Of a stretch of 40,645 nucleotides of DNA, positions 1 to 40,645 are shown piece by piece; position 1 is the first letter of the stretch; each line of letters begins with the position of its first letter. The notes under the pieces are model-generated. The model was given only the letters and a program-made list of their open reading frames with translations. It searched no databases and had not been told where the DNA came from. Made by a program: the position numbers and the translations under genes. The stretch comes from a virus. The stretch covers positions 1 to 40,645 of IMG/VR virus record IMGVR_UViG_3300017771_000029; one strand, given 5' to 3'.

Positions 1-1
1 C

Positions 2-223
2 ATGAACGCCATGATGAAAATTGATGCAAAGCGTCAAGACATGGAGTTAGACCTAAACGCGATGTTTAGATTCATGGTTGAAAATTTCGTAGTAAAGACT
101 GAACCAAGTCTTTCTGCGATTGATATTTTACGACTCACGCCGTATATCGGCAATCAATTGAAAGAGATTCTCCCAAACCCGTTTTCGGCTTTAGAGGAGG
201 ATGAAGAAAAAAACGGAGACTAA
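2..223 (+). CDS. Tail assembly chaperone-like protein, short form (possibly 5'-partial)
   Basis: The protein has 73 residues from the ATG at 2. The frame is open at the window edge, so the true start may lie upstream. Residues after about 60 are acidic, and no domain is recognisable. The assignment rests on context. It lies two reading frames upstream of the tape measure gene and carries an A-AAA-AAC slippery heptamer (208-214) just before its stop. This is the arrangement of lambda G/GT-type tail chaperones, which bind the tape measure protein and guide tail tube assembly. Normal termination at 221-223 gives this short form; slippage gives an extended form ending at 429. Confidence 0.6.
   Translation: MNAMMKIDAKRQDMELDLNAMFRFMVENFVVKTEPSLSAIDILRLTPYIGNQLKEILPNPFSALEEDEEKNGD
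195..214 (+). other. Programmed -1 ribosomal frameshift site (A-AAA-AAC) with upstream Shine-Dalgarno-like stretch
   Basis: In the zero frame the codons are GAA AAA AAC GGA GAC TAA, so positions 208-214 read A-AAA-AAC, the classic X-XXY-YYZ heptamer. After a -1 slip the new frame is open from 214 to the stop at 427-429. An AGAGGAGG stretch (193-200) lies about 8 bases upstream, a placement known to stimulate -1 shifting in bacterial dnaX. Downstream, bases 234-241 can pair with 251-257 (one bulge), and 219-229 can pair with 266-272 around it. The pairing is by eye only. Confidence 0.7.
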
Positions 224-429
224 AGGGGGTATTGAAGGGAGGACAGGCTTCTCCTTCTGATATTTCCCTAGTTATCGTTTATACTTTAGCGAAAGCATTA
301 TCAATAAGCCCCCTAGAAATATACAAAATGCCGCATTCTATGGTTATGGATTTATTATCAGTTCATAGAGTAGTTTTAGAAATTGAAAAAGAAGAATTAG
401 ATAAAGCAGAAAGGCAAATCAAACGGTGA
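214..429 (+). CDS. Frameshift extension of the tail assembly chaperone (T part of a GT-like fusion)
   Basis: This frame is open from the slippery site to 429 and adds about 71 residues to the first gene's product, giving a fusion of roughly 142 residues. Independent starting would need the TTG at 232, which has a GGGGG run nearby but no clean Shine-Dalgarno. Fusion by -1 slippage explains the open frame upstream of the TTG better. The extension is helical-looking and ends in a charged segment rich in Glu and Lys. The next gene, the tape measure, begins 8 bases after its stop. In lambda the T domain recruits the tape measure; the same role is inferred here. Confidence 0.6.
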   Translation, partial: RRLKGVLKGGQASPSDISLVIVYTLAKALSISPLEIYKMPHSMVMDLLSVHRVVLEIEKEELDKAERQIKR

Positions 430-436
430 TGATATA

Positions 437-2014
437 ATGTTGAACAGGAAACAACTTGATGACCTGAAAAAAACATTTAATCAATTAAATGCTTCATTAT
501 CGGAAATGACGCGGCAACAAAAAATTGCCGCTACTGCTTCTAATATACAAAGAAGAGAAAATGAAAAACTAAATAAAGTTGAAAAGGAATTAGATGTTAG
601 TTTTGAAAGAAGAAGCAAAGCACTTGCTGAGTCAATTAAACTTTTAAATCGTCAAGGAAAAGCATTCGAATTAACGAACAAAGCATCGAGAAAAGCATTT
701 CTAGAAGCAAATAAAGGTGCTAACATCTTTGAATTCTTTGATTTAGCCTTATCTAGCACTAATGAGCAAGTAAAAATCTTTGGCTTAGAAGCATCAAACG
801 CTAGAAAAATTATGTATGGATTTTTACCGCCCGGAATGTTTAGAGCAGTAAATAAACTTTCAACTGCTTTTAGAACTCTAGGTGGCATAACTAGAAAAAT
901 GAAAGAAGGCAAAGAAGGTTCATTTTTAGGAAATATTGGAAAAATAGGAAAAGCCCTTCCATCGTTTAAAAATATTCAAGACCTGCAATATGGTGAAGTT
1001 ATTGATAAAACTCCATTAATGTTCCCTGAAATGGCTGGATTTGACATGGGCGGGCAGTTTAAATCAAAGAAAAGGACATTCAAAGGAATGATGAAACAAG
1101 GAATGGTTCAAAGAAAAGAAGCCATGCAAAACATGAGAGCAGGAGTCAGAGCCTTCTTCGCTAATCCAAAATGGAAACTTGCTGGCAAATCTTTCTCTCT
1201 ATTTGCTAAAGGTTTAGGAAAAGCACTATTTAAGTTTGTTGTGATGGGAACTATTTATATTACTCTTTTCTTTGGTTTATTGTGGATGTTTAAAGGGCCT
1301 ATTATGAAAGGTTTTGAATTTGCATCAAAGGTAGTTTCATCATTTTTACCTATGATTATTGAGGGCTTCTCTGATGTTTGGCAGGGCATAAGTGAAATCT
1401 ATGAAGGACTCATGCAGGGCGATTTCATTAAAATGTTTGGCGGAATGTGGGAAATTATTTGGGGCTTACTTCAAATTTCATTTGGTATCTTTACGGGGCT
1501 AATATCTACCGTTCTTGCTTTTTTAGTTGGTATTGCAGGAAAAGCCCTTACACAAGGACTTAGTTATGTTTTCAATATTCTTTCAGGAACAACTACCTTG
1601 AAAGAGAAAATTATTAGAATTTTAGTGATAGCAACCGTTGTATCTGCCTTTATCTTCGGCCTTCCTGTTATTCTTGGTGCAATTGTTGTTGGAGCAGTAG
1701 CGTCTCTTTTGGTTAAGTTAGGTATTAAAAAGTTATTAGATAAAATTCCTTTCTTTGCTAACGGCGGTGTTTCGGCGGGTGGTCTTGCAGTTGTGGGAGA
1801 AAGAGGCCCAGAACTAGTCTCATTACCAAGAGGTTCAAAAGTTCATTCAAATGCTAATTCAAGAAAAATGGCTGGTGGAACAGTAAATAATTTCAATATT
1901 ACTATCAATGCTAAAGATACTTCAAAAGCAGAAATGAGAAGAATGGCCGATGAAATCGGACGAATGATTAACTCAAAGATTAACAGAAGCACTTCTTCAA
2001 GCACATTTAGGTGA
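437..2014 (+). CDS. Tail tape measure protein
   Basis: The 525-residue protein would span the tail lumen and set tail length. The N-terminal 250 residues are basic and helical. The middle (about 265-430) holds several long hydrophobic helices, as in tape measure proteins that may insert in the host membrane. Near residues 443-470 is a Gly-rich motif of the form ANGGVSxGGLxxVGERGPELV followed by a proline, a signature common near the C-terminus of tape measure proteins. By the usual 1.5 angstrom per residue rule the tail would be about 79 nm. The start ATG follows a GGTGA whose TGA is the stop of the preceding frame. It lies directly after the chaperone-like genes, as expected. Confidence 0.85.
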   Translation: MLNRKQLDDLKKTFNQLNASLSEMTRQQKIAATASNIQRRENEKLNKVEKELDVSFERRSKALAESIKLLNRQGKAFELTNKASRKAFLEANKGANIFEFFDLALSSTNEQVKIFGLEASNARKIMYGFLPPGMFRAVNKLSTAFRTLGGITRKMKEGKEGSFLGNIGKIGKALPSFKNIQDLQYGEVIDKTPLMFPEMAGFDMGGQFKSKKRTFKGMMKQGMVQRKEAMQNMRAGVRAFFANPKWKLAGKSFSLFAKGLGKALFKFVVMGTIYITLFFGLLWMFKGPIMKGFEFASKVVSSFLPMIIEGFSDVWQGISEIYEGLMQGDFIKMFGGMWEIIWGLLQISFGIFTGLISTVLAFLVGIAGKALTQGLSYVFNILSGTTTLKEKIIRILVIATVVSAFIFGLPVILGAIVVGAVASLLVKLGIKKLLDKIPFFANGGVSAGGLAVVGERGPELVSLPRGSKVHSNANSRKMAGGTVNNFNITINAKDTSKAEMRRMADEIGRMINSKINRSTSSSTFR

Positions 2015-2019
2015 TTTAA

Positions 2020-2634
2020 ATGAGTTTTGTTTATCTTAAATTACAAGAACATAGCGGTAGTAGTTCATCTATTGACACTATACCATTGAAAGTAAATAGC
2101 GTGAGCGTATCAGTTGATAAAACAATTCCTGCGATTCCTATTCCTTTAAGCGGTTTAGCCACAGGAGAATCCACCACGGTTGCTTTAGATTTAGGAATGT
2201 CTAATAAAAGGATTTCATTAAGTGGTTTTATTGTTGATACAGAAATACGCAGAAGCCACACTAAATCAGGAGGAAGCGCGACCAATTTAACCTTTACAGC
2301 ACAGGAAATTGCTCAAATGATTGCTTCGGGCGTTGATTCAACAGGTCTGGCTTCTTATCAAGCAATTAATGAATTAGTTGTCTTAATGGATTCAAAGGTT
2401 GATGAAAACTATTCAGCAAGAGCAAGCACAGTTCAAATTCCTTTAACTTTTAAATCAAGAGGAAATTCTTTGGAAAAAGACAATACAAATGTAATAAGAG
2501 CAGGAACTTTTCCAACATCATCTACATCAAAGGGACTAAGTGGATTTATTCAAAGTTTTTCATACGAAATGAGTGGAGAAAGCATTGATGTTTCATTTAA
2601 TTTAGAATTCGTCGTAGCCAATGTTCTTCCTTGA
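2020..2634 (+). CDS. Putative tail structural protein (distal tail or baseplate)
   Basis: The 204-residue, Ser/Thr-rich protein is predicted to be mostly beta-strand. It lies between the tape measure and the hub/fibre genes, the position of distal-tail or baseplate-ring proteins in siphoviruses. The segments around residues 62-72 (RISLSGFIVD) and 180-200 (FSYEMSGESIDVSFNLEFV) look like strand pairs of a tube or ring protein. I do not recognise a named family. The start ATG at 2020 follows GGTGA (2010-2014), which also carries the previous stop. Role assigned by position only. Confidence 0.45.
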   Translation: MSFVYLKLQEHSGSSSSIDTIPLKVNSVSVSVDKTIPAIPIPLSGLATGESTTVALDLGMSNKRISLSGFIVDTEIRRSHTKSGGSATNLTFTAQEIAQMIASGVDSTGLASYQAINELVVLMDSKVDENYSARASTVQIPLTFKSRGNSLEKDNTNVIRAGTFPTSSTSKGLSGFIQSFSYEMSGESIDVSFNLEFVVANVLP

Positions 2635-2643
2635 GGTTTTATT

Positions 2644-3837
2644 ATGTCATATGCTATTTTCACAGGAAAACAACGCTCGCTTGTTTTTCCGATTATGTGT
2701 AATGGCTTTTTGACTTTGGATTATACCGATAACATCGCCTCATCAGGAACAGGTATTCCCTATGGTCTTTGGGACTTGGATGATAATTTTACCTTTGAAT
2801 GTGTTTTGACTCCCTACGACATCAACGGATTTGGAACTCATAGCACAAGTGGAGATTCTTTTCTTTTGACAGGATTATCAGATTATACAGGAAGCATAAG
2901 TAAAGTCAGTCATAGTGATGGAATTGGCTTTGTTCCTGATACTAAAAAAATTATGCCTGCTTTAGAAAATTCTATTTATACTGCTGGAACACAGAACAAT
3001 CATCAAAGTGAATTATATTTACCCAGAGCCAGCAGAATTACACATGAAATGAGACTCTTCCACAGCACTAACTTTCAAATCAGTTTAATTAATGACACTC
3101 TACATAATGAAAACAATCCAGCAAGGTATAAAATTAAAGTAGGGATTAAATTAGGAACTGCTTCAATGGAATACTTTACGAGCGATGCGGTAATTTTACC
3201 TAATGAGGGCTGTCAATACAATTATTTGGTTGCTGGTTCTACTGTTGAAGGTTTTAAAACAGACGGAAAACTGGCATACAGAAAAAATTCTGTTGCTGGT
3301 AGTGGTTCTTCAGGGGCAACCGTCAATTACAGCACAGGAAATTCTACTCTTTTTAATAATGCAGAGTTATTTGTTAGACAAAATACTGAATTTGTTTCAA
3401 TAGGAACAATTGCTTCTTTTACAAGTAGTGTTATTACTTTAAATGCTGATTCTCCTGTTGCTATCAACAATGGTGATGTTTTGTATATTAAACATATTCA
3501 AGAACCAAGTTATATCAATAACACTTATCATATTGCTTGTTCATGGGATAACCAAAATAAAGAAGTATTAGTATTTTTTAATGGAAGGGTAGTTAAAACT
3601 GGGACTCATACTCAAACAGATTCATTTACAATGGCCGCAGAAGATTTTTATATCGGTGCTAATGGTAGTGGTTCAACAGGAGCAGGTTCAGCAACTACTA
3701 ATAAACAATTCATGGGAGAATTGCATGAGTTAAGTATTATGAATATTAGAAAAACTGAATTTAGCGCAGTTGATAATCTAATGCCTAATTTAAATAATAC
3801 TGTTTTATATTTACGATTTGAGGAGGTGGATGAATGA
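2644..3837 (+). CDS. Tail protein with LamG / concanavalin A-like lectin domain
   Basis: The protein has 397 residues. The C-terminal half (about 295-395) resembles a LamG/ConA-like lectin jelly roll: a 'YHIACSWDNQNKEVLVFFNG' strand pair, then 'DFYIGANG', then 'GELHELSIMN', and finally a strand ending in LYLRFEE. Such domains bind sugars, so a role in host surface recognition is plausible. Residues about 250-290 contain a small beta module (xSIGTIASFTSSVITLNxD...NNGDVLYI) that recurs in the next protein. The gene ends with an ATGA overlap into that protein, with GAGGAGG upstream of the next start, so the two are translationally coupled and probably assemble together. Confidence 0.65.
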   Translation: MSYAIFTGKQRSLVFPIMCNGFLTLDYTDNIASSGTGIPYGLWDLDDNFTFECVLTPYDINGFGTHSTSGDSFLLTGLSDYTGSISKVSHSDGIGFVPDTKKIMPALENSIYTAGTQNNHQSELYLPRASRITHEMRLFHSTNFQISLINDTLHNENNPARYKIKVGIKLGTASMEYFTSDAVILPNEGCQYNYLVAGSTVEGFKTDGKLAYRKNSVAGSGSSGATVNYSTGNSTLFNNAELFVRQNTEFVSIGTIASFTSSVITLNADSPVAINNGDVLYIKHIQEPSYINNTYHIACSWDNQNKEVLVFFNGRVVKTGTHTQTDSFTMAAEDFYIGANGSGSTGAGSATTNKQFMGELHELSIMNIRKTEFSAVDNLMPNLNNTVLYLRFEEVDE

Positions 3838-6800
3838 GTATTGCTATTGATGGTGATGATTTTAATGCGCCTACAAATCCTTATCTAATTGATTCTTTAG
3901 GTGGTGCTTCTACTGGACACCGTGTTTATGCTGCTATTGCTACACATGGAGAAGTTTCAGTTTCTATTTCTGGCTGGGTTTCGGGCAGTTCTATAACAGA
4001 AAATCAAAATTTAAATACAACAAAAGGATTTAGAATCAAGTGTTATGATTCCCTCACTACGACAGGAATTAGATTTAATCCAAGCACCTCTGACCTAAAT
4101 GCTAATGATTACTTTGTTCTTTTATATTCTGATAAACCATTACAACACCATTTAGCAAAAATTACAGAAGTGCTTACAGAAGATGAATATGGAGATGCCT
4201 TTGAATTTGAGCCAAGATTAGGAAATGAAATTCCAAAAGACACTAAGTTTGTAATTTTTACAATGACAAAGAATACAGATGTTGTGGCTGTTTCAATGGG
4301 TATGAAACAAGACGATGATTTGGGGAGTTCTTCTAATAACTTTGAAGGTGAATTAGTTAGAAGATTACCCGTTTCTAGGCCACTATTTTACTTTTATAAC
4401 AGTTTATTAGATAAACCAAATCAACTAGACCATAATACAAAATATATGGTTCTTAGAGAGGTCAATGATGCTTCTTCTACTAATGGTGCTACATTAACTA
4501 AGGCTGATGATAGCCTACCTTTTACTACTGTTCAGGACTTTGGTAAAATAATTATTGATTACAGTAAGTTCAGTTATAGCATTACAATGACTGATAAGTT
4601 AAGAGATTTGGACGATGATGCTACAAATTCTGTATCAAATGAAGGAACTCCATCTTTTAATTCTACTCTCGCAGTAGATTCCGAAGATTATAGTGGTAAA
4701 TATATCAATGCTACAAGAGAAGCAGAAGATACTATTGACTCTACTCATTTAAATATGAGATATACTGGGCCAAAAAGATATTTACATTATGATTTTTCAC
4801 CAACAAAATCTAATCGTCTTAATAATGTTTACGACCACACAAACACAGAATCTATTGACGGAAAAGGTGGTTTTGCAGAAACATCTATTATTGATAATGG
4901 TAGAATTATGCCAAGAAAAATTAAAGAATTTGATGCATATCGTGTAAGACATCTTATTCATCGTGGAGGGTTTAATGATTTCTTTTCATTAAAAGCAACA
5001 CTTAATTCTATTTCAGGTTCTACTTTAATTTTTAATACCGAATACGCGATAGAGGACTTTTTAAATGATGGAGATGAAATTAAAGTAGATAACAAAATAT
5101 TCATCTATAATGGGGTGGGAACCTTGTCGGGAAATACGCAGACAGTCGGTGTGAAGAATGACGGCGTGAACCCGTATGTGAGAACCGAGAATGAAGGCAT
5201 TTTCACCGCACAGGCGACGACCCTAACAAGCGGAGTTGCGCTCCAAAGACGAGCATATAACGCAAAAGATAAGACACTTATGCTTGATATGTCATTACTT
5301 AATGACAGGTTCAGTAAGATATATGTCGCTTTTACATCATTAAACCATAATGAAAGGTTTGCTACAATTACCGCTTGTGATGCCACAAAGGGTCTGCTCA
5401 CCTTGTCATTTGATGATGATTCATATACTTACAATGCATTAAGTTTTGCTAAGGGGCAATATCAAATTTTTATAGAAAGATTTAACGGTGAAGTTGAAAA
5501 TATTGAAAACAAAAAAGAAAATGGGCAAACTATTATGGAGATACAAGGTAGAGATAAGTTTAATAAATTACTTTCTCCCGTTGTAAATTTAAATACTTTG
5601 TTTAGCGAAGATATTATTTATTCTACAAACAGTCCTTATAATAAATTAGTTCGTATTATTTCTAACAATCTAAGTATTTCTTTAGGAGCAGAAACCTTAG
5701 CAACGGGTATTGCTGCTTCTTCCTTTGAAGTGATTCCACAGCAAGGAGATAAAATTTTCACAGCCTTTGGATATATTGGAGAAATCACTTCTACTTCAGG
5801 CACAGGTTCTAGTCATTTAACTCTTAATTTTACAAAAGCATTAACAAGAGCCGTTTCGGAAGTAATCTATGTTGATACTGAAAAGAATTATGTTCTTTCA
5901 AAAGCCCTCGGTGCTTCTCACCTTGCTACCGACAAACCGACTTCATTAACGGGTGCAGCAAATAAAGGTTTAATTTTTACTTCAGGAAACAAAATTACTA
6001 TTTCAACTGGTGCTGAAGATGAAACGCTTGTTTCAACGAGCGCAAATACGAATGAAGGAGCAGTAGGTTATGCAATCAATAAGCCCTCTTCTGTTTCTAA
6101 GGATTCTGCCTTTCAATGTCTTTTGAAAGACGAACATGGTAGTGCGGGTTCTTCTACATTTGATACTGTAAATACTTTAATTGATTTTGAAGTGGTCTCA
6201 ACCGCTACAAACGACAATATCACAGAAATTGAATTAGCCCCTTATGTGCCCATAACTTTGGGAAGATATGCAGAATATCATTTTAATAAAGATGAATATG
6301 TCTTTACAGAAATAGCGACCGTTTCTGGTATTCATTCTGTAAATCCCGATGTATTTTTCACAACCGAAACCGCAACTGCTTCTACATTAAAGAAGGATAA
6401 TCCGCTTTTTGCTGGAGATTCTAAAACATTCGTTGGCAAAGTATCAAATGTTGTTATATCTAATACTACTGATTTAAGTTCAGTTCAATATACGGTTTAT
6501 TTGGATAGAACAAATTTTAATTTTACAATAGGAGATAAAGTATTTACTGCCAATATTCCAACGCATAATATTGCTACTGTCAATTCTGCTCATCTTTGGG
6601 GAGGAAAAATAATTTCTACTATTCATCCTCTATCCGACGCTACTTTTGGAACGCTACCATTGGATATTGAAGATACTAACGGCTCAACAAGTTATACTAG
6701 GAAATATGGTAGTTCATTATATAAGCCTACATTTAGTGCTTTTGGTAATTTTGATTTAAACCTAGAAAGATTGTTTCTTTCTTTTACTTCTTTCTATGGC

Positions 6801-9800
6801 CCAAATAAACCGATATATTCAAACAGTTCTTCTCTTTCTCAATTAATGGGAGCATATCACCTTAAACCAAATACGGGTTCAAATAACTATGTTTCTTGGG
6901 ACACCGCTGCAATTACTACATATAGAACACTTTTTCCAGAAAATAGAGGTCAAACTAGCACCTTTGGTTCAAACTCTACTGATTTTAGAATACATGATAC
7001 ACATGAAAGAAGCGCACACATTAGTGCTTATAGTGCTTATACAAATAGAAAATACTTTATACAAGACCAGTCTGCGCTAAGACTGTTTCTATATGTCAAT
7101 TCTGATTTATTACCGTATTCTTCTAAAAGAAAAGATAGCATATTTGATGGCAATAAAACACTAAATAACTATAATCTATTTTTAACTGATGGAAAAGAAA
7201 TTGGTGATGTTTCTGTTGGTGCAGGAAAAATTAAAAAATTAAAGGATTCTAATTTCCAAACAATGAATTTTACATCGGAAGCCACTTTATCTGGTCTTAA
7301 AAGATTTGGTATAATGAGGCTTACTGAAGTTTGTTATGACATGTTTTTTAATTTAGTAAATCCAGAAAAGCCAATAAAAAGATTCGTGGAACAAAGTCTA
7401 TCTACAAATACTCAACACCATCATGCTGTTTCATTAGGTGATATTACTAGCATTTCAGGAACAACAATTGAATTTGATTCTGCACCAAGCCCTGCTTTGA
7501 GTAATGGAGATAGAATACATGATGAATTTGGTAATTTTATAGGAAGCATTAATGGCTCAATTAACTCTACTCAATATTCATTACAGGCCAAGGGAGTTTT
7601 AACTAATTCGGGTTCTGCGGCAACTAAAGCATATCTTGTTACTCTACTAAATGCTGAAATGAAAGGCAGAAATAGAATTGATTCTTTTGATGATATTAGC
7701 GAAGATGAAGTTCATCCATTAAAAGTTGCTATTACACCAAAAGGAACCGCATATAAAGCAGGACTTCCAGCAAATGCAGAGATTGTTTTACCTGCAATTG
7801 TTAAAGGAACTTTTCTTACAAATGCTTCAGGTGGTCAGCAGCAAATGATTGCTGATTTTGTCAATTCTAGTAAGGCAGGAACATACAAAAACATGAGAGG
7901 AGTTGTTTTAAATAGATTTAGTATTGAAGATGGTGGAAAATATAAAGTTCATGTTGGTGCTACTACATATCCTTCGGATGGTCAAAATACTTTTACTAGT
8001 ATGGTTACCGCTGGTTCATTAAGCCATGCAGGTTTAGTTATAACAAATACCCGACATTTTAAACAATTTGATGATACTGCTGCTTTTAATGGTTCTACAT
8101 CAAATTATGAAAGCACCGCAGTTGATGGTGCATATATGGTATTTAAGCCCATTCTTAGATTAGATTCGGCTGGAAACAACATGAGTGCAAATACTACTAT
8201 TACTTCTTCTAATGGAAATGTGCATCATGCCACCATTGATACTACGCAAAATAATGATGAAAATTCATTTTTAAGATTTGTAGATTTAACAGGCTGTTAT
8301 TTAGTTCCAGAAGCAGGTGTTAAGGACCAAACCACTATTACTAAATCTGAAACATATAGAACAATGAACGACATGGAAGTATCTGAATTAATTTATATTA
8401 TTTCGCACGAACCAGATGATAATACTTCTAATATTGATAAACATCACTTAATTACAGATGTAGCATTAACAAATGACACGAATTATAGAATTTTACAGCC
8501 TAATGAAACATTTTCTTATTCCTTTTTCCCAGATACAATTAAATTAAATACTATGAGTCATAAATTTACTAAAACAGCAAATTCAAATGAAGTTTACGAA
8601 ATTGACGAAAGTTATATTTTAAAAGAGACACAAGATAACAGTATTGACTCCACTACAAATGATGAGGGTATCTTGTCCATGTTTGTTGCTATTGATTTAG
8701 ACAGACAAAGCACAGATACAGGCGTTGTAATTAAAGATAAAGATAAATTTTTTGAAAGTATTCTACAAGAAGGTTCTCATAATTTATACTTTAGCGATGG
8801 CAAAAATGGTCAAAAAATAGGTGTAGAAGTCAATGGAGAGAAAGAATTAATTCTTTCAGAACAAACAGATTTAAAAGGAGTGGTGTCTGTTTCGGAAACT
8901 TTTGCTGTCTCTTCGAGAGAAACACTAAAAATAGACCCAACAAGAGCCTGTATTGGTTCAACAGTTAGTCTTGGCCTTGAAGGAGAAGATTTGATTAACG
9001 AATTACTTGAGCAGGAAGAAATTGAATTTACAACAACTTCAACTAATACTCCAATGTATTTAGCACCAAATTATCAAGGGGTAGATTTGTATTCTGCAAT
9101 AAGATATGTTCTTGATAGAAAAGGAATGAAACTCGTTGAAGAGAACGATGTATTCAAAATTTTCCCAGAGGATGTGGATTCATTAAGAACAAATATTTTA
9201 ATTAATGATAGTGATGATTTTTTAATTATGGAGTTTTCAAAAATTACAACTCTCTTTGACTTCTTTAATGAAATTATTGTTTATGGAGACACCCATAAAG
9301 CAGTTCGCAAAGACTTACGCTCAATTAACAAAAGAGGAAGAAAAACATTAGAAGTAGTAGACAATACCTTACTTACTCAAGAAGAGGTAGATAAAAGAGC
9401 CACTAAACTTTTAAGAATACATTCTCGTCTTAATCAGAAGTTATCTTTTACTATGCAAAATAAAGGAATAAATCAACTACGGGTTGGTGATATTGTAAAT
9501 GTATCTATCCCTAGAGAGAATATTCAAATGAATGAATACATTGTATTAGAAATGGAACATCAACTTACAGGCTTCATAAAATTAGAACTTGGCCGTTATA
9601 GCAAAGACCTTTCCGATATTTTCTCAGAACTACTAATATCAAGTAAAGAAACAAAAGCAGCCCTAAGAAGTGCTAATTTACAAACCAATGTAGTTTCCTT
9701 CAATTTCTTGGACACTTTGAACACCAAAGAACTTAAATTACTAGTCCGTAAGAGAAGTGCGGGTGGGGCAGGTAGGACTCTTGGCTTTGGGACGGCGTTA

Positions 9801-9875
9801 GGCTTTTCTACACCTTTAGGATTTACAGGCGGGGCAATCACGATTACTGATTTAGTGGAGGAAGATTTAGCATGA
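3834..9875 (+). CDS. Giant tail hub / central fibre protein
   Basis: The 2013-residue beta-rich protein is the largest in the window. Residues about 1740-1940 contain an alternating alpha/beta region (YSAIRYVLDRKGMKL..., LFDFFNEIIVYGD, LRVGDIVNVSIP, EYIVLEMEHQL) of the kind seen in siphovirus tail-tip/baseplate hub proteins. The preceding 1700 residues are Ser/Thr/Asn-rich, with several copies of a small module centred on ISGTxIxFxxxxxxLxxGDxI (near 4987-5100 and 7432-7545, weaker near 5750-5870), probably stalk or fibre domains. The C-terminus is Gly-rich, with three LGF units and an acidic end. It overlaps the previous gene by ATGA. Function inferred: tail tip structure and host contact. 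An internal G+C-rich patch at 5101-5265 is unlike its flanks. Confidence 0.65.
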   Translation: MSIAIDGDDFNAPTNPYLIDSLGGASTGHRVYAAIATHGEVSVSISGWVSGSSITENQNLNTTKGFRIKCYDSLTTTGIRFNPSTSDLNANDYFVLLYSDKPLQHHLAKITEVLTEDEYGDAFEFEPRLGNEIPKDTKFVIFTMTKNTDVVAVSMGMKQDDDLGSSSNNFEGELVRRLPVSRPLFYFYNSLLDKPNQLDHNTKYMVLREVNDASSTNGATLTKADDSLPFTTVQDFGKIIIDYSKFSYSITMTDKLRDLDDDATNSVSNEGTPSFNSTLAVDSEDYSGKYINATREAEDTIDSTHLNMRYTGPKRYLHYDFSPTKSNRLNNVYDHTNTESIDGKGGFAETSIIDNGRIMPRKIKEFDAYRVRHLIHRGGFNDFFSLKATLNSISGSTLIFNTEYAIEDFLNDGDEIKVDNKIFIYNGVGTLSGNTQTVGVKNDGVNPYVRTENEGIFTAQATTLTSGVALQRRAYNAKDKTLMLDMSLLNDRFSKIYVAFTSLNHNERFATITACDATKGLLTLSFDDDSYTYNALSFAKGQYQIFIERFNGEVENIENKKENGQTIMEIQGRDKFNKLLSPVVNLNTLFSEDIIYSTNSPYNKLVRIISNNLSISLGAETLATGIAASSFEVIPQQGDKIFTAFGYIGEITSTSGTGSSHLTLNFTKALTRAVSEVIYVDTEKNYVLSKALGASHLATDKPTSLTGAANKGLIFTSGNKITISTGAEDETLVSTSANTNEGAVGYAINKPSSVSKDSAFQCLLKDEHGSAGSSTFDTVNTLIDFEVVSTATNDNITEIELAPYVPITLGRYAEYHFNKDEYVFTEIATVSGIHSVNPDVFFTTETATASTLKKDNPLFAGDSKTFVGKVSNVVISNTTDLSSVQYTVYLDRTNFNFTIGDKVFTANIPTHNIATVNSAHLWGGKIISTIHPLSDATFGTLPLDIEDTNGSTSYTRKYGSSLYKPTFSAFGNFDLNLERLFLSFTSFYGPNKPIYSNSSSLSQLMGAYHLKPNTGSNNYVSWDTAAITTYRTLFPENRGQTSTFGSNSTDFRIHDTHERSAHISAYSAYTNRKYFIQDQSALRLFLYVNSDLLPYSSKRKDSIFDGNKTLNNYNLFLTDGKEIGDVSVGAGKIKKLKDSNFQTMNFTSEATLSGLKRFGIMRLTEVCYDMFFNLVNPEKPIKRFVEQSLSTNTQHHHAVSLGDITSISGTTIEFDSAPSPALSNGDRIHDEFGNFIGSINGSINSTQYSLQAKGVLTNSGSAATKAYLVTLLNAEMKGRNRIDSFDDISEDEVHPLKVAITPKGTAYKAGLPANAEIVLPAIVKGTFLTNASGGQQQMIADFVNSSKAGTYKNMRGVVLNRFSIEDGGKYKVHVGATTYPSDGQNTFTSMVTAGSLSHAGLVITNTRHFKQFDDTAAFNGSTSNYESTAVDGAYMVFKPILRLDSAGNNMSANTTITSSNGNVHHATIDTTQNNDENSFLRFVDLTGCYLVPEAGVKDQTTITKSETYRTMNDMEVSELIYIISHEPDDNTSNIDKHHLITDVALTNDTNYRILQPNETFSYSFFPDTIKLNTMSHKFTKTANSNEVYEIDESYILKETQDNSIDSTTNDEGILSMFVAIDLDRQSTDTGVVIKDKDKFFESILQEGSHNLYFSDGKNGQKIGVEVNGEKELILSEQTDLKGVVSVSETFAVSSRETLKIDPTRACIGSTVSLGLEGEDLINELLEQEEIEFTTTSTNTPMYLAPNYQGVDLYSAIRYVLDRKGMKLVEENDVFKIFPEDVDSLRTNILINDSDDFLIMEFSKITTLFDFFNEIIVYGDTHKAVRKDLRSINKRGRKTLEVVDNTLLTQEEVDKRATKLLRIHSRLNQKLSFTMQNKGINQLRVGDIVNVSIPRENIQMNEYIVLEMEHQLTGFIKLELGRYSKDLSDIFSELLISSKETKAALRSANLQTNVVSFNFLDTLNTKELKLLVRKRSAGGAGRTLGFGTALGFSTPLGFTGGAITITDLVEEDLA

Positions 9876-10219
9876 TTACTGATAAACTAAAAGAATTGGT
9901 TGCCTCTATTATCATTGATAATACTGATGGTTATTTTGATACTGCAAAGGTCGGACTTGGAGGAAATGCCACAAGCCCGACCGCTACCGATTTAGATGTG
10001 CCATTATCTGCTTCTACTACCATAGTAAAAACAAGGTCTTCATTAAATGTTATTGAAGTAAAGGTATCAGTAGCGGGTAATGCGATTCAAGGTCAAGTTA
10101 TTCGTGAAGTCGGTCTATTTAATGGTAGCGATTTAGTATATAGAGCCAACTTTCAAGGAGTTGGCCCATTTTCCACAACAGAAACATTAGAACTGTTTAT
10201 TTTGTTGGAGGTTGAGTAA
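9872..10219 (+). CDS. Small tail collar/fibre-attachment-like protein
   Basis: The protein has 115 residues. It begins with a helix (ITDKLKELVASIIID), followed by beta-strands and a motif 'QVIREVGLFNGSDLVYRANFQGVGPFS' in the last third; I cite it only in part: REVGLFNGSDLVYRA. The pattern [RE]-[EV]-x-G-[LI]-F-x(4-5)-L-x-x-R-A-x-F is common in baseplate-proximal tail fibre domains of tailed phages. It starts inside the ATGA overlap with the hub gene (GGAGGAAGATTTAGCATG) and ends just before the tail fibre start, so all three are co-translated. Likely attaches the fibre to the tail tip. Confidence 0.5.
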   Translation: MITDKLKELVASIIIDNTDGYFDTAKVGLGGNATSPTATDLDVPLSASTTIVKTRSSLNVIEVKVSVAGNAIQGQVIREVGLFNGSDLVYRANFQGVGPFSTTETLELFILLEVE

Positions 10220-10220
10220 T

Positions 10221-11843
10221 ATGGTAAATAATCCAAACTTTTACGGACAAAGCACACATTTAACACCAAACCAAATTGAAGATGGTGTAGATTTCCCGCA
10301 TACTGGGATAGTTAAAGCACTATCACACGGTTTAGGTCAAAACTATGCAATTAGTGGTTTTAACATTACTGTTGATAGCGCAACACAAATTGATGTAAGC
10401 GCAGGAGTTGTTTTTCGTGATGGTAGAAAGTTATCTGTTCTTGGGGCTAATAATCTTGCACTTAGCGCATCATATACAAATGGCTATCATTTACTAGTTG
10501 CCCCAATTGAAAGTGATGAAGATAGTGATGGCTCAACTCCCGATACATCAACGGTTGTTTTAAGACCCCCTACTGCGGCTGATAAAGTTCCTCAATATAC
10601 AGCAGGAGATACTATTATTGCAGTTATCACCCATAATGGGACAGCAAATGTAGGTATTCAATATCTTACTGTTAATAAAACTGAAAACAGTTTAAGTGTT
10701 GGATATGATAATAGTGGATATACTGAGGCAGGTAGCATTACTGGCCCATCTGCTGATAGTATGAATTTCGCTACTGCCACAGTAGAAAGAATGGTTTTAA
10801 CAAAAACCAGCAACGATGTTTCTCTAACGATTAAAACAGATGATACTGCTGATGCTGAAACTGCTACGCTTAGATTACTAAATGCTAGAGGAACTGATTC
10901 GGATTTTGAAATCATTCACGATGCTTTCGGGGCAACCGAAATAACAAGTAATCAACCCGATAGTGGAACGAATGTTCACATGAAATTAACAGATACTCCG
11001 GCAGTTATCATAAACCCAAACGCCGCAGATATGGATTTCCAAGTTGCAGGTGATACTGTCTCTAATCTAATTTATGCTAATGCTGGAACAGATAGAGTCG
11101 GTATTGGGACAAATGCCCCCGAATCTGACTTGCATATCACATCATCAGCAACAGGCAACATTTTCATTCTTGAATGCACAGACGCAGGAACAGCAAGTGG
11201 CCCCGATATTTCCATGATACGCAATTCCGCCTCTCCTGCCGCTAATGATTTCTTAGGAAGACTTGTGTTCAAAGGGAAAGATGCGGGAGGAAATATAGAT
11301 GAATACGCTAACATCAAAACTCAATTACTGGACGCTACTGCTGGTAGCGAAGACATCGCGTATTACTTTCAAGGTCTTATTGCAGGAACAAATCGTCCTT
11401 TTCTTGGATTGAAAGGAACGGGCGGAAAGAATGGTAGTGGTGCAGAAGCCTGTATTAATGAACATGGAATTGACATGGACTTCCGTGTTGAAGCAAACGG
11501 TCAAACAGAAGCACTCTTTGTTCAAGGAAGCGACGGTAAGGTGGGTATCAACAACAACGCTCCAAGCGTGGAATTGGATATTACAGGTAGTGGCAAGTTC
11601 AGTTCCAATTTGGAAATTGACGGTGCGCTTAACCACGATGGTTCTACTGCTGGTTTTTTCGGTGCAACTCCTATCACCAAAATAACTGTTGGTAATATAG
11701 CGGCTCCTGCGACAATTAACCCTGATGTTCCAAATAGCCCAACAGCCGCAGAAATCACTAGCACACAAGCGGCTATATTGGCTCTTGAAAATAAATTAGA
11801 TGCTGTAATTGATGCTTTACAGGCTTTGGGTTTGATTGCTTGA
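10221..11843 (+). CDS. Tail fibre / receptor-binding protein with repeated VGIG modules
   Basis: ATG at 10221 is chosen because GGAGG (10207-10211) lies 9 bases upstream; the in-frame TTG at 10212 would have no spacing and would overlap the previous stop. The product has 540 residues. The middle carries two copies of a module with DMDFxV, then VGI, then NAPxxxLxI (about 11014-11145 and 11458-11587). The VGIGT-x-x-P pattern is typical of trimeric phage fibres. The last 60 residues (FFGATP... ending ALENKLDAVIDALQALGLI) match a recurring phage fibre C-terminus with a short coiled coil. Likely adsorption to the host surface. The second half has higher G+C than the first. Confidence 0.7.
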   Translation: MVNNPNFYGQSTHLTPNQIEDGVDFPHTGIVKALSHGLGQNYAISGFNITVDSATQIDVSAGVVFRDGRKLSVLGANNLALSASYTNGYHLLVAPIESDEDSDGSTPDTSTVVLRPPTAADKVPQYTAGDTIIAVITHNGTANVGIQYLTVNKTENSLSVGYDNSGYTEAGSITGPSADSMNFATATVERMVLTKTSNDVSLTIKTDDTADAETATLRLLNARGTDSDFEIIHDAFGATEITSNQPDSGTNVHMKLTDTPAVIINPNAADMDFQVAGDTVSNLIYANAGTDRVGIGTNAPESDLHITSSATGNIFILECTDAGTASGPDISMIRNSASPAANDFLGRLVFKGKDAGGNIDEYANIKTQLLDATAGSEDIAYYFQGLIAGTNRPFLGLKGTGGKNGSGAEACINEHGIDMDFRVEANGQTEALFVQGSDGKVGINNNAPSVELDITGSGKFSSNLEIDGALNHDGSTAGFFGATPITKITVGNIAAPATINPDVPNSPTAAEITSTQAAILALENKLDAVIDALQALGLIA

Positions 11844-11944
11844 TGGTCTATTTGTTTCTTTTAAGTTTTGCATTTGGGTTTGTTATAACTTGGTTCGCAA
11901 TTGAACCAGAAAAAAGCACGACCATTTGGCTATACAAAAAATAG
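11843..11944 (+). CDS. 33-residue membrane peptide
   Basis: The ATG overlaps the fibre stop (TGATG), so translation is probably coupled. The peptide starts MVYLFLLSFAFGFVITWFAI, one transmembrane helix, followed by a short charged tail ending in two lysines. No family is recognised. At the end of a tail operon a small membrane protein could aid lysis or be a minor virion component, but the sequence does not show which. Too short to be certain it is made. Confidence 0.45.
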   Translation: MVYLFLLSFAFGFVITWFAIEPEKSTTIWLYKK

Positions 11945-11979
11945 GCTTAATGATTTTTAAAAAATTCACAAAAGTTAAA

Positions 11980-12030
11980 AAACCAAAAAAAAAGGAGAGG
12001 GAGCCTACGCTCCCCCTCACTTTGTTTTTT
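11980..12030. terminator. Bidirectional intrinsic-type terminator between convergent gene blocks
   Basis: GAGAGGGAGC (11995-12004) pairs with GCTCCCCCTC (12009-12018) around a CTAC loop: ten pairs with one mismatch. A T-rich run (12021-12030) follows on the plus strand, and an A-rich run (11976-11993) precedes it, which reads as a T run on the minus strand. It therefore can end transcription in both directions. It lies at the only point in the window where the two blocks converge. The 3' arm includes the last bases of the minus-strand gene ending at 12017. Confidence 0.75.
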
Positions 12031-12160
12031 CCGACCAAATGGCTTTACAGGCTCGGCATTCCCATAATTTTGTCTGTTCAGTAGAACCGATATAAAAGCC
12101 AAGTAATCGTCTCGCTACTGTCTTTTCTTTACAGTAGAAACACTCTTGCTTTAATCCCAT
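12017..12160 (-). CDS. 47-residue zinc-ribbon protein
   Basis: Translation from the ATG at 12160 gives a 47-residue protein with Cys-Phe-Tyr-Cys near residue 7 and Cys-Arg-Ala-Cys near residue 37, two CxxC knuckles of a single zinc ribbon. It starts 4 bases after the stop of the upstream small membrane gene, whose TGA lies in TGATGATATG. It is the last gene of the minus-strand block, and its stop abuts the terminator stem. Function unknown; small zinc ribbons in viruses often bind DNA or RNA. Confidence 0.55.
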   Translation of the reverse strand: MGLKQECFYCKEKTVARRLLGFYIGSTEQTKLWECRACKAIWSEKTK

Positions 12161-12164
12161 ATCA

Positions 12165-12311
12165 TCACTTTTGGCTATCTTCGCCCATCAGCCGCTTCAT
12201 GTATTCTTCAACGCTTTCATCGGTGATATTAGTTCCACCGAAAGCGGCAAAGAACAGAAGCATTAGAACGCTGATGAAAAAGAATAAACCAATCCATTCC
12301 CATGTTGTCAT
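12165..12311 (-). CDS. 48-residue single-pass membrane protein
   Basis: The ATG at 12311 overlaps the stop of the exonuclease gene (TAATG). The protein starts MTTWEWIGLFFFISVLMLLF, one hydrophobic helix, followed by a charged amphipathic tail (DESVEEYMKRLMGED). Topology cannot be set. No family recognised. Coupling to the exonuclease suggests co-expression with replication genes rather than with lysis genes. Confidence 0.5.
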   Translation of the reverse strand: MTTWEWIGLFFFISVLMLLFFAAFGGTNITDESVEEYMKRLMGEDSQK

Positions 12312-12913
12312 TACCACATCACCTCTAATTCTTTATGTTCTCCCTTTTCTAAAGAAAAGGCTTTAACGATACCATTATCTTGTCCATATTTCCAAAGGTC
12401 ATAAACTAGTTGCGTATCTTTCATACAATACTCTACTACTTCATCAAATTGACCCATCTTCCATAATTTAGGTGCATCAGCACTTTCCATTAATTTAAAA
12501 TCATTCATAGTGCATTTGACCAAATTTTTAAGTTGAAATCGCTCACCATGTTCTTTCATCAGGATTTTTGAAGTATCAATAAATTGTTGTTCTTTGATAT
12601 ACTTATTGATACAATAAATGTCCATTGAGTCCCTAAGAATAGGTAAATCAAAAGCCTTAATGTTGTGTCCCAACAATAGCCCTCCCTTTTGAAAATGATT
12701 ATCTAAATCATATTTAAGTTCGGATAGGGGCTTTACAGTATGTCCTGACTTGGCAAAGGATTCAACGGGTTCATCAACATAAACCGTTCCGTTGTTTCCA
12801 TCCCATGTTGCTACGGTTGAAACTTGAAACATATGGGTATTACCGAAACCACCAATGTCATACGACATATTCTTGGTTTCTAAATCAATAGCCAATACAG
12901 ACATATCATTCAC
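12311..12913 (-). CDS. DEDDy-type 3'-5' exonuclease (DnaQ/RNase H fold)
   Basis: The 200-residue protein has all three exonuclease motifs: ExoI AIDLET (Asp10, Glu12), ExoII GHNIKAFDLP (Asp89), ExoIII EYCMKD (Tyr162, Asp166). This is the DEDDy set. It would remove nucleotides from DNA 3' ends and could support proofreading, recombination or host DNA degradation. It is separate from the exonuclease domain inside the split polymerase. The ATG at 12913 overlaps the upstream gene by 8 bases; an in-frame ATG at 12904 is the alternative. It belongs to the run helicase, DUF4177-like gene, exonuclease. Confidence 0.85.
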   Translation of the reverse strand: MNDMSVLAIDLETKNMSYDIGGFGNTHMFQVSTVATWDGNNGTVYVDEPVESFAKSGHTVKPLSELKYDLDNHFQKGGLLLGHNIKAFDLPILRDSMDIYCINKYIKEQQFIDTSKILMKEHGERFQLKNLVKCTMNDFKLMESADAPKLWKMGQFDEVVEYCMKDTQLVYDLWKYGQDNGIVKAFSLEKGEHKELEVMW

Positions 12914-13133
12914 CGTTAGACCAAAGTTTGCTAATCTTTTCTTCTTCCTTGTTCACCTTTGGTTCCTCGTCAATGTCGGTTCGTCGCTTTAAAAAGCAGA
13001 CGATTTGCTTATTCGCAACAATTAATTGTGAACAGCACTCCCATCCATCATCGCCATAAGTGTTTAGAGTATCAATAATCACTTTTGGCCCTTTTTCAAC
13101 TTGAAACACTAGATATGTGTTTTCCCACTTCAT
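12906..13133 (-). CDS. DUF4177-like small protein
   Basis: The 75-residue protein has a start strand (ENTYLVFQV), a helix with DGWECCSQ and a strand ending in VCFLKRR. This follows the DUF4177 pattern: a strand, a helix with Gly-Trp-Glu, then strands ending in hydrophobic-Lys-Arg. The fold is small alpha/beta; function of the family is not known. The C-terminal 25 residues are charged and probably disordered. It overlaps the helicase gene by ATGA and the exonuclease by 8 bases. Confidence 0.5.
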   Translation of the reverse strand: MKWENTYLVFQVEKGPKVIIDTLNTYGDDGWECCSQLIVANKQIVCFLKRRTDIDEEPKVNKEEEKISKLWSNGE

Positions 13134-14593
13134 TCTTCATCACTCCTTATTAACTTAATGTAAGTCCTATTGCTTGGCCCTTTTTGTTCTTCAAACTTAT
13201 GTCTAATAACATCAAAGTGCCTATACACTTGCGCTCTTGATTTTTTAGCCTTTGTTCGGACTTCGGTTAAGAGAGTAGTCTTATTGACGAAACCATCGTC
13301 ATCTTTCTTCATTTTGTTGTAAATGTCCATAAACACCGACTCAAGCGAGTTCTCGGCTATGCTCTTGCGCTTCGCCCGTAGGCTTCGCTCTAGCCAATCA
13401 ACCAATGTCATATAACATTGTCGGACGATTGTTGCTGCCTGTCGGACATTATGCCCAGTTACGACGAATTGTTGGTCTTTATCTTTAATTGAAGGAGCAG
13501 ATGCAACACTACAAAGAACAGACATTTTATACAGAATCTTCATCAAACGGGTGGTAAAATTACCCGCAATTTTAGCAACATCGGGTCGGGTATTTTGGAG
13601 ATACATACGCATACTTTCGTATTCAAGTCTTAGAACTTGATTAAAGTCTTGAGTATATTTCATAGTTTCAAGCGGGTCGCCTCCCACTTGATTAAATCTT
13701 TCACGGGTTAATTCGTAAATCTTATACAAAGCATTCGCATACTTATCAATAGGTTGATTGACTTCTTCAACTGTTCCTGCTTTTTCAATTTGCTCAAGAC
13801 GCATCTTGTGTTGAATAAACTCAGGCACTTCCCACACATACAGAAGCATTCTTTGAAGAACACCTTTTTCGGCCATTACATCGTTAAGGTTGTTAGGTGG
13901 ATAGGTCATAGCCAAAACGGAACGCTCACAGAAACATTCCATAATCATACCGCCAAAAGAAGTCAAAGCCTTAGAAATAATCCAAGACTCCCCTGCTAAT
14001 GAGTTCATCAAAGTATTAAGATAAACGATAGAGTTTTCTTTATGTTGGGTTTGTTTGAAGATACCAGAATATTCAAATTCATCCCAATGGGCAAGGCCAT
14101 TTCCTTCTAAAACTCCTGGCCTTCTTTCAAATTCAATTTCACCATCTTCGTTCTGTTCTTTATCATATCCACCAATAAGAACTGAATCAGTATAATCCGT
14201 CAAGCCGAATGTATTGAAAATGCGATTCATTGGTAAGTTATTACGGACAAACGGAGGGTGGTTATTTGCAGAATTAATCATTCCAAATGTTTTTTCTGCT
14301 ACTGGCCCGACAAAGTTCCACATAGTAGATTTGCCTGTTCCGCTTGTTTGAACCCAACAAAAGTGGATTCGGGTATCTTCATGGTTTCTTCCGTTAGGAA
14401 TTGTGATAAAATCTTTCACTACTTGACCAAGGATGTTAAAGAAACAAATACCAGCAGGAATATCATTGTAGTGTGATACCTCAACTGCTGATGATTGAAA
14501 GTCTCTAACGACTTTGGGCAAGGCTTCGCTAAAAACACCTGCGTTTGTTTCAAATGCTTCCATGTATTCTTCTTCATTATATTCTTCATTCAT
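13130..14593 (-). CDS. AAA+ ATPase, predicted replicative helicase (MCM-like)
   Basis: The 487-residue protein has a Walker A motif SGTGKST (residues 84-90), Walker B HWDEFE (169-174), and after about 50 residues a sensor-1-like strand (SVLAMTYPPN) and a candidate arginine finger (GVLQR). The last 70 residues look like a winged helix (VNKTTLLTEVRTKAKKSRAQVYRHF). This order fits an MCM-like or other AAA+ helicase that unwinds DNA at the fork; a zinc-bearing MCM N-terminal domain is not evident. It is next to XPF and primase, supporting a fork role. The start is ATG in GGTGAAAATATG, overlapping the XPF stop by 4 bases. Confidence 0.65.
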   Translation of the reverse strand: MNEEYNEEEYMEAFETNAGVFSEALPKVVRDFQSSAVEVSHYNDIPAGICFFNILGQVVKDFITIPNGRNHEDTRIHFCWVQTSGTGKSTMWNFVGPVAEKTFGMINSANNHPPFVRNNLPMNRIFNTFGLTDYTDSVLIGGYDKEQNEDGEIEFERRPGVLEGNGLAHWDEFEYSGIFKQTQHKENSIVYLNTLMNSLAGESWIISKALTSFGGMIMECFCERSVLAMTYPPNNLNDVMAEKGVLQRMLLYVWEVPEFIQHKMRLEQIEKAGTVEEVNQPIDKYANALYKIYELTRERFNQVGGDPLETMKYTQDFNQVLRLEYESMRMYLQNTRPDVAKIAGNFTTRLMKILYKMSVLCSVASAPSIKDKDQQFVVTGHNVRQAATIVRQCYMTLVDWLERSLRAKRKSIAENSLESVFMDIYNKMKKDDDGFVNKTTLLTEVRTKAKKSRAQVYRHFDVIRHKFEEQKGPSNRTYIKLIRSDEE

Positions 14594-15279
14594 ATTTTCA
14601 CCTTCTCTTCCGAGTTTAATGTGGAGAGTATTCTGTTGGCTAGGGTTTCTCCGATTCCCTCAATGGCTTGTAATTCATATGCTGAACACTCACCTATTTC
14701 CATAATAGAGCCAAATTGTTTTATTAATTCTTTTGCTTTCTTAATTGATACGCCTTTAATGCTGGACAATAAATCCAGTCGCAAATCATCAGTAGTTAAT
14801 CTCTTGAATACTTGCGGTGCAATTACATCTCTTGTTATTGGTTTCATTTTGCATACTGCTGTAATAACCAAAGCCGCTTCTTCTTCTGTTTCAACCCATA
14901 CTGGTTTTACATCTGTATCAAGAATTAATCTACCAATTGCACCAAGAAATTTATTGTTAAGCATAATACTTCTTGTTCCAATAGGCATTTTACTTTCGGA
15001 GTTCTCAATTACATTCATAATCGCTTCGTCCAGACTACCATGAATAATCACTACATTTGTTTTATAGTGCCTATCCATGTTGTCAATTTGAGTCCATAAT
15101 CTTTTTGTCATTACTGAACCTAAAAAGTCTGTTGTTGATTTTGCTTCAAAACAAACATCGTCATAGATGTAGTCTCCTATCTCAATCCAACGCTGTTCGT
15201 ATTGTATATTTAAGCCCTTTGCTTTTTGCATGACTAGTTTAGCCAATTTAGACTTCTCCCTTGAATCAATTACTAGCAT
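14590..15279 (-). CDS. XPF/ERCC4-family structure-specific endonuclease
   Basis: The 229-residue protein has an N-terminal nuclease domain with IDSRE (Asp5, Arg7, Glu8), GDY (35-37) and FEAKxxxD (Glu45, Lys47, Asp51). The usual core is ERKxxxD; here Arg is replaced by Ala, so the signature is slightly altered. Residues about 165-225 contain tandem helix-hairpin-helix motifs (SIKGVSIKKAKEL, AIEGIGETLANRI). Domain order matches the nuclease half of archaeal XPF/Hef, which cuts branched DNA at forks or flaps. It overlaps primase by 14 bases (shared GGAGGTATTCAAATG start region). Confidence 0.85.
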   Translation of the reverse strand: MLVIDSREKSKLAKLVMQKAKGLNIQYEQRWIEIGDYIYDDVCFEAKSTTDFLGSVMTKRLWTQIDNMDRHYKTNVVIIHGSLDEAIMNVIENSESKMPIGTRSIMLNNKFLGAIGRLILDTDVKPVWVETEEEAALVITAVCKMKPITRDVIAPQVFKRLTTDDLRLDLLSSIKGVSIKKAKELIKQFGSIMEIGECSAYELQAIEGIGETLANRILSTLNSEEKVKI

Positions 15280-16306
15280 TTGAATACCTCCAGCATTTAC
15301 CTACACAAAATCCTTCACTAATCAACTTATCACAATGGGGCGTATTGTAGTTATTGAATACTGTAAATCTTGCGTGTTTTCTCGTTTCGTTTTTATCCCA
15401 ATCAAGCCATACTGAATCGGATTCAGCAAATACTCTTTCAAGTTCTTCAACGACTAAATCAAGCACTTTCATTTTCTCTTGTCCCGAAGATAAATCACGA
15501 TAGCCCGAAAGCAAATCACGATACCATGAAACAAGGTAAGCCCTTGACATATGCGAAGGATTCTCCGTCATTACTGCATTATGCAAACAGGGCAACATTG
15601 GAAGTTTTCCTACCGTATCGGGAACGGAAACCTCGCCCTCTATCGCCTCAATGGGGGGTGCATCGGGAAATATGACCTCGTTTTTTCCGTCCTTTTGGAA
15701 GGGGATAAGGCGTGGTTCTTTAGCAATTTCAAGAATATCTTCAAGTTCACACATAAGGTCAAATCGTGTCAAGGGTATGCAATAATAAGGATTACCGTTT
15801 TCATCCGAAGATGACATATTCACAGTATTCGGAATACGGCGTAATCTTGTTGTTTGTCCTACCCTATCATCAAGACTATTTTTGCTACCAACTTTTGATG
15901 ATAAATATGCCTTAATCTCTCGGAAAAAGGTTTGAACATTTCTCATATTATTTGTTTTCTTACCAAACAAAAATAAATGAAAACCACGACCTGAAAAGAA
16001 AAGCGTATGTAAATAATCTCTTTGATGAACTAATTGCATTACCACTTTAACATCCCTCCAAGCCAAATCTAATTCATCGTCATGTGCATCAAAATCAAGA
16101 AAGATTCTATCAATAATTACCGAGGATTCTACCTTCGCTTTCTCCGAAAAATGCTGGAAATCATAGACCGTAGTATATACATTCGTCCTGTTATTTTGAG
16201 CATTAATAAAGTTAGCATACTCATTCCTCGCTAAGACGACTTTTCTTTTCATTTGCGGGGCGTTCTTGATGTGGCTTCCCGCCCATACTTCCCTCGGAAA
16301 TTTCAT
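15266..16306 (-). CDS. Archaeo-eukaryotic DNA primase, PriS-like with PriL-like cysteine tail
   Basis: ATG at 16306 is preferred over 16339 and 16312 because GGAGGT (16314-16319) lies 7 bases upstream. The product has 346 residues. The catalytic core shows LDFDAH (two metal-binding Asp) and SGRGFH about 35 residues later, with RLRRIPNTVN downstream, the AEP primase signature. The C-terminal region has a LPCLHN cysteine and then a cluster of three (PHC, GFC, GKC) near the end, four cysteines spaced as in the iron-sulphur domain of PriL. One protein may thus combine the two subunits. It overlaps the upstream gene by 86 bases. Confidence 0.85.
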   Translation of the reverse strand: MKFPREVWAGSHIKNAPQMKRKVVLARNEYANFINAQNNRTNVYTTVYDFQHFSEKAKVESSVIIDRIFLDFDAHDDELDLAWRDVKVVMQLVHQRDYLHTLFFSGRGFHLFLFGKKTNNMRNVQTFFREIKAYLSSKVGSKNSLDDRVGQTTRLRRIPNTVNMSSSDENGNPYYCIPLTRFDLMCELEDILEIAKEPRLIPFQKDGKNEVIFPDAPPIEAIEGEVSVPDTVGKLPMLPCLHNAVMTENPSHMSRAYLVSWYRDLLSGYRDLSSGQEKMKVLDLVVEELERVFAESDSVWLDWDKNETRKHARFTVFNNYNTPHCDKLISEGFCVGKCWRYSNASN

Positions 16307-16592
16307 TTTCATTACCTCCAAAATTAATTGTTGCTCCATTGAGCAATTGTTTTATTGTCATAGCAATTTCGCCATTTAAGACTGTCATTACTGTTAATTT
16401 AAGCACATCTTCAAAATATGCTCCTACATAATCATCTTTGATTCTCAAGTCTTGAACAAGTTTAAACTTCTCAATAAGAGTCATCTCGGAATAGATGTCT
16501 TGTGATAGATTGGCTACTGTATCATTGAGATTAGAAATCTCATTGAATGTCCAATTTCTACCAAGCACTTTCTTTTCAATTAATTCTTTCAT
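16221..16592 (-). CDS. Unknown 123-residue protein with overprinted tail
   Basis: No family recognised. The first 90 residues look helical (LNDTVANLSQDIYSEMTLIEKFKLVQDL...). The last 30 are Gly/Asn/Glu/Lys-rich and probably disordered. That tail is encoded within the 86-base overlap with primase, so it is probably under weak constraint. The start ATG follows GGAGGGTCTTTTAG and overlaps the previous gene by 17 bases. Position directly before primase suggests a replication accessory, but nothing in the sequence proves it. Confidence 0.6.
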   Translation of the reverse strand: MKELIEKKVLGRNWTFNEISNLNDTVANLSQDIYSEMTLIEKFKLVQDLRIKDDYVGAYFEDVLKLTVMTVLNGEIAMTIKQLLNGATINFGGNENEISEGSMGGKPHQERPANEKKSRLSEE

Positions 16593-16782
16593 CTAAAAGA
16601 CCCTCCAATAATTTTTCGTAATCAATGTGCGAGAACTGCTTATAATGTTTTTTGATGAGTTCTTCAATCAAAAAATCTTCATAGGAATTGACTCCTATCT
16701 TTTCCATAGTAGCCTGTTTCATTCTATATGTTCTCTTAGTGCTTCTTTTAAAATTTTCTCTTGTTTTCTTTAAATCAACCAT
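16576..16782 (-). CDS. Unknown small basic protein
   Basis: The 68-residue protein begins with a strongly basic segment (KKTRENFKRSTKRTYRMKQ) followed by acidic helices. No family recognised. A near-complete Shine-Dalgarno, AAGGAGGTGA, lies about 6 bases before the ATG at 16782, the best ribosome binding site in this region, so it is probably well translated. It precedes the unknown 123-residue gene and primase in the same transcript. Confidence 0.6.
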   Translation of the reverse strand: MVDLKKTRENFKRSTKRTYRMKQATMEKIGVNSYEDFLIEELIKKHYKQFSHIDYEKLLEGLLDERIN

Positions 16783-16800
16783 TTTTCTTCACCTCCTTTA

Positions 16801-17712
16801 TCATAACCAAGCATCCTCTTGTGCCGCAGGGCAAATACCATAATAAGAACAATATTCCGAACAGGTTTGTCTCCAAAAACTAGTCGGAAACTCTCCTTGT
16901 TCATAAGTGTAAATCAACTTAGCGATATTATCCCAAAGAGCCGTCATTGACCTTTTCTTAACAGGTTCAACGGTAATATGGTTAGCAACGGGATAATACC
17001 AACCCCAATGACTAACTTCCATATCTTTTGTTAAACCATGTTTAGCAAGCACTTCTTCAGGTGCATTCTCAATCATTACTTGATAGAAAGCCATTTCTTG
17101 CCGCATACTGCTGAATTTTGAATCTTTCCAGCCACCTGTCTTATATTCAAACGGAATCAGTTTGCCGTTCTCAATAAACACGCGGTCAATAATTCCTTGA
17201 AGTCTCACAACATAATCCCGTTGTAAAGGGTATTTCTTACTTACATTTTGAGGAACAGTAATTTCACAATCAAACTTTCGCTCATTAATAACAGGTAAAT
17301 ATTCATCAACTCTTCCCTCACTTCTCGCTTCAATAAATCGCTGTGCTTCAAATGCCGCTACTGTCAATGAAATATCAAAATAATCATCAACCGGCATTAA
17401 AGAAGTGCAATATTCCAGCACTTCTGAGTTATTCATAGTCTCGGCTTTTTTAATATCAAAAACATCAAAAAAATCTTCACGGTGATTGTGAAGAACCGTT
17501 CCCTTTCTCATGGCTTCTGTTTGGTCTTGGGGTAATCTTTGGATATATGAAAATTCATATTTCTTATTACACCAACTAAATGCACCAACAAGAGAAGATT
17601 TACTAATCTTCAAAATTGGTTTAGATGGGTCGTCATAATTTTCAGGACTCCAATCGTAAGTAAAGTCTCTCATTGATTTAATTCTTGCTTCATATTTTTC
17701 ATCTGTGTTCAT
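16801..17712 (-). CDS. Cas4/RecB-family PD-(D/E)XK nuclease with Fe-S cysteines
   Basis: ATG at 17712 is chosen because it follows GGTGGTGA with 4 bases between the upstream stop and the ATG; 17733 would overlap the polymerase gene. The 303-residue protein has the full RecB-like set: GTVLH (His), IIDRV (Asp), EYKTG (Glu, Lys) and QEMAFYQ (Gln...Tyr). One cysteine near residue 48 and three near the C-terminus (QTCSEYCSYYGIC) are arranged as the [4Fe-4S] ligands of Cas4, AddB and Dna2. It would degrade or cut single-stranded ends, probably in recombination or replication. It lies immediately after the polymerase C-terminal piece. Confidence 0.85.
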   Translation of the reverse strand: MNTDEKYEARIKSMRDFTYDWSPENYDDPSKPILKISKSSLVGAFSWCNKKYEFSYIQRLPQDQTEAMRKGTVLHNHREDFFDVFDIKKAETMNNSEVLEYCTSLMPVDDYFDISLTVAAFEAQRFIEARSEGRVDEYLPVINERKFDCEITVPQNVSKKYPLQRDYVVRLQGIIDRVFIENGKLIPFEYKTGGWKDSKFSSMRQEMAFYQVMIENAPEEVLAKHGLTKDMEVSHWGWYYPVANHITVEPVKKRSMTALWDNIAKLIYTYEQGEFPTSFWRQTCSEYCSYYGICPAAQEDAWL

Positions 17713-17716
17713 ATTT

Positions 17717-18610
17717 TCACCACCATTCATCAAGGCTGACCTGTATTTTTCCTGTGCGTATGGCCGTTGTGTCCCAACCCATAGCCTTGAAAATGGGTTC
17801 AGCCTTCTTGATAACCTGTTGTGAATAGAAGGGCCAATCGGGACTACAACCCTTGAAATCCTCGTAAGTTATGCCTGATAAGTATTCAACATCACGCCTT
17901 TCTTGCGTTAAAGGATGCGTATAAAAATCATTTACTCTCTTTACTTTTAAGAAGAGATAAGAGTCATCAAATTTAGCGTCTTTCTTTTCCCAAGCATACA
18001 AAACGCCAGCAATACCTGAGCCAATTGTCGGCTTCTTTCCTTCAAGAGTGGTAAATTGCTTTGTCGGAGTAGCGCACTTTTCACAAACTTTATGCTTTAG
18101 ATGAATGCAATCACGCAAATGATATTGCGTCTTGCATTCGGGGCATTTTACTGTGAAGCGATTTCGCCTTAGACGACTTCTTTTAATAAGAGGAATTATA
18201 CTAATCTCTCCATCAAGAACCATTGAATACTCTCCGTGTAGATACTTTACAATTTCTGCTTGTGTTTTACCTTCAACCCACATTTTAAGAGTCTTAGTTT
18301 GCACTTCTTTTGCGAGTTTTGTTTCGCTAACACGCTTTGCTGTAAATCCAGTCATGCTAAACTTTGGCTTTTCTAACCATTCTCCATCTTCCCAAGATAC
18401 TAGTCCTGCGTTTCTGTTTTTGGTTGTTCCTACACCCAATGCTGAATAATACTTCTCAAACTCAAGAACGACAGGATGATTGTCTAAGCCCATTACATTA
18501 GGAAAATGCTCACGCACTTTTGCTTCAATCTTTTTAATTGATTTTTGTGCTTGTTCCACCGAATCTATCTGCACATAAATAGAATCTGTATGTCCATAAA
18601 CCACTTTCAT
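17717..18610 (-). CDS. polB: DNA polymerase B, C-terminal piece (motif C, thumb, PIP box)
   Basis: ATG at 18610 lies 4 bases after the stop of the preceding tiny gene. It places the first residues as MKVVYGHTDS, so the piece begins at polymerase motif C. The family form is YGDTDS; here the first Asp is His, while the second (Asp9) is kept. Later motifs (KxSMTGFTAKR, region near 83-93) fit the family-B thumb-proximal region. An insertion with Cys156, Cys159, Cys168, Cys176 and Cys179 looks like a zinc ribbon within the thumb. The last residues, QVSLDEWW, form a PCNA-interacting motif. It must pair with the N-terminal piece at 19088-20746 to be active. Confidence 0.85.
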   Translation of the reverse strand: MKVVYGHTDSIYVQIDSVEQAQKSIKKIEAKVREHFPNVMGLDNHPVVLEFEKYYSALGVGTTKNRNAGLVSWEDGEWLEKPKFSMTGFTAKRVSETKLAKEVQTKTLKMWVEGKTQAEIVKYLHGEYSMVLDGEISIIPLIKRSRLRRNRFTVKCPECKTQYHLRDCIHLKHKVCEKCATPTKQFTTLEGKKPTIGSGIAGVLYAWEKKDAKFDDSYLFLKVKRVNDFYTHPLTQERRDVEYLSGITYEDFKGCSPDWPFYSQQVIKKAEPIFKAMGWDTTAIRTGKIQVSLDEWW

Positions 18611-18614
18611 TTTA

Positions 18615-18812
18615 TCACGCTCGGTATGCAAATAACATTCCAACAGGGACACCTGCTAATTTTGCTACTTCTTCTTGTAATTCCATAATTTGATATTTTA
18701 GATTCTTAAGATTTTGTATGTCAAGATACAAAGAATCCATTTCATCAGCAATCTGTTCTTTCATTTTCTTAATTTCTTTTAGTGTTTCAAAATATATTTT
18801 TTCTTCTTTCAT
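18615..18812 (-). CDS. 65-residue coiled-coil protein inside the split polymerase
   Basis: From residue 1 to about 50 it is a continuous charged helix with heptad-like spacing (LKEIKKMKEQIADEMDSL), ending in a short hydrophobic segment (GVPVGMLFAY). No family recognised. Its ATG overlaps the stop of the previous tiny membrane gene (ATGA). Its stop lies 4 bases before the polymerase C-terminal start. It is one of three small genes separating the polymerase halves. Confidence 0.6.
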   Translation of the reverse strand: MKEEKIYFETLKEIKKMKEQIADEMDSLYLDIQNLKNLKYQIMELQEEVAKLAGVPVGMLFAYRA

Positions 18813-18940
18813 AATACCACCACCAGTAAGGTAATAATTGTTGCGATATTGACGACATTCACCATCATCAAAATCTTATTGCTTCTATTAATCATCATCA
18901 ATAATTCCTCAAGCAATTCATTCGTTCTGTCCATCATCAT
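18809..18940 (-). CDS. 43-residue tail-anchored membrane peptide inside the split polymerase
   Basis: The frame starts with three Met codons (18940-18932); which one is used is unclear. The N-terminal half is a helix with acidic residues (DRTNELLEELL) and the last 20 residues are hydrophobic (VNVVNIATIITLLVVVL), a C-terminal membrane anchor. Stop overlaps the next gene by ATGA. Function unknown. Its location between polymerase pieces raises the possibility that it tethers replication to membrane, which is speculation. Confidence 0.45.
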   Translation of the reverse strand: MMMDRTNELLEELLMMINRSNKILMMVNVVNIATIITLLVVVL

Positions 18941-19091
18941 TTTCATTCACGCCCTGTTCAATATCAGTAATGATTGCATTCCGTTTAAGATTGTTCATCA
19001 TTTGAAATATCTCTTTCACTTCTTGCATAGTAATATCCCATGTTTCTTCTGTGTCATAAGACACCTTTACTGTAATGTATTTTGTTTTCAT
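18918..19091 (-). CDS. 57-residue unknown acidic protein inside the split polymerase
   Basis: Translation from the ATG at 19091 gives MKTKYITVKVSYDTEETWDI at the start, two strands, then a helix (MQEVKEIFQMMNNLKRNAI) and an acidic Asn-rich tail. No family recognised. The ATG overlaps the stop of the polymerase N-terminal piece by ATGA, so it would be made by coupled translation with it. Confidence 0.5.
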   Translation of the reverse strand: MKTKYITVKVSYDTEETWDITMQEVKEIFQMMNNLKRNAIITDIEQGVNENDDGQNE

Positions 19092-20746
19092 TCTTCCATC
19101 TCCTTTGCCGCAAATGCCGCTAATCTAATTGCTTCTCTTGCACTTGCAGTAATAGATGCCGCTAAATCAACATCAGCCCAACCAAAGCCTTGAAAAGCAA
19201 CAATGCCATAAAAAGAGGCCATTAATCGCTTTACTGCCATTTGATTGTTATACCACTTTGCATACTCGCCATTGTCCGTTTCTCTTGCCTCTCGCATCAG
19301 TTGTTTATATTCGTTTCGCAACTCCTTCAATTCAAGAACGGCTCTCGGTAGTAGGCCGAGTTTATCTGTTTTGTAATAAAGCATCTGCTCATGCTTTGTT
19401 TCGCTAAAGTCTCTTGGAGTAAGAATATTAACTGCAAATTTAGTAGGTTCTACTGATTTAGTTTCCCAACTAATATTGCGAGCAATCATCATACTAGGAT
19501 ATAGACCAGCAAAATCAAAAGCGGCTACATTCAAATGTAATCCGTTTGTTCCTTCACTTAATGGGTCGTAAATCATCGCACCTTCATATTCTTCTCTTTT
19601 ATCCACTTTGCTTCCTGTTGGTGCTTTCCACCAAGCATTTCGCATAAAGTAAATAGAACCCATATGGCTCGCATAAAAACAAGCATCAAATGGTGCTTTC
19701 AACAATCGTTGAAGAGAAAGGATTGCTTCACTACAAAAGTTAGTTTCATCAATCTCAACCATCAATTCAACATCTCTCAAAGCATATTTGAGATAGGTTT
19801 CTGTATCTTCTAACCAAGCCCTACGATAGAATTCATTGGTATCAGGAAACTTTTCCGATACTAACTTCTTTTTATCAAGAACCGTTTCTCCGATATAATC
19901 AAGAGAAAGAGAAGGTAATGTTCCTCTTTGAGAATCATTCCATTGTCTTTCAAATGCCAAGTCCAAAGAAAGAGTAATTCTCCCACCAATAGGTTGTTCA
20001 ATTGGAGAAAAACCTTTCTCCGAATATTTAAACTCAAAACCATCCTTGACCTTCTTAACACCCTTAACGAAGCCAATTGGAGACATGATACGAGGGTCAA
20101 GACCCACGGCACAACACCGTTCAAACAACTTTGGCAAATCAGCAAAATGACCAAACCAAGCAATTAACATATCTGGGTTTTTAACAATCATTTTCATCAC
20201 AAAATGCTTAATCATATCCTGTTCATTTTTAAAAACAAAATGACGAACTGATTCATTTGATTTATGTTCAGCATATTGTTCTTCTGGGAAACATACCCAT
20301 TGATAATAGGTATGGTCATAGTTATCATAAACAACAATTGTAGTCAATTGGTCGTGATAATCACCCCCTTGTTGCCATTCCATATCCCAATACCATTTAC
20401 GCATTTTGTATTCGGGCATTTCATCTAACTCATCAACACAATACCGAAAATGAAAAGGAACATCGGCTTCATAAGTTTCACCGAACATATCCTTTGCTTT
20501 TCTCAAATCGTGAGAAGTCTCAACGATTACTTTCTTTAATGGCTCGTTGTTAAGATTAACCCAATCACCACGAACATACTCAAATTCCCGACTAATATAT
20601 TTAGTCGGCTTATATTCAAGTGGTTCTGCGCTGTCTTCTTTTACATAAAAATAAGGCCGAAAGGGAACAATCTCATGTTTCTTCTCTCCGTTTTCTCTCC
20701 AAGATTTAAATATCCTATTTCCATCATTCATTCTACTTATTATCAT
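19088..20746 (-). CDS. polB: DNA polymerase B, N-terminal piece (exonuclease, motifs A and B)
   Basis: The 552-residue protein carries the family-B N-terminal and proofreading exonuclease domains and part of the palm and fingers. Exo I is WDMEW (Asp121, Glu123), Exo II includes FADLP (Asp203; the usual Asn before it is not evident), and Exo III is YALRD (Tyr321, Asp325). Motif A is DFAGLYPS (411-418) and motif B is KRLMASFYG (506-514). The protein ends 38 residues later, just where an intact polymerase would run into motif C. No intein residues are visible at the end. The ATG at 20746 lies 6 bases after the PCNA stop, with GGGGTGA as ribosome site. Confidence 0.9.
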   Translation of the reverse strand: MIISRMNDGNRIFKSWRENGEKKHEIVPFRPYFYVKEDSAEPLEYKPTKYISREFEYVRGDWVNLNNEPLKKVIVETSHDLRKAKDMFGETYEADVPFHFRYCVDELDEMPEYKMRKWYWDMEWQQGGDYHDQLTTIVVYDNYDHTYYQWVCFPEEQYAEHKSNESVRHFVFKNEQDMIKHFVMKMIVKNPDMLIAWFGHFADLPKLFERCCAVGLDPRIMSPIGFVKGVKKVKDGFEFKYSEKGFSPIEQPIGGRITLSLDLAFERQWNDSQRGTLPSLSLDYIGETVLDKKKLVSEKFPDTNEFYRRAWLEDTETYLKYALRDVELMVEIDETNFCSEAILSLQRLLKAPFDACFYASHMGSIYFMRNAWWKAPTGSKVDKREEYEGAMIYDPLSEGTNGLHLNVAAFDFAGLYPSMMIARNISWETKSVEPTKFAVNILTPRDFSETKHEQMLYYKTDKLGLLPRAVLELKELRNEYKQLMREARETDNGEYAKWYNNQMAVKRLMASFYGIVAFQGFGWADVDLAASITASAREAIRLAAFAAKEMEE

Positions 20747-20752
20747 TATTAT

Positions 20753-21520
20753 TCACCCCGAAATATGTGGTGCTTTCAACAGTATTCTATCATTTGCTAC
20801 TACTAAAAGAGGAAAGTCATCTTTTAGATAAAAGTTCAACATCTGGTCTTTCTCAAAGAAAGCATAGATTGGTGAACTAAACTCCACCGTAGCAGGTTCT
20901 CCCGTAGGAAAAGCAGGAGTTATCGTTTCTTCATATTTGTTCGTAACATTTTGGCGAGTTGAAACATTCAATACGCCATTATTGAAATCAAACTTATACA
21001 CTCCACTTTTGACTAATTCGCAGGCTTTAATTGCGTCCTGCAATTGTCGTTGTGTAAGAGTAAATGCTCCTTCAAACTTAGATTTACCAAAGTTAAAAAG
21101 AGTCTGCGGCTGAATCTCATATGAGACAGGGTTCAGCATATTTTGGATTCTTGCGATAGAGTCAGCATTCGGATGATTGACTACTAAAGGAATAGAAGCC
21201 TTCTTTGTTCCGCAATTGATGACAATAAAATCACCAACGGAAAAAATAATATCTTCTCCACCAAAGTTTTTCAAATAAGGAATAACAGTTGCGCTATCAA
21301 AACAAACCCTGCCCTGTTCTTCAACAGTAGCATCAATGCTAATTTTAACACAAAAGGTAGCATTCCCATTCCAAATTTCAATGGAAGCAGTATCAGCCAC
21401 TAAATAGGCATAAGTCCCAAAGTTGGTTGAACCGAATCCACTATTGGTTGTTCCTTTACCTCTTACTTGAACGCTTTCTAATGCTTTCTTTAGAGTATCA
21501 CTATCAATTGTGAACTTCAA
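20753..21520 (-). CDS. PCNA-like DNA sliding clamp
   Basis: The 255-residue protein is the right length for PCNA (about 250). It shows the duplicated beta-alpha-beta layout, an N-terminal strand (MKFTIDSDTLKKALESV), a central linker and a C-terminal strand pattern (FPLLVVANDRILLKAP). Overall identity to classical PCNA is not obvious by eye, so a more distant clamp is possible. It would form a trimeric ring that holds the polymerase, whose C-terminal piece ends in a PCNA-binding motif. The start is TTG at 21520: no in-frame ATG precedes it, and GAGGGATTGATT lies upstream. It overlaps the ATPase stop by 4 bases. Confidence 0.8.
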   Translation of the reverse strand: MKFTIDSDTLKKALESVQVRGKGTTNSGFGSTNFGTYAYLVADTASIEIWNGNATFCVKISIDATVEEQGRVCFDSATVIPYLKNFGGEDIIFSVGDFIVINCGTKKASIPLVVNHPNADSIARIQNMLNPVSYEIQPQTLFNFGKSKFEGAFTLTQRQLQDAIKACELVKSGVYKFDFNNGVLNVSTRQNVTNKYEETITPAFPTGEPATVEFSSPIYAFFEKDQMLNFYLKDDFPLLVVANDRILLKAPHISG

Positions 21521-22338
21521 ATCAATCCCTCACGCAATTCAGGCATACCTTCCCAAGAAACTTTTCCGCTACCAACAGTTAATGTTTCCCAAGACTTACC
21601 CACTAGTTCGGTGTTGGTTTTACTGCTGAGTAATTCAGCCTTATACACAACATCGTTCTTTTTGCGTGTTCTTCTCGTCGTAATAATTTGATACAGGTAA
21701 TCACCCCAATTGTGCCAGTTTGGTTTTTGACCAATGACTTCTCCAGTTGCGCCATAATCAGCCTTTGAATGAGTAATGTAGATTTGGTCGCAGTTAAGGT
21801 TCTTACACATCATCAAAAGAGAATAAAATGGAGCGTTTCGCTTGCCCCATTCAAACTTCATCTTTTGTGGCTTTCCAATTTTTGAAGAACCAGTCACATT
21901 TAATGTGCAACAATCAAGCCATTTATCTACGCCGTCAAAAACAAAAAGACAATCTTCTCCTTCTTCAATCTTTGATTTAACAAATAAAACAAAGTCTTCT
22001 GAGTTTGCTTCAGACTTTTGAATATCTAATTCACCATTTTTGTTTCGCACTTCAGGATTCCAAAGTGTAATCCTATCAGTCATTTCATGGTTTTGTCTCC
22101 AAGTTGGTTCGCAACCATCATCCAAATCTAAAACATAAATTTGTTTATTTGGGAAGTCAAGAGCCAAACCGCTTTTAACTGTCTTTGGTTCTCCCCAAAC
22201 ACCACAAATGAGACGGTTGCTACGAGCAAGCCGTCCTTCTGTTTGTTTTGTTAGTTTATCTTTAAATGCAAGAACCCTTGCATTTTGCGCCATTCCTTCA
22301 TCTACTGCTTTTGTATTTTTATTGCTAGTTAATCCCAT
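21517..22338 (-). CDS. RecA-fold ATPase, Sak4/RadA-like recombination protein
   Basis: The 273-residue protein has a P-loop region GEPKTVKSG (residues 49-57), in which the usual Gly before Lys-Ser is Val. Walker B-like strand is CLFVFDGVD. Other features (IYVLDLDDGCEPTW, IYITHSKAD) resemble phage AAA_24/Sak4 single-strand annealing-type ATPases of the RecA superfamily. It would act in recombination or repair of viral DNA, often together with an SSB, and the probable SSB gene lies two genes away. The start follows GGTGATAAC. It shares the N-terminal MGLT(S)N pattern with the AAA+ protein at 26779-27633. Confidence 0.7.
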   Translation of the reverse strand: MGLTSNKNTKAVDEGMAQNARVLAFKDKLTKQTEGRLARSNRLICGVWGEPKTVKSGLALDFPNKQIYVLDLDDGCEPTWRQNHEMTDRITLWNPEVRNKNGELDIQKSEANSEDFVLFVKSKIEEGEDCLFVFDGVDKWLDCCTLNVTGSSKIGKPQKMKFEWGKRNAPFYSLLMMCKNLNCDQIYITHSKADYGATGEVIGQKPNWHNWGDYLYQIITTRRTRKKNDVVYKAELLSSKTNTELVGKSWETLTVGSGKVSWEGMPELREGLI

Positions 22339-22342
22339 GTTA

Positions 22343-22594
22343 TCACCATGCTAATTCATCTATATTAAGGTCTAATTTTTCTCCCTTTACTTCCGACCAA
22401 GTTTGAAGTAAAGTTTTTAGTTCTTCTGCCGATTGACACATATATCTTGTTTCTTTAGAGCCAATGTGCAACTTAGCCAAATACTTGCCCAAGTCTCTTT
22501 CATTTTCACTCCAAGTGATAAAATCTACATCTTTCAAATCAACGAGATAACTTGTTTCTTTAATTAAAAATCTTTCTTTCTTTATATTATCCAT
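22343..22594 (-). CDS. Unknown 83-residue protein
   Basis: No family recognised. It appears to be a small alpha/beta domain: a strand pair (ERFLIKETSYLVDLKDVDFI), an Arg-Asp loop, another strand (AKLHIGSKETRYMC), then a helix (SAEELKTLLQTW). The start has a strong GGAGGGAAAAATATG ribosome site. That site can be sequestered by an upstream hairpin (22602-22617). Lies between the SSB-like and Sak4-like genes. Confidence 0.6.
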   Translation of the reverse strand: MDNIKKERFLIKETSYLVDLKDVDFITWSENERDLGKYLAKLHIGSKETRYMCQSAEELKTLLQTWSEVKGEKLDLNIDELAW

Positions 22595-22601
22595 ATTTTT
22601 C

Positions 22602-22653
22602 CCTCCAAAAGGGGAGGCTTCGCACCTCTATGGCCGTCATTAACGCCAACGAC
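22602..22653 (-). promoter_or_regulatory. Structured leader with competing hairpins before the 83-residue gene
   Basis: On the minus strand three hairpins are visible: GTCGTT/AATGAC (one G-U pair; 22636-22653), GAGG/CCTC (22614-22628) and CCTCC/GGAGG (22602-22617). The last two share bases, so only one can form. The last one would hide the GGAGG ribosome site of the gene starting at 22594. Such mutually exclusive stems can tune translation. At 79 bases this is one of the longest spacers in the minus-strand block. Not energy-tested. Confidence 0.4.
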
Positions 22654-22673
22654 TACACAATGGATGGTTTTAC

Positions 22674-23909
22674 TCAAAACCAGTCAAAGTCCTCTTCAAC
22701 AGGAACAGAAACTTCAACTGCTGAACCATGACGAACTGTGCAGAAAAGACCAGCAACATTGATTGTTGTTGGTTCAACTCCTTCATCGGTGGTTCTTTGA
22801 CTTGTTCGGCCAATCACAATGACAGAAGAACCAATACCAAAGTCAAGAGTCAAATGCTCAGGAATCCAGCAAGTAGTGATACCAGATTCATTAGAATCAT
22901 AATCCATCTCCGCATTCAAATCAGTTAGGTTGATGATTCTGTTTCCGTTCTTTGTTGGAGTCATGTTCATATTGCACACCGTTCCGTCTGTAATAACATA
23001 GCGTTCCTTTGAAGGAAGTGCTTGGCGTTCAATATGTGCTCTATCCATATCAACAAGAGGAACAAGGTGCGATTCAAAGTTTTCTCGCAGACAATCCTCA
23101 AAGTCAAATGTGGACATATCACGATAAAGTTCGTTATCGGGATTCATTTCAGCATTAAGGGAAAGACTGTTGAAAGTCAAGTCCTTAGCACCGTAAATGT
23201 CAGTTCCATTGTCATTAGCAACGCAAAGGAAATGCACCCATTCAAAACTATTTGGTGCAAAATCAACACCGCCTTGATTCTTGTAAGAGAAATAATACGG
23301 CTTCATTTCTCCCGTTCCGATGGAACCAAAGAAAACACCACTTCGTCGCATTTGTTCTGCGGGAAGAGGCTTACCGTAATTGTTGTTTTTACCACCATTC
23401 ATGTAGGTAGCGGTGTTATCCAATGGGATAAAGAAACGACCATCTTCTGTTTCTTCTGCTCCCGAAGGAAGCGTGGAAATGGTCTTTTCGTTGTATTCTC
23501 CATTGTGATAGCGAGAAACAACCCACTTACCAAGGGCATTCTGTGAAGCAATAGCAACAACACCCTGTTCAAGGGCATTATCAGCATCACGCATAAACTC
23601 TTCTTTTGCTTTCATTCTGTTCCAAGCCATCATATCTCTTGGGGCATCTAACGATACAAAGAAACCAAAGGCTGCTTTATAGAAAGAATCATTATCTTTC
23701 TTTTCATCACCATCATTATTCTGTGTTCGCTTTACATTCGCAACAAAGTTTCGCCAAAGACCCTTTGCGATAGGATTTGTTGCTTCAATGCTGTTTTCGG
23801 AACAAATCTCTTCAAACTTGTTCTTCGCTTCTTCAACGCTCAAGCCAATAGCCTGTGCGCCTTTCTCAATTTCTGTTTTCATGTTTTCGTCCATGTTCTT
23901 CACTTCCAT
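22674..23909 (-). CDS. Probable single-stranded DNA-binding protein (OB-fold, acidic tail)
   Basis: The 411-residue protein starts with a helical segment (VEEAKNKFEEIC) and has a long middle with many polar loops. The region about 330-400 looks like an OB fold (SGITTCWIPEHLTLDFGIGSSVIVIG...). It ends in EEDFDWF, an acidic-aromatic tip like the protein-recruiting tails of SSB proteins. It lies between the clamp loader and the Sak4-like ATPase, where an SSB is expected in such operons. No clear RPA zinc finger is seen. Several close ATGs (23909, 23894, 23882) make the start uncertain. It could instead be another structural DNA-binding protein. Confidence 0.5.
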   Translation of the reverse strand: MEVKNMDENMKTEIEKGAQAIGLSVEEAKNKFEEICSENSIEATNPIAKGLWRNFVANVKRTQNNDGDEKKDNDSFYKAAFGFFVSLDAPRDMMAWNRMKAKEEFMRDADNALEQGVVAIASQNALGKWVVSRYHNGEYNEKTISTLPSGAEETEDGRFFIPLDNTATYMNGGKNNNYGKPLPAEQMRRSGVFFGSIGTGEMKPYYFSYKNQGGVDFAPNSFEWVHFLCVANDNGTDIYGAKDLTFNSLSLNAEMNPDNELYRDMSTFDFEDCLRENFESHLVPLVDMDRAHIERQALPSKERYVITDGTVCNMNMTPTKNGNRIINLTDLNAEMDYDSNESGITTCWIPEHLTLDFGIGSSVIVIGRTSQRTTDEGVEPTTINVAGLFCTVRHGSAVEVSVPVEEDFDWF

Positions 23910-23934
23910 ATTTTATTTTTTTCTTTGTTCAAAT

Positions 23935-24843
23935 CTATGATAGTTGGCTTACTAGCCAAGATGCTAAAACCTTTGGAGTCATAGTGGTTGAACGCCATTC
24001 GCTTTCTCCTATGGTTCTTAAAATTTTGAATTTGGTATTACTTTCTAATTCAGTTTGGATAACTGCATCATGTAAGCCAATACAGATTTCACGGATAGTG
24101 AATCCGTTGTGTAAGAAATCATGTATTGTGCTTAATGCGAAGTTATCTTTATTAACAATTTTCATTAACAATTTTTTATATTCATTTAATCCTGCGTCAA
24201 TTTGCGTTTTGAGGGTGGAATTGCTGGCTTTTGCCGCTTGGAGTTCCGTAATCGCCCTCCGCATATCACCATTCATAGCATATATAAAGGAGTCCAATTC
24301 ATCTTGGGAGAATCGGGCTATTTCTTCAGCCTTGAGGATTGAAGTCAATACTTCTAAGACAGCCTCATTAGAGAGAGGCTTAAAATGATAATTTGCACAA
24401 CGGCTTTGTAATGCAAAGATAATCTTATTTCTATCGTTGCAGGTAATAATAAAACGAACATTGTTCGCATACCGTTCCATAATACGCTTTAGTGCGTTTT
24501 GGGCATCGGTTGTCATACCATCCATTTCATCTAATAATACAATTCTAAATGGCGCATCACCTATTGTCCCGCTTTGAGCAATATTTTTAATTGTTGTTCT
24601 CACATTCTCTAATCGTCTATCATCCGAAGCATTCACTTCAACAAAATTATCTTGGAAGGAATCTCCTAAGAGTTCTCTTCCAATAACTAATCCTGCTCCT
24701 GTTTTACCATTTCCGGGATTTCCGTATAATAGAATATTAGGCATATTATTTTCTTCAACCCAACCTCTTGCATCAGATACAAAGTGTTCTTGTCCAATTA
24801 CTTCATTTAATTTCTTTGGTCTATATTTTTCTGTCCATAACAT
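23935..24843 (-). CDS. Replication factor C small subunit (clamp loader)
   Basis: ATG at 24843 is preferred; the GTG at 24852 lies inside the GGTGA that carries the upstream stop. The 302-residue protein is typical RFC small subunit: MLWTEKYRPKKLNEVIGQ start, Walker A GNPGNGKT (41-48), Walker B LLDEMDGM (103-110), sensor region TCNDRNK and the SRC motif QSRC (146-149), then three-helix bundle. It uses ATP to open PCNA and place it on primed DNA. No large RFC subunit is obvious in the window; the AAA+ protein at 26779-27633 may be its partner. Confidence 0.95.
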   Translation of the reverse strand: MLWTEKYRPKKLNEVIGQEHFVSDARGWVEENNMPNILLYGNPGNGKTGAGLVIGRELLGDSFQDNFVEVNASDDRRLENVRTTIKNIAQSGTIGDAPFRIVLLDEMDGMTTDAQNALKRIMERYANNVRFIITCNDRNKIIFALQSRCANYHFKPLSNEAVLEVLTSILKAEEIARFSQDELDSFIYAMNGDMRRAITELQAAKASNSTLKTQIDAGLNEYKKLLMKIVNKDNFALSTIHDFLHNGFTIREICIGLHDAVIQTELESNTKFKILRTIGESEWRSTTMTPKVLASWLVSQLS

Positions 24844-24848
24844 TATTT

Positions 24849-26546
24849 TCACCTTCTTATTAGTTCATTCCATTCATCTTCCCAAATAGAGATGACATTA
24901 AATCCCATACTTTTAAGTATTTTTTCTTTACTCATTGTTTTATCAAAAAGTTGCTTTGCGGTTAAATCGGAATAAGGGTTCGGTTTCTCTTCTTCCGAGA
25001 AGATTCTAGGATTACCATGAAAAATATCCCCATGAAACTCATAAGCAGTATTAGTTTCTTCACAATATCCGTCTAGTAAGAAGTATTTGTTATCTCCTAA
25101 CTCAACTCTAAATTCTCCACCATTTTCAGCGTGAGTGATATTGATATTCTCTTTATTAGAAATGTGTTTAATCCAAGCAATTCCTTTTTGTGAATACCCT
25201 TTACCAAGACCATCAGTAAGGTGATATGAAATATCTTCATCTCCTTTCCAACACCCTTGTCTCCATTTAACAATAGAATATTTACCGTTTTCTGAAACGG
25301 GCGAGTATTTACTATACTTTGCTAAGTCTTTAATATAAAATTTACAAAAATGTGGCCTCACATAATGCTGGGTTTTCTTTATAGAAGAAACACCCTTTGG
25401 ATAAATGTAGGTAATTTTGTCTGTTCCCCAAGAAAGACTTCTTACTGTTTTTACTTTGTTAGTTCTAGGATTTCTAACCGTCTTAGAAACTCTTTTTACT
25501 TGCTTTCTAAGTTGAGGAGTGCAAAAGGCAGTTAGCAATTTGAAACCTAAAACAGTATCAGAAAGACAATATTCCTTAATGTCAGTATATTTACCATCTG
25601 CATCAACTTCTAAGTAGTTGTAGTGATTTAGAATAGTATTTACAAAAGAAATACCGATTGGGCTAACCTTTCCCTTTTCTGCATGGTAATGTTCAGGTGG
25701 AAGAAGGCTAAAAATATAATGTCCCATCTTTTCAAATGAATCAGATAGTCTTTTTTCGTAATTATTGCTTCTTTCAAAGAGTTTTTGAATGCTTTTTTCG
25801 TTAATATTCAAAGGAATATCTTCCCACTTAAAATACTGTATAATAGATAGCATATGTCTGGCATTAGAATTAATCACATACAAATGCTTATCGGTTCCAA
25901 GAATAGAAACAGTTGCTTTACCTAAGTTGAAAGAAATTCCTTTCTTAAGATAGGGTGATTCCTTAATCATAATTTTATTAATTGAGAGTTTGGTTTCACT
26001 TACTCTAGAAAGAATAGAATGTTTAACATCAATTTTAAATGATGATACCAGTTCATCATTTAAAAAATCAGTTAAACTTGAAGAGACAATGGTATAAGCA
26101 CTTGCCTCAATAATTTTAAAGTTGAAAGGATTAGAACACATAGCAAGGAGCCTATCATTTTTATCCAAGAGATAGGCATCTATAAGATGATGACTACCGA
26201 CATCTATAGGAAATCGCTCAACAAGTGAGTTGAAGGGAAAAGTAGCATTTTCTCCTTCCCTATTACGGAGATTAACAGCATTTGGTTCAATATGAACAAG
26301 TTTAACAGAATATTCTTGACTTTTAGGAAAAGGAAATTCCCAACATACTGACTCATTAAATATGTCATTTTTCCAATTTTGTTCTTTGGCAACAGAAAGA
26401 ACATCCTCTATGTTTAGAACAACCCAAGCATCTTCCCATCCTTCTTCGCTAGGGGGGTGAATAGCCAACTTTTTGGCTTTAGAGAATATTTCTTTTTGGT
26501 TATCAAACCAAGATGCAAAGTATTCCTTTGATAATAGTTCATTCAT
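24849..26546 (-). CDS. Large protein with Vsr-like PD-(D/E)XK endonuclease domain
   Basis: The 565-residue protein ends in a nuclease domain (about 485-560). LDGYCEETNTAYEFHGD has Asp492 and Glu503-Phe-His505, a second cluster IFHGN has His510, and KILKSMGFNVISIWEDEW follows. This pattern matches a group of Vsr/restriction-endonuclease-like domains frequent in large DNA viruses and mobile elements. The first 480 residues are not recognised. Role unknown: possible junction cutting or self/non-self DNA cleavage. The start has the GGAGGAATAAATATG ribosome site shared by three other genes here. Confidence 0.65.
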   Translation of the reverse strand: MNELLSKEYFASWFDNQKEIFSKAKKLAIHPPSEEGWEDAWVVLNIEDVLSVAKEQNWKNDIFNESVCWEFPFPKSQEYSVKLVHIEPNAVNLRNREGENATFPFNSLVERFPIDVGSHHLIDAYLLDKNDRLLAMCSNPFNFKIIEASAYTIVSSSLTDFLNDELVSSFKIDVKHSILSRVSETKLSINKIMIKESPYLKKGISFNLGKATVSILGTDKHLYVINSNARHMLSIIQYFKWEDIPLNINEKSIQKLFERSNNYEKRLSDSFEKMGHYIFSLLPPEHYHAEKGKVSPIGISFVNTILNHYNYLEVDADGKYTDIKEYCLSDTVLGFKLLTAFCTPQLRKQVKRVSKTVRNPRTNKVKTVRSLSWGTDKITYIYPKGVSSIKKTQHYVRPHFCKFYIKDLAKYSKYSPVSENGKYSIVKWRQGCWKGDEDISYHLTDGLGKGYSQKGIAWIKHISNKENINITHAENGGEFRVELGDNKYFLLDGYCEETNTAYEFHGDIFHGNPRIFSEEEKPNPYSDLTAKQLFDKTMSKEKILKSMGFNVISIWEDEWNELIRR

Positions 26547-26558
26547 ATTTATTCCTCC
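26544..26558 (-). promoter_or_regulatory. GGAGGAATAAATATG ribosome binding/start cassette
   Basis: Exact 15-base sequence also found at 32352-32366 and 36634-36648. Here GAATAA supplies the stop of the upstream wHTH gene (MEE-stop), the GGAGG is its ribosome site and the ATG is the next start. Confidence 0.6.
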
Positions 26559-26776
26559 ATTACTGCATATATTTTTGTTCCATTTGATTGTTCACCATGA
26601 ACAATAAAAGGCATTCTGCGAAGATGCTGACCAATACGATTTGAGGTTATTCTGGTATTCTTGAGTCTAGGAATATTTTCAATCTTATTCTTGATTTCTT
26701 CTGTGGGCATTGGCCCTTCTTTTTTAATTAATTTAATTATTTCTTCTTTAGCCATACTAAATCCATTAGTTCCCAT
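26549..26776 (-). CDS. Small winged-helix DNA-binding protein
   Basis: The 75-residue protein shows a winged-helix layout: helix 1 (KEEIIKLIKKEG), helix 2 (PTEEIKNKIENI), recognition helix (SNRIGQHLRRM), then a wing (FIVHGEQSNGTKIYAV). It is the size of single-domain archaeal virus regulators. It lies between two nucleic acid enzymes. ATG at 26776 is supported by GAGGGATAAATATG; ATG at 26755 would start with the helix itself. Likely a transcription regulator or DNA-binding accessory. Confidence 0.65.
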   Translation of the reverse strand: MGTNGFSMAKEEIIKLIKKEGPMPTEEIKNKIENIPRLKNTRITSNRIGQHLRRMPFIVHGEQSNGTKIYAVMEE

Positions 26777-26778
26777 AT

Positions 26779-27633
26779 TTATCCCTCACTCATAAAATCA
26801 CCTAATGAAGTTTGAGTTATCACAATAGGTGTTGTTTTCTTTCTTCGCCTTTTTTCACCAATTTTAAGCAATCGGCATTCTGCATTATTAAGTTTCTTTT
26901 TTGCCTGTTCCTTGAACGCTTCATCTTTCAATAAAGCAGGAAGAAGTCTTTGGTTCTTAACACCAAGCCTTCTTGATAGTTTAGGTATTTGTGAATAGGC
27001 TCTTCTTTTTGGCATATTCAATTGTCCAACAAAGCCACCCGTATGAGTATATGCTAGCATCTCATAAAAGTATCTTTGACTCCATCTTCGCTTAACTCTC
27101 CCATCAACAAAAATTAATCTATTGGGATGCATATTTTCAGATACCCACGACAAAATTTGTGTATCTGATGGTTTGTTAAACAGTAATATTTCAGCAACCA
27201 AATCTCTGTTTCTCTCCTTGAGAAAACCGTTTACAATAGAATAGGTATCTCTATCTAAAGAGAAAGGACTTTCGCTATTCGGAGCGATTTCTTTGATTTC
27301 TTCCTCAAGAAAATTATGAGAACCTGCTCTTTTTATTTTGCACATATCCTTAATTTCTTTGGGAACAGATTTTTGGTTAATAGAAGTCAATATTACTTGA
27401 CCACGATAATTGCGTATGATGTGCAGAATTGCTGACTTATCAGGTTTGAAATGCACATCTTCAATAACTATTCCGTTCTCCACAGGAAACGAACCCACAT
27501 CAAAATCAATGTCGTTTGCATATAGAACGATTGGGTCATTTACGAATGTAAGTGCCTTCGTTGATTTTCCAGTTCCAGTTTTTCCTGTTAGCAGAATTGT
27601 TCTATTATCATTATTTCTATTTGTTAGTCCCAT
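26779..27633 (-). CDS. AAA+ ATPase with C-terminal PCNA-interacting (PIP) motif
   Basis: The 284-residue protein has Walker A GKTGTGKST (17-25) near the start and a strand YRGQVILTSINQKSV that may serve as sensor 1. A classic DExx Walker B is not obvious (VIEDVHF is a candidate). After about residue 200 it is basic. It ends with ITQTSLGDFMSEG, where Q274-x-x-L277-x-x-F280-M281 fits a PIP box. It therefore probably docks on the viral clamp. It may be a second clamp-loader-type subunit or a separate clamp-tethered ATPase. It overlaps the upstream gene through TAATG. Confidence 0.6.
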   Translation of the reverse strand: MGLTNRNNDNRTILLTGKTGTGKSTKALTFVNDPIVLYANDIDFDVGSFPVENGIVIEDVHFKPDKSAILHIIRNYRGQVILTSINQKSVPKEIKDMCKIKRAGSHNFLEEEIKEIAPNSESPFSLDRDTYSIVNGFLKERNRDLVAEILLFNKPSDTQILSWVSENMHPNRLIFVDGRVKRRWSQRYFYEMLAYTHTGGFVGQLNMPKRRAYSQIPKLSRRLGVKNQRLLPALLKDEAFKEQAKKKLNNAECRLLKIGEKRRRKKTTPIVITQTSLGDFMSEG

Positions 27634-28028
27634 TAAATGACCCCTTTCAATTCAAATATTCTATCAAGTCCACTTGATGTTCTATGTTTATTCTCCGATA
27701 TTAAATCAACCAGTTCTCTAAATACTTCCCATTCGCCTTTTGCATCAGGCAAAACAGGAACCAATTCTGTCAATTTATACAGATTTTTGATTCCGCCAAT
27801 CTTTAGAATAGGATGTGGTCTTGTTTTACTTTCCTTGTCTTTTAAATTGGAAGAAATCTGATGCTGTTCTAATGAGCGTTTAACTCCTATTAGAAAGAAA
27901 AGGTCGCCCCGAAAAATAATTTTTACTCTTACACGATAACCTATTTGAGCATCATTGGCTCTTTCAATATTAAAGTCTAATTTACCTGCTCCCAATAAAA
28001 TACCAATTAACATATCTTTGTTATACAT
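27633..28028 (-). CDS. Degenerate LAGLIDADG homing-endonuclease-like protein
   Basis: ATG at 28028 is preferred over 28067 because it lies after the upstream stop with an AGGA ribosome site. The 131-residue protein fits a one-motif LAGLIDADG fold: MLIGILLGAGKLDF at the start, then strands (YRVRVKIIFRGD), a helix (FLIGVKRSLEQHQISSNL), more strands (HPILKIGGIKNLYKL), a helix (EWEVFRELVDLI), and an end NKHRTSSGLDRIFELKGV like the 'HxTxxGLxxIxxLK' of this family. The motif lacks the acidic residue that binds the catalytic metal (GAGK for DADG), so cleavage activity is doubtful. It sits within an operon as a normal gene. Confidence 0.55.
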   Translation of the reverse strand: MYNKDMLIGILLGAGKLDFNIERANDAQIGYRVRVKIIFRGDLFFLIGVKRSLEQHQISSNLKDKESKTRPHPILKIGGIKNLYKLTELVPVLPDAKGEWEVFRELVDLISENKHRTSSGLDRIFELKGVI

Positions 28029-28033
28029 AAATA

Positions 28034-28477
28034 TCAATCCTGCATATATTCTGTATTTGAAGGCCAATAGCCATTCGGTGCAGTATTAGTTTCAAGCCAA
28101 AAGAAATGTGCCGCAGTTAAACGAGATTCTCCCCTGTTAATAGCGTTTTCTTCGGCGTTGCTTATTAGATTAGCAATCGCTGTTTCAACCCATTGAGTAA
28201 TGAAATACTTTGCTTCATTTGAAACCTGAAGGTCAGTTGTTTCTTTAATTAACTGAGTTATATTGATTTTAGTGCTAGGTTTAGGTTTCTTATATTCTGG
28301 TTTCTCCGGAACAATAATTTGTTTGTCTTTAATATAAGGACAATACTTCTGTAAAACTAACTTGGGTCTTCCTTGTTCATGTAGGATATTTTTCAAATGA
28401 GCATAGCCCTCTTCATCAATCTTCAAACACCTGTAAGTAATTGCATCAATGATTGTCATTTCTCCTTGCTGAATCAT
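28034..28477 (-). CDS. Histone-fold protein
   Basis: The 147-residue protein has a C-terminal histone fold (about 71-130): helix 1 (NITQLIKETTD), loop with LQVSNEAK, long helix 2 (YFITQWVETAIANLISNAEE), then RGESRLTAAHF leading to helix 3. The VSNEA and RLTAAH positions match the VSxEA and RxTVxAxDI landmarks of archaeal histones. The first 70 residues form a separate small region with a basic linker. It could compact viral DNA or compete with host histones, or be a TAF-like regulator. ATGA overlap with the previous gene; GAGGGATGACCTATG at the start. Confidence 0.65.
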   Translation of the reverse strand: MIQQGEMTIIDAITYRCLKIDEEGYAHLKNILHEQGRPKLVLQKYCPYIKDKQIIVPEKPEYKKPKPSTKINITQLIKETTDLQVSNEAKYFITQWVETAIANLISNAEENAINRGESRLTAAHFFWLETNTAPNGYWPSNTEYMQD

Positions 28478-28851
28478 AGGTCATCCCTCGCTTGTTCAAG
28501 AATGGCCTTAATTAAGGAAAGGTCTTTCCCGCTTTCAATAAAGCCAAGTGCTGTTATAAGAATCTGCCGCATATGTTCATTTGCTTCTAATTCTGATTTA
28601 AGTCGCAGATTTTGAATAATCTTTTGCTTATGGTTTCTCACCATGTAATCTTTTTCTCCTAACTCTTGCTTCAAAACAAATCTCCTATGATAAATCCTCT
28701 CTAAATGTAGCATAGAAGTTTTCATTCTTGTAAATGAAACTTTAATTGCATTATCTGTTTGTCTCATACTCATATGAGATATTTTTCTGCAACGGCCATG
28801 TTGGTCGGCAAAATACTTTGTATTCCAAACTGCTGCTTCTTCTTTACTCAT
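28474..28851 (-). CDS. Unknown 125-residue helical basic protein
   Basis: No family recognised. It is rich in Lys, Arg, Met and Leu, and predicted largely helical, with a long central helix (VSFTRMKTSMLHLERIYHRR and on) and a C-terminal helix (LSLIKAILEQARDDL). It is coupled to both neighbours by ATGA and TAATG overlaps. It lies next to the histone-fold gene, so a nucleic-acid role is possible but unproven. Confidence 0.6.
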   Translation of the reverse strand: MSKEEAAVWNTKYFADQHGRCRKISHMSMRQTDNAIKVSFTRMKTSMLHLERIYHRRFVLKQELGEKDYMVRNHKQKIIQNLRLKSELEANEHMRQILITALGFIESGKDLSLIKAILEQARDDL

Positions 28852-29255
28852 TACTCATCACCCCTATTAATAGGCCAATTAGCAGGTGGAAACGCAAACA
28901 ATACATCATTAATTATTTGTTGGGCCTCTTCAAAATGAGAATGTTTATTTAATACCTCAATAATAAATTCTGCCGCTACTGGTTGGCTTAGTTTATATGT
29001 CTCCAAGAAAATTTCTATTTCCTTTGCCATTTCTTTAAATCGGGCTTTACTGTATTCTTTTTCAAATTCAAACCAAGAATACAAAAGACCTCTATTCATT
29101 TTGGCAACGAAATCCATGAAGTCGGGTTCTCTCCAAGTATTGTAATCGGGGCTATTCTTTTGCCGAGGATGGTCGTTTTTAAAACGGGGCCATGCTTCTC
29201 GCATACCATTTAGCAACTCTTCTTGTTCTTCATCAGTTAAATCTTTCCATTTCAT
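28851..29255 (-). CDS. Unknown 134-residue protein
   Basis: No family recognised. It is acidic and aromatic-rich (Trp, Phe), largely helical: DEEQEELLNGMREAW, DFMDFVAKM, FEFEKEYSKARFKEMAKEIE, AAEFIIEVLN. No metal-binding or nucleotide motifs are seen. Coupled to ligase through ATGA overlap (GTGGAGAGATTAGAATG). Confidence 0.6.
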   Translation of the reverse strand: MKWKDLTDEEQEELLNGMREAWPRFKNDHPRQKNSPDYNTWREPDFMDFVAKMNRGLLYSWFEFEKEYSKARFKEMAKEIEIFLETYKLSQPVAAEFIIEVLNKHSHFEEAQQIINDVLFAFPPANWPINRGDE

Positions 29256-30793
29256 TCTAATCTCTCCACATCATTCAAGGTATTTATATCCACAACGAAT
29301 TTATCATCACGAATACGGACACATCTTGGGAACCTTAAGCCCAAGTTGCCTTTATCATCACGGCTGATTAAGTCAGCCTTTACTTCAAGAATAACAACCG
29401 GCGAAACAAAGAATCGCCCGTCATCAAACGACTCAACATTACGCCGTAGCGTATTGGTGAGGTTGATTAAATCGCTATCTGAAAAACCTGTTCCGCACCA
29501 TCCGACGCTGTGATAACCATTATTAGCCCTCACACCTAATTCGTAAGTGCCGAAAACATTTGACCGCTTGCCTTCCCCGTATTTTGCGGAGAGGATAACA
29601 ACATCAAGGTTTATCTGCGGAGGTTTGTATTTAGCCCAGAAAACAGAGCGTTTTCCTGATTGATAGGGTTGGCTTGCATCTTTAACGATGATTCCTTCAA
29701 ATCCTTCATTGATTGCTTCATGGTAAAAGGCCATAATGTCGCCCTCAGTAATTCGGTGTGCTTGATTAGGAAGGTCTTTCATCTTCTCCAAGCGTTCCGT
29801 GTATGACAAATCCATGACTGTTTCATTGTTCAACATTAAACAATCAAAAATAACCCACTCAACCTTGACTCGCTCCATAGCCTCTTGAACATTCTTTGAA
29901 TGAACCCTTGTTCCCATTTGTTTATGGGGCGCAGGTGCGCCATTTTCTAAGATGGGATAGATTTCACCATCAAGAATAGCGTTTTCAACATCATAGTCTT
30001 GAACCAATTCAACAACATCAGGGAATTGCTGAGTCACGATTTTACCTTTACGATTAAAAATCATCGTTTTATTCCCATCAATATGAATTTGATAGCGGTT
30101 CCCATCGTATTTGTAATCAACAACAAAGTTAGTCGGCCATTTATTCATCGGAACTTCCTTAGCAAGCATTGGTTTAATGAACTTTCCATAGGTTAGATTA
30201 CAAGGAGGGTTTGTTCCAGCAGTATAATGAGAAACAACTGTTTCAACTGAATTAAAATTCAAATGTTTCTTCACATCTGCTTGTTTCTTATTGTAGTGCT
30301 TGGCGATAATCTTCGCAACTGTTCCTTCATTGATTCCGTTTCGTGGTGTTCTAAGCATATAGCGGATAAACCAGCGTCGTGCGTTAGCAGACATAGCCAG
30401 AATTGATTCTTCAAGCATTGAAAACTCATTAGAATCAATCTTTCCACAATTCATATTCAGTAGGCGGTGAACATACTGAACAGAAAAGTTTCTTTGCTTT
30501 TCTGCCGATGAATCAAGGTGATAAATTGCTTCACCTAAATCATCGTGAGCATACATCAATCCATCAATTTCATCATCAAAAACATCAAAGATTTTAGCCA
30601 ACCATTTCTTTGCCTTTGCTAATCCAAGACTATTTGCTTCTAGTTTATCTTTATCAAGAATCCGCAAAACCAAAGAAGGACTACTCTTTTTCGTCGTGAA
30701 TGTTTCCAAGTCCCGTGAAATCCGACTTATCTGTTGAGTCGGTGTTAATTGGTCTGTCGCTTGTAGCATTCTGCTCATATTTTCCCATGTCAT
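29252..30793 (-). CDS. ATP-dependent DNA ligase
   Basis: ATG at 30793 lies at good distance from AAGGAGATGAT; the TTG at 30799 is too close. The 513-residue protein has a helical N-terminal DNA-binding domain, then the nucleotidyltransferase core with motif I KYDGNR (catalytic Lys228), motif III-like VEWVIFDCLML, motif IV EGIIVKD and motif V WAKYKP, followed by an OB domain (motif near RFPRCVRIRDDK). Length and layout match archaeal/eukaryal ligase I-type enzymes, which join Okazaki fragments with ATP. Its first 37 codons overlap the end of the upstream gene in another frame. Confidence 0.95.
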   Translation of the reverse strand: MTWENMSRMLQATDQLTPTQQISRISRDLETFTTKKSSPSLVLRILDKDKLEANSLGLAKAKKWLAKIFDVFDDEIDGLMYAHDDLGEAIYHLDSSAEKQRNFSVQYVHRLLNMNCGKIDSNEFSMLEESILAMSANARRWFIRYMLRTPRNGINEGTVAKIIAKHYNKKQADVKKHLNFNSVETVVSHYTAGTNPPCNLTYGKFIKPMLAKEVPMNKWPTNFVVDYKYDGNRYQIHIDGNKTMIFNRKGKIVTQQFPDVVELVQDYDVENAILDGEIYPILENGAPAPHKQMGTRVHSKNVQEAMERVKVEWVIFDCLMLNNETVMDLSYTERLEKMKDLPNQAHRITEGDIMAFYHEAINEGFEGIIVKDASQPYQSGKRSVFWAKYKPPQINLDVVILSAKYGEGKRSNVFGTYELGVRANNGYHSVGWCGTGFSDSDLINLTNTLRRNVESFDDGRFFVSPVVILEVKADLISRDDKGNLGLRFPRCVRIRDDKFVVDINTLNDVERLE

Positions 30794-30923
30794 TTTCAAT
30801 CATCTCCTTATTGTTATTTATTTCTCTAATCAGTTGTTTTAGAAGGCTACTGATTCTTCCTTCATTCTTCTCCGAATAAGTCCACATAGCGTTTGCTAGA
30901 TAGACCCAATCATTCCTCTTCAT
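30681..30923 (-). CDS. Unknown 80-residue protein with overprinted tail
   Basis: No family recognised. The first 45 residues look helical (MKRNDWVYLANAMWTYSEK, SLLKQLIREINNNK). The last 35 are Asp/Ser/Thr/Asn-rich and probably disordered, and they are encoded in the 113-base overlap with ligase. The ribosome site AGGAGAGG before the ATG supports expression. Its start overlaps the upstream gene by 14 bases. Confidence 0.55.
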   Translation of the reverse strand: MKRNDWVYLANAMWTYSEKNEGRISSLLKQLIREINNNKEMIENDMGKYEQNATSDRPINTDSTDKSDFTGLGNIHDEKE

Positions 30924-31263
30924 TATTTTCCTCTCCTTCTAGTCTTTGAAGAAGTCGCAAGAAATTCATCATTAATTGCTCAACAACTCTTACTTCTTCG
31001 TGCATTTGCATTTCCATAAATCTATGCAACATATGAATCAATGATGCTTGAGTAATGGCTGGTGCTAATCTTGCTAGAGAATCATTTGAATAGATTTCCC
31101 AATAGCAAACAAAAGACGCTCTCGCCAAATAGTTTCCATTAACAGTATCATTATATCCTGAATTGAAGTGGTCAAGGGCTAATCCCTTGAGGTTCTTCTT
31201 CAATTGCTTAGACCAAGAATCAAACTTCTTATTGTTGGTTGTAATCAAGTAAAGTTTATTCAT
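30910..31263 (-). CDS. Unknown 117-residue helical protein
   Basis: ATG at 31263 is taken because GGTGAAAAG precedes it; 31275 is an alternative. No family recognised. A basic start (NNKKFDSWSKQLKKNLKG) is followed by helices and a Met-rich segment (LIHMLHRFMEMQMHEEVRVV) and an acidic end of Glu and Asn. The last bases overlap the next gene by 14. Confidence 0.55.
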   Translation of the reverse strand: MNKLYLITTNNKKFDSWSKQLKKNLKGLALDHFNSGYNDTVNGNYLARASFVCYWEIYSNDSLARLAPAITQASLIHMLHRFMEMQMHEEVRVVEQLMMNFLRLLQRLEGEENNEEE

Positions 31264-31519
31264 TCTTTTCACCATCCATAAATTCTCTCATAGCCTGATA
31301 AAACTTACCGAAACATAAATCAATATGTTCTTTTTGAACACGACAACCTCTTCCGCCTTTAGGTGGAACAGTCATACTTTCTTCAACATAAATAGCAAAC
31401 AAATCAATAATTTTACCAGCACAAGTTCCAAAACGAGGAACAGCATTATGCCCGTATTGTCTTTCTTCATTTGCCGCCCGTAGGCTTTTCTTTGATTGAA
31501 CATCACTTACTCTCTTCAT
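31256..31519 (-). CDS. Unknown 87-residue protein
   Basis: No family recognised. It has three Cys (residues about 33, 59, 69) that do not form a clear zinc motif, a basic N-terminus and a C-terminal amphipathic helix (CFGKFYQAMREFMDG). The start has AAGGAGAG spaced 6 bases upstream and overlaps the PC4-like gene by 17 bases. Confidence 0.55.
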   Translation of the reverse strand: MKRVSDVQSKKSLRAANEERQYGHNAVPRFGTCAGKIIDLFAIYVEESMTVPPKGGRGCRVQKEHIDLCFGKFYQAMREFMDGEKNE

Positions 31520-31724
31520 CTAATTCTCTCCTTAAAATTTGTAATAACAATTTTGCTTCTTCAACATTCAGACGAATGCCCTTATTCGTTGGTTTGTCAT
31601 TACGATACCAACGAATATCCATGACCTCTATATTCCAATAGACACCACGCTTTATTTTACAGTCCAGTTCAGCATTACGGACTATGGTTCCTTTAACTTC
31701 TAATTCATCTGTCAATTCATCCAC
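31503..31724 (-). CDS. PC4/Sub1-like ssDNA-binding or transcription coactivator protein
   Basis: The protein has at most 73 residues. Strands (VKGTIVRNAELDCKI, VYWNIEVMDIRWY) lead into NDKPTNKGIRLNVEEAKLLL, which follows the PC4/YdbC pattern: DIR-x-(W/Y), then PTxKGIxL, then a helix. PC4 folds bind single-stranded DNA as dimers and act in transcription or replication. The GTG at 31724 is the longest start; the TTG at 31715 has GGGGTG 6 bases upstream and may be the real one. It lies in a run of small genes between chaperonin and ligase. Confidence 0.55.
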   Translation of the reverse strand: MDELTDELEVKGTIVRNAELDCKIKRGVYWNIEVMDIRWYRNDKPTNKGIRLNVEEAKLLLQILRRELDEESK

Positions 31725-32110
31725 CCCTGTTTAAACTTGTCAAGTTCCTGTTTTGATGTAAAATATCTTGGTGTATCTAAATCATCCAAGCGATTCACAA
31801 CCCAACAAACACCACCAAGACTAGAAATCTGAACAACTTCAAATTGTCCTCCATTTACTTCCAACACTTCAGCAGTATTTATCTCAGGCACTAATCCGTA
31901 TTTACGAGTAATTTCTTTTGCTACTTCGTGCATATTTTCAGCAACATACTTAATGATATGCGCTCTTTGAATCGGAATCTTTGGTGCTACTTCAATTCCC
32001 AGTTCCCCAGTCATATTACATACTTTGCACTTGTTTCCTTCGCAAATAGGGCATTTTATTCTTTGTTTATGTGGTGCAGGTAAAACCACAGTAATTGCCT
32101 TCTTTTTCAT
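31712..32110 (-). CDS. Unknown protein with N-terminal DnaJ-like zinc motif
   Basis: The 132-residue protein has CPICEGNKCKVCNMTG near residues 20-35, a C-x2-C-x-G-x2-C-x2-C-x3-G pattern like one half of a DnaJ zinc domain. The rest is alpha/beta with no recognised fold: a helix (HIIKYVAENMHEVAKEITRK), then strands ending FTSKQELDKFKQGW. It lies four genes after GroEL in the same transcript, so a folding or RNA-binding role is conceivable. ATGA overlap with the previous tiny gene. Confidence 0.55.
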   Translation of the reverse strand: MKKKAITVVLPAPHKQRIKCPICEGNKCKVCNMTGELGIEVAPKIPIQRAHIIKYVAENMHEVAKEITRKYGLVPEINTAEVLEVNGGQFEVVQISSLGGVCWVVNRLDDLDTPRYFTSKQELDKFKQGWMN

Positions 32111-32226
32111 TTCTTACTCTCCTTGAGTTTTTGTTCCCAACAATCCTGACACATACCATATCTTCGGATATGATACCCATCAAAATGAGGAACAATACTT
32201 CTTTTACAGTTTGGGCATTTCATCAT
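32107..32226 (-). CDS. 39-residue zinc-ribbon protein
   Basis: Starts with two Met codons, then KCPNCKRS and, 20 residues later, MCQDCWEQ: two CxxC knuckles forming a small zinc ribbon, with a basic tail. GGAGG lies 5 bases upstream of the ATG at 32226. It overlaps its neighbours at both ends by ATGA. No function can be assigned. Confidence 0.55.
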   Translation of the reverse strand: MMKCPNCKRSIVPHFDGYHIRRYGMCQDCWEQKLKESKK

Positions 32227-32354
32227 CGGTTCCTCCTTTCTACACTAAATGTTCCATTTTTTTGTCTAATTAAAATATCTAGTGAACCATCAGCATAAAC
32301 AACAGTCATTCTTACAATTTCATTATCTAATAAAAGATTTAAAGCGTCCACCAT
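32223..32354 (-). CDS. 43-residue unknown protein after the chaperonin
   Basis: The ATG at 32354 follows the GGAGGAATAAAT cassette that also supplies the chaperonin stop. The product starts MVDALNLLLDNEIVRMTVVY and ends in a basic segment (VERRNR). It looks like a small strand-rich domain; the end overlaps the GGAGG of the next gene. No family recognised. Confidence 0.5.
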   Translation of the reverse strand: MVDALNLLLDNEIVRMTVVYADGSLDILIRQKNGTFSVERRNR

Positions 32355-32366
32355 ATTTATTCCTCC
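32352..32366 (-). promoter_or_regulatory. GGAGGAATAAATATG ribosome binding/start cassette
   Basis: Same 15 bases as at 26544-26558 and 36634-36648. GAATAA supplies the chaperonin stop and the final ATG starts the 43-residue gene. Confidence 0.6.
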
Positions 32367-33880
32367 ACCAATACTGCAACATCTGTTGAATAAAACAACT
32401 GAGCAATTGACAATGCCGCTAAGAAACTGTTCTTAGAAACCTTCACAGGGTCAAAGACACCTGCTTCTGCTAAATCTTCATGCTGACATGAAACGGCATT
32501 GAATCCCCAATTCGGATTCGTTCCGTCAATTGTTTTTTCAATTTCAAATGCAGCAACCTTTGTCTGTTCAGTATAATTAGCATTATCCAAAAGAACACGA
32601 TAAGGTTTAACAACCGACTTTCTAAACCATTCAGGTGCTTCAAGCGCATGAGCAAGACGAATAAATGGAACACCTCCACCAACAACAATACCTTCTTCTA
32701 AGGCCGCTTTTGTTGCATGGAGAGCATCATCAAGCCTCTCTTTCTTTTCTCGCATTTCAATAGAAGATGATGCACCAACCTTAATCGTAGCGATTCCACC
32801 CTTTAGACGAGAGACTCTTGATTTGATACGAGCCAAGTCATGTCCTTTCAAATCAAGTGCCTGTTCTTTTAGTGCTTTGATTCTTTCTTCGGTATTACCT
32901 TCTCCACCAATAAAGGTCGTCGTTTCTTTTGTAATGATAACCTTAGCACAAGTTCCTAAATCAGTTTCGGTGAAGAGTTTAGAATCATCCTTACTTTCTT
33001 CAACAAATACTTTACCACCAATCAAGGATTGAATATCAGACAATTCATCAATCTGAGCATCTCCAAAATTAGGAGCCATAACTACTGCACATTCAACAGT
33101 CTTATTGATTAGATTCATAATCAAATTGTTAAGTGCTGAACCATCCATACCTTTGCACATAATCAAAAGGGGTCGGCTTTGGCTGGCCGAATACTCAAGC
33201 AAAGGCATAATGTCTTTAAAGTGCCGAAGGCTCATGTTTGACATGAAAACAACGGGATTGTTGAACTCAACCTTTCCACTTTCAGTATTGCACATAAGAT
33301 GACTCAAATAGCCTTCTTGAATTTCCATTCCCTCACGAACAATTAATTGTGTCTGATAGTTATTAGATTCTTCAACAGTAATTACTCCATCACGACCAAC
33401 CGTATTAAACGCTTCTTGAATCAAATTCCCAAGAGAAACATCATTATTTGCTGCAATTGTGGCTACGCTCATAATATCGCTATCATTAACTGCAATTGAG
33501 ATACTATCTAAATAGTTGATAGTTTTTTCACGAAGGGTTTCCATTAAAAGATGAAACTCATGTGTAGTCATTTTTTCTTGGTCTTTCATCAATTCATTAC
33601 AAAATGCCTGTGCAAGAATACAGGCCGTAGTAGTTCCATCACCTGAACCTTCTTGGGCTTTGCTTGCTAGATTTTGAACCAATTGAACTCCCATTTGAAC
33701 ATAAGGGTCGTCATGGGAAACATATCTAGTAATAGTTACGCCGTCATTAATTACAATAGGCGGATTACCTTGTAAAATAACTGTTTTTGCTTGTGGCCCC
33801 AATGTTGGCTTAACTGTATCAGCAACCAAATTAATTCCTTGTAGCAACTTTTGTTTTACTTCTTCTCCATGCAAAATCAT
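32357..33880 (-). CDS. groEL: Group I chaperonin (GroEL/Hsp60)
   Basis: The 507-residue protein aligns by eye with GroEL throughout: TLGPQA (26-31), NDGVTIT (45-51), the ATP motif GDGTTTA (80-86), then DDALHATKAALEEGIVVGGG with the catalytic Asp region. Near the end comes FDPVKVSKNSFLAALSIAQL. It stops at ...VLVEE without the Gly-Gly-Met tail and is about 40 residues shorter than E. coli GroEL. It would form a folding chamber, perhaps for virion proteins as in phages with own chaperonins. It overlaps the GroES-like gene by ATGA, so both are made together. Confidence 0.95.
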   Translation of the reverse strand: MILHGEEVKQKLLQGINLVADTVKPTLGPQAKTVILQGNPPIVINDGVTITRYVSHDDPYVQMGVQLVQNLASKAQEGSGDGTTTACILAQAFCNELMKDQEKMTTHEFHLLMETLREKTINYLDSISIAVNDSDIMSVATIAANNDVSLGNLIQEAFNTVGRDGVITVEESNNYQTQLIVREGMEIQEGYLSHLMCNTESGKVEFNNPVVFMSNMSLRHFKDIMPLLEYSASQSRPLLIMCKGMDGSALNNLIMNLINKTVECAVVMAPNFGDAQIDELSDIQSLIGGKVFVEESKDDSKLFTETDLGTCAKVIITKETTTFIGGEGNTEERIKALKEQALDLKGHDLARIKSRVSRLKGGIATIKVGASSSIEMREKKERLDDALHATKAALEEGIVVGGGVPFIRLAHALEAPEWFRKSVVKPYRVLLDNANYTEQTKVAAFEIEKTIDGTNPNWGFNAVSCQHEDLAEAGVFDPVKVSKNSFLAALSIAQLFYSTDVAVLVEE

Positions 33881-34095
33881 TCTAACACCCCTAGCAAATG
33901 TTCAACAGAAACAATAATCATATCTTCGTGAGTCACGAAACGGTGTCTATCATCAAATAGAACCGTTTTACCTTCCACTTCAGGCATTGAAGGACATGAA
34001 TGCACAATACCTGTGCTATCAATTTTAACTTGAATTCCCGATTTAGAAGTGGAGTTTTCTAGTTTAATTACTGCATATTTACCTAAAGCCTTCAT
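33877..34095 (-). CDS. GroES-like co-chaperonin
   Basis: ATG at 34095 follows GGAGGAAGAAGA and overlaps the upstream stop by ATGA; the 34128 start lacks a ribosome site. The 72-residue protein matches a short GroES: KYAVIKLENSTSKSGIQV (first strand and mobile-loop region), GIVHSCPSMPEVEGKTVLFD, and a last strand (IIVSVEHLLGVL). It is shorter than GroES (97) and T4 gp31 (111), with the roof and mobile loops cut down. Its gene overlaps the chaperonin start, the usual groES-groEL order. Confidence 0.7.
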   Translation of the reverse strand: MKALGKYAVIKLENSTSKSGIQVKIDSTGIVHSCPSMPEVEGKTVLFDDRHRFVTHEDMIIVSVEHLLGVLE

Positions 34096-34406
34096 TCTTC
34101 TTCCTCCAATTGTGGAATTGCTACCCATGCTCGGTTAGTTTCGGAAACCCAAGTATAAACATGAGTCTTATAAAACTCCTTCAACTTCTTATCTCGCTCA
34201 GTCCTCTTTGACTTTGCCCATTGAATGCCTTTGTTTTCCTTTGGAGTATTCTTATCATTAGGATGAGCATTTGAATGTCTCTCGGCCCTTTCCCTCAAAG
34301 AAATCTTTTCGGCTTCTCTCATCGGTCTATCTGTATATTTAGAAGCGGTGCTAAGGCCGCTTTTAATTGACTTAAACTTTTGTCCTGTTGTTATTGTTCT
34401 TCTCAT
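34092..34406 (-). CDS. Unknown 104-residue basic protein
   Basis: No family recognised. It is rich in Lys, Arg, Ser and Thr for the first 80 residues (REAEKISLRERAERHS, SKRTERDKKLKEFYKTH) and ends in four Glu that come from the ribosome site of the GroES gene. It could bind nucleic acid. Coupled by ATGA to both the JAMM gene before and GroES after. Confidence 0.55.
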   Translation of the reverse strand: MRRTITTGQKFKSIKSGLSTASKYTDRPMREAEKISLRERAERHSNAHPNDKNTPKENKGIQWAKSKRTERDKKLKEFYKTHVYTWVSETNRAWVAIPQLEEEE

Positions 34407-34981
34407 TCTTCTTCACCCCATACTTGTGTTCTAACCGGTTGATGGTCTAAATAGATTTCTAGTTCTTTAGGCTTAAAGCGGTTTTCCCAAAAACCATAAT
34501 GGCCTTCGCCACCAAGAACATATGCACATTCCATGTTTGGTTCCCAAATAGAAACAGTCCGAATATCAGTTCCACTAAAATAAGCGGCTCCAAATGGATG
34601 AGTATGAATCCAACAACGGATAGGGAGAGCCATACCGACTGGTGGTTCAAAAAAGTCTACAAATCCAGGACTTCCGGTTGAAACGAAACAATTGTTCTTC
34701 CCATCAATTACAACCTGCACTTCAAGATTGGGGAGTGTTTGTGTTGATGCTCTCCAAATAGTTTTTTGAAATTCTAAATGGTGCATAGCAACACCTTCTA
34801 GTTTCTCTTTTGGGCCAGCACAAGAATTAAATTGTTCGTCCAAAAGAACCTCGTAATGAGATTTAATCTCATTTATTGCTTTCTCTCGGAAATACTCTAA
34901 TTCTGCTTGTTCAATTTCGCTTTCATCTTTCATTTCATTCTTCTCCTGTTCTCTTAATGACCAATCGCTGCTTTTACTCAT
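34403..34981 (-). CDS. JAMM/MPN+ metalloprotease (deubiquitinase-like)
   Basis: ATG at 34981 is chosen from GAGGTGA-GTAAA-ATG; GTG at 34990 is the longer alternative. The 192-residue protein has the JAMM zinc signature HTHPFGAAYFSGTD: His126, His128, Ser136, Asp139 in H-x-H-P-x6-S-x2-D. The JAB/MPN strands surround it, and a glutamate near residue 62 or 71 could be the upstream catalytic Glu. Such enzymes cut isopeptide bonds or process ubiquitin-like proteins. The E1/ThiF-like gene lies two genes away in the same transcript. About 60 N-terminal residues are a charged helix of unknown role. Confidence 0.8.
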   Translation of the reverse strand: MSKSSDWSLREQEKNEMKDESEIEQAELEYFREKAINEIKSHYEVLLDEQFNSCAGPKEKLEGVAMHHLEFQKTIWRASTQTLPNLEVQVVIDGKNNCFVSTGSPGFVDFFEPPVGMALPIRCWIHTHPFGAAYFSGTDIRTVSIWEPNMECAYVLGGEGHYGFWENRFKPKELEIYLDHQPVRTQVWGEEE

Positions 34982-34982
34982 T

Positions 34983-35900
34983 TTACTCACCTCGGATTTT
35001 CTGCAACTTGGCCTTCAACTTAGCCTCTTTCTTAGCCTTCTTTCGCTCTTTCCGTAGCGTTCTGCGGCTCTTTTTGGGTGTTGGGTTCTGTGCCTTCTTG
35101 CGGCTCTTGATTTCCTTAGAAGCCTCCACAAGCATAGAGATATGCTCAGGCTTTGTGCTATCAACCAACTTTTCTAAGCGGCTTGCGATAACACCGTATG
35201 GCCGATTAAATCGGTTTCGGGCCTCGTCAATTGAAAGTTCGTAAAAGTTCAAGATGAGGTCATAGTCCTGTTCTTTTGTCCAACGGGGAGTATATTTCCT
35301 GCCGTTGTTTCCGTGAATCTTTTTCTTCTTGACTGTCTTTTGCTCAGGTTTTACTGCCTTTGATTCTCCTTTCAACTTTTGCCAGCGATTACGGATAGCC
35401 GATTCTGTTCGTGATTGAAGTGGGAGAGCAAATGCTTCCTTTCTGCTTTTACACGCCATAATCATTTCATCTTCTTTTTTTGACCACTTAAGGGCCGTTC
35501 TCTTTGTTTTCATCTTCTTTCTCTCCTTAATTTTTGTTTTTATTGTTTTGATTTCAACCTCTACTTTCTTTTCAGTCGCTAGATGTCTTTTTACGACTTC
35601 ATCAATATTTGATTTATTGATTTTATGACCAAATTGTTCATTGTAGCCATTAAGAATCTTCTTCATTGAAAAGTGATTCAAATAACAACCGGTAATAAAT
35701 TCAATTTGCTCTGGTGTAAATTCTTTTGCAAAATCAACATCAAATAAATTACGATATTTGGTGCCAATATTAGCGGGACTTCTCCAAATTCCGAACTTCT
35801 CTTCCATAGAGAAAGCAATGTTTTCCCATGTTTGTTTTTTTGTTCTACAAACAACAAGAAAAGCCAGTTGTTCTTCTGTCCATTTATTATTTTTACTCAT
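34983..35900 (-). CDS. Protein with Myb/SANT-like DNA-binding repeats
   Basis: The 305-residue protein contains at least three Trp-led helical repeats: KWTEEQLAFLVVC (7-), LKWSKKEDEMIMAC with ESAIRNRWQKL (138-176), and PRWTKEQDYDLILNFY with GVIASRLEKL (206-245). A weaker one begins near residue 60 (EFTPEQIEFI). The spacing and the Trp-x-x-(E/D) pattern are those of Myb/SANT domains. Linkers and the last 40 residues are strongly basic. It most likely binds double-stranded DNA, as regulator or packaging protein. It lies between the JAMM and E1-like genes, overlapping the latter by ATGA. Confidence 0.65.
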   Translation of the reverse strand: MSKNNKWTEEQLAFLVVCRTKKQTWENIAFSMEEKFGIWRSPANIGTKYRNLFDVDFAKEFTPEQIEFITGCYLNHFSMKKILNGYNEQFGHKINKSNIDEVVKRHLATEKKVEVEIKTIKTKIKERKKMKTKRTALKWSKKEDEMIMACKSRKEAFALPLQSRTESAIRNRWQKLKGESKAVKPEQKTVKKKKIHGNNGRKYTPRWTKEQDYDLILNFYELSIDEARNRFNRPYGVIASRLEKLVDSTKPEHISMLVEASKEIKSRKKAQNPTPKKSRRTLRKERKKAKKEAKLKAKLQKIRGE

Positions 35901-36454
35901 ACATTCACCACCATATAATCTCTCACTTCTTCTTCATTGAAGTATCTTTGAATCCATTGTGCGCCTAATCCTGCAATTGCGACCTGCATGAAATGAACAT
36001 TACTATTTGTTCCATCCCATGAATCTCCTTGACAACTGAAAGAACCTTCTTCACCTGCTAAAAGCATATCATACATTTTCGGGTCTGCCTTGTGCGACAC
36101 AAGGGCGGCATTTCTGCCTTGCGCTCGTAAGTCAAGCCATTTAAGGGTTGTGTTGTATAAGGTTCGCCTCACGCTCAAGTTATCAACGCAACAAATCACA
36201 AGGTCATAGCCTTGCATTTGTTTTGCAGTTAAAACTGGGTATTTACTGAATGTTATAACTGATTCATAAGAATCCATCATAACACTAGCCTTATTCTGTC
36301 CAACATGGCCTTTCTTAAAGTTTTGATAGGGTAGGTTTTTTGTTTCCACTCCATCTGGGTCAGCCACATGAATGTGGTAAAGACCAACTTTATCTAATGT
36401 AGGAATTAGAAAACTTCCAATTCCACCTGCTCCAATTACTAATATTTTTCTCAT
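35897..36454 (-). CDS. E1/ThiF-like adenylating enzyme
   Basis: ATG at 36454 is preferred because GGGAGG lies 9 bases upstream; 36463 has no spacing. The 185-residue protein is a compact ThiF/E1 fold: GAGGIGS (8-14) nucleotide loop, a strand with ADPDGVETKNLPYQ (Asp32, Asp34, Asn40, Gln44), GQNKA (Lys55), and CCVDN (Asp91). Cys141 in GSFSCQGD is a candidate thioester cysteine. There are no CxxC zinc knuckles. E1-like enzymes activate the C-terminus of ubiquitin-like or sulphur-carrier proteins with ATP. No carrier protein was found nearby. A ThiF-like dinucleotide fold with another substrate remains possible. Confidence 0.8.
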   Translation of the reverse strand: MRKILVIGAGGIGSFLIPTLDKVGLYHIHVADPDGVETKNLPYQNFKKGHVGQNKASVMMDSYESVITFSKYPVLTAKQMQGYDLVICCVDNLSVRRTLYNTTLKWLDLRAQGRNAALVSHKADPKMYDMLLAGEEGSFSCQGDSWDGTNSNVHFMQVAIAGLGAQWIQRYFNEEEVRDYMVVNV

Positions 36455-36636
36455 TATTCCCATCCTCCCATTTCTTTTGTATATCTAATTGCTTCTAAAT
36501 CCCAGACTCGCTGGCATTCAAGACATTCTGCTGTTTTATCTGTTGGTTTCCATTGAACCACCGTTGGACAATGACCAAAAGGCACATCACCAAGGCAAAT
36601 ACAAGTAAAACCTGTTATTAATTTATCTTCTCTCAT
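36454..36636 (-). CDS. 60-residue zinc-binding protein
   Basis: The protein has Cys12, Cys14, Cys23 and later CLECQ (Cys38, Cys41), so a zinc knuckle is probable. The rest is not recognised. It ends in Gly-Gly-Trp-Glu, but these codons coincide with the GGGAGG ribosome site of the next gene, so the terminal Gly-Gly is not evidence of a ubiquitin-like protein. The start has the GGAGGAATAAATATG cassette, and the stop overlaps the E1-like start (TAATG). Confidence 0.55.
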   Translation of the reverse strand: MREDKLITGFTCICLGDVPFGHCPTVVQWKPTDKTAECLECQRVWDLEAIRYTKEMGGWE

Positions 36637-36648
36637 ATTTATTCCTCC
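36634..36648 (-). promoter_or_regulatory. GGAGGAATAAATATG ribosome binding/start cassette
   Basis: Third exact copy of the 15-base start cassette. Here it follows the MazG-like stop and precedes the 60-residue zinc protein. Confidence 0.6.
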
Positions 36649-36972
36649 TTAAAATGTTTTACCATGCATAAATTCACGGCTTTCATTATATTCCATTTTT
36701 GCTAGAATTGCACCTGCAATATCTAAATCTTTACCAAAAGCATAATCCATAATACGGATTACTGCATCTGCTAATTCTTCTTCAAGATTACTGAACTCAA
36801 TAATCTTTGAAGACGATGGGTTTCCTTCACGCAAAGCCTCAAGTGCTTCGCTAATTTCAGCATGAATTAAAGCCATGCGTTCACCATCATTCGGGGTTTC
36901 TTTCCAAAACCCATGATTAACTGCGTTCTTATATACTTTCTTTGCTATTTTATTCCATTCCTTTTCAAACAT
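36649..36972 (-). CDS. MazG-like nucleotide pyrophosphohydrolase
   Basis: ATG at 36972 follows GGTGAATA; GTG at 36981 is the alternative. The 107-residue protein has the all-alpha NTP pyrophosphatase pattern: HAEISEALEAL (Glu39, Glu42) and about 25 residues later EELADAVIRIMDY (Glu66, Asp69), the E-x2-E and E-x2-D magnesium sites of MazG/dUTPase-type enzymes. Viral MazG-like enzymes hydrolyse nucleoside triphosphates, adjusting nucleotide pools. It sits downstream of ribonucleotide reductase and TFB. Confidence 0.8.
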   Translation of the reverse strand: MFEKEWNKIAKKVYKNAVNHGFWKETPNDGERMALIHAEISEALEALREGNPSSSKIIEFSNLEEELADAVIRIMDYAFGKDLDIAGAILAKMEYNESREFMHGKTF

Positions 36973-36973
36973 A

Positions 36974-37831
36974 TTATTCACCTAATTCACTTAGTTGTTT
37001 TCCCTTCACTTGACTGGCTAGTTTTAAACCAATCATAGATAGAATTGCTTTTGTTTGTCTCCTAATGTTGAAGCGAGAAAACCCTGTTTTCTTCGTGATT
37101 AGGTTTTGAGTTATCAGCGTGTTCACATTCATGTTTGCTGAAATCCAAATAATTGACGCATAATATGACCTTCCTTTATTGAAGGTATTCTGTGCGACCT
37201 TTGTTTCAAAAAATTCTAATACTTTAATTGTCTGTCTCCTAAACACCAAATCATCTGTAATATCATTGAGTGTTTTTTCAAGAAGATACTGAGGATTTAC
37301 AGGATTGTATCCTGCCTTGTTTCTAAAGGCTTGGTTAATTTTTCTAACCAGTCTCTTAACTGATTTAAGATTAGTATCAAATTCAGCCGAAACTTCTGCA
37401 AATGTATGAGGAGTTCCATTTTCTCTCAAAGCATAGAAAACAACTGCTGTTGCTCTCGCTTCAATTTGACTTCTTCCAAATATGCCTTTGTTATGTAAGT
37501 CAAGATACAGTTTCTCAACACGCTCATTTATTCCCAAATGAGGAGCAACATGGGCTAAAATCATATTACAATGCATTAAAGCACCTTGAATATGTTGAGG
37601 AATCACGCTACTCTTACCGAACTTATTGAACTTATAAGAGCCTTTACCCGTGATAACTGAACCTAATCTGCCTTTATCAGCAGAATGCTTCAGATTCCCG
37701 CCCGTATCTAAAATATGAACAGTTTCTTCAAACATCTCTTGGACTAAAATAAGTCCACAGTCATTACAGACTCTTTCGCCCTGTATCTCATTAAATGAGT
37801 TATTATTGCTACCACATTCATCGCAAATCAT
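36974..37831 (-). CDS. tfb: Transcription factor B (TFB/TFIIB)
   Basis: ATG at 37831 follows AGGATTGATAGA; TTG at 37840 is the alternative. The 285-residue protein has an N-terminal zinc ribbon (Cys3, Cys6, Cys22, Cys25), a B-finger/linker segment and two cyclin-like repeats (about 80-180 and 190-280), with FAEVSAEFDTNLKSVKRLVRKI as the helix-turn-helix of the first. Length fits archaeal TFB (about 300). It would recruit archaeal RNA polymerase to promoters, perhaps shifting transcription to viral genes. Its presence strongly supports an archaeal host. It overlaps the next upstream gene by 14 bases. Confidence 0.9.
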   Translation of the reverse strand: MICDECGSNNNSFNEIQGERVCNDCGLILVQEMFEETVHILDTGGNLKHSADKGRLGSVITGKGSYKFNKFGKSSVIPQHIQGALMHCNMILAHVAPHLGINERVEKLYLDLHNKGIFGRSQIEARATAVVFYALRENGTPHTFAEVSAEFDTNLKSVKRLVRKINQAFRNKAGYNPVNPQYLLEKTLNDITDDLVFRRQTIKVLEFFETKVAQNTFNKGRSYYASIIWISANMNVNTLITQNLITKKTGFSRFNIRRQTKAILSMIGLKLASQVKGKQLSELGE

Positions 37832-38969
37832 TTCTATCAATCCTATATTTATTTGGTTCGGCGGAAAGATACCGCTTAATCGTATTTACTATTTTTATTG
37901 TAAAAGAATCATTTAATAAGGCTAATGCTCTTGCGGCAAATTGGTCGCCTAATGGAGAACCTTCGGCCATATTATCAATACAAATCGGGCCTCGCCAATC
38001 TGGGTCAGTAAATACCTTATTTTTAGAATCATCATCCTCTGATTTTATTATTTCAACAATTGGTTGCCATACATAAGTTGAAACCATTTGAATACCGGAC
38101 TTATACCTATTATTGGTCAATTTCCAGTCATAGTCTTTACCTCTAATAAAGAGACTGTTCAATTCTCCATCATCATCGTATTCAGCAGATAGTCGGCCTT
38201 TGTGTTGAACCAACATATCAGCCACCAATTCTAATGCTCTTGCATCTACAATATCCTGCATTCGGTTTTGCATCAAAAAGGCAACCATTACTTTCAATTC
38301 AGCCACCGTGGGTTCACGACCCATCAATCTAGTGTATAGGGATTTAGGAGAAAGATACTTCCAAGAACCCCTTCGCTTACCATGAAGATAAAAATTACAG
38401 TAAGAGTCTAATTGTTTCGGAGTTATCTCACCCCAAACACCATCGCTAATTTCCATAGCAAGCATCTTATCATCAATTTGCACGACATTCAAACGAACCT
38501 CTTGCTTCTCAAAGTCTTGGAAGAAATGAAACGGAGCACGATTTTCAATACAATATTTGACATTCTCTGGTAAATTAAGAGTAGCATACAAAGCAGATAG
38601 CAAAATTTCTGGCTTCTTTTCAAAACATGATTTGAAAGTGATTCTTGCTAGTGCTGAACAAATAGTCGCAAGGCTGTATGCCTTGCCGTTTAATTGATAA
38701 CGAATACCTTCTCTTGAAAGAACAACTGGGCAACCTTCAATAAAAACAATATGGTTAAAACTAAACCCAAATCCTCCCCTCATGTAAGACCTTGACTTTC
38801 TAGGAGAGATAATGTTCTTCCAAAATACTTCTAATCCTGCCTGAATAGGGTCTTTAGAGCCTCGGTCAAACCTAACCGTTGTGATTTCTGCAAATGCGAA
38901 AGTAGCACAAGTAATATTTGTTTCAAAATAATCTTGGCTGTCATCCGGTTTTCTAATTCTTACTTTCAT
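37818..38969 (-). CDS. Unknown 383-residue protein
   Basis: No family recognised. It is a mixed alpha/beta protein with strands at the start (FAFAEITTVRFDRG), a helix (LEVFWKNI), and later FHFFQDFEKQEVRLNVVQI. It ends with a helical segment (DQFAARALALLNDSFTIKIVNTIKRYL). It contains several Cys but no obvious metal motif, and no P-loop. Position between ribonucleotide reductase and TFB suggests an early role. It overlaps TFB by 14 bases. Confidence 0.6.
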   Translation of the reverse strand: MKVRIRKPDDSQDYFETNITCATFAFAEITTVRFDRGSKDPIQAGLEVFWKNIISPRKSRSYMRGGFGFSFNHIVFIEGCPVVLSREGIRYQLNGKAYSLATICSALARITFKSCFEKKPEILLSALYATLNLPENVKYCIENRAPFHFFQDFEKQEVRLNVVQIDDKMLAMEISDGVWGEITPKQLDSYCNFYLHGKRRGSWKYLSPKSLYTRLMGREPTVAELKVMVAFLMQNRMQDIVDARALELVADMLVQHKGRLSAEYDDDGELNSLFIRGKDYDWKLTNNRYKSGIQMVSTYVWQPIVEIIKSEDDDSKNKVFTDPDWRGPICIDNMAEGSPLGDQFAARALALLNDSFTIKIVNTIKRYLSAEPNKYRIDRNDLR

Positions 38970-38973
38970 TATA

Positions 38974-39135
38974 TCACATCATATATACATTTTTATTGTC
39001 ATTATCACACTTATCATGTGTTTCATTTTTAATTTCATGGGCTACCATAAGTTGCCCACCACACACACGGCATCGTGTGGCTATTGGTTTATTGTTTCTC
39101 TTATTGAGAACATATTGAGGGTTCTTTTCTTTCAT
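38974..39135 (-). CDS. 53-residue protein with one CxxC knuckle
   Basis: The ATG at 39135 follows GGTGAATAATA. The product has a basic N-terminus (MKEKNPQYVLNKRNN), CRVCGG at 22-27 and a further Cys at 43; a second knuckle is incomplete, with His33 and His40 as possible ligands. No family recognised. It overlaps the upstream gene by 35 bases. Confidence 0.45.
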   Translation of the reverse strand: MKEKNPQYVLNKRNNKPIATRCRVCGGQLMVAHEIKNETHDKCDNDNKNVYMM

Positions 39136-39475
39136 TATTATTCACCATTTTTAATTTAGTTTCTCTTAATACATTACAAATATAGCATGATTCGCCTTCG
39201 CAGTTAAATTTGTGGTAGTTAAGCAGTTCTTTTATTTTACCTGTTTCTTTGATTATGTATTTGTGAAAGCCCATATGAATTGCTTCATCATATTCCCACA
39301 GGCATTTTTTGATAGTGGTATTTATCCTATATATTTTTTCGCTGTCATCCATGTAAGAATCACAGACATTGATTGCCATACCTATTCTTTCCAGAGATGT
39401 ATCGGATAAATCTCTAGCCATTATTGTCATTACATCTAAATACTCTTCAAAATTAGAAATTTTGGAGAGTTTCAT
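39101..39475 (-). CDS. Unknown 124-residue protein
   Basis: No family recognised. Mostly helical (DVMTIMARDLSDTSLERIGM, YRINTTIKKCLWEYDEAIHM, IIKETGKIKELLNYH), then CEGESCYIC, a possible partial zinc site, and a basic Asn-rich tail. The tail lies in the 35-base overlap with the next gene. It follows ribonucleotide reductase by 9 bases. Confidence 0.55.
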   Translation of the reverse strand: MKLSKISNFEEYLDVMTIMARDLSDTSLERIGMAINVCDSYMDDSEKIYRINTTIKKCLWEYDEAIHMGFHKYIIKETGKIKELLNYHKFNCEGESCYICNVLRETKLKMVNNNERKEPSICSQ

Positions 39476-39484
39476 TTAAACACC

Positions 39485-40645
39485 TCAGATTTCGCAAGCC
39501 CCACCTGCACAGGCCAATTCGCCTGAAAGGTCGGTATCATCCTGTAATTCTTCAATTAAGGTCAAATCAATATCTTGAAGTGCTTCAGTCAATTTATTAT
39601 AGGTTTCTTTATCGCAGGTTTCAAAAGGTGCTTGGGTATATGTTCCTCCATCATAAGGAAGAACAGACAGACCATTATAGTAATGTCGGTTTAGCCACAT
39701 CCAATCGGCTACTGTTTCCCATTCATCCTCTTTGATTGAGACTGTTGCGGAAACATTGTGAGTATTTAATCCATCATTATGTCCTGCACGAACCCAACGA
39801 ATGCTAAAGTTTTTGACCCGTTCTAACAAATCAAATACCGACTCATGGCGAATAATTGCTGATTCGGGTGCTTTTTGAGGAACTGAAATAACTGCCTGTT
39901 CGTGCGGATTGAAAAACTCGTCCTCAACCAATTCAGGGTGATTGTTTGCGAGATAACCATAGATTGCTTCATTCTTCCCAACACGAAGGCGACGAATATA
40001 ATATTCATCGTGATAAGCATGAATGCCACTACTAGTTCCGAGAACAAGGGAAGTAGTTCCAGCAGGTTTTACACAGGTTGTTCTTGAAGCAGGATTAATA
40101 CCAATCAACTTAGCAACCTTTTCATTCTCTTTCTTTACTTCATAAGCGGCCATTTCTAAATCTAAGTTCTCAACAACATTTGAAGCGATGCCTGTCATGG
40201 AAACACCGAGTAAAGCATCTTTTTCTGTCGCTTTACGCCAAACTTCACGAAGATAATGAAAATCAGTATATCCTGCTTGAAGCGTTCCAAGAAAAGCGGC
40301 GGCTGAAACTCTTGATTCTAAATCTGCTTGGTCAGCAATATCCGAAGCATTTACTTCGGTTAAGTTGCAGAATTGATATGGTCGTAGAGCAATTTCACAA
40401 CACGGGTTTGTTCCCCAGTCTTTGTCATTATTGAAATAAATCCCAGGTTCTCCTGAACCTGATGCTTTAATCCTATTCCACAAATCCATAAAGAAATCTT
40501 TCGTGACTCTATGCCGCAAAAGAACTGCTGAATTGTTTGCCCTGCCTCTTTGGGGATTGTTTTCCCACCAATTACCGGACTTACAAGCAATCATTTCATG
40601 GTCGTCTGCTGAAAATAAACTAATCATAGCCGCACGACGAATACC
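39485..40645 (-). CDS. nrdJ: Adenosylcobalamin-dependent (class II) ribonucleotide reductase, 5'-partial
   Basis: The frame is open across the window edge (GIRRAA before the first Met at 40627), so only about 386 C-terminal residues are seen. NPCCEIALRP...CNLTEVN holds the catalytic Cys, Glu and substrate-binding region. PAGTTSLVLGTSSGIH is the phosphate-binding region, and the end CAGGACEI has the redox cysteine pair (C-x4-C). These fit class II enzymes, which reduce ribonucleotides with B12. It would supply dNTPs for viral replication. The class assignment over class I rests on the overall pattern near the CNL region and the missing N-terminus could change it. Confidence 0.8.
   Translation of the reverse strand, partial: GIRRAAMISLFSADDHEMIACKSGNWWENNPQRGRANNSAVLLRHRVTKDFFMDLWNRIKASGSGEPGIYFNNDKDWGTNPCCEIALRPYQFCNLTEVNASDIADQADLESRVSAAAFLGTLQAGYTDFHYLREVWRKATEKDALLGVSMTGIASNVVENLDLEMAAYEVKKENEKVAKLIGINPASRTTCVKPAGTTSLVLGTSSGIHAYHDEYYIRRLRVGKNEAIYGYLANNHPELVEDEFFNPHEQAVISVPQKAPESAIIRHESVFDLLERVKNFSIRWVRAGHNDGLNTHNVSATVSIKEDEWETVADWMWLNRHYYNGLSVLPYDGGTYTQAPFETCDKETYNKLTEALQDIDLTLIEELQDDTDLSGELACAGGACEI

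Follow-up and report, generated by a model that had tools for sequence, protein, structure and literature searches.

The window analysed here, the whole 40,645 nt of IMG/VR record IMGVR_UViG_3300017771_000029, is a fragment of a magrovirus, i.e. a tailed virus of marine Poseidoniales. It contains genes for an E1-like activating enzyme and a JAMM metalloprotease (Table 1). Genes in their vicinity encode TFB, MazG-like and GroES-like proteins, a GroEL-like chaperonin, DNA ligase, an RFC-like clamp loader and ribonucleotide reductase (RNR), a neighbourhood that agrees with the gene content published for magroviruses (PMC10768690, PMC12999244). The E1 and JAMM genes are located in the replication/transcription cluster (TFB, RNR, MazG, chaperonin, RFC, helicase), on the replication strand and apart from the structural genes. 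Successive overlaps of 4–37 nt link the genes for E1, a Myb-like protein, JAMM, g104, the GroES-like protein and the GroEL-like chaperonin, and because of these overlaps the run from E1 to the chaperonin is consistent with one transcript. The first-pass annotation had described the E1 and JAMM genes as lying two genes apart in one transcript; the overlaps fit the latter part of this description, but only one gene, that of the Myb-like protein, separates the two.

Table 1. Features of the locus, with coordinates in the window
Feature	Length (aa)	Position	Strand	Distinguishing marks
JAMM/MPN+ metalloprotease	195	34403..34990	-	E90, H129-x-H131-P-x6-S139-x2-D142
Myb-like protein between E1 and JAMM	305	34983..35900	-	Myb_DNA-binding 21.8 bits; phrog_323
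E1-like (ThiF/MoeB fold) activating enzyme	188	35897..36463	-	Pfam ThiF
g383, conserved protein	383	37818..38969	-	invariant GxICIDN (Cys330)
Ribonucleotide reductase fragment		39485..40645	-	frame open at 40645, window end

The GroES-like protein (83 aa, window 33877–34128), whose gene adjoins that of the GroEL-like chaperonin, falls below Pfam detection and was recognised by eye and from published magrovirus descriptions. Overlapping the start of E1 is a gene for a Cys-rich, zinc-ribbon-like protein of 60 aa (window 36454–36636), found in only a few loci. At the gene ends at window positions 34403, 34092, 30910 and 32357, the proteins terminate in -EE or -EEE, because translation runs in frame through the ribosome-binding site of the next gene (GGTGA or GGAGG followed by a purine spacer). 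The C-terminal -GEEE common to JAMM and its neighbours was considered as a possible tag and rejected, since the DNA involved, GGTGA/GGAGG-AGAAGA-ATG, is that next gene's ribosome-binding site.

The E1-like enzyme, the JAMM protease and the gene between them

Both genes called in the first-pass annotation are real and lie where it had placed them. Pfam ThiF matches the E1-like protein at 61 bits (E 1.3e-16), against a cut-off of 28.1, and the HxHPx6SxxD motif of the JAMM protein is intact. The best NCBIfam neighbours of E1 are ThiF and MoeB, with NCBIfam ThiF scoring 48.7 bits, below its cut-off of 275. The E1 protein carries GAGGIGS (residues 11–17), D35-x-D37, N43, Q47, K58, D94 and Cys144, the last of which aligns with the ThiF-type Cys (MAFFT alignment) and is a candidate for the catalytic Cys in the crossover loop. 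Numbering here is from 36463; the first-pass annotation began at Met4 (36454), and Asp94 and Cys144 are the Asp91 and Cys141 named there. Tyr46 occupies the place of the usual NLxRQ Arg, and E1 has no CxxC zinc motif. Among 54–55 aligned homologues, GxGGIGS, D35, D37, N43, Q47, K58, D94 and C144 are invariant or nearly so. Judged from the sequence, the adenylation residue set is thus present and conserved, bar the NLxRQ Arg.

Family-profile matches to the JAMM protein are weak, so its assignment rests on the conserved motif. Prok-JAB scores 19.8 bits (E 7.6e-4), below the Pfam cut-off, and a profile built from 17 JAMM relatives has weak PDB matches to AMSH and Rpn11 (E about 0.005–0.05). E90, the presumed catalytic Glu, is invariant or nearly so in the 54–55 aligned homologues, as are H129, H131, S139 and D142. 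HxHPx6SxxD is intact in 75/75 complete JAMM copies, one more copy being cut by a contig end.

IMG/VR contains 62 relatives of the E1 protein, at 59–95% identity. Median dN/dS is 0.16 for E1, 0.41 for JAMM and 0.20 for the ubiquitin-like protein described below, indicating that all three genes are under purifying selection. The number and identity range of the E1 relatives, together with the dN/dS medians for E1 and JAMM, place the E1-JAMM observation far above chance.

The Myb-like gene had been proposed in the first-pass annotation as a possible part of the same module. This idea does not hold up: 10 of the 59 loci have no detected Myb-like homologue, and the E1 and JAMM genes directly abut in 6 of the 10. 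On the evidence of these loci, the Myb-like gene is a dispensable neighbour rather than a fixed part of the module.

A ubiquitin-like partner and the co-occurrence of the trio

The first-pass annotation had called for a search for beta-grasp proteins ending in Gly-Gly. We read nine related records in full and clustered their open frames to look for such a protein. A family of 66–70 aa proteins, hereafter Ubl, was present in 9/9 records, with an invariant VGG end; in all nine the C-terminus reads IVGG, with no, one or two variable residues after it. A profile of this family gave one match per record in 16/16 related records searched (the nine included) and no match within the window itself, which ends inside the RNR gene. 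The Ubl gene of relatives is found just upstream of RNR (e.g. Ubl at L078:15149-15355 and the RNR-containing frame at L078:15815-17689), 2.3–7 kb from E1 and outside the overlapping gene run. Given this arrangement and the end of the window inside RNR, the Ubl gene of this virus is expected some 1.4 kb past position 40645.

An AlphaFold model of Ubl (mean pLDDT 87) has the order strand-strand-helix-strand-strand-helix-strand with a loose C-terminus, a predicted beta-grasp fold. When this model was compared with the PDB by Foldseek, almost all of the matches listed were ubiquitin, ISG15, SUMO, NEDD8, MoaD or ThiS; the best E value was 4e-3 (none reaching 1e-3), with probability up to 0.99 and listed TM-scores mostly of 0.4–0.6. 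Matches in BFVD include giant-virus ubiquitins. No Pfam family matches Ubl above its cut-off, and the ThiS family has no match at E 1 in any of 22 records, Ubl included (control matched in 13/14). A ribosome-binding-site artefact was rejected as the source of the VGG end: 14 different codon pairs spell the GG, and beyond it come a stop codon and non-coding DNA, with no gene start. These features argue that the GG is constrained as protein. The Ubl core contains 0–1 lysines in 51/55 sequences and none is conserved, which makes lysine-linked chains unlikely and suggests that Ubl would be used as single tags.

In IMG/VR, a JAMM gene follows E1 in the E1 relatives wherever the contig continues. 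Even in the divergent records L054, L057 and L058, which have no detectable Myb, g104, GroES or chaperonin homologues, JAMM is kept. As these records had been found via E1, we tested for selection bias using two other baits, Ubl and an unrelated gene. The Ubl bait retrieved 146 IMG/VR relatives, of which 80 were kept; E1 and JAMM are both present in 76, and a contig end truncates the remaining four, so that the pair is found in 76/76 loci with enough flank. The E1 active-site residues are likewise conserved in this locus set, and every Ubl sequence has VGG with a tail of 0–2 aa. With the unrelated core gene (window 31712–32110) as bait, both genes were seen in 57 of 79 loci; in the remaining 22 the bait lies too near a contig end for E1, as judged from bait position, giving 57/57 for loci with enough flank. 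The first-pass annotation had named failure of the two genes to co-occur in related genomes as grounds against its reading; every related genome with enough flank has both. In the loci surveyed, Ubl, E1 and JAMM are always together and form part of the magrovirus core genome.

A scan of genome contigs gave only viral contigs, apparently mis-binned, plus a Marinomonas ThiF. Three magrovirus-like contigs (L196, L197 and L198) are in MAGs named Maricaulis and Altibacter (GTDB), probably through mis-binning of archaeal virus DNA. Their E1 proteins are 52–55% identical and JAMM is kept; Ubl was seen in L197, and the other two contigs may stop short of the place where it would be. The record IMGVR_UViG_3300021958_000021 (L011 and L055, 184733 bp) has two different magrovirus E1 copies, 88 and 89% identical to that of the window, and probably represents two genomes joined by assembly.

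A fourth conserved protein, g383, was present in 9/9 records; in relatives its gene is on the same strand, between Ubl and E1. Cys330, in a GxICIDN motif that recalls the E2 active-site motif, is invariant in 35/35 relatives. A multi-domain model of g383 gave no significant fold match, with one UQ_con domain at E 0.9, and no PDB entry matches its sequence. Prok-E2_B gave no match, and no E2 or E3 was recognised, the UQ_con search being one that had no working control. It is possible that g383 is an E2-like or other Cys enzyme; we regard it as a weak E2 candidate and a lead.

A proposed protein-tagging pathway and its alternatives

By sequence and model, the trio has the hallmarks of a modifier, its activator and a protease: a beta-grasp protein ending in VGG(+0–2), a minimal E1 with its adenylation residues and a candidate catalytic Cys, and a JAMM with an intact metal-binding motif. 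We estimate a probability of about 60% that these core genes specify a viral Ubl-E1-JAMM modification pathway, one that resembles archaeal sampylation and includes no recognised E2. The first-pass annotation had pointed to a ubiquitin-like system, and the predicted Gly-Gly beta-grasp partner, always found with the E1-JAMM pair, bears this out; its SAMP-like reading is also supported. In the proposed pathway, JAMM would trim the 1–2 residue tail of Ubl where one exists, and E1 would adenylate the exposed Gly-Gly and load Ubl on Cys144. From there Ubl would pass to lysines on target proteins, with no E2 of its own, as sampylation does in archaea, or through an unrecognised E2, and JAMM would take the tag off again. 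Sampylation in Haloferax sets an archaeal example for such a pathway: modification by SAMP1 is reversed by HvJAMM1 (PMC4443979), and turnover of the transcription factor TBP2 is driven by UbaA/SAMP2 (PMC4895103). Judging by the position of the trio in the replication/transcription cluster, its targets are more likely to be involved in host takeover or in replication of the virus than in tail assembly.

The main rival is a sulfur-carrier pathway, which is made of the same three protein kinds. E1 would adenylate Ubl, a donor would convert the Gly-Gly to a thiocarboxylate, and the sulfur would pass to a nucleotide, tRNA or cofactor, with JAMM only trimming the precursor or releasing the product, as it does in QbsD/QbsE and Mec/CysO. 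Ubl tails of 1–2 residues resemble a sulfur-carrier precursor awaiting trimming, and the NCBIfam neighbours of E1 and the presence of MoaD and ThiS among the Ubl fold matches fit this scheme as well. However, no match to ThiS, rhodanese or Aminotran_5 (cysteine desulfurase) was found in the 13–22 records searched, with controls matched; for rhodanese and Aminotran_5 the search covered 13 records, and the host could supply a sulfur enzyme. Moreover, the JAMM motif is intact in 18 loci whose Ubl carries no tail and hence needs no trimming, which argues that JAMM probably also deconjugates. Retention of the motif in these loci and the lack of a rhodanese or Aminotran_5 gene favour conjugation, and we consider a sulfur carrier unlikely.

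Another possibility is that Ubl, E1 and JAMM form no pathway of their own and instead act by mimicry, as decoy, competitor or stripper of SAMP-like or antiviral Ubl conjugation in the host. Euryarchaea possess E1, SAMP and JAMM proteins (PMC4443979, PMC4895103), a JAMM could strip host tags, and the genes sit in what, from its neighbours, we take to be an early-type cluster. Loss of catalysis would be expected of decoys, whereas the predicted active residues are retained in all three proteins, which always occur together, so that a purely counter-defensive role appears improbable. A role in virion assembly, like that of lambda TAPI/TAPK, in which tail assembly involves a Ubl domain and a JAB peptidase, is the least credible of the alternatives: the BFVD fold matches of Ubl include tail-tip J and further phage proteins and a TAPI-JAB pairing has been described, but the TAPI clusters of that description are sited in tail genes and lack E1 (Iyer et al. 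2006, PMC1779556), whereas the magrovirus genes are on the replication strand, apart from the structural genes, and their JAMM has no NlpC/P60 domain (Pfam).

The conjugation reading can be extended. We would give even odds to a complete and self-sufficient pathway (modifier, E1, deconjugating JAMM and perhaps g383 as a new kind of E2) by which magroviruses infecting Poseidoniales re-program host or viral replication proteins. These data suggest that magroviruses supply the cell they infect with a protein-tagging pathway of their own. If so, this would be, among prokaryotic viruses, a case of a ubiquitin-type signalling pathway brought by the virus, and viruses too would be users of ubiquitin-like tagging in the prokaryotic arms race, here widespread tailed viruses whose hosts, the Poseidoniales, are abundant marine archaea. 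As a set of only three genes, the trio is small enough for reconstitution and direct testing.

Comparison with known systems

Eukaryotic viruses are known to have ubiquitin systems, and work on bacterial Ubl-E1-JAB operons has mostly treated them as cellular defence. The parts of the trio are of known kinds; for their setting and combination we found no description in the literature searched. ThiF, ubiquitin and JAB go unmentioned in two family profiles and in the main texts of the magrovirus and archaeal-virus literature searched by term, a body that excludes Philosof 2017, Zhou 2023 and Prabhu 2025, where annotation of E1 or JAMM is possible.

Archaeal sampylation (SAMP1/2, UbaA, HvJAMM1) shares with the magrovirus trio a Gly-Gly beta-grasp modifier, a single E1, a single JAMM, the lack of a recognised E2 and the archaeal setting. 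The magrovirus system differs in that it is virus-encoded, its E1 is a lone 188-aa domain, and its Ubl has no ThiS sequence match and carries a tail of 0–2 residues after the GG. The E1 is also no UbaA equivalog, the UbaA model scoring 31.6 bits against a cut-off of 450.

Bacterial Ubl-E1-(E2)-JAB operons (the Iyer 2006 types, CBASS Cap2/Cap3 and Bil) likewise encode an E1 and a JAMM together, and the presumed role of the latter is to mature the Ubl and strip it off again. In contrast, the magrovirus genes are viral core genes rather than parts of defence islands, and are accompanied by no CD-NTase, E1-E2 fusion or recognised E2. The link to CBASS drawn in the first-pass annotation was therefore not sustained: SMODS (CD-NTase) has no match in 14 records (control matched), which argues against type II membership, and the PADLOC E1-E2 models match only in their E1 part, the magrovirus protein being a single domain. 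A PRTRC system was rejected too, the PRTRC ThiF equivalog scoring 44.6 bits against a cut-off of 144.75. The QbsC/QbsD/QbsE and CysO/Mec/MoeZ sets have an E1 and a Ubl precursor whose short extension is trimmed by JAMM; unlike these, the magrovirus set has no sulfur donor or acceptor gene that we could find, and keeps JAMM where Ubl has no tail.

Among deposited phages, the best E1 matches are in crass-like phages, at about 30% identity. In crAss001, the E1 (gp76) adjoins gp77, a protein with the motif IHSHx7SGTD and a weak match to Prok-JAB, between the genes for primase and uracil-DNA glycosylase. In the same region (L076:5244-10466, gp79–gp75), the conserved N-terminal domain of gp79 resembles a ubiquitin-like fold in sequence, and in gp78 a conserved HSHV...PCxGxGPI stretch recalls E2-like proteins; both were noted by eye and have no Pfam match. 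An AIVGG in the N-terminus of the crAss001 E1 was considered as a Ubl-like end and put down to chance, as it is absent from the E1 of DAC15 and of bajarodcaudo. The crass-like module differs from that of magroviruses in its longer proteins, its bacterial host and the lack of a detected homologue of magrovirus Ubl, but in both E1 lies next to JAMM in a replication gene cluster. By this parallel, the pairing occurs in such clusters in two distant virus groups, which suggests that the magrovirus case is no single accident.
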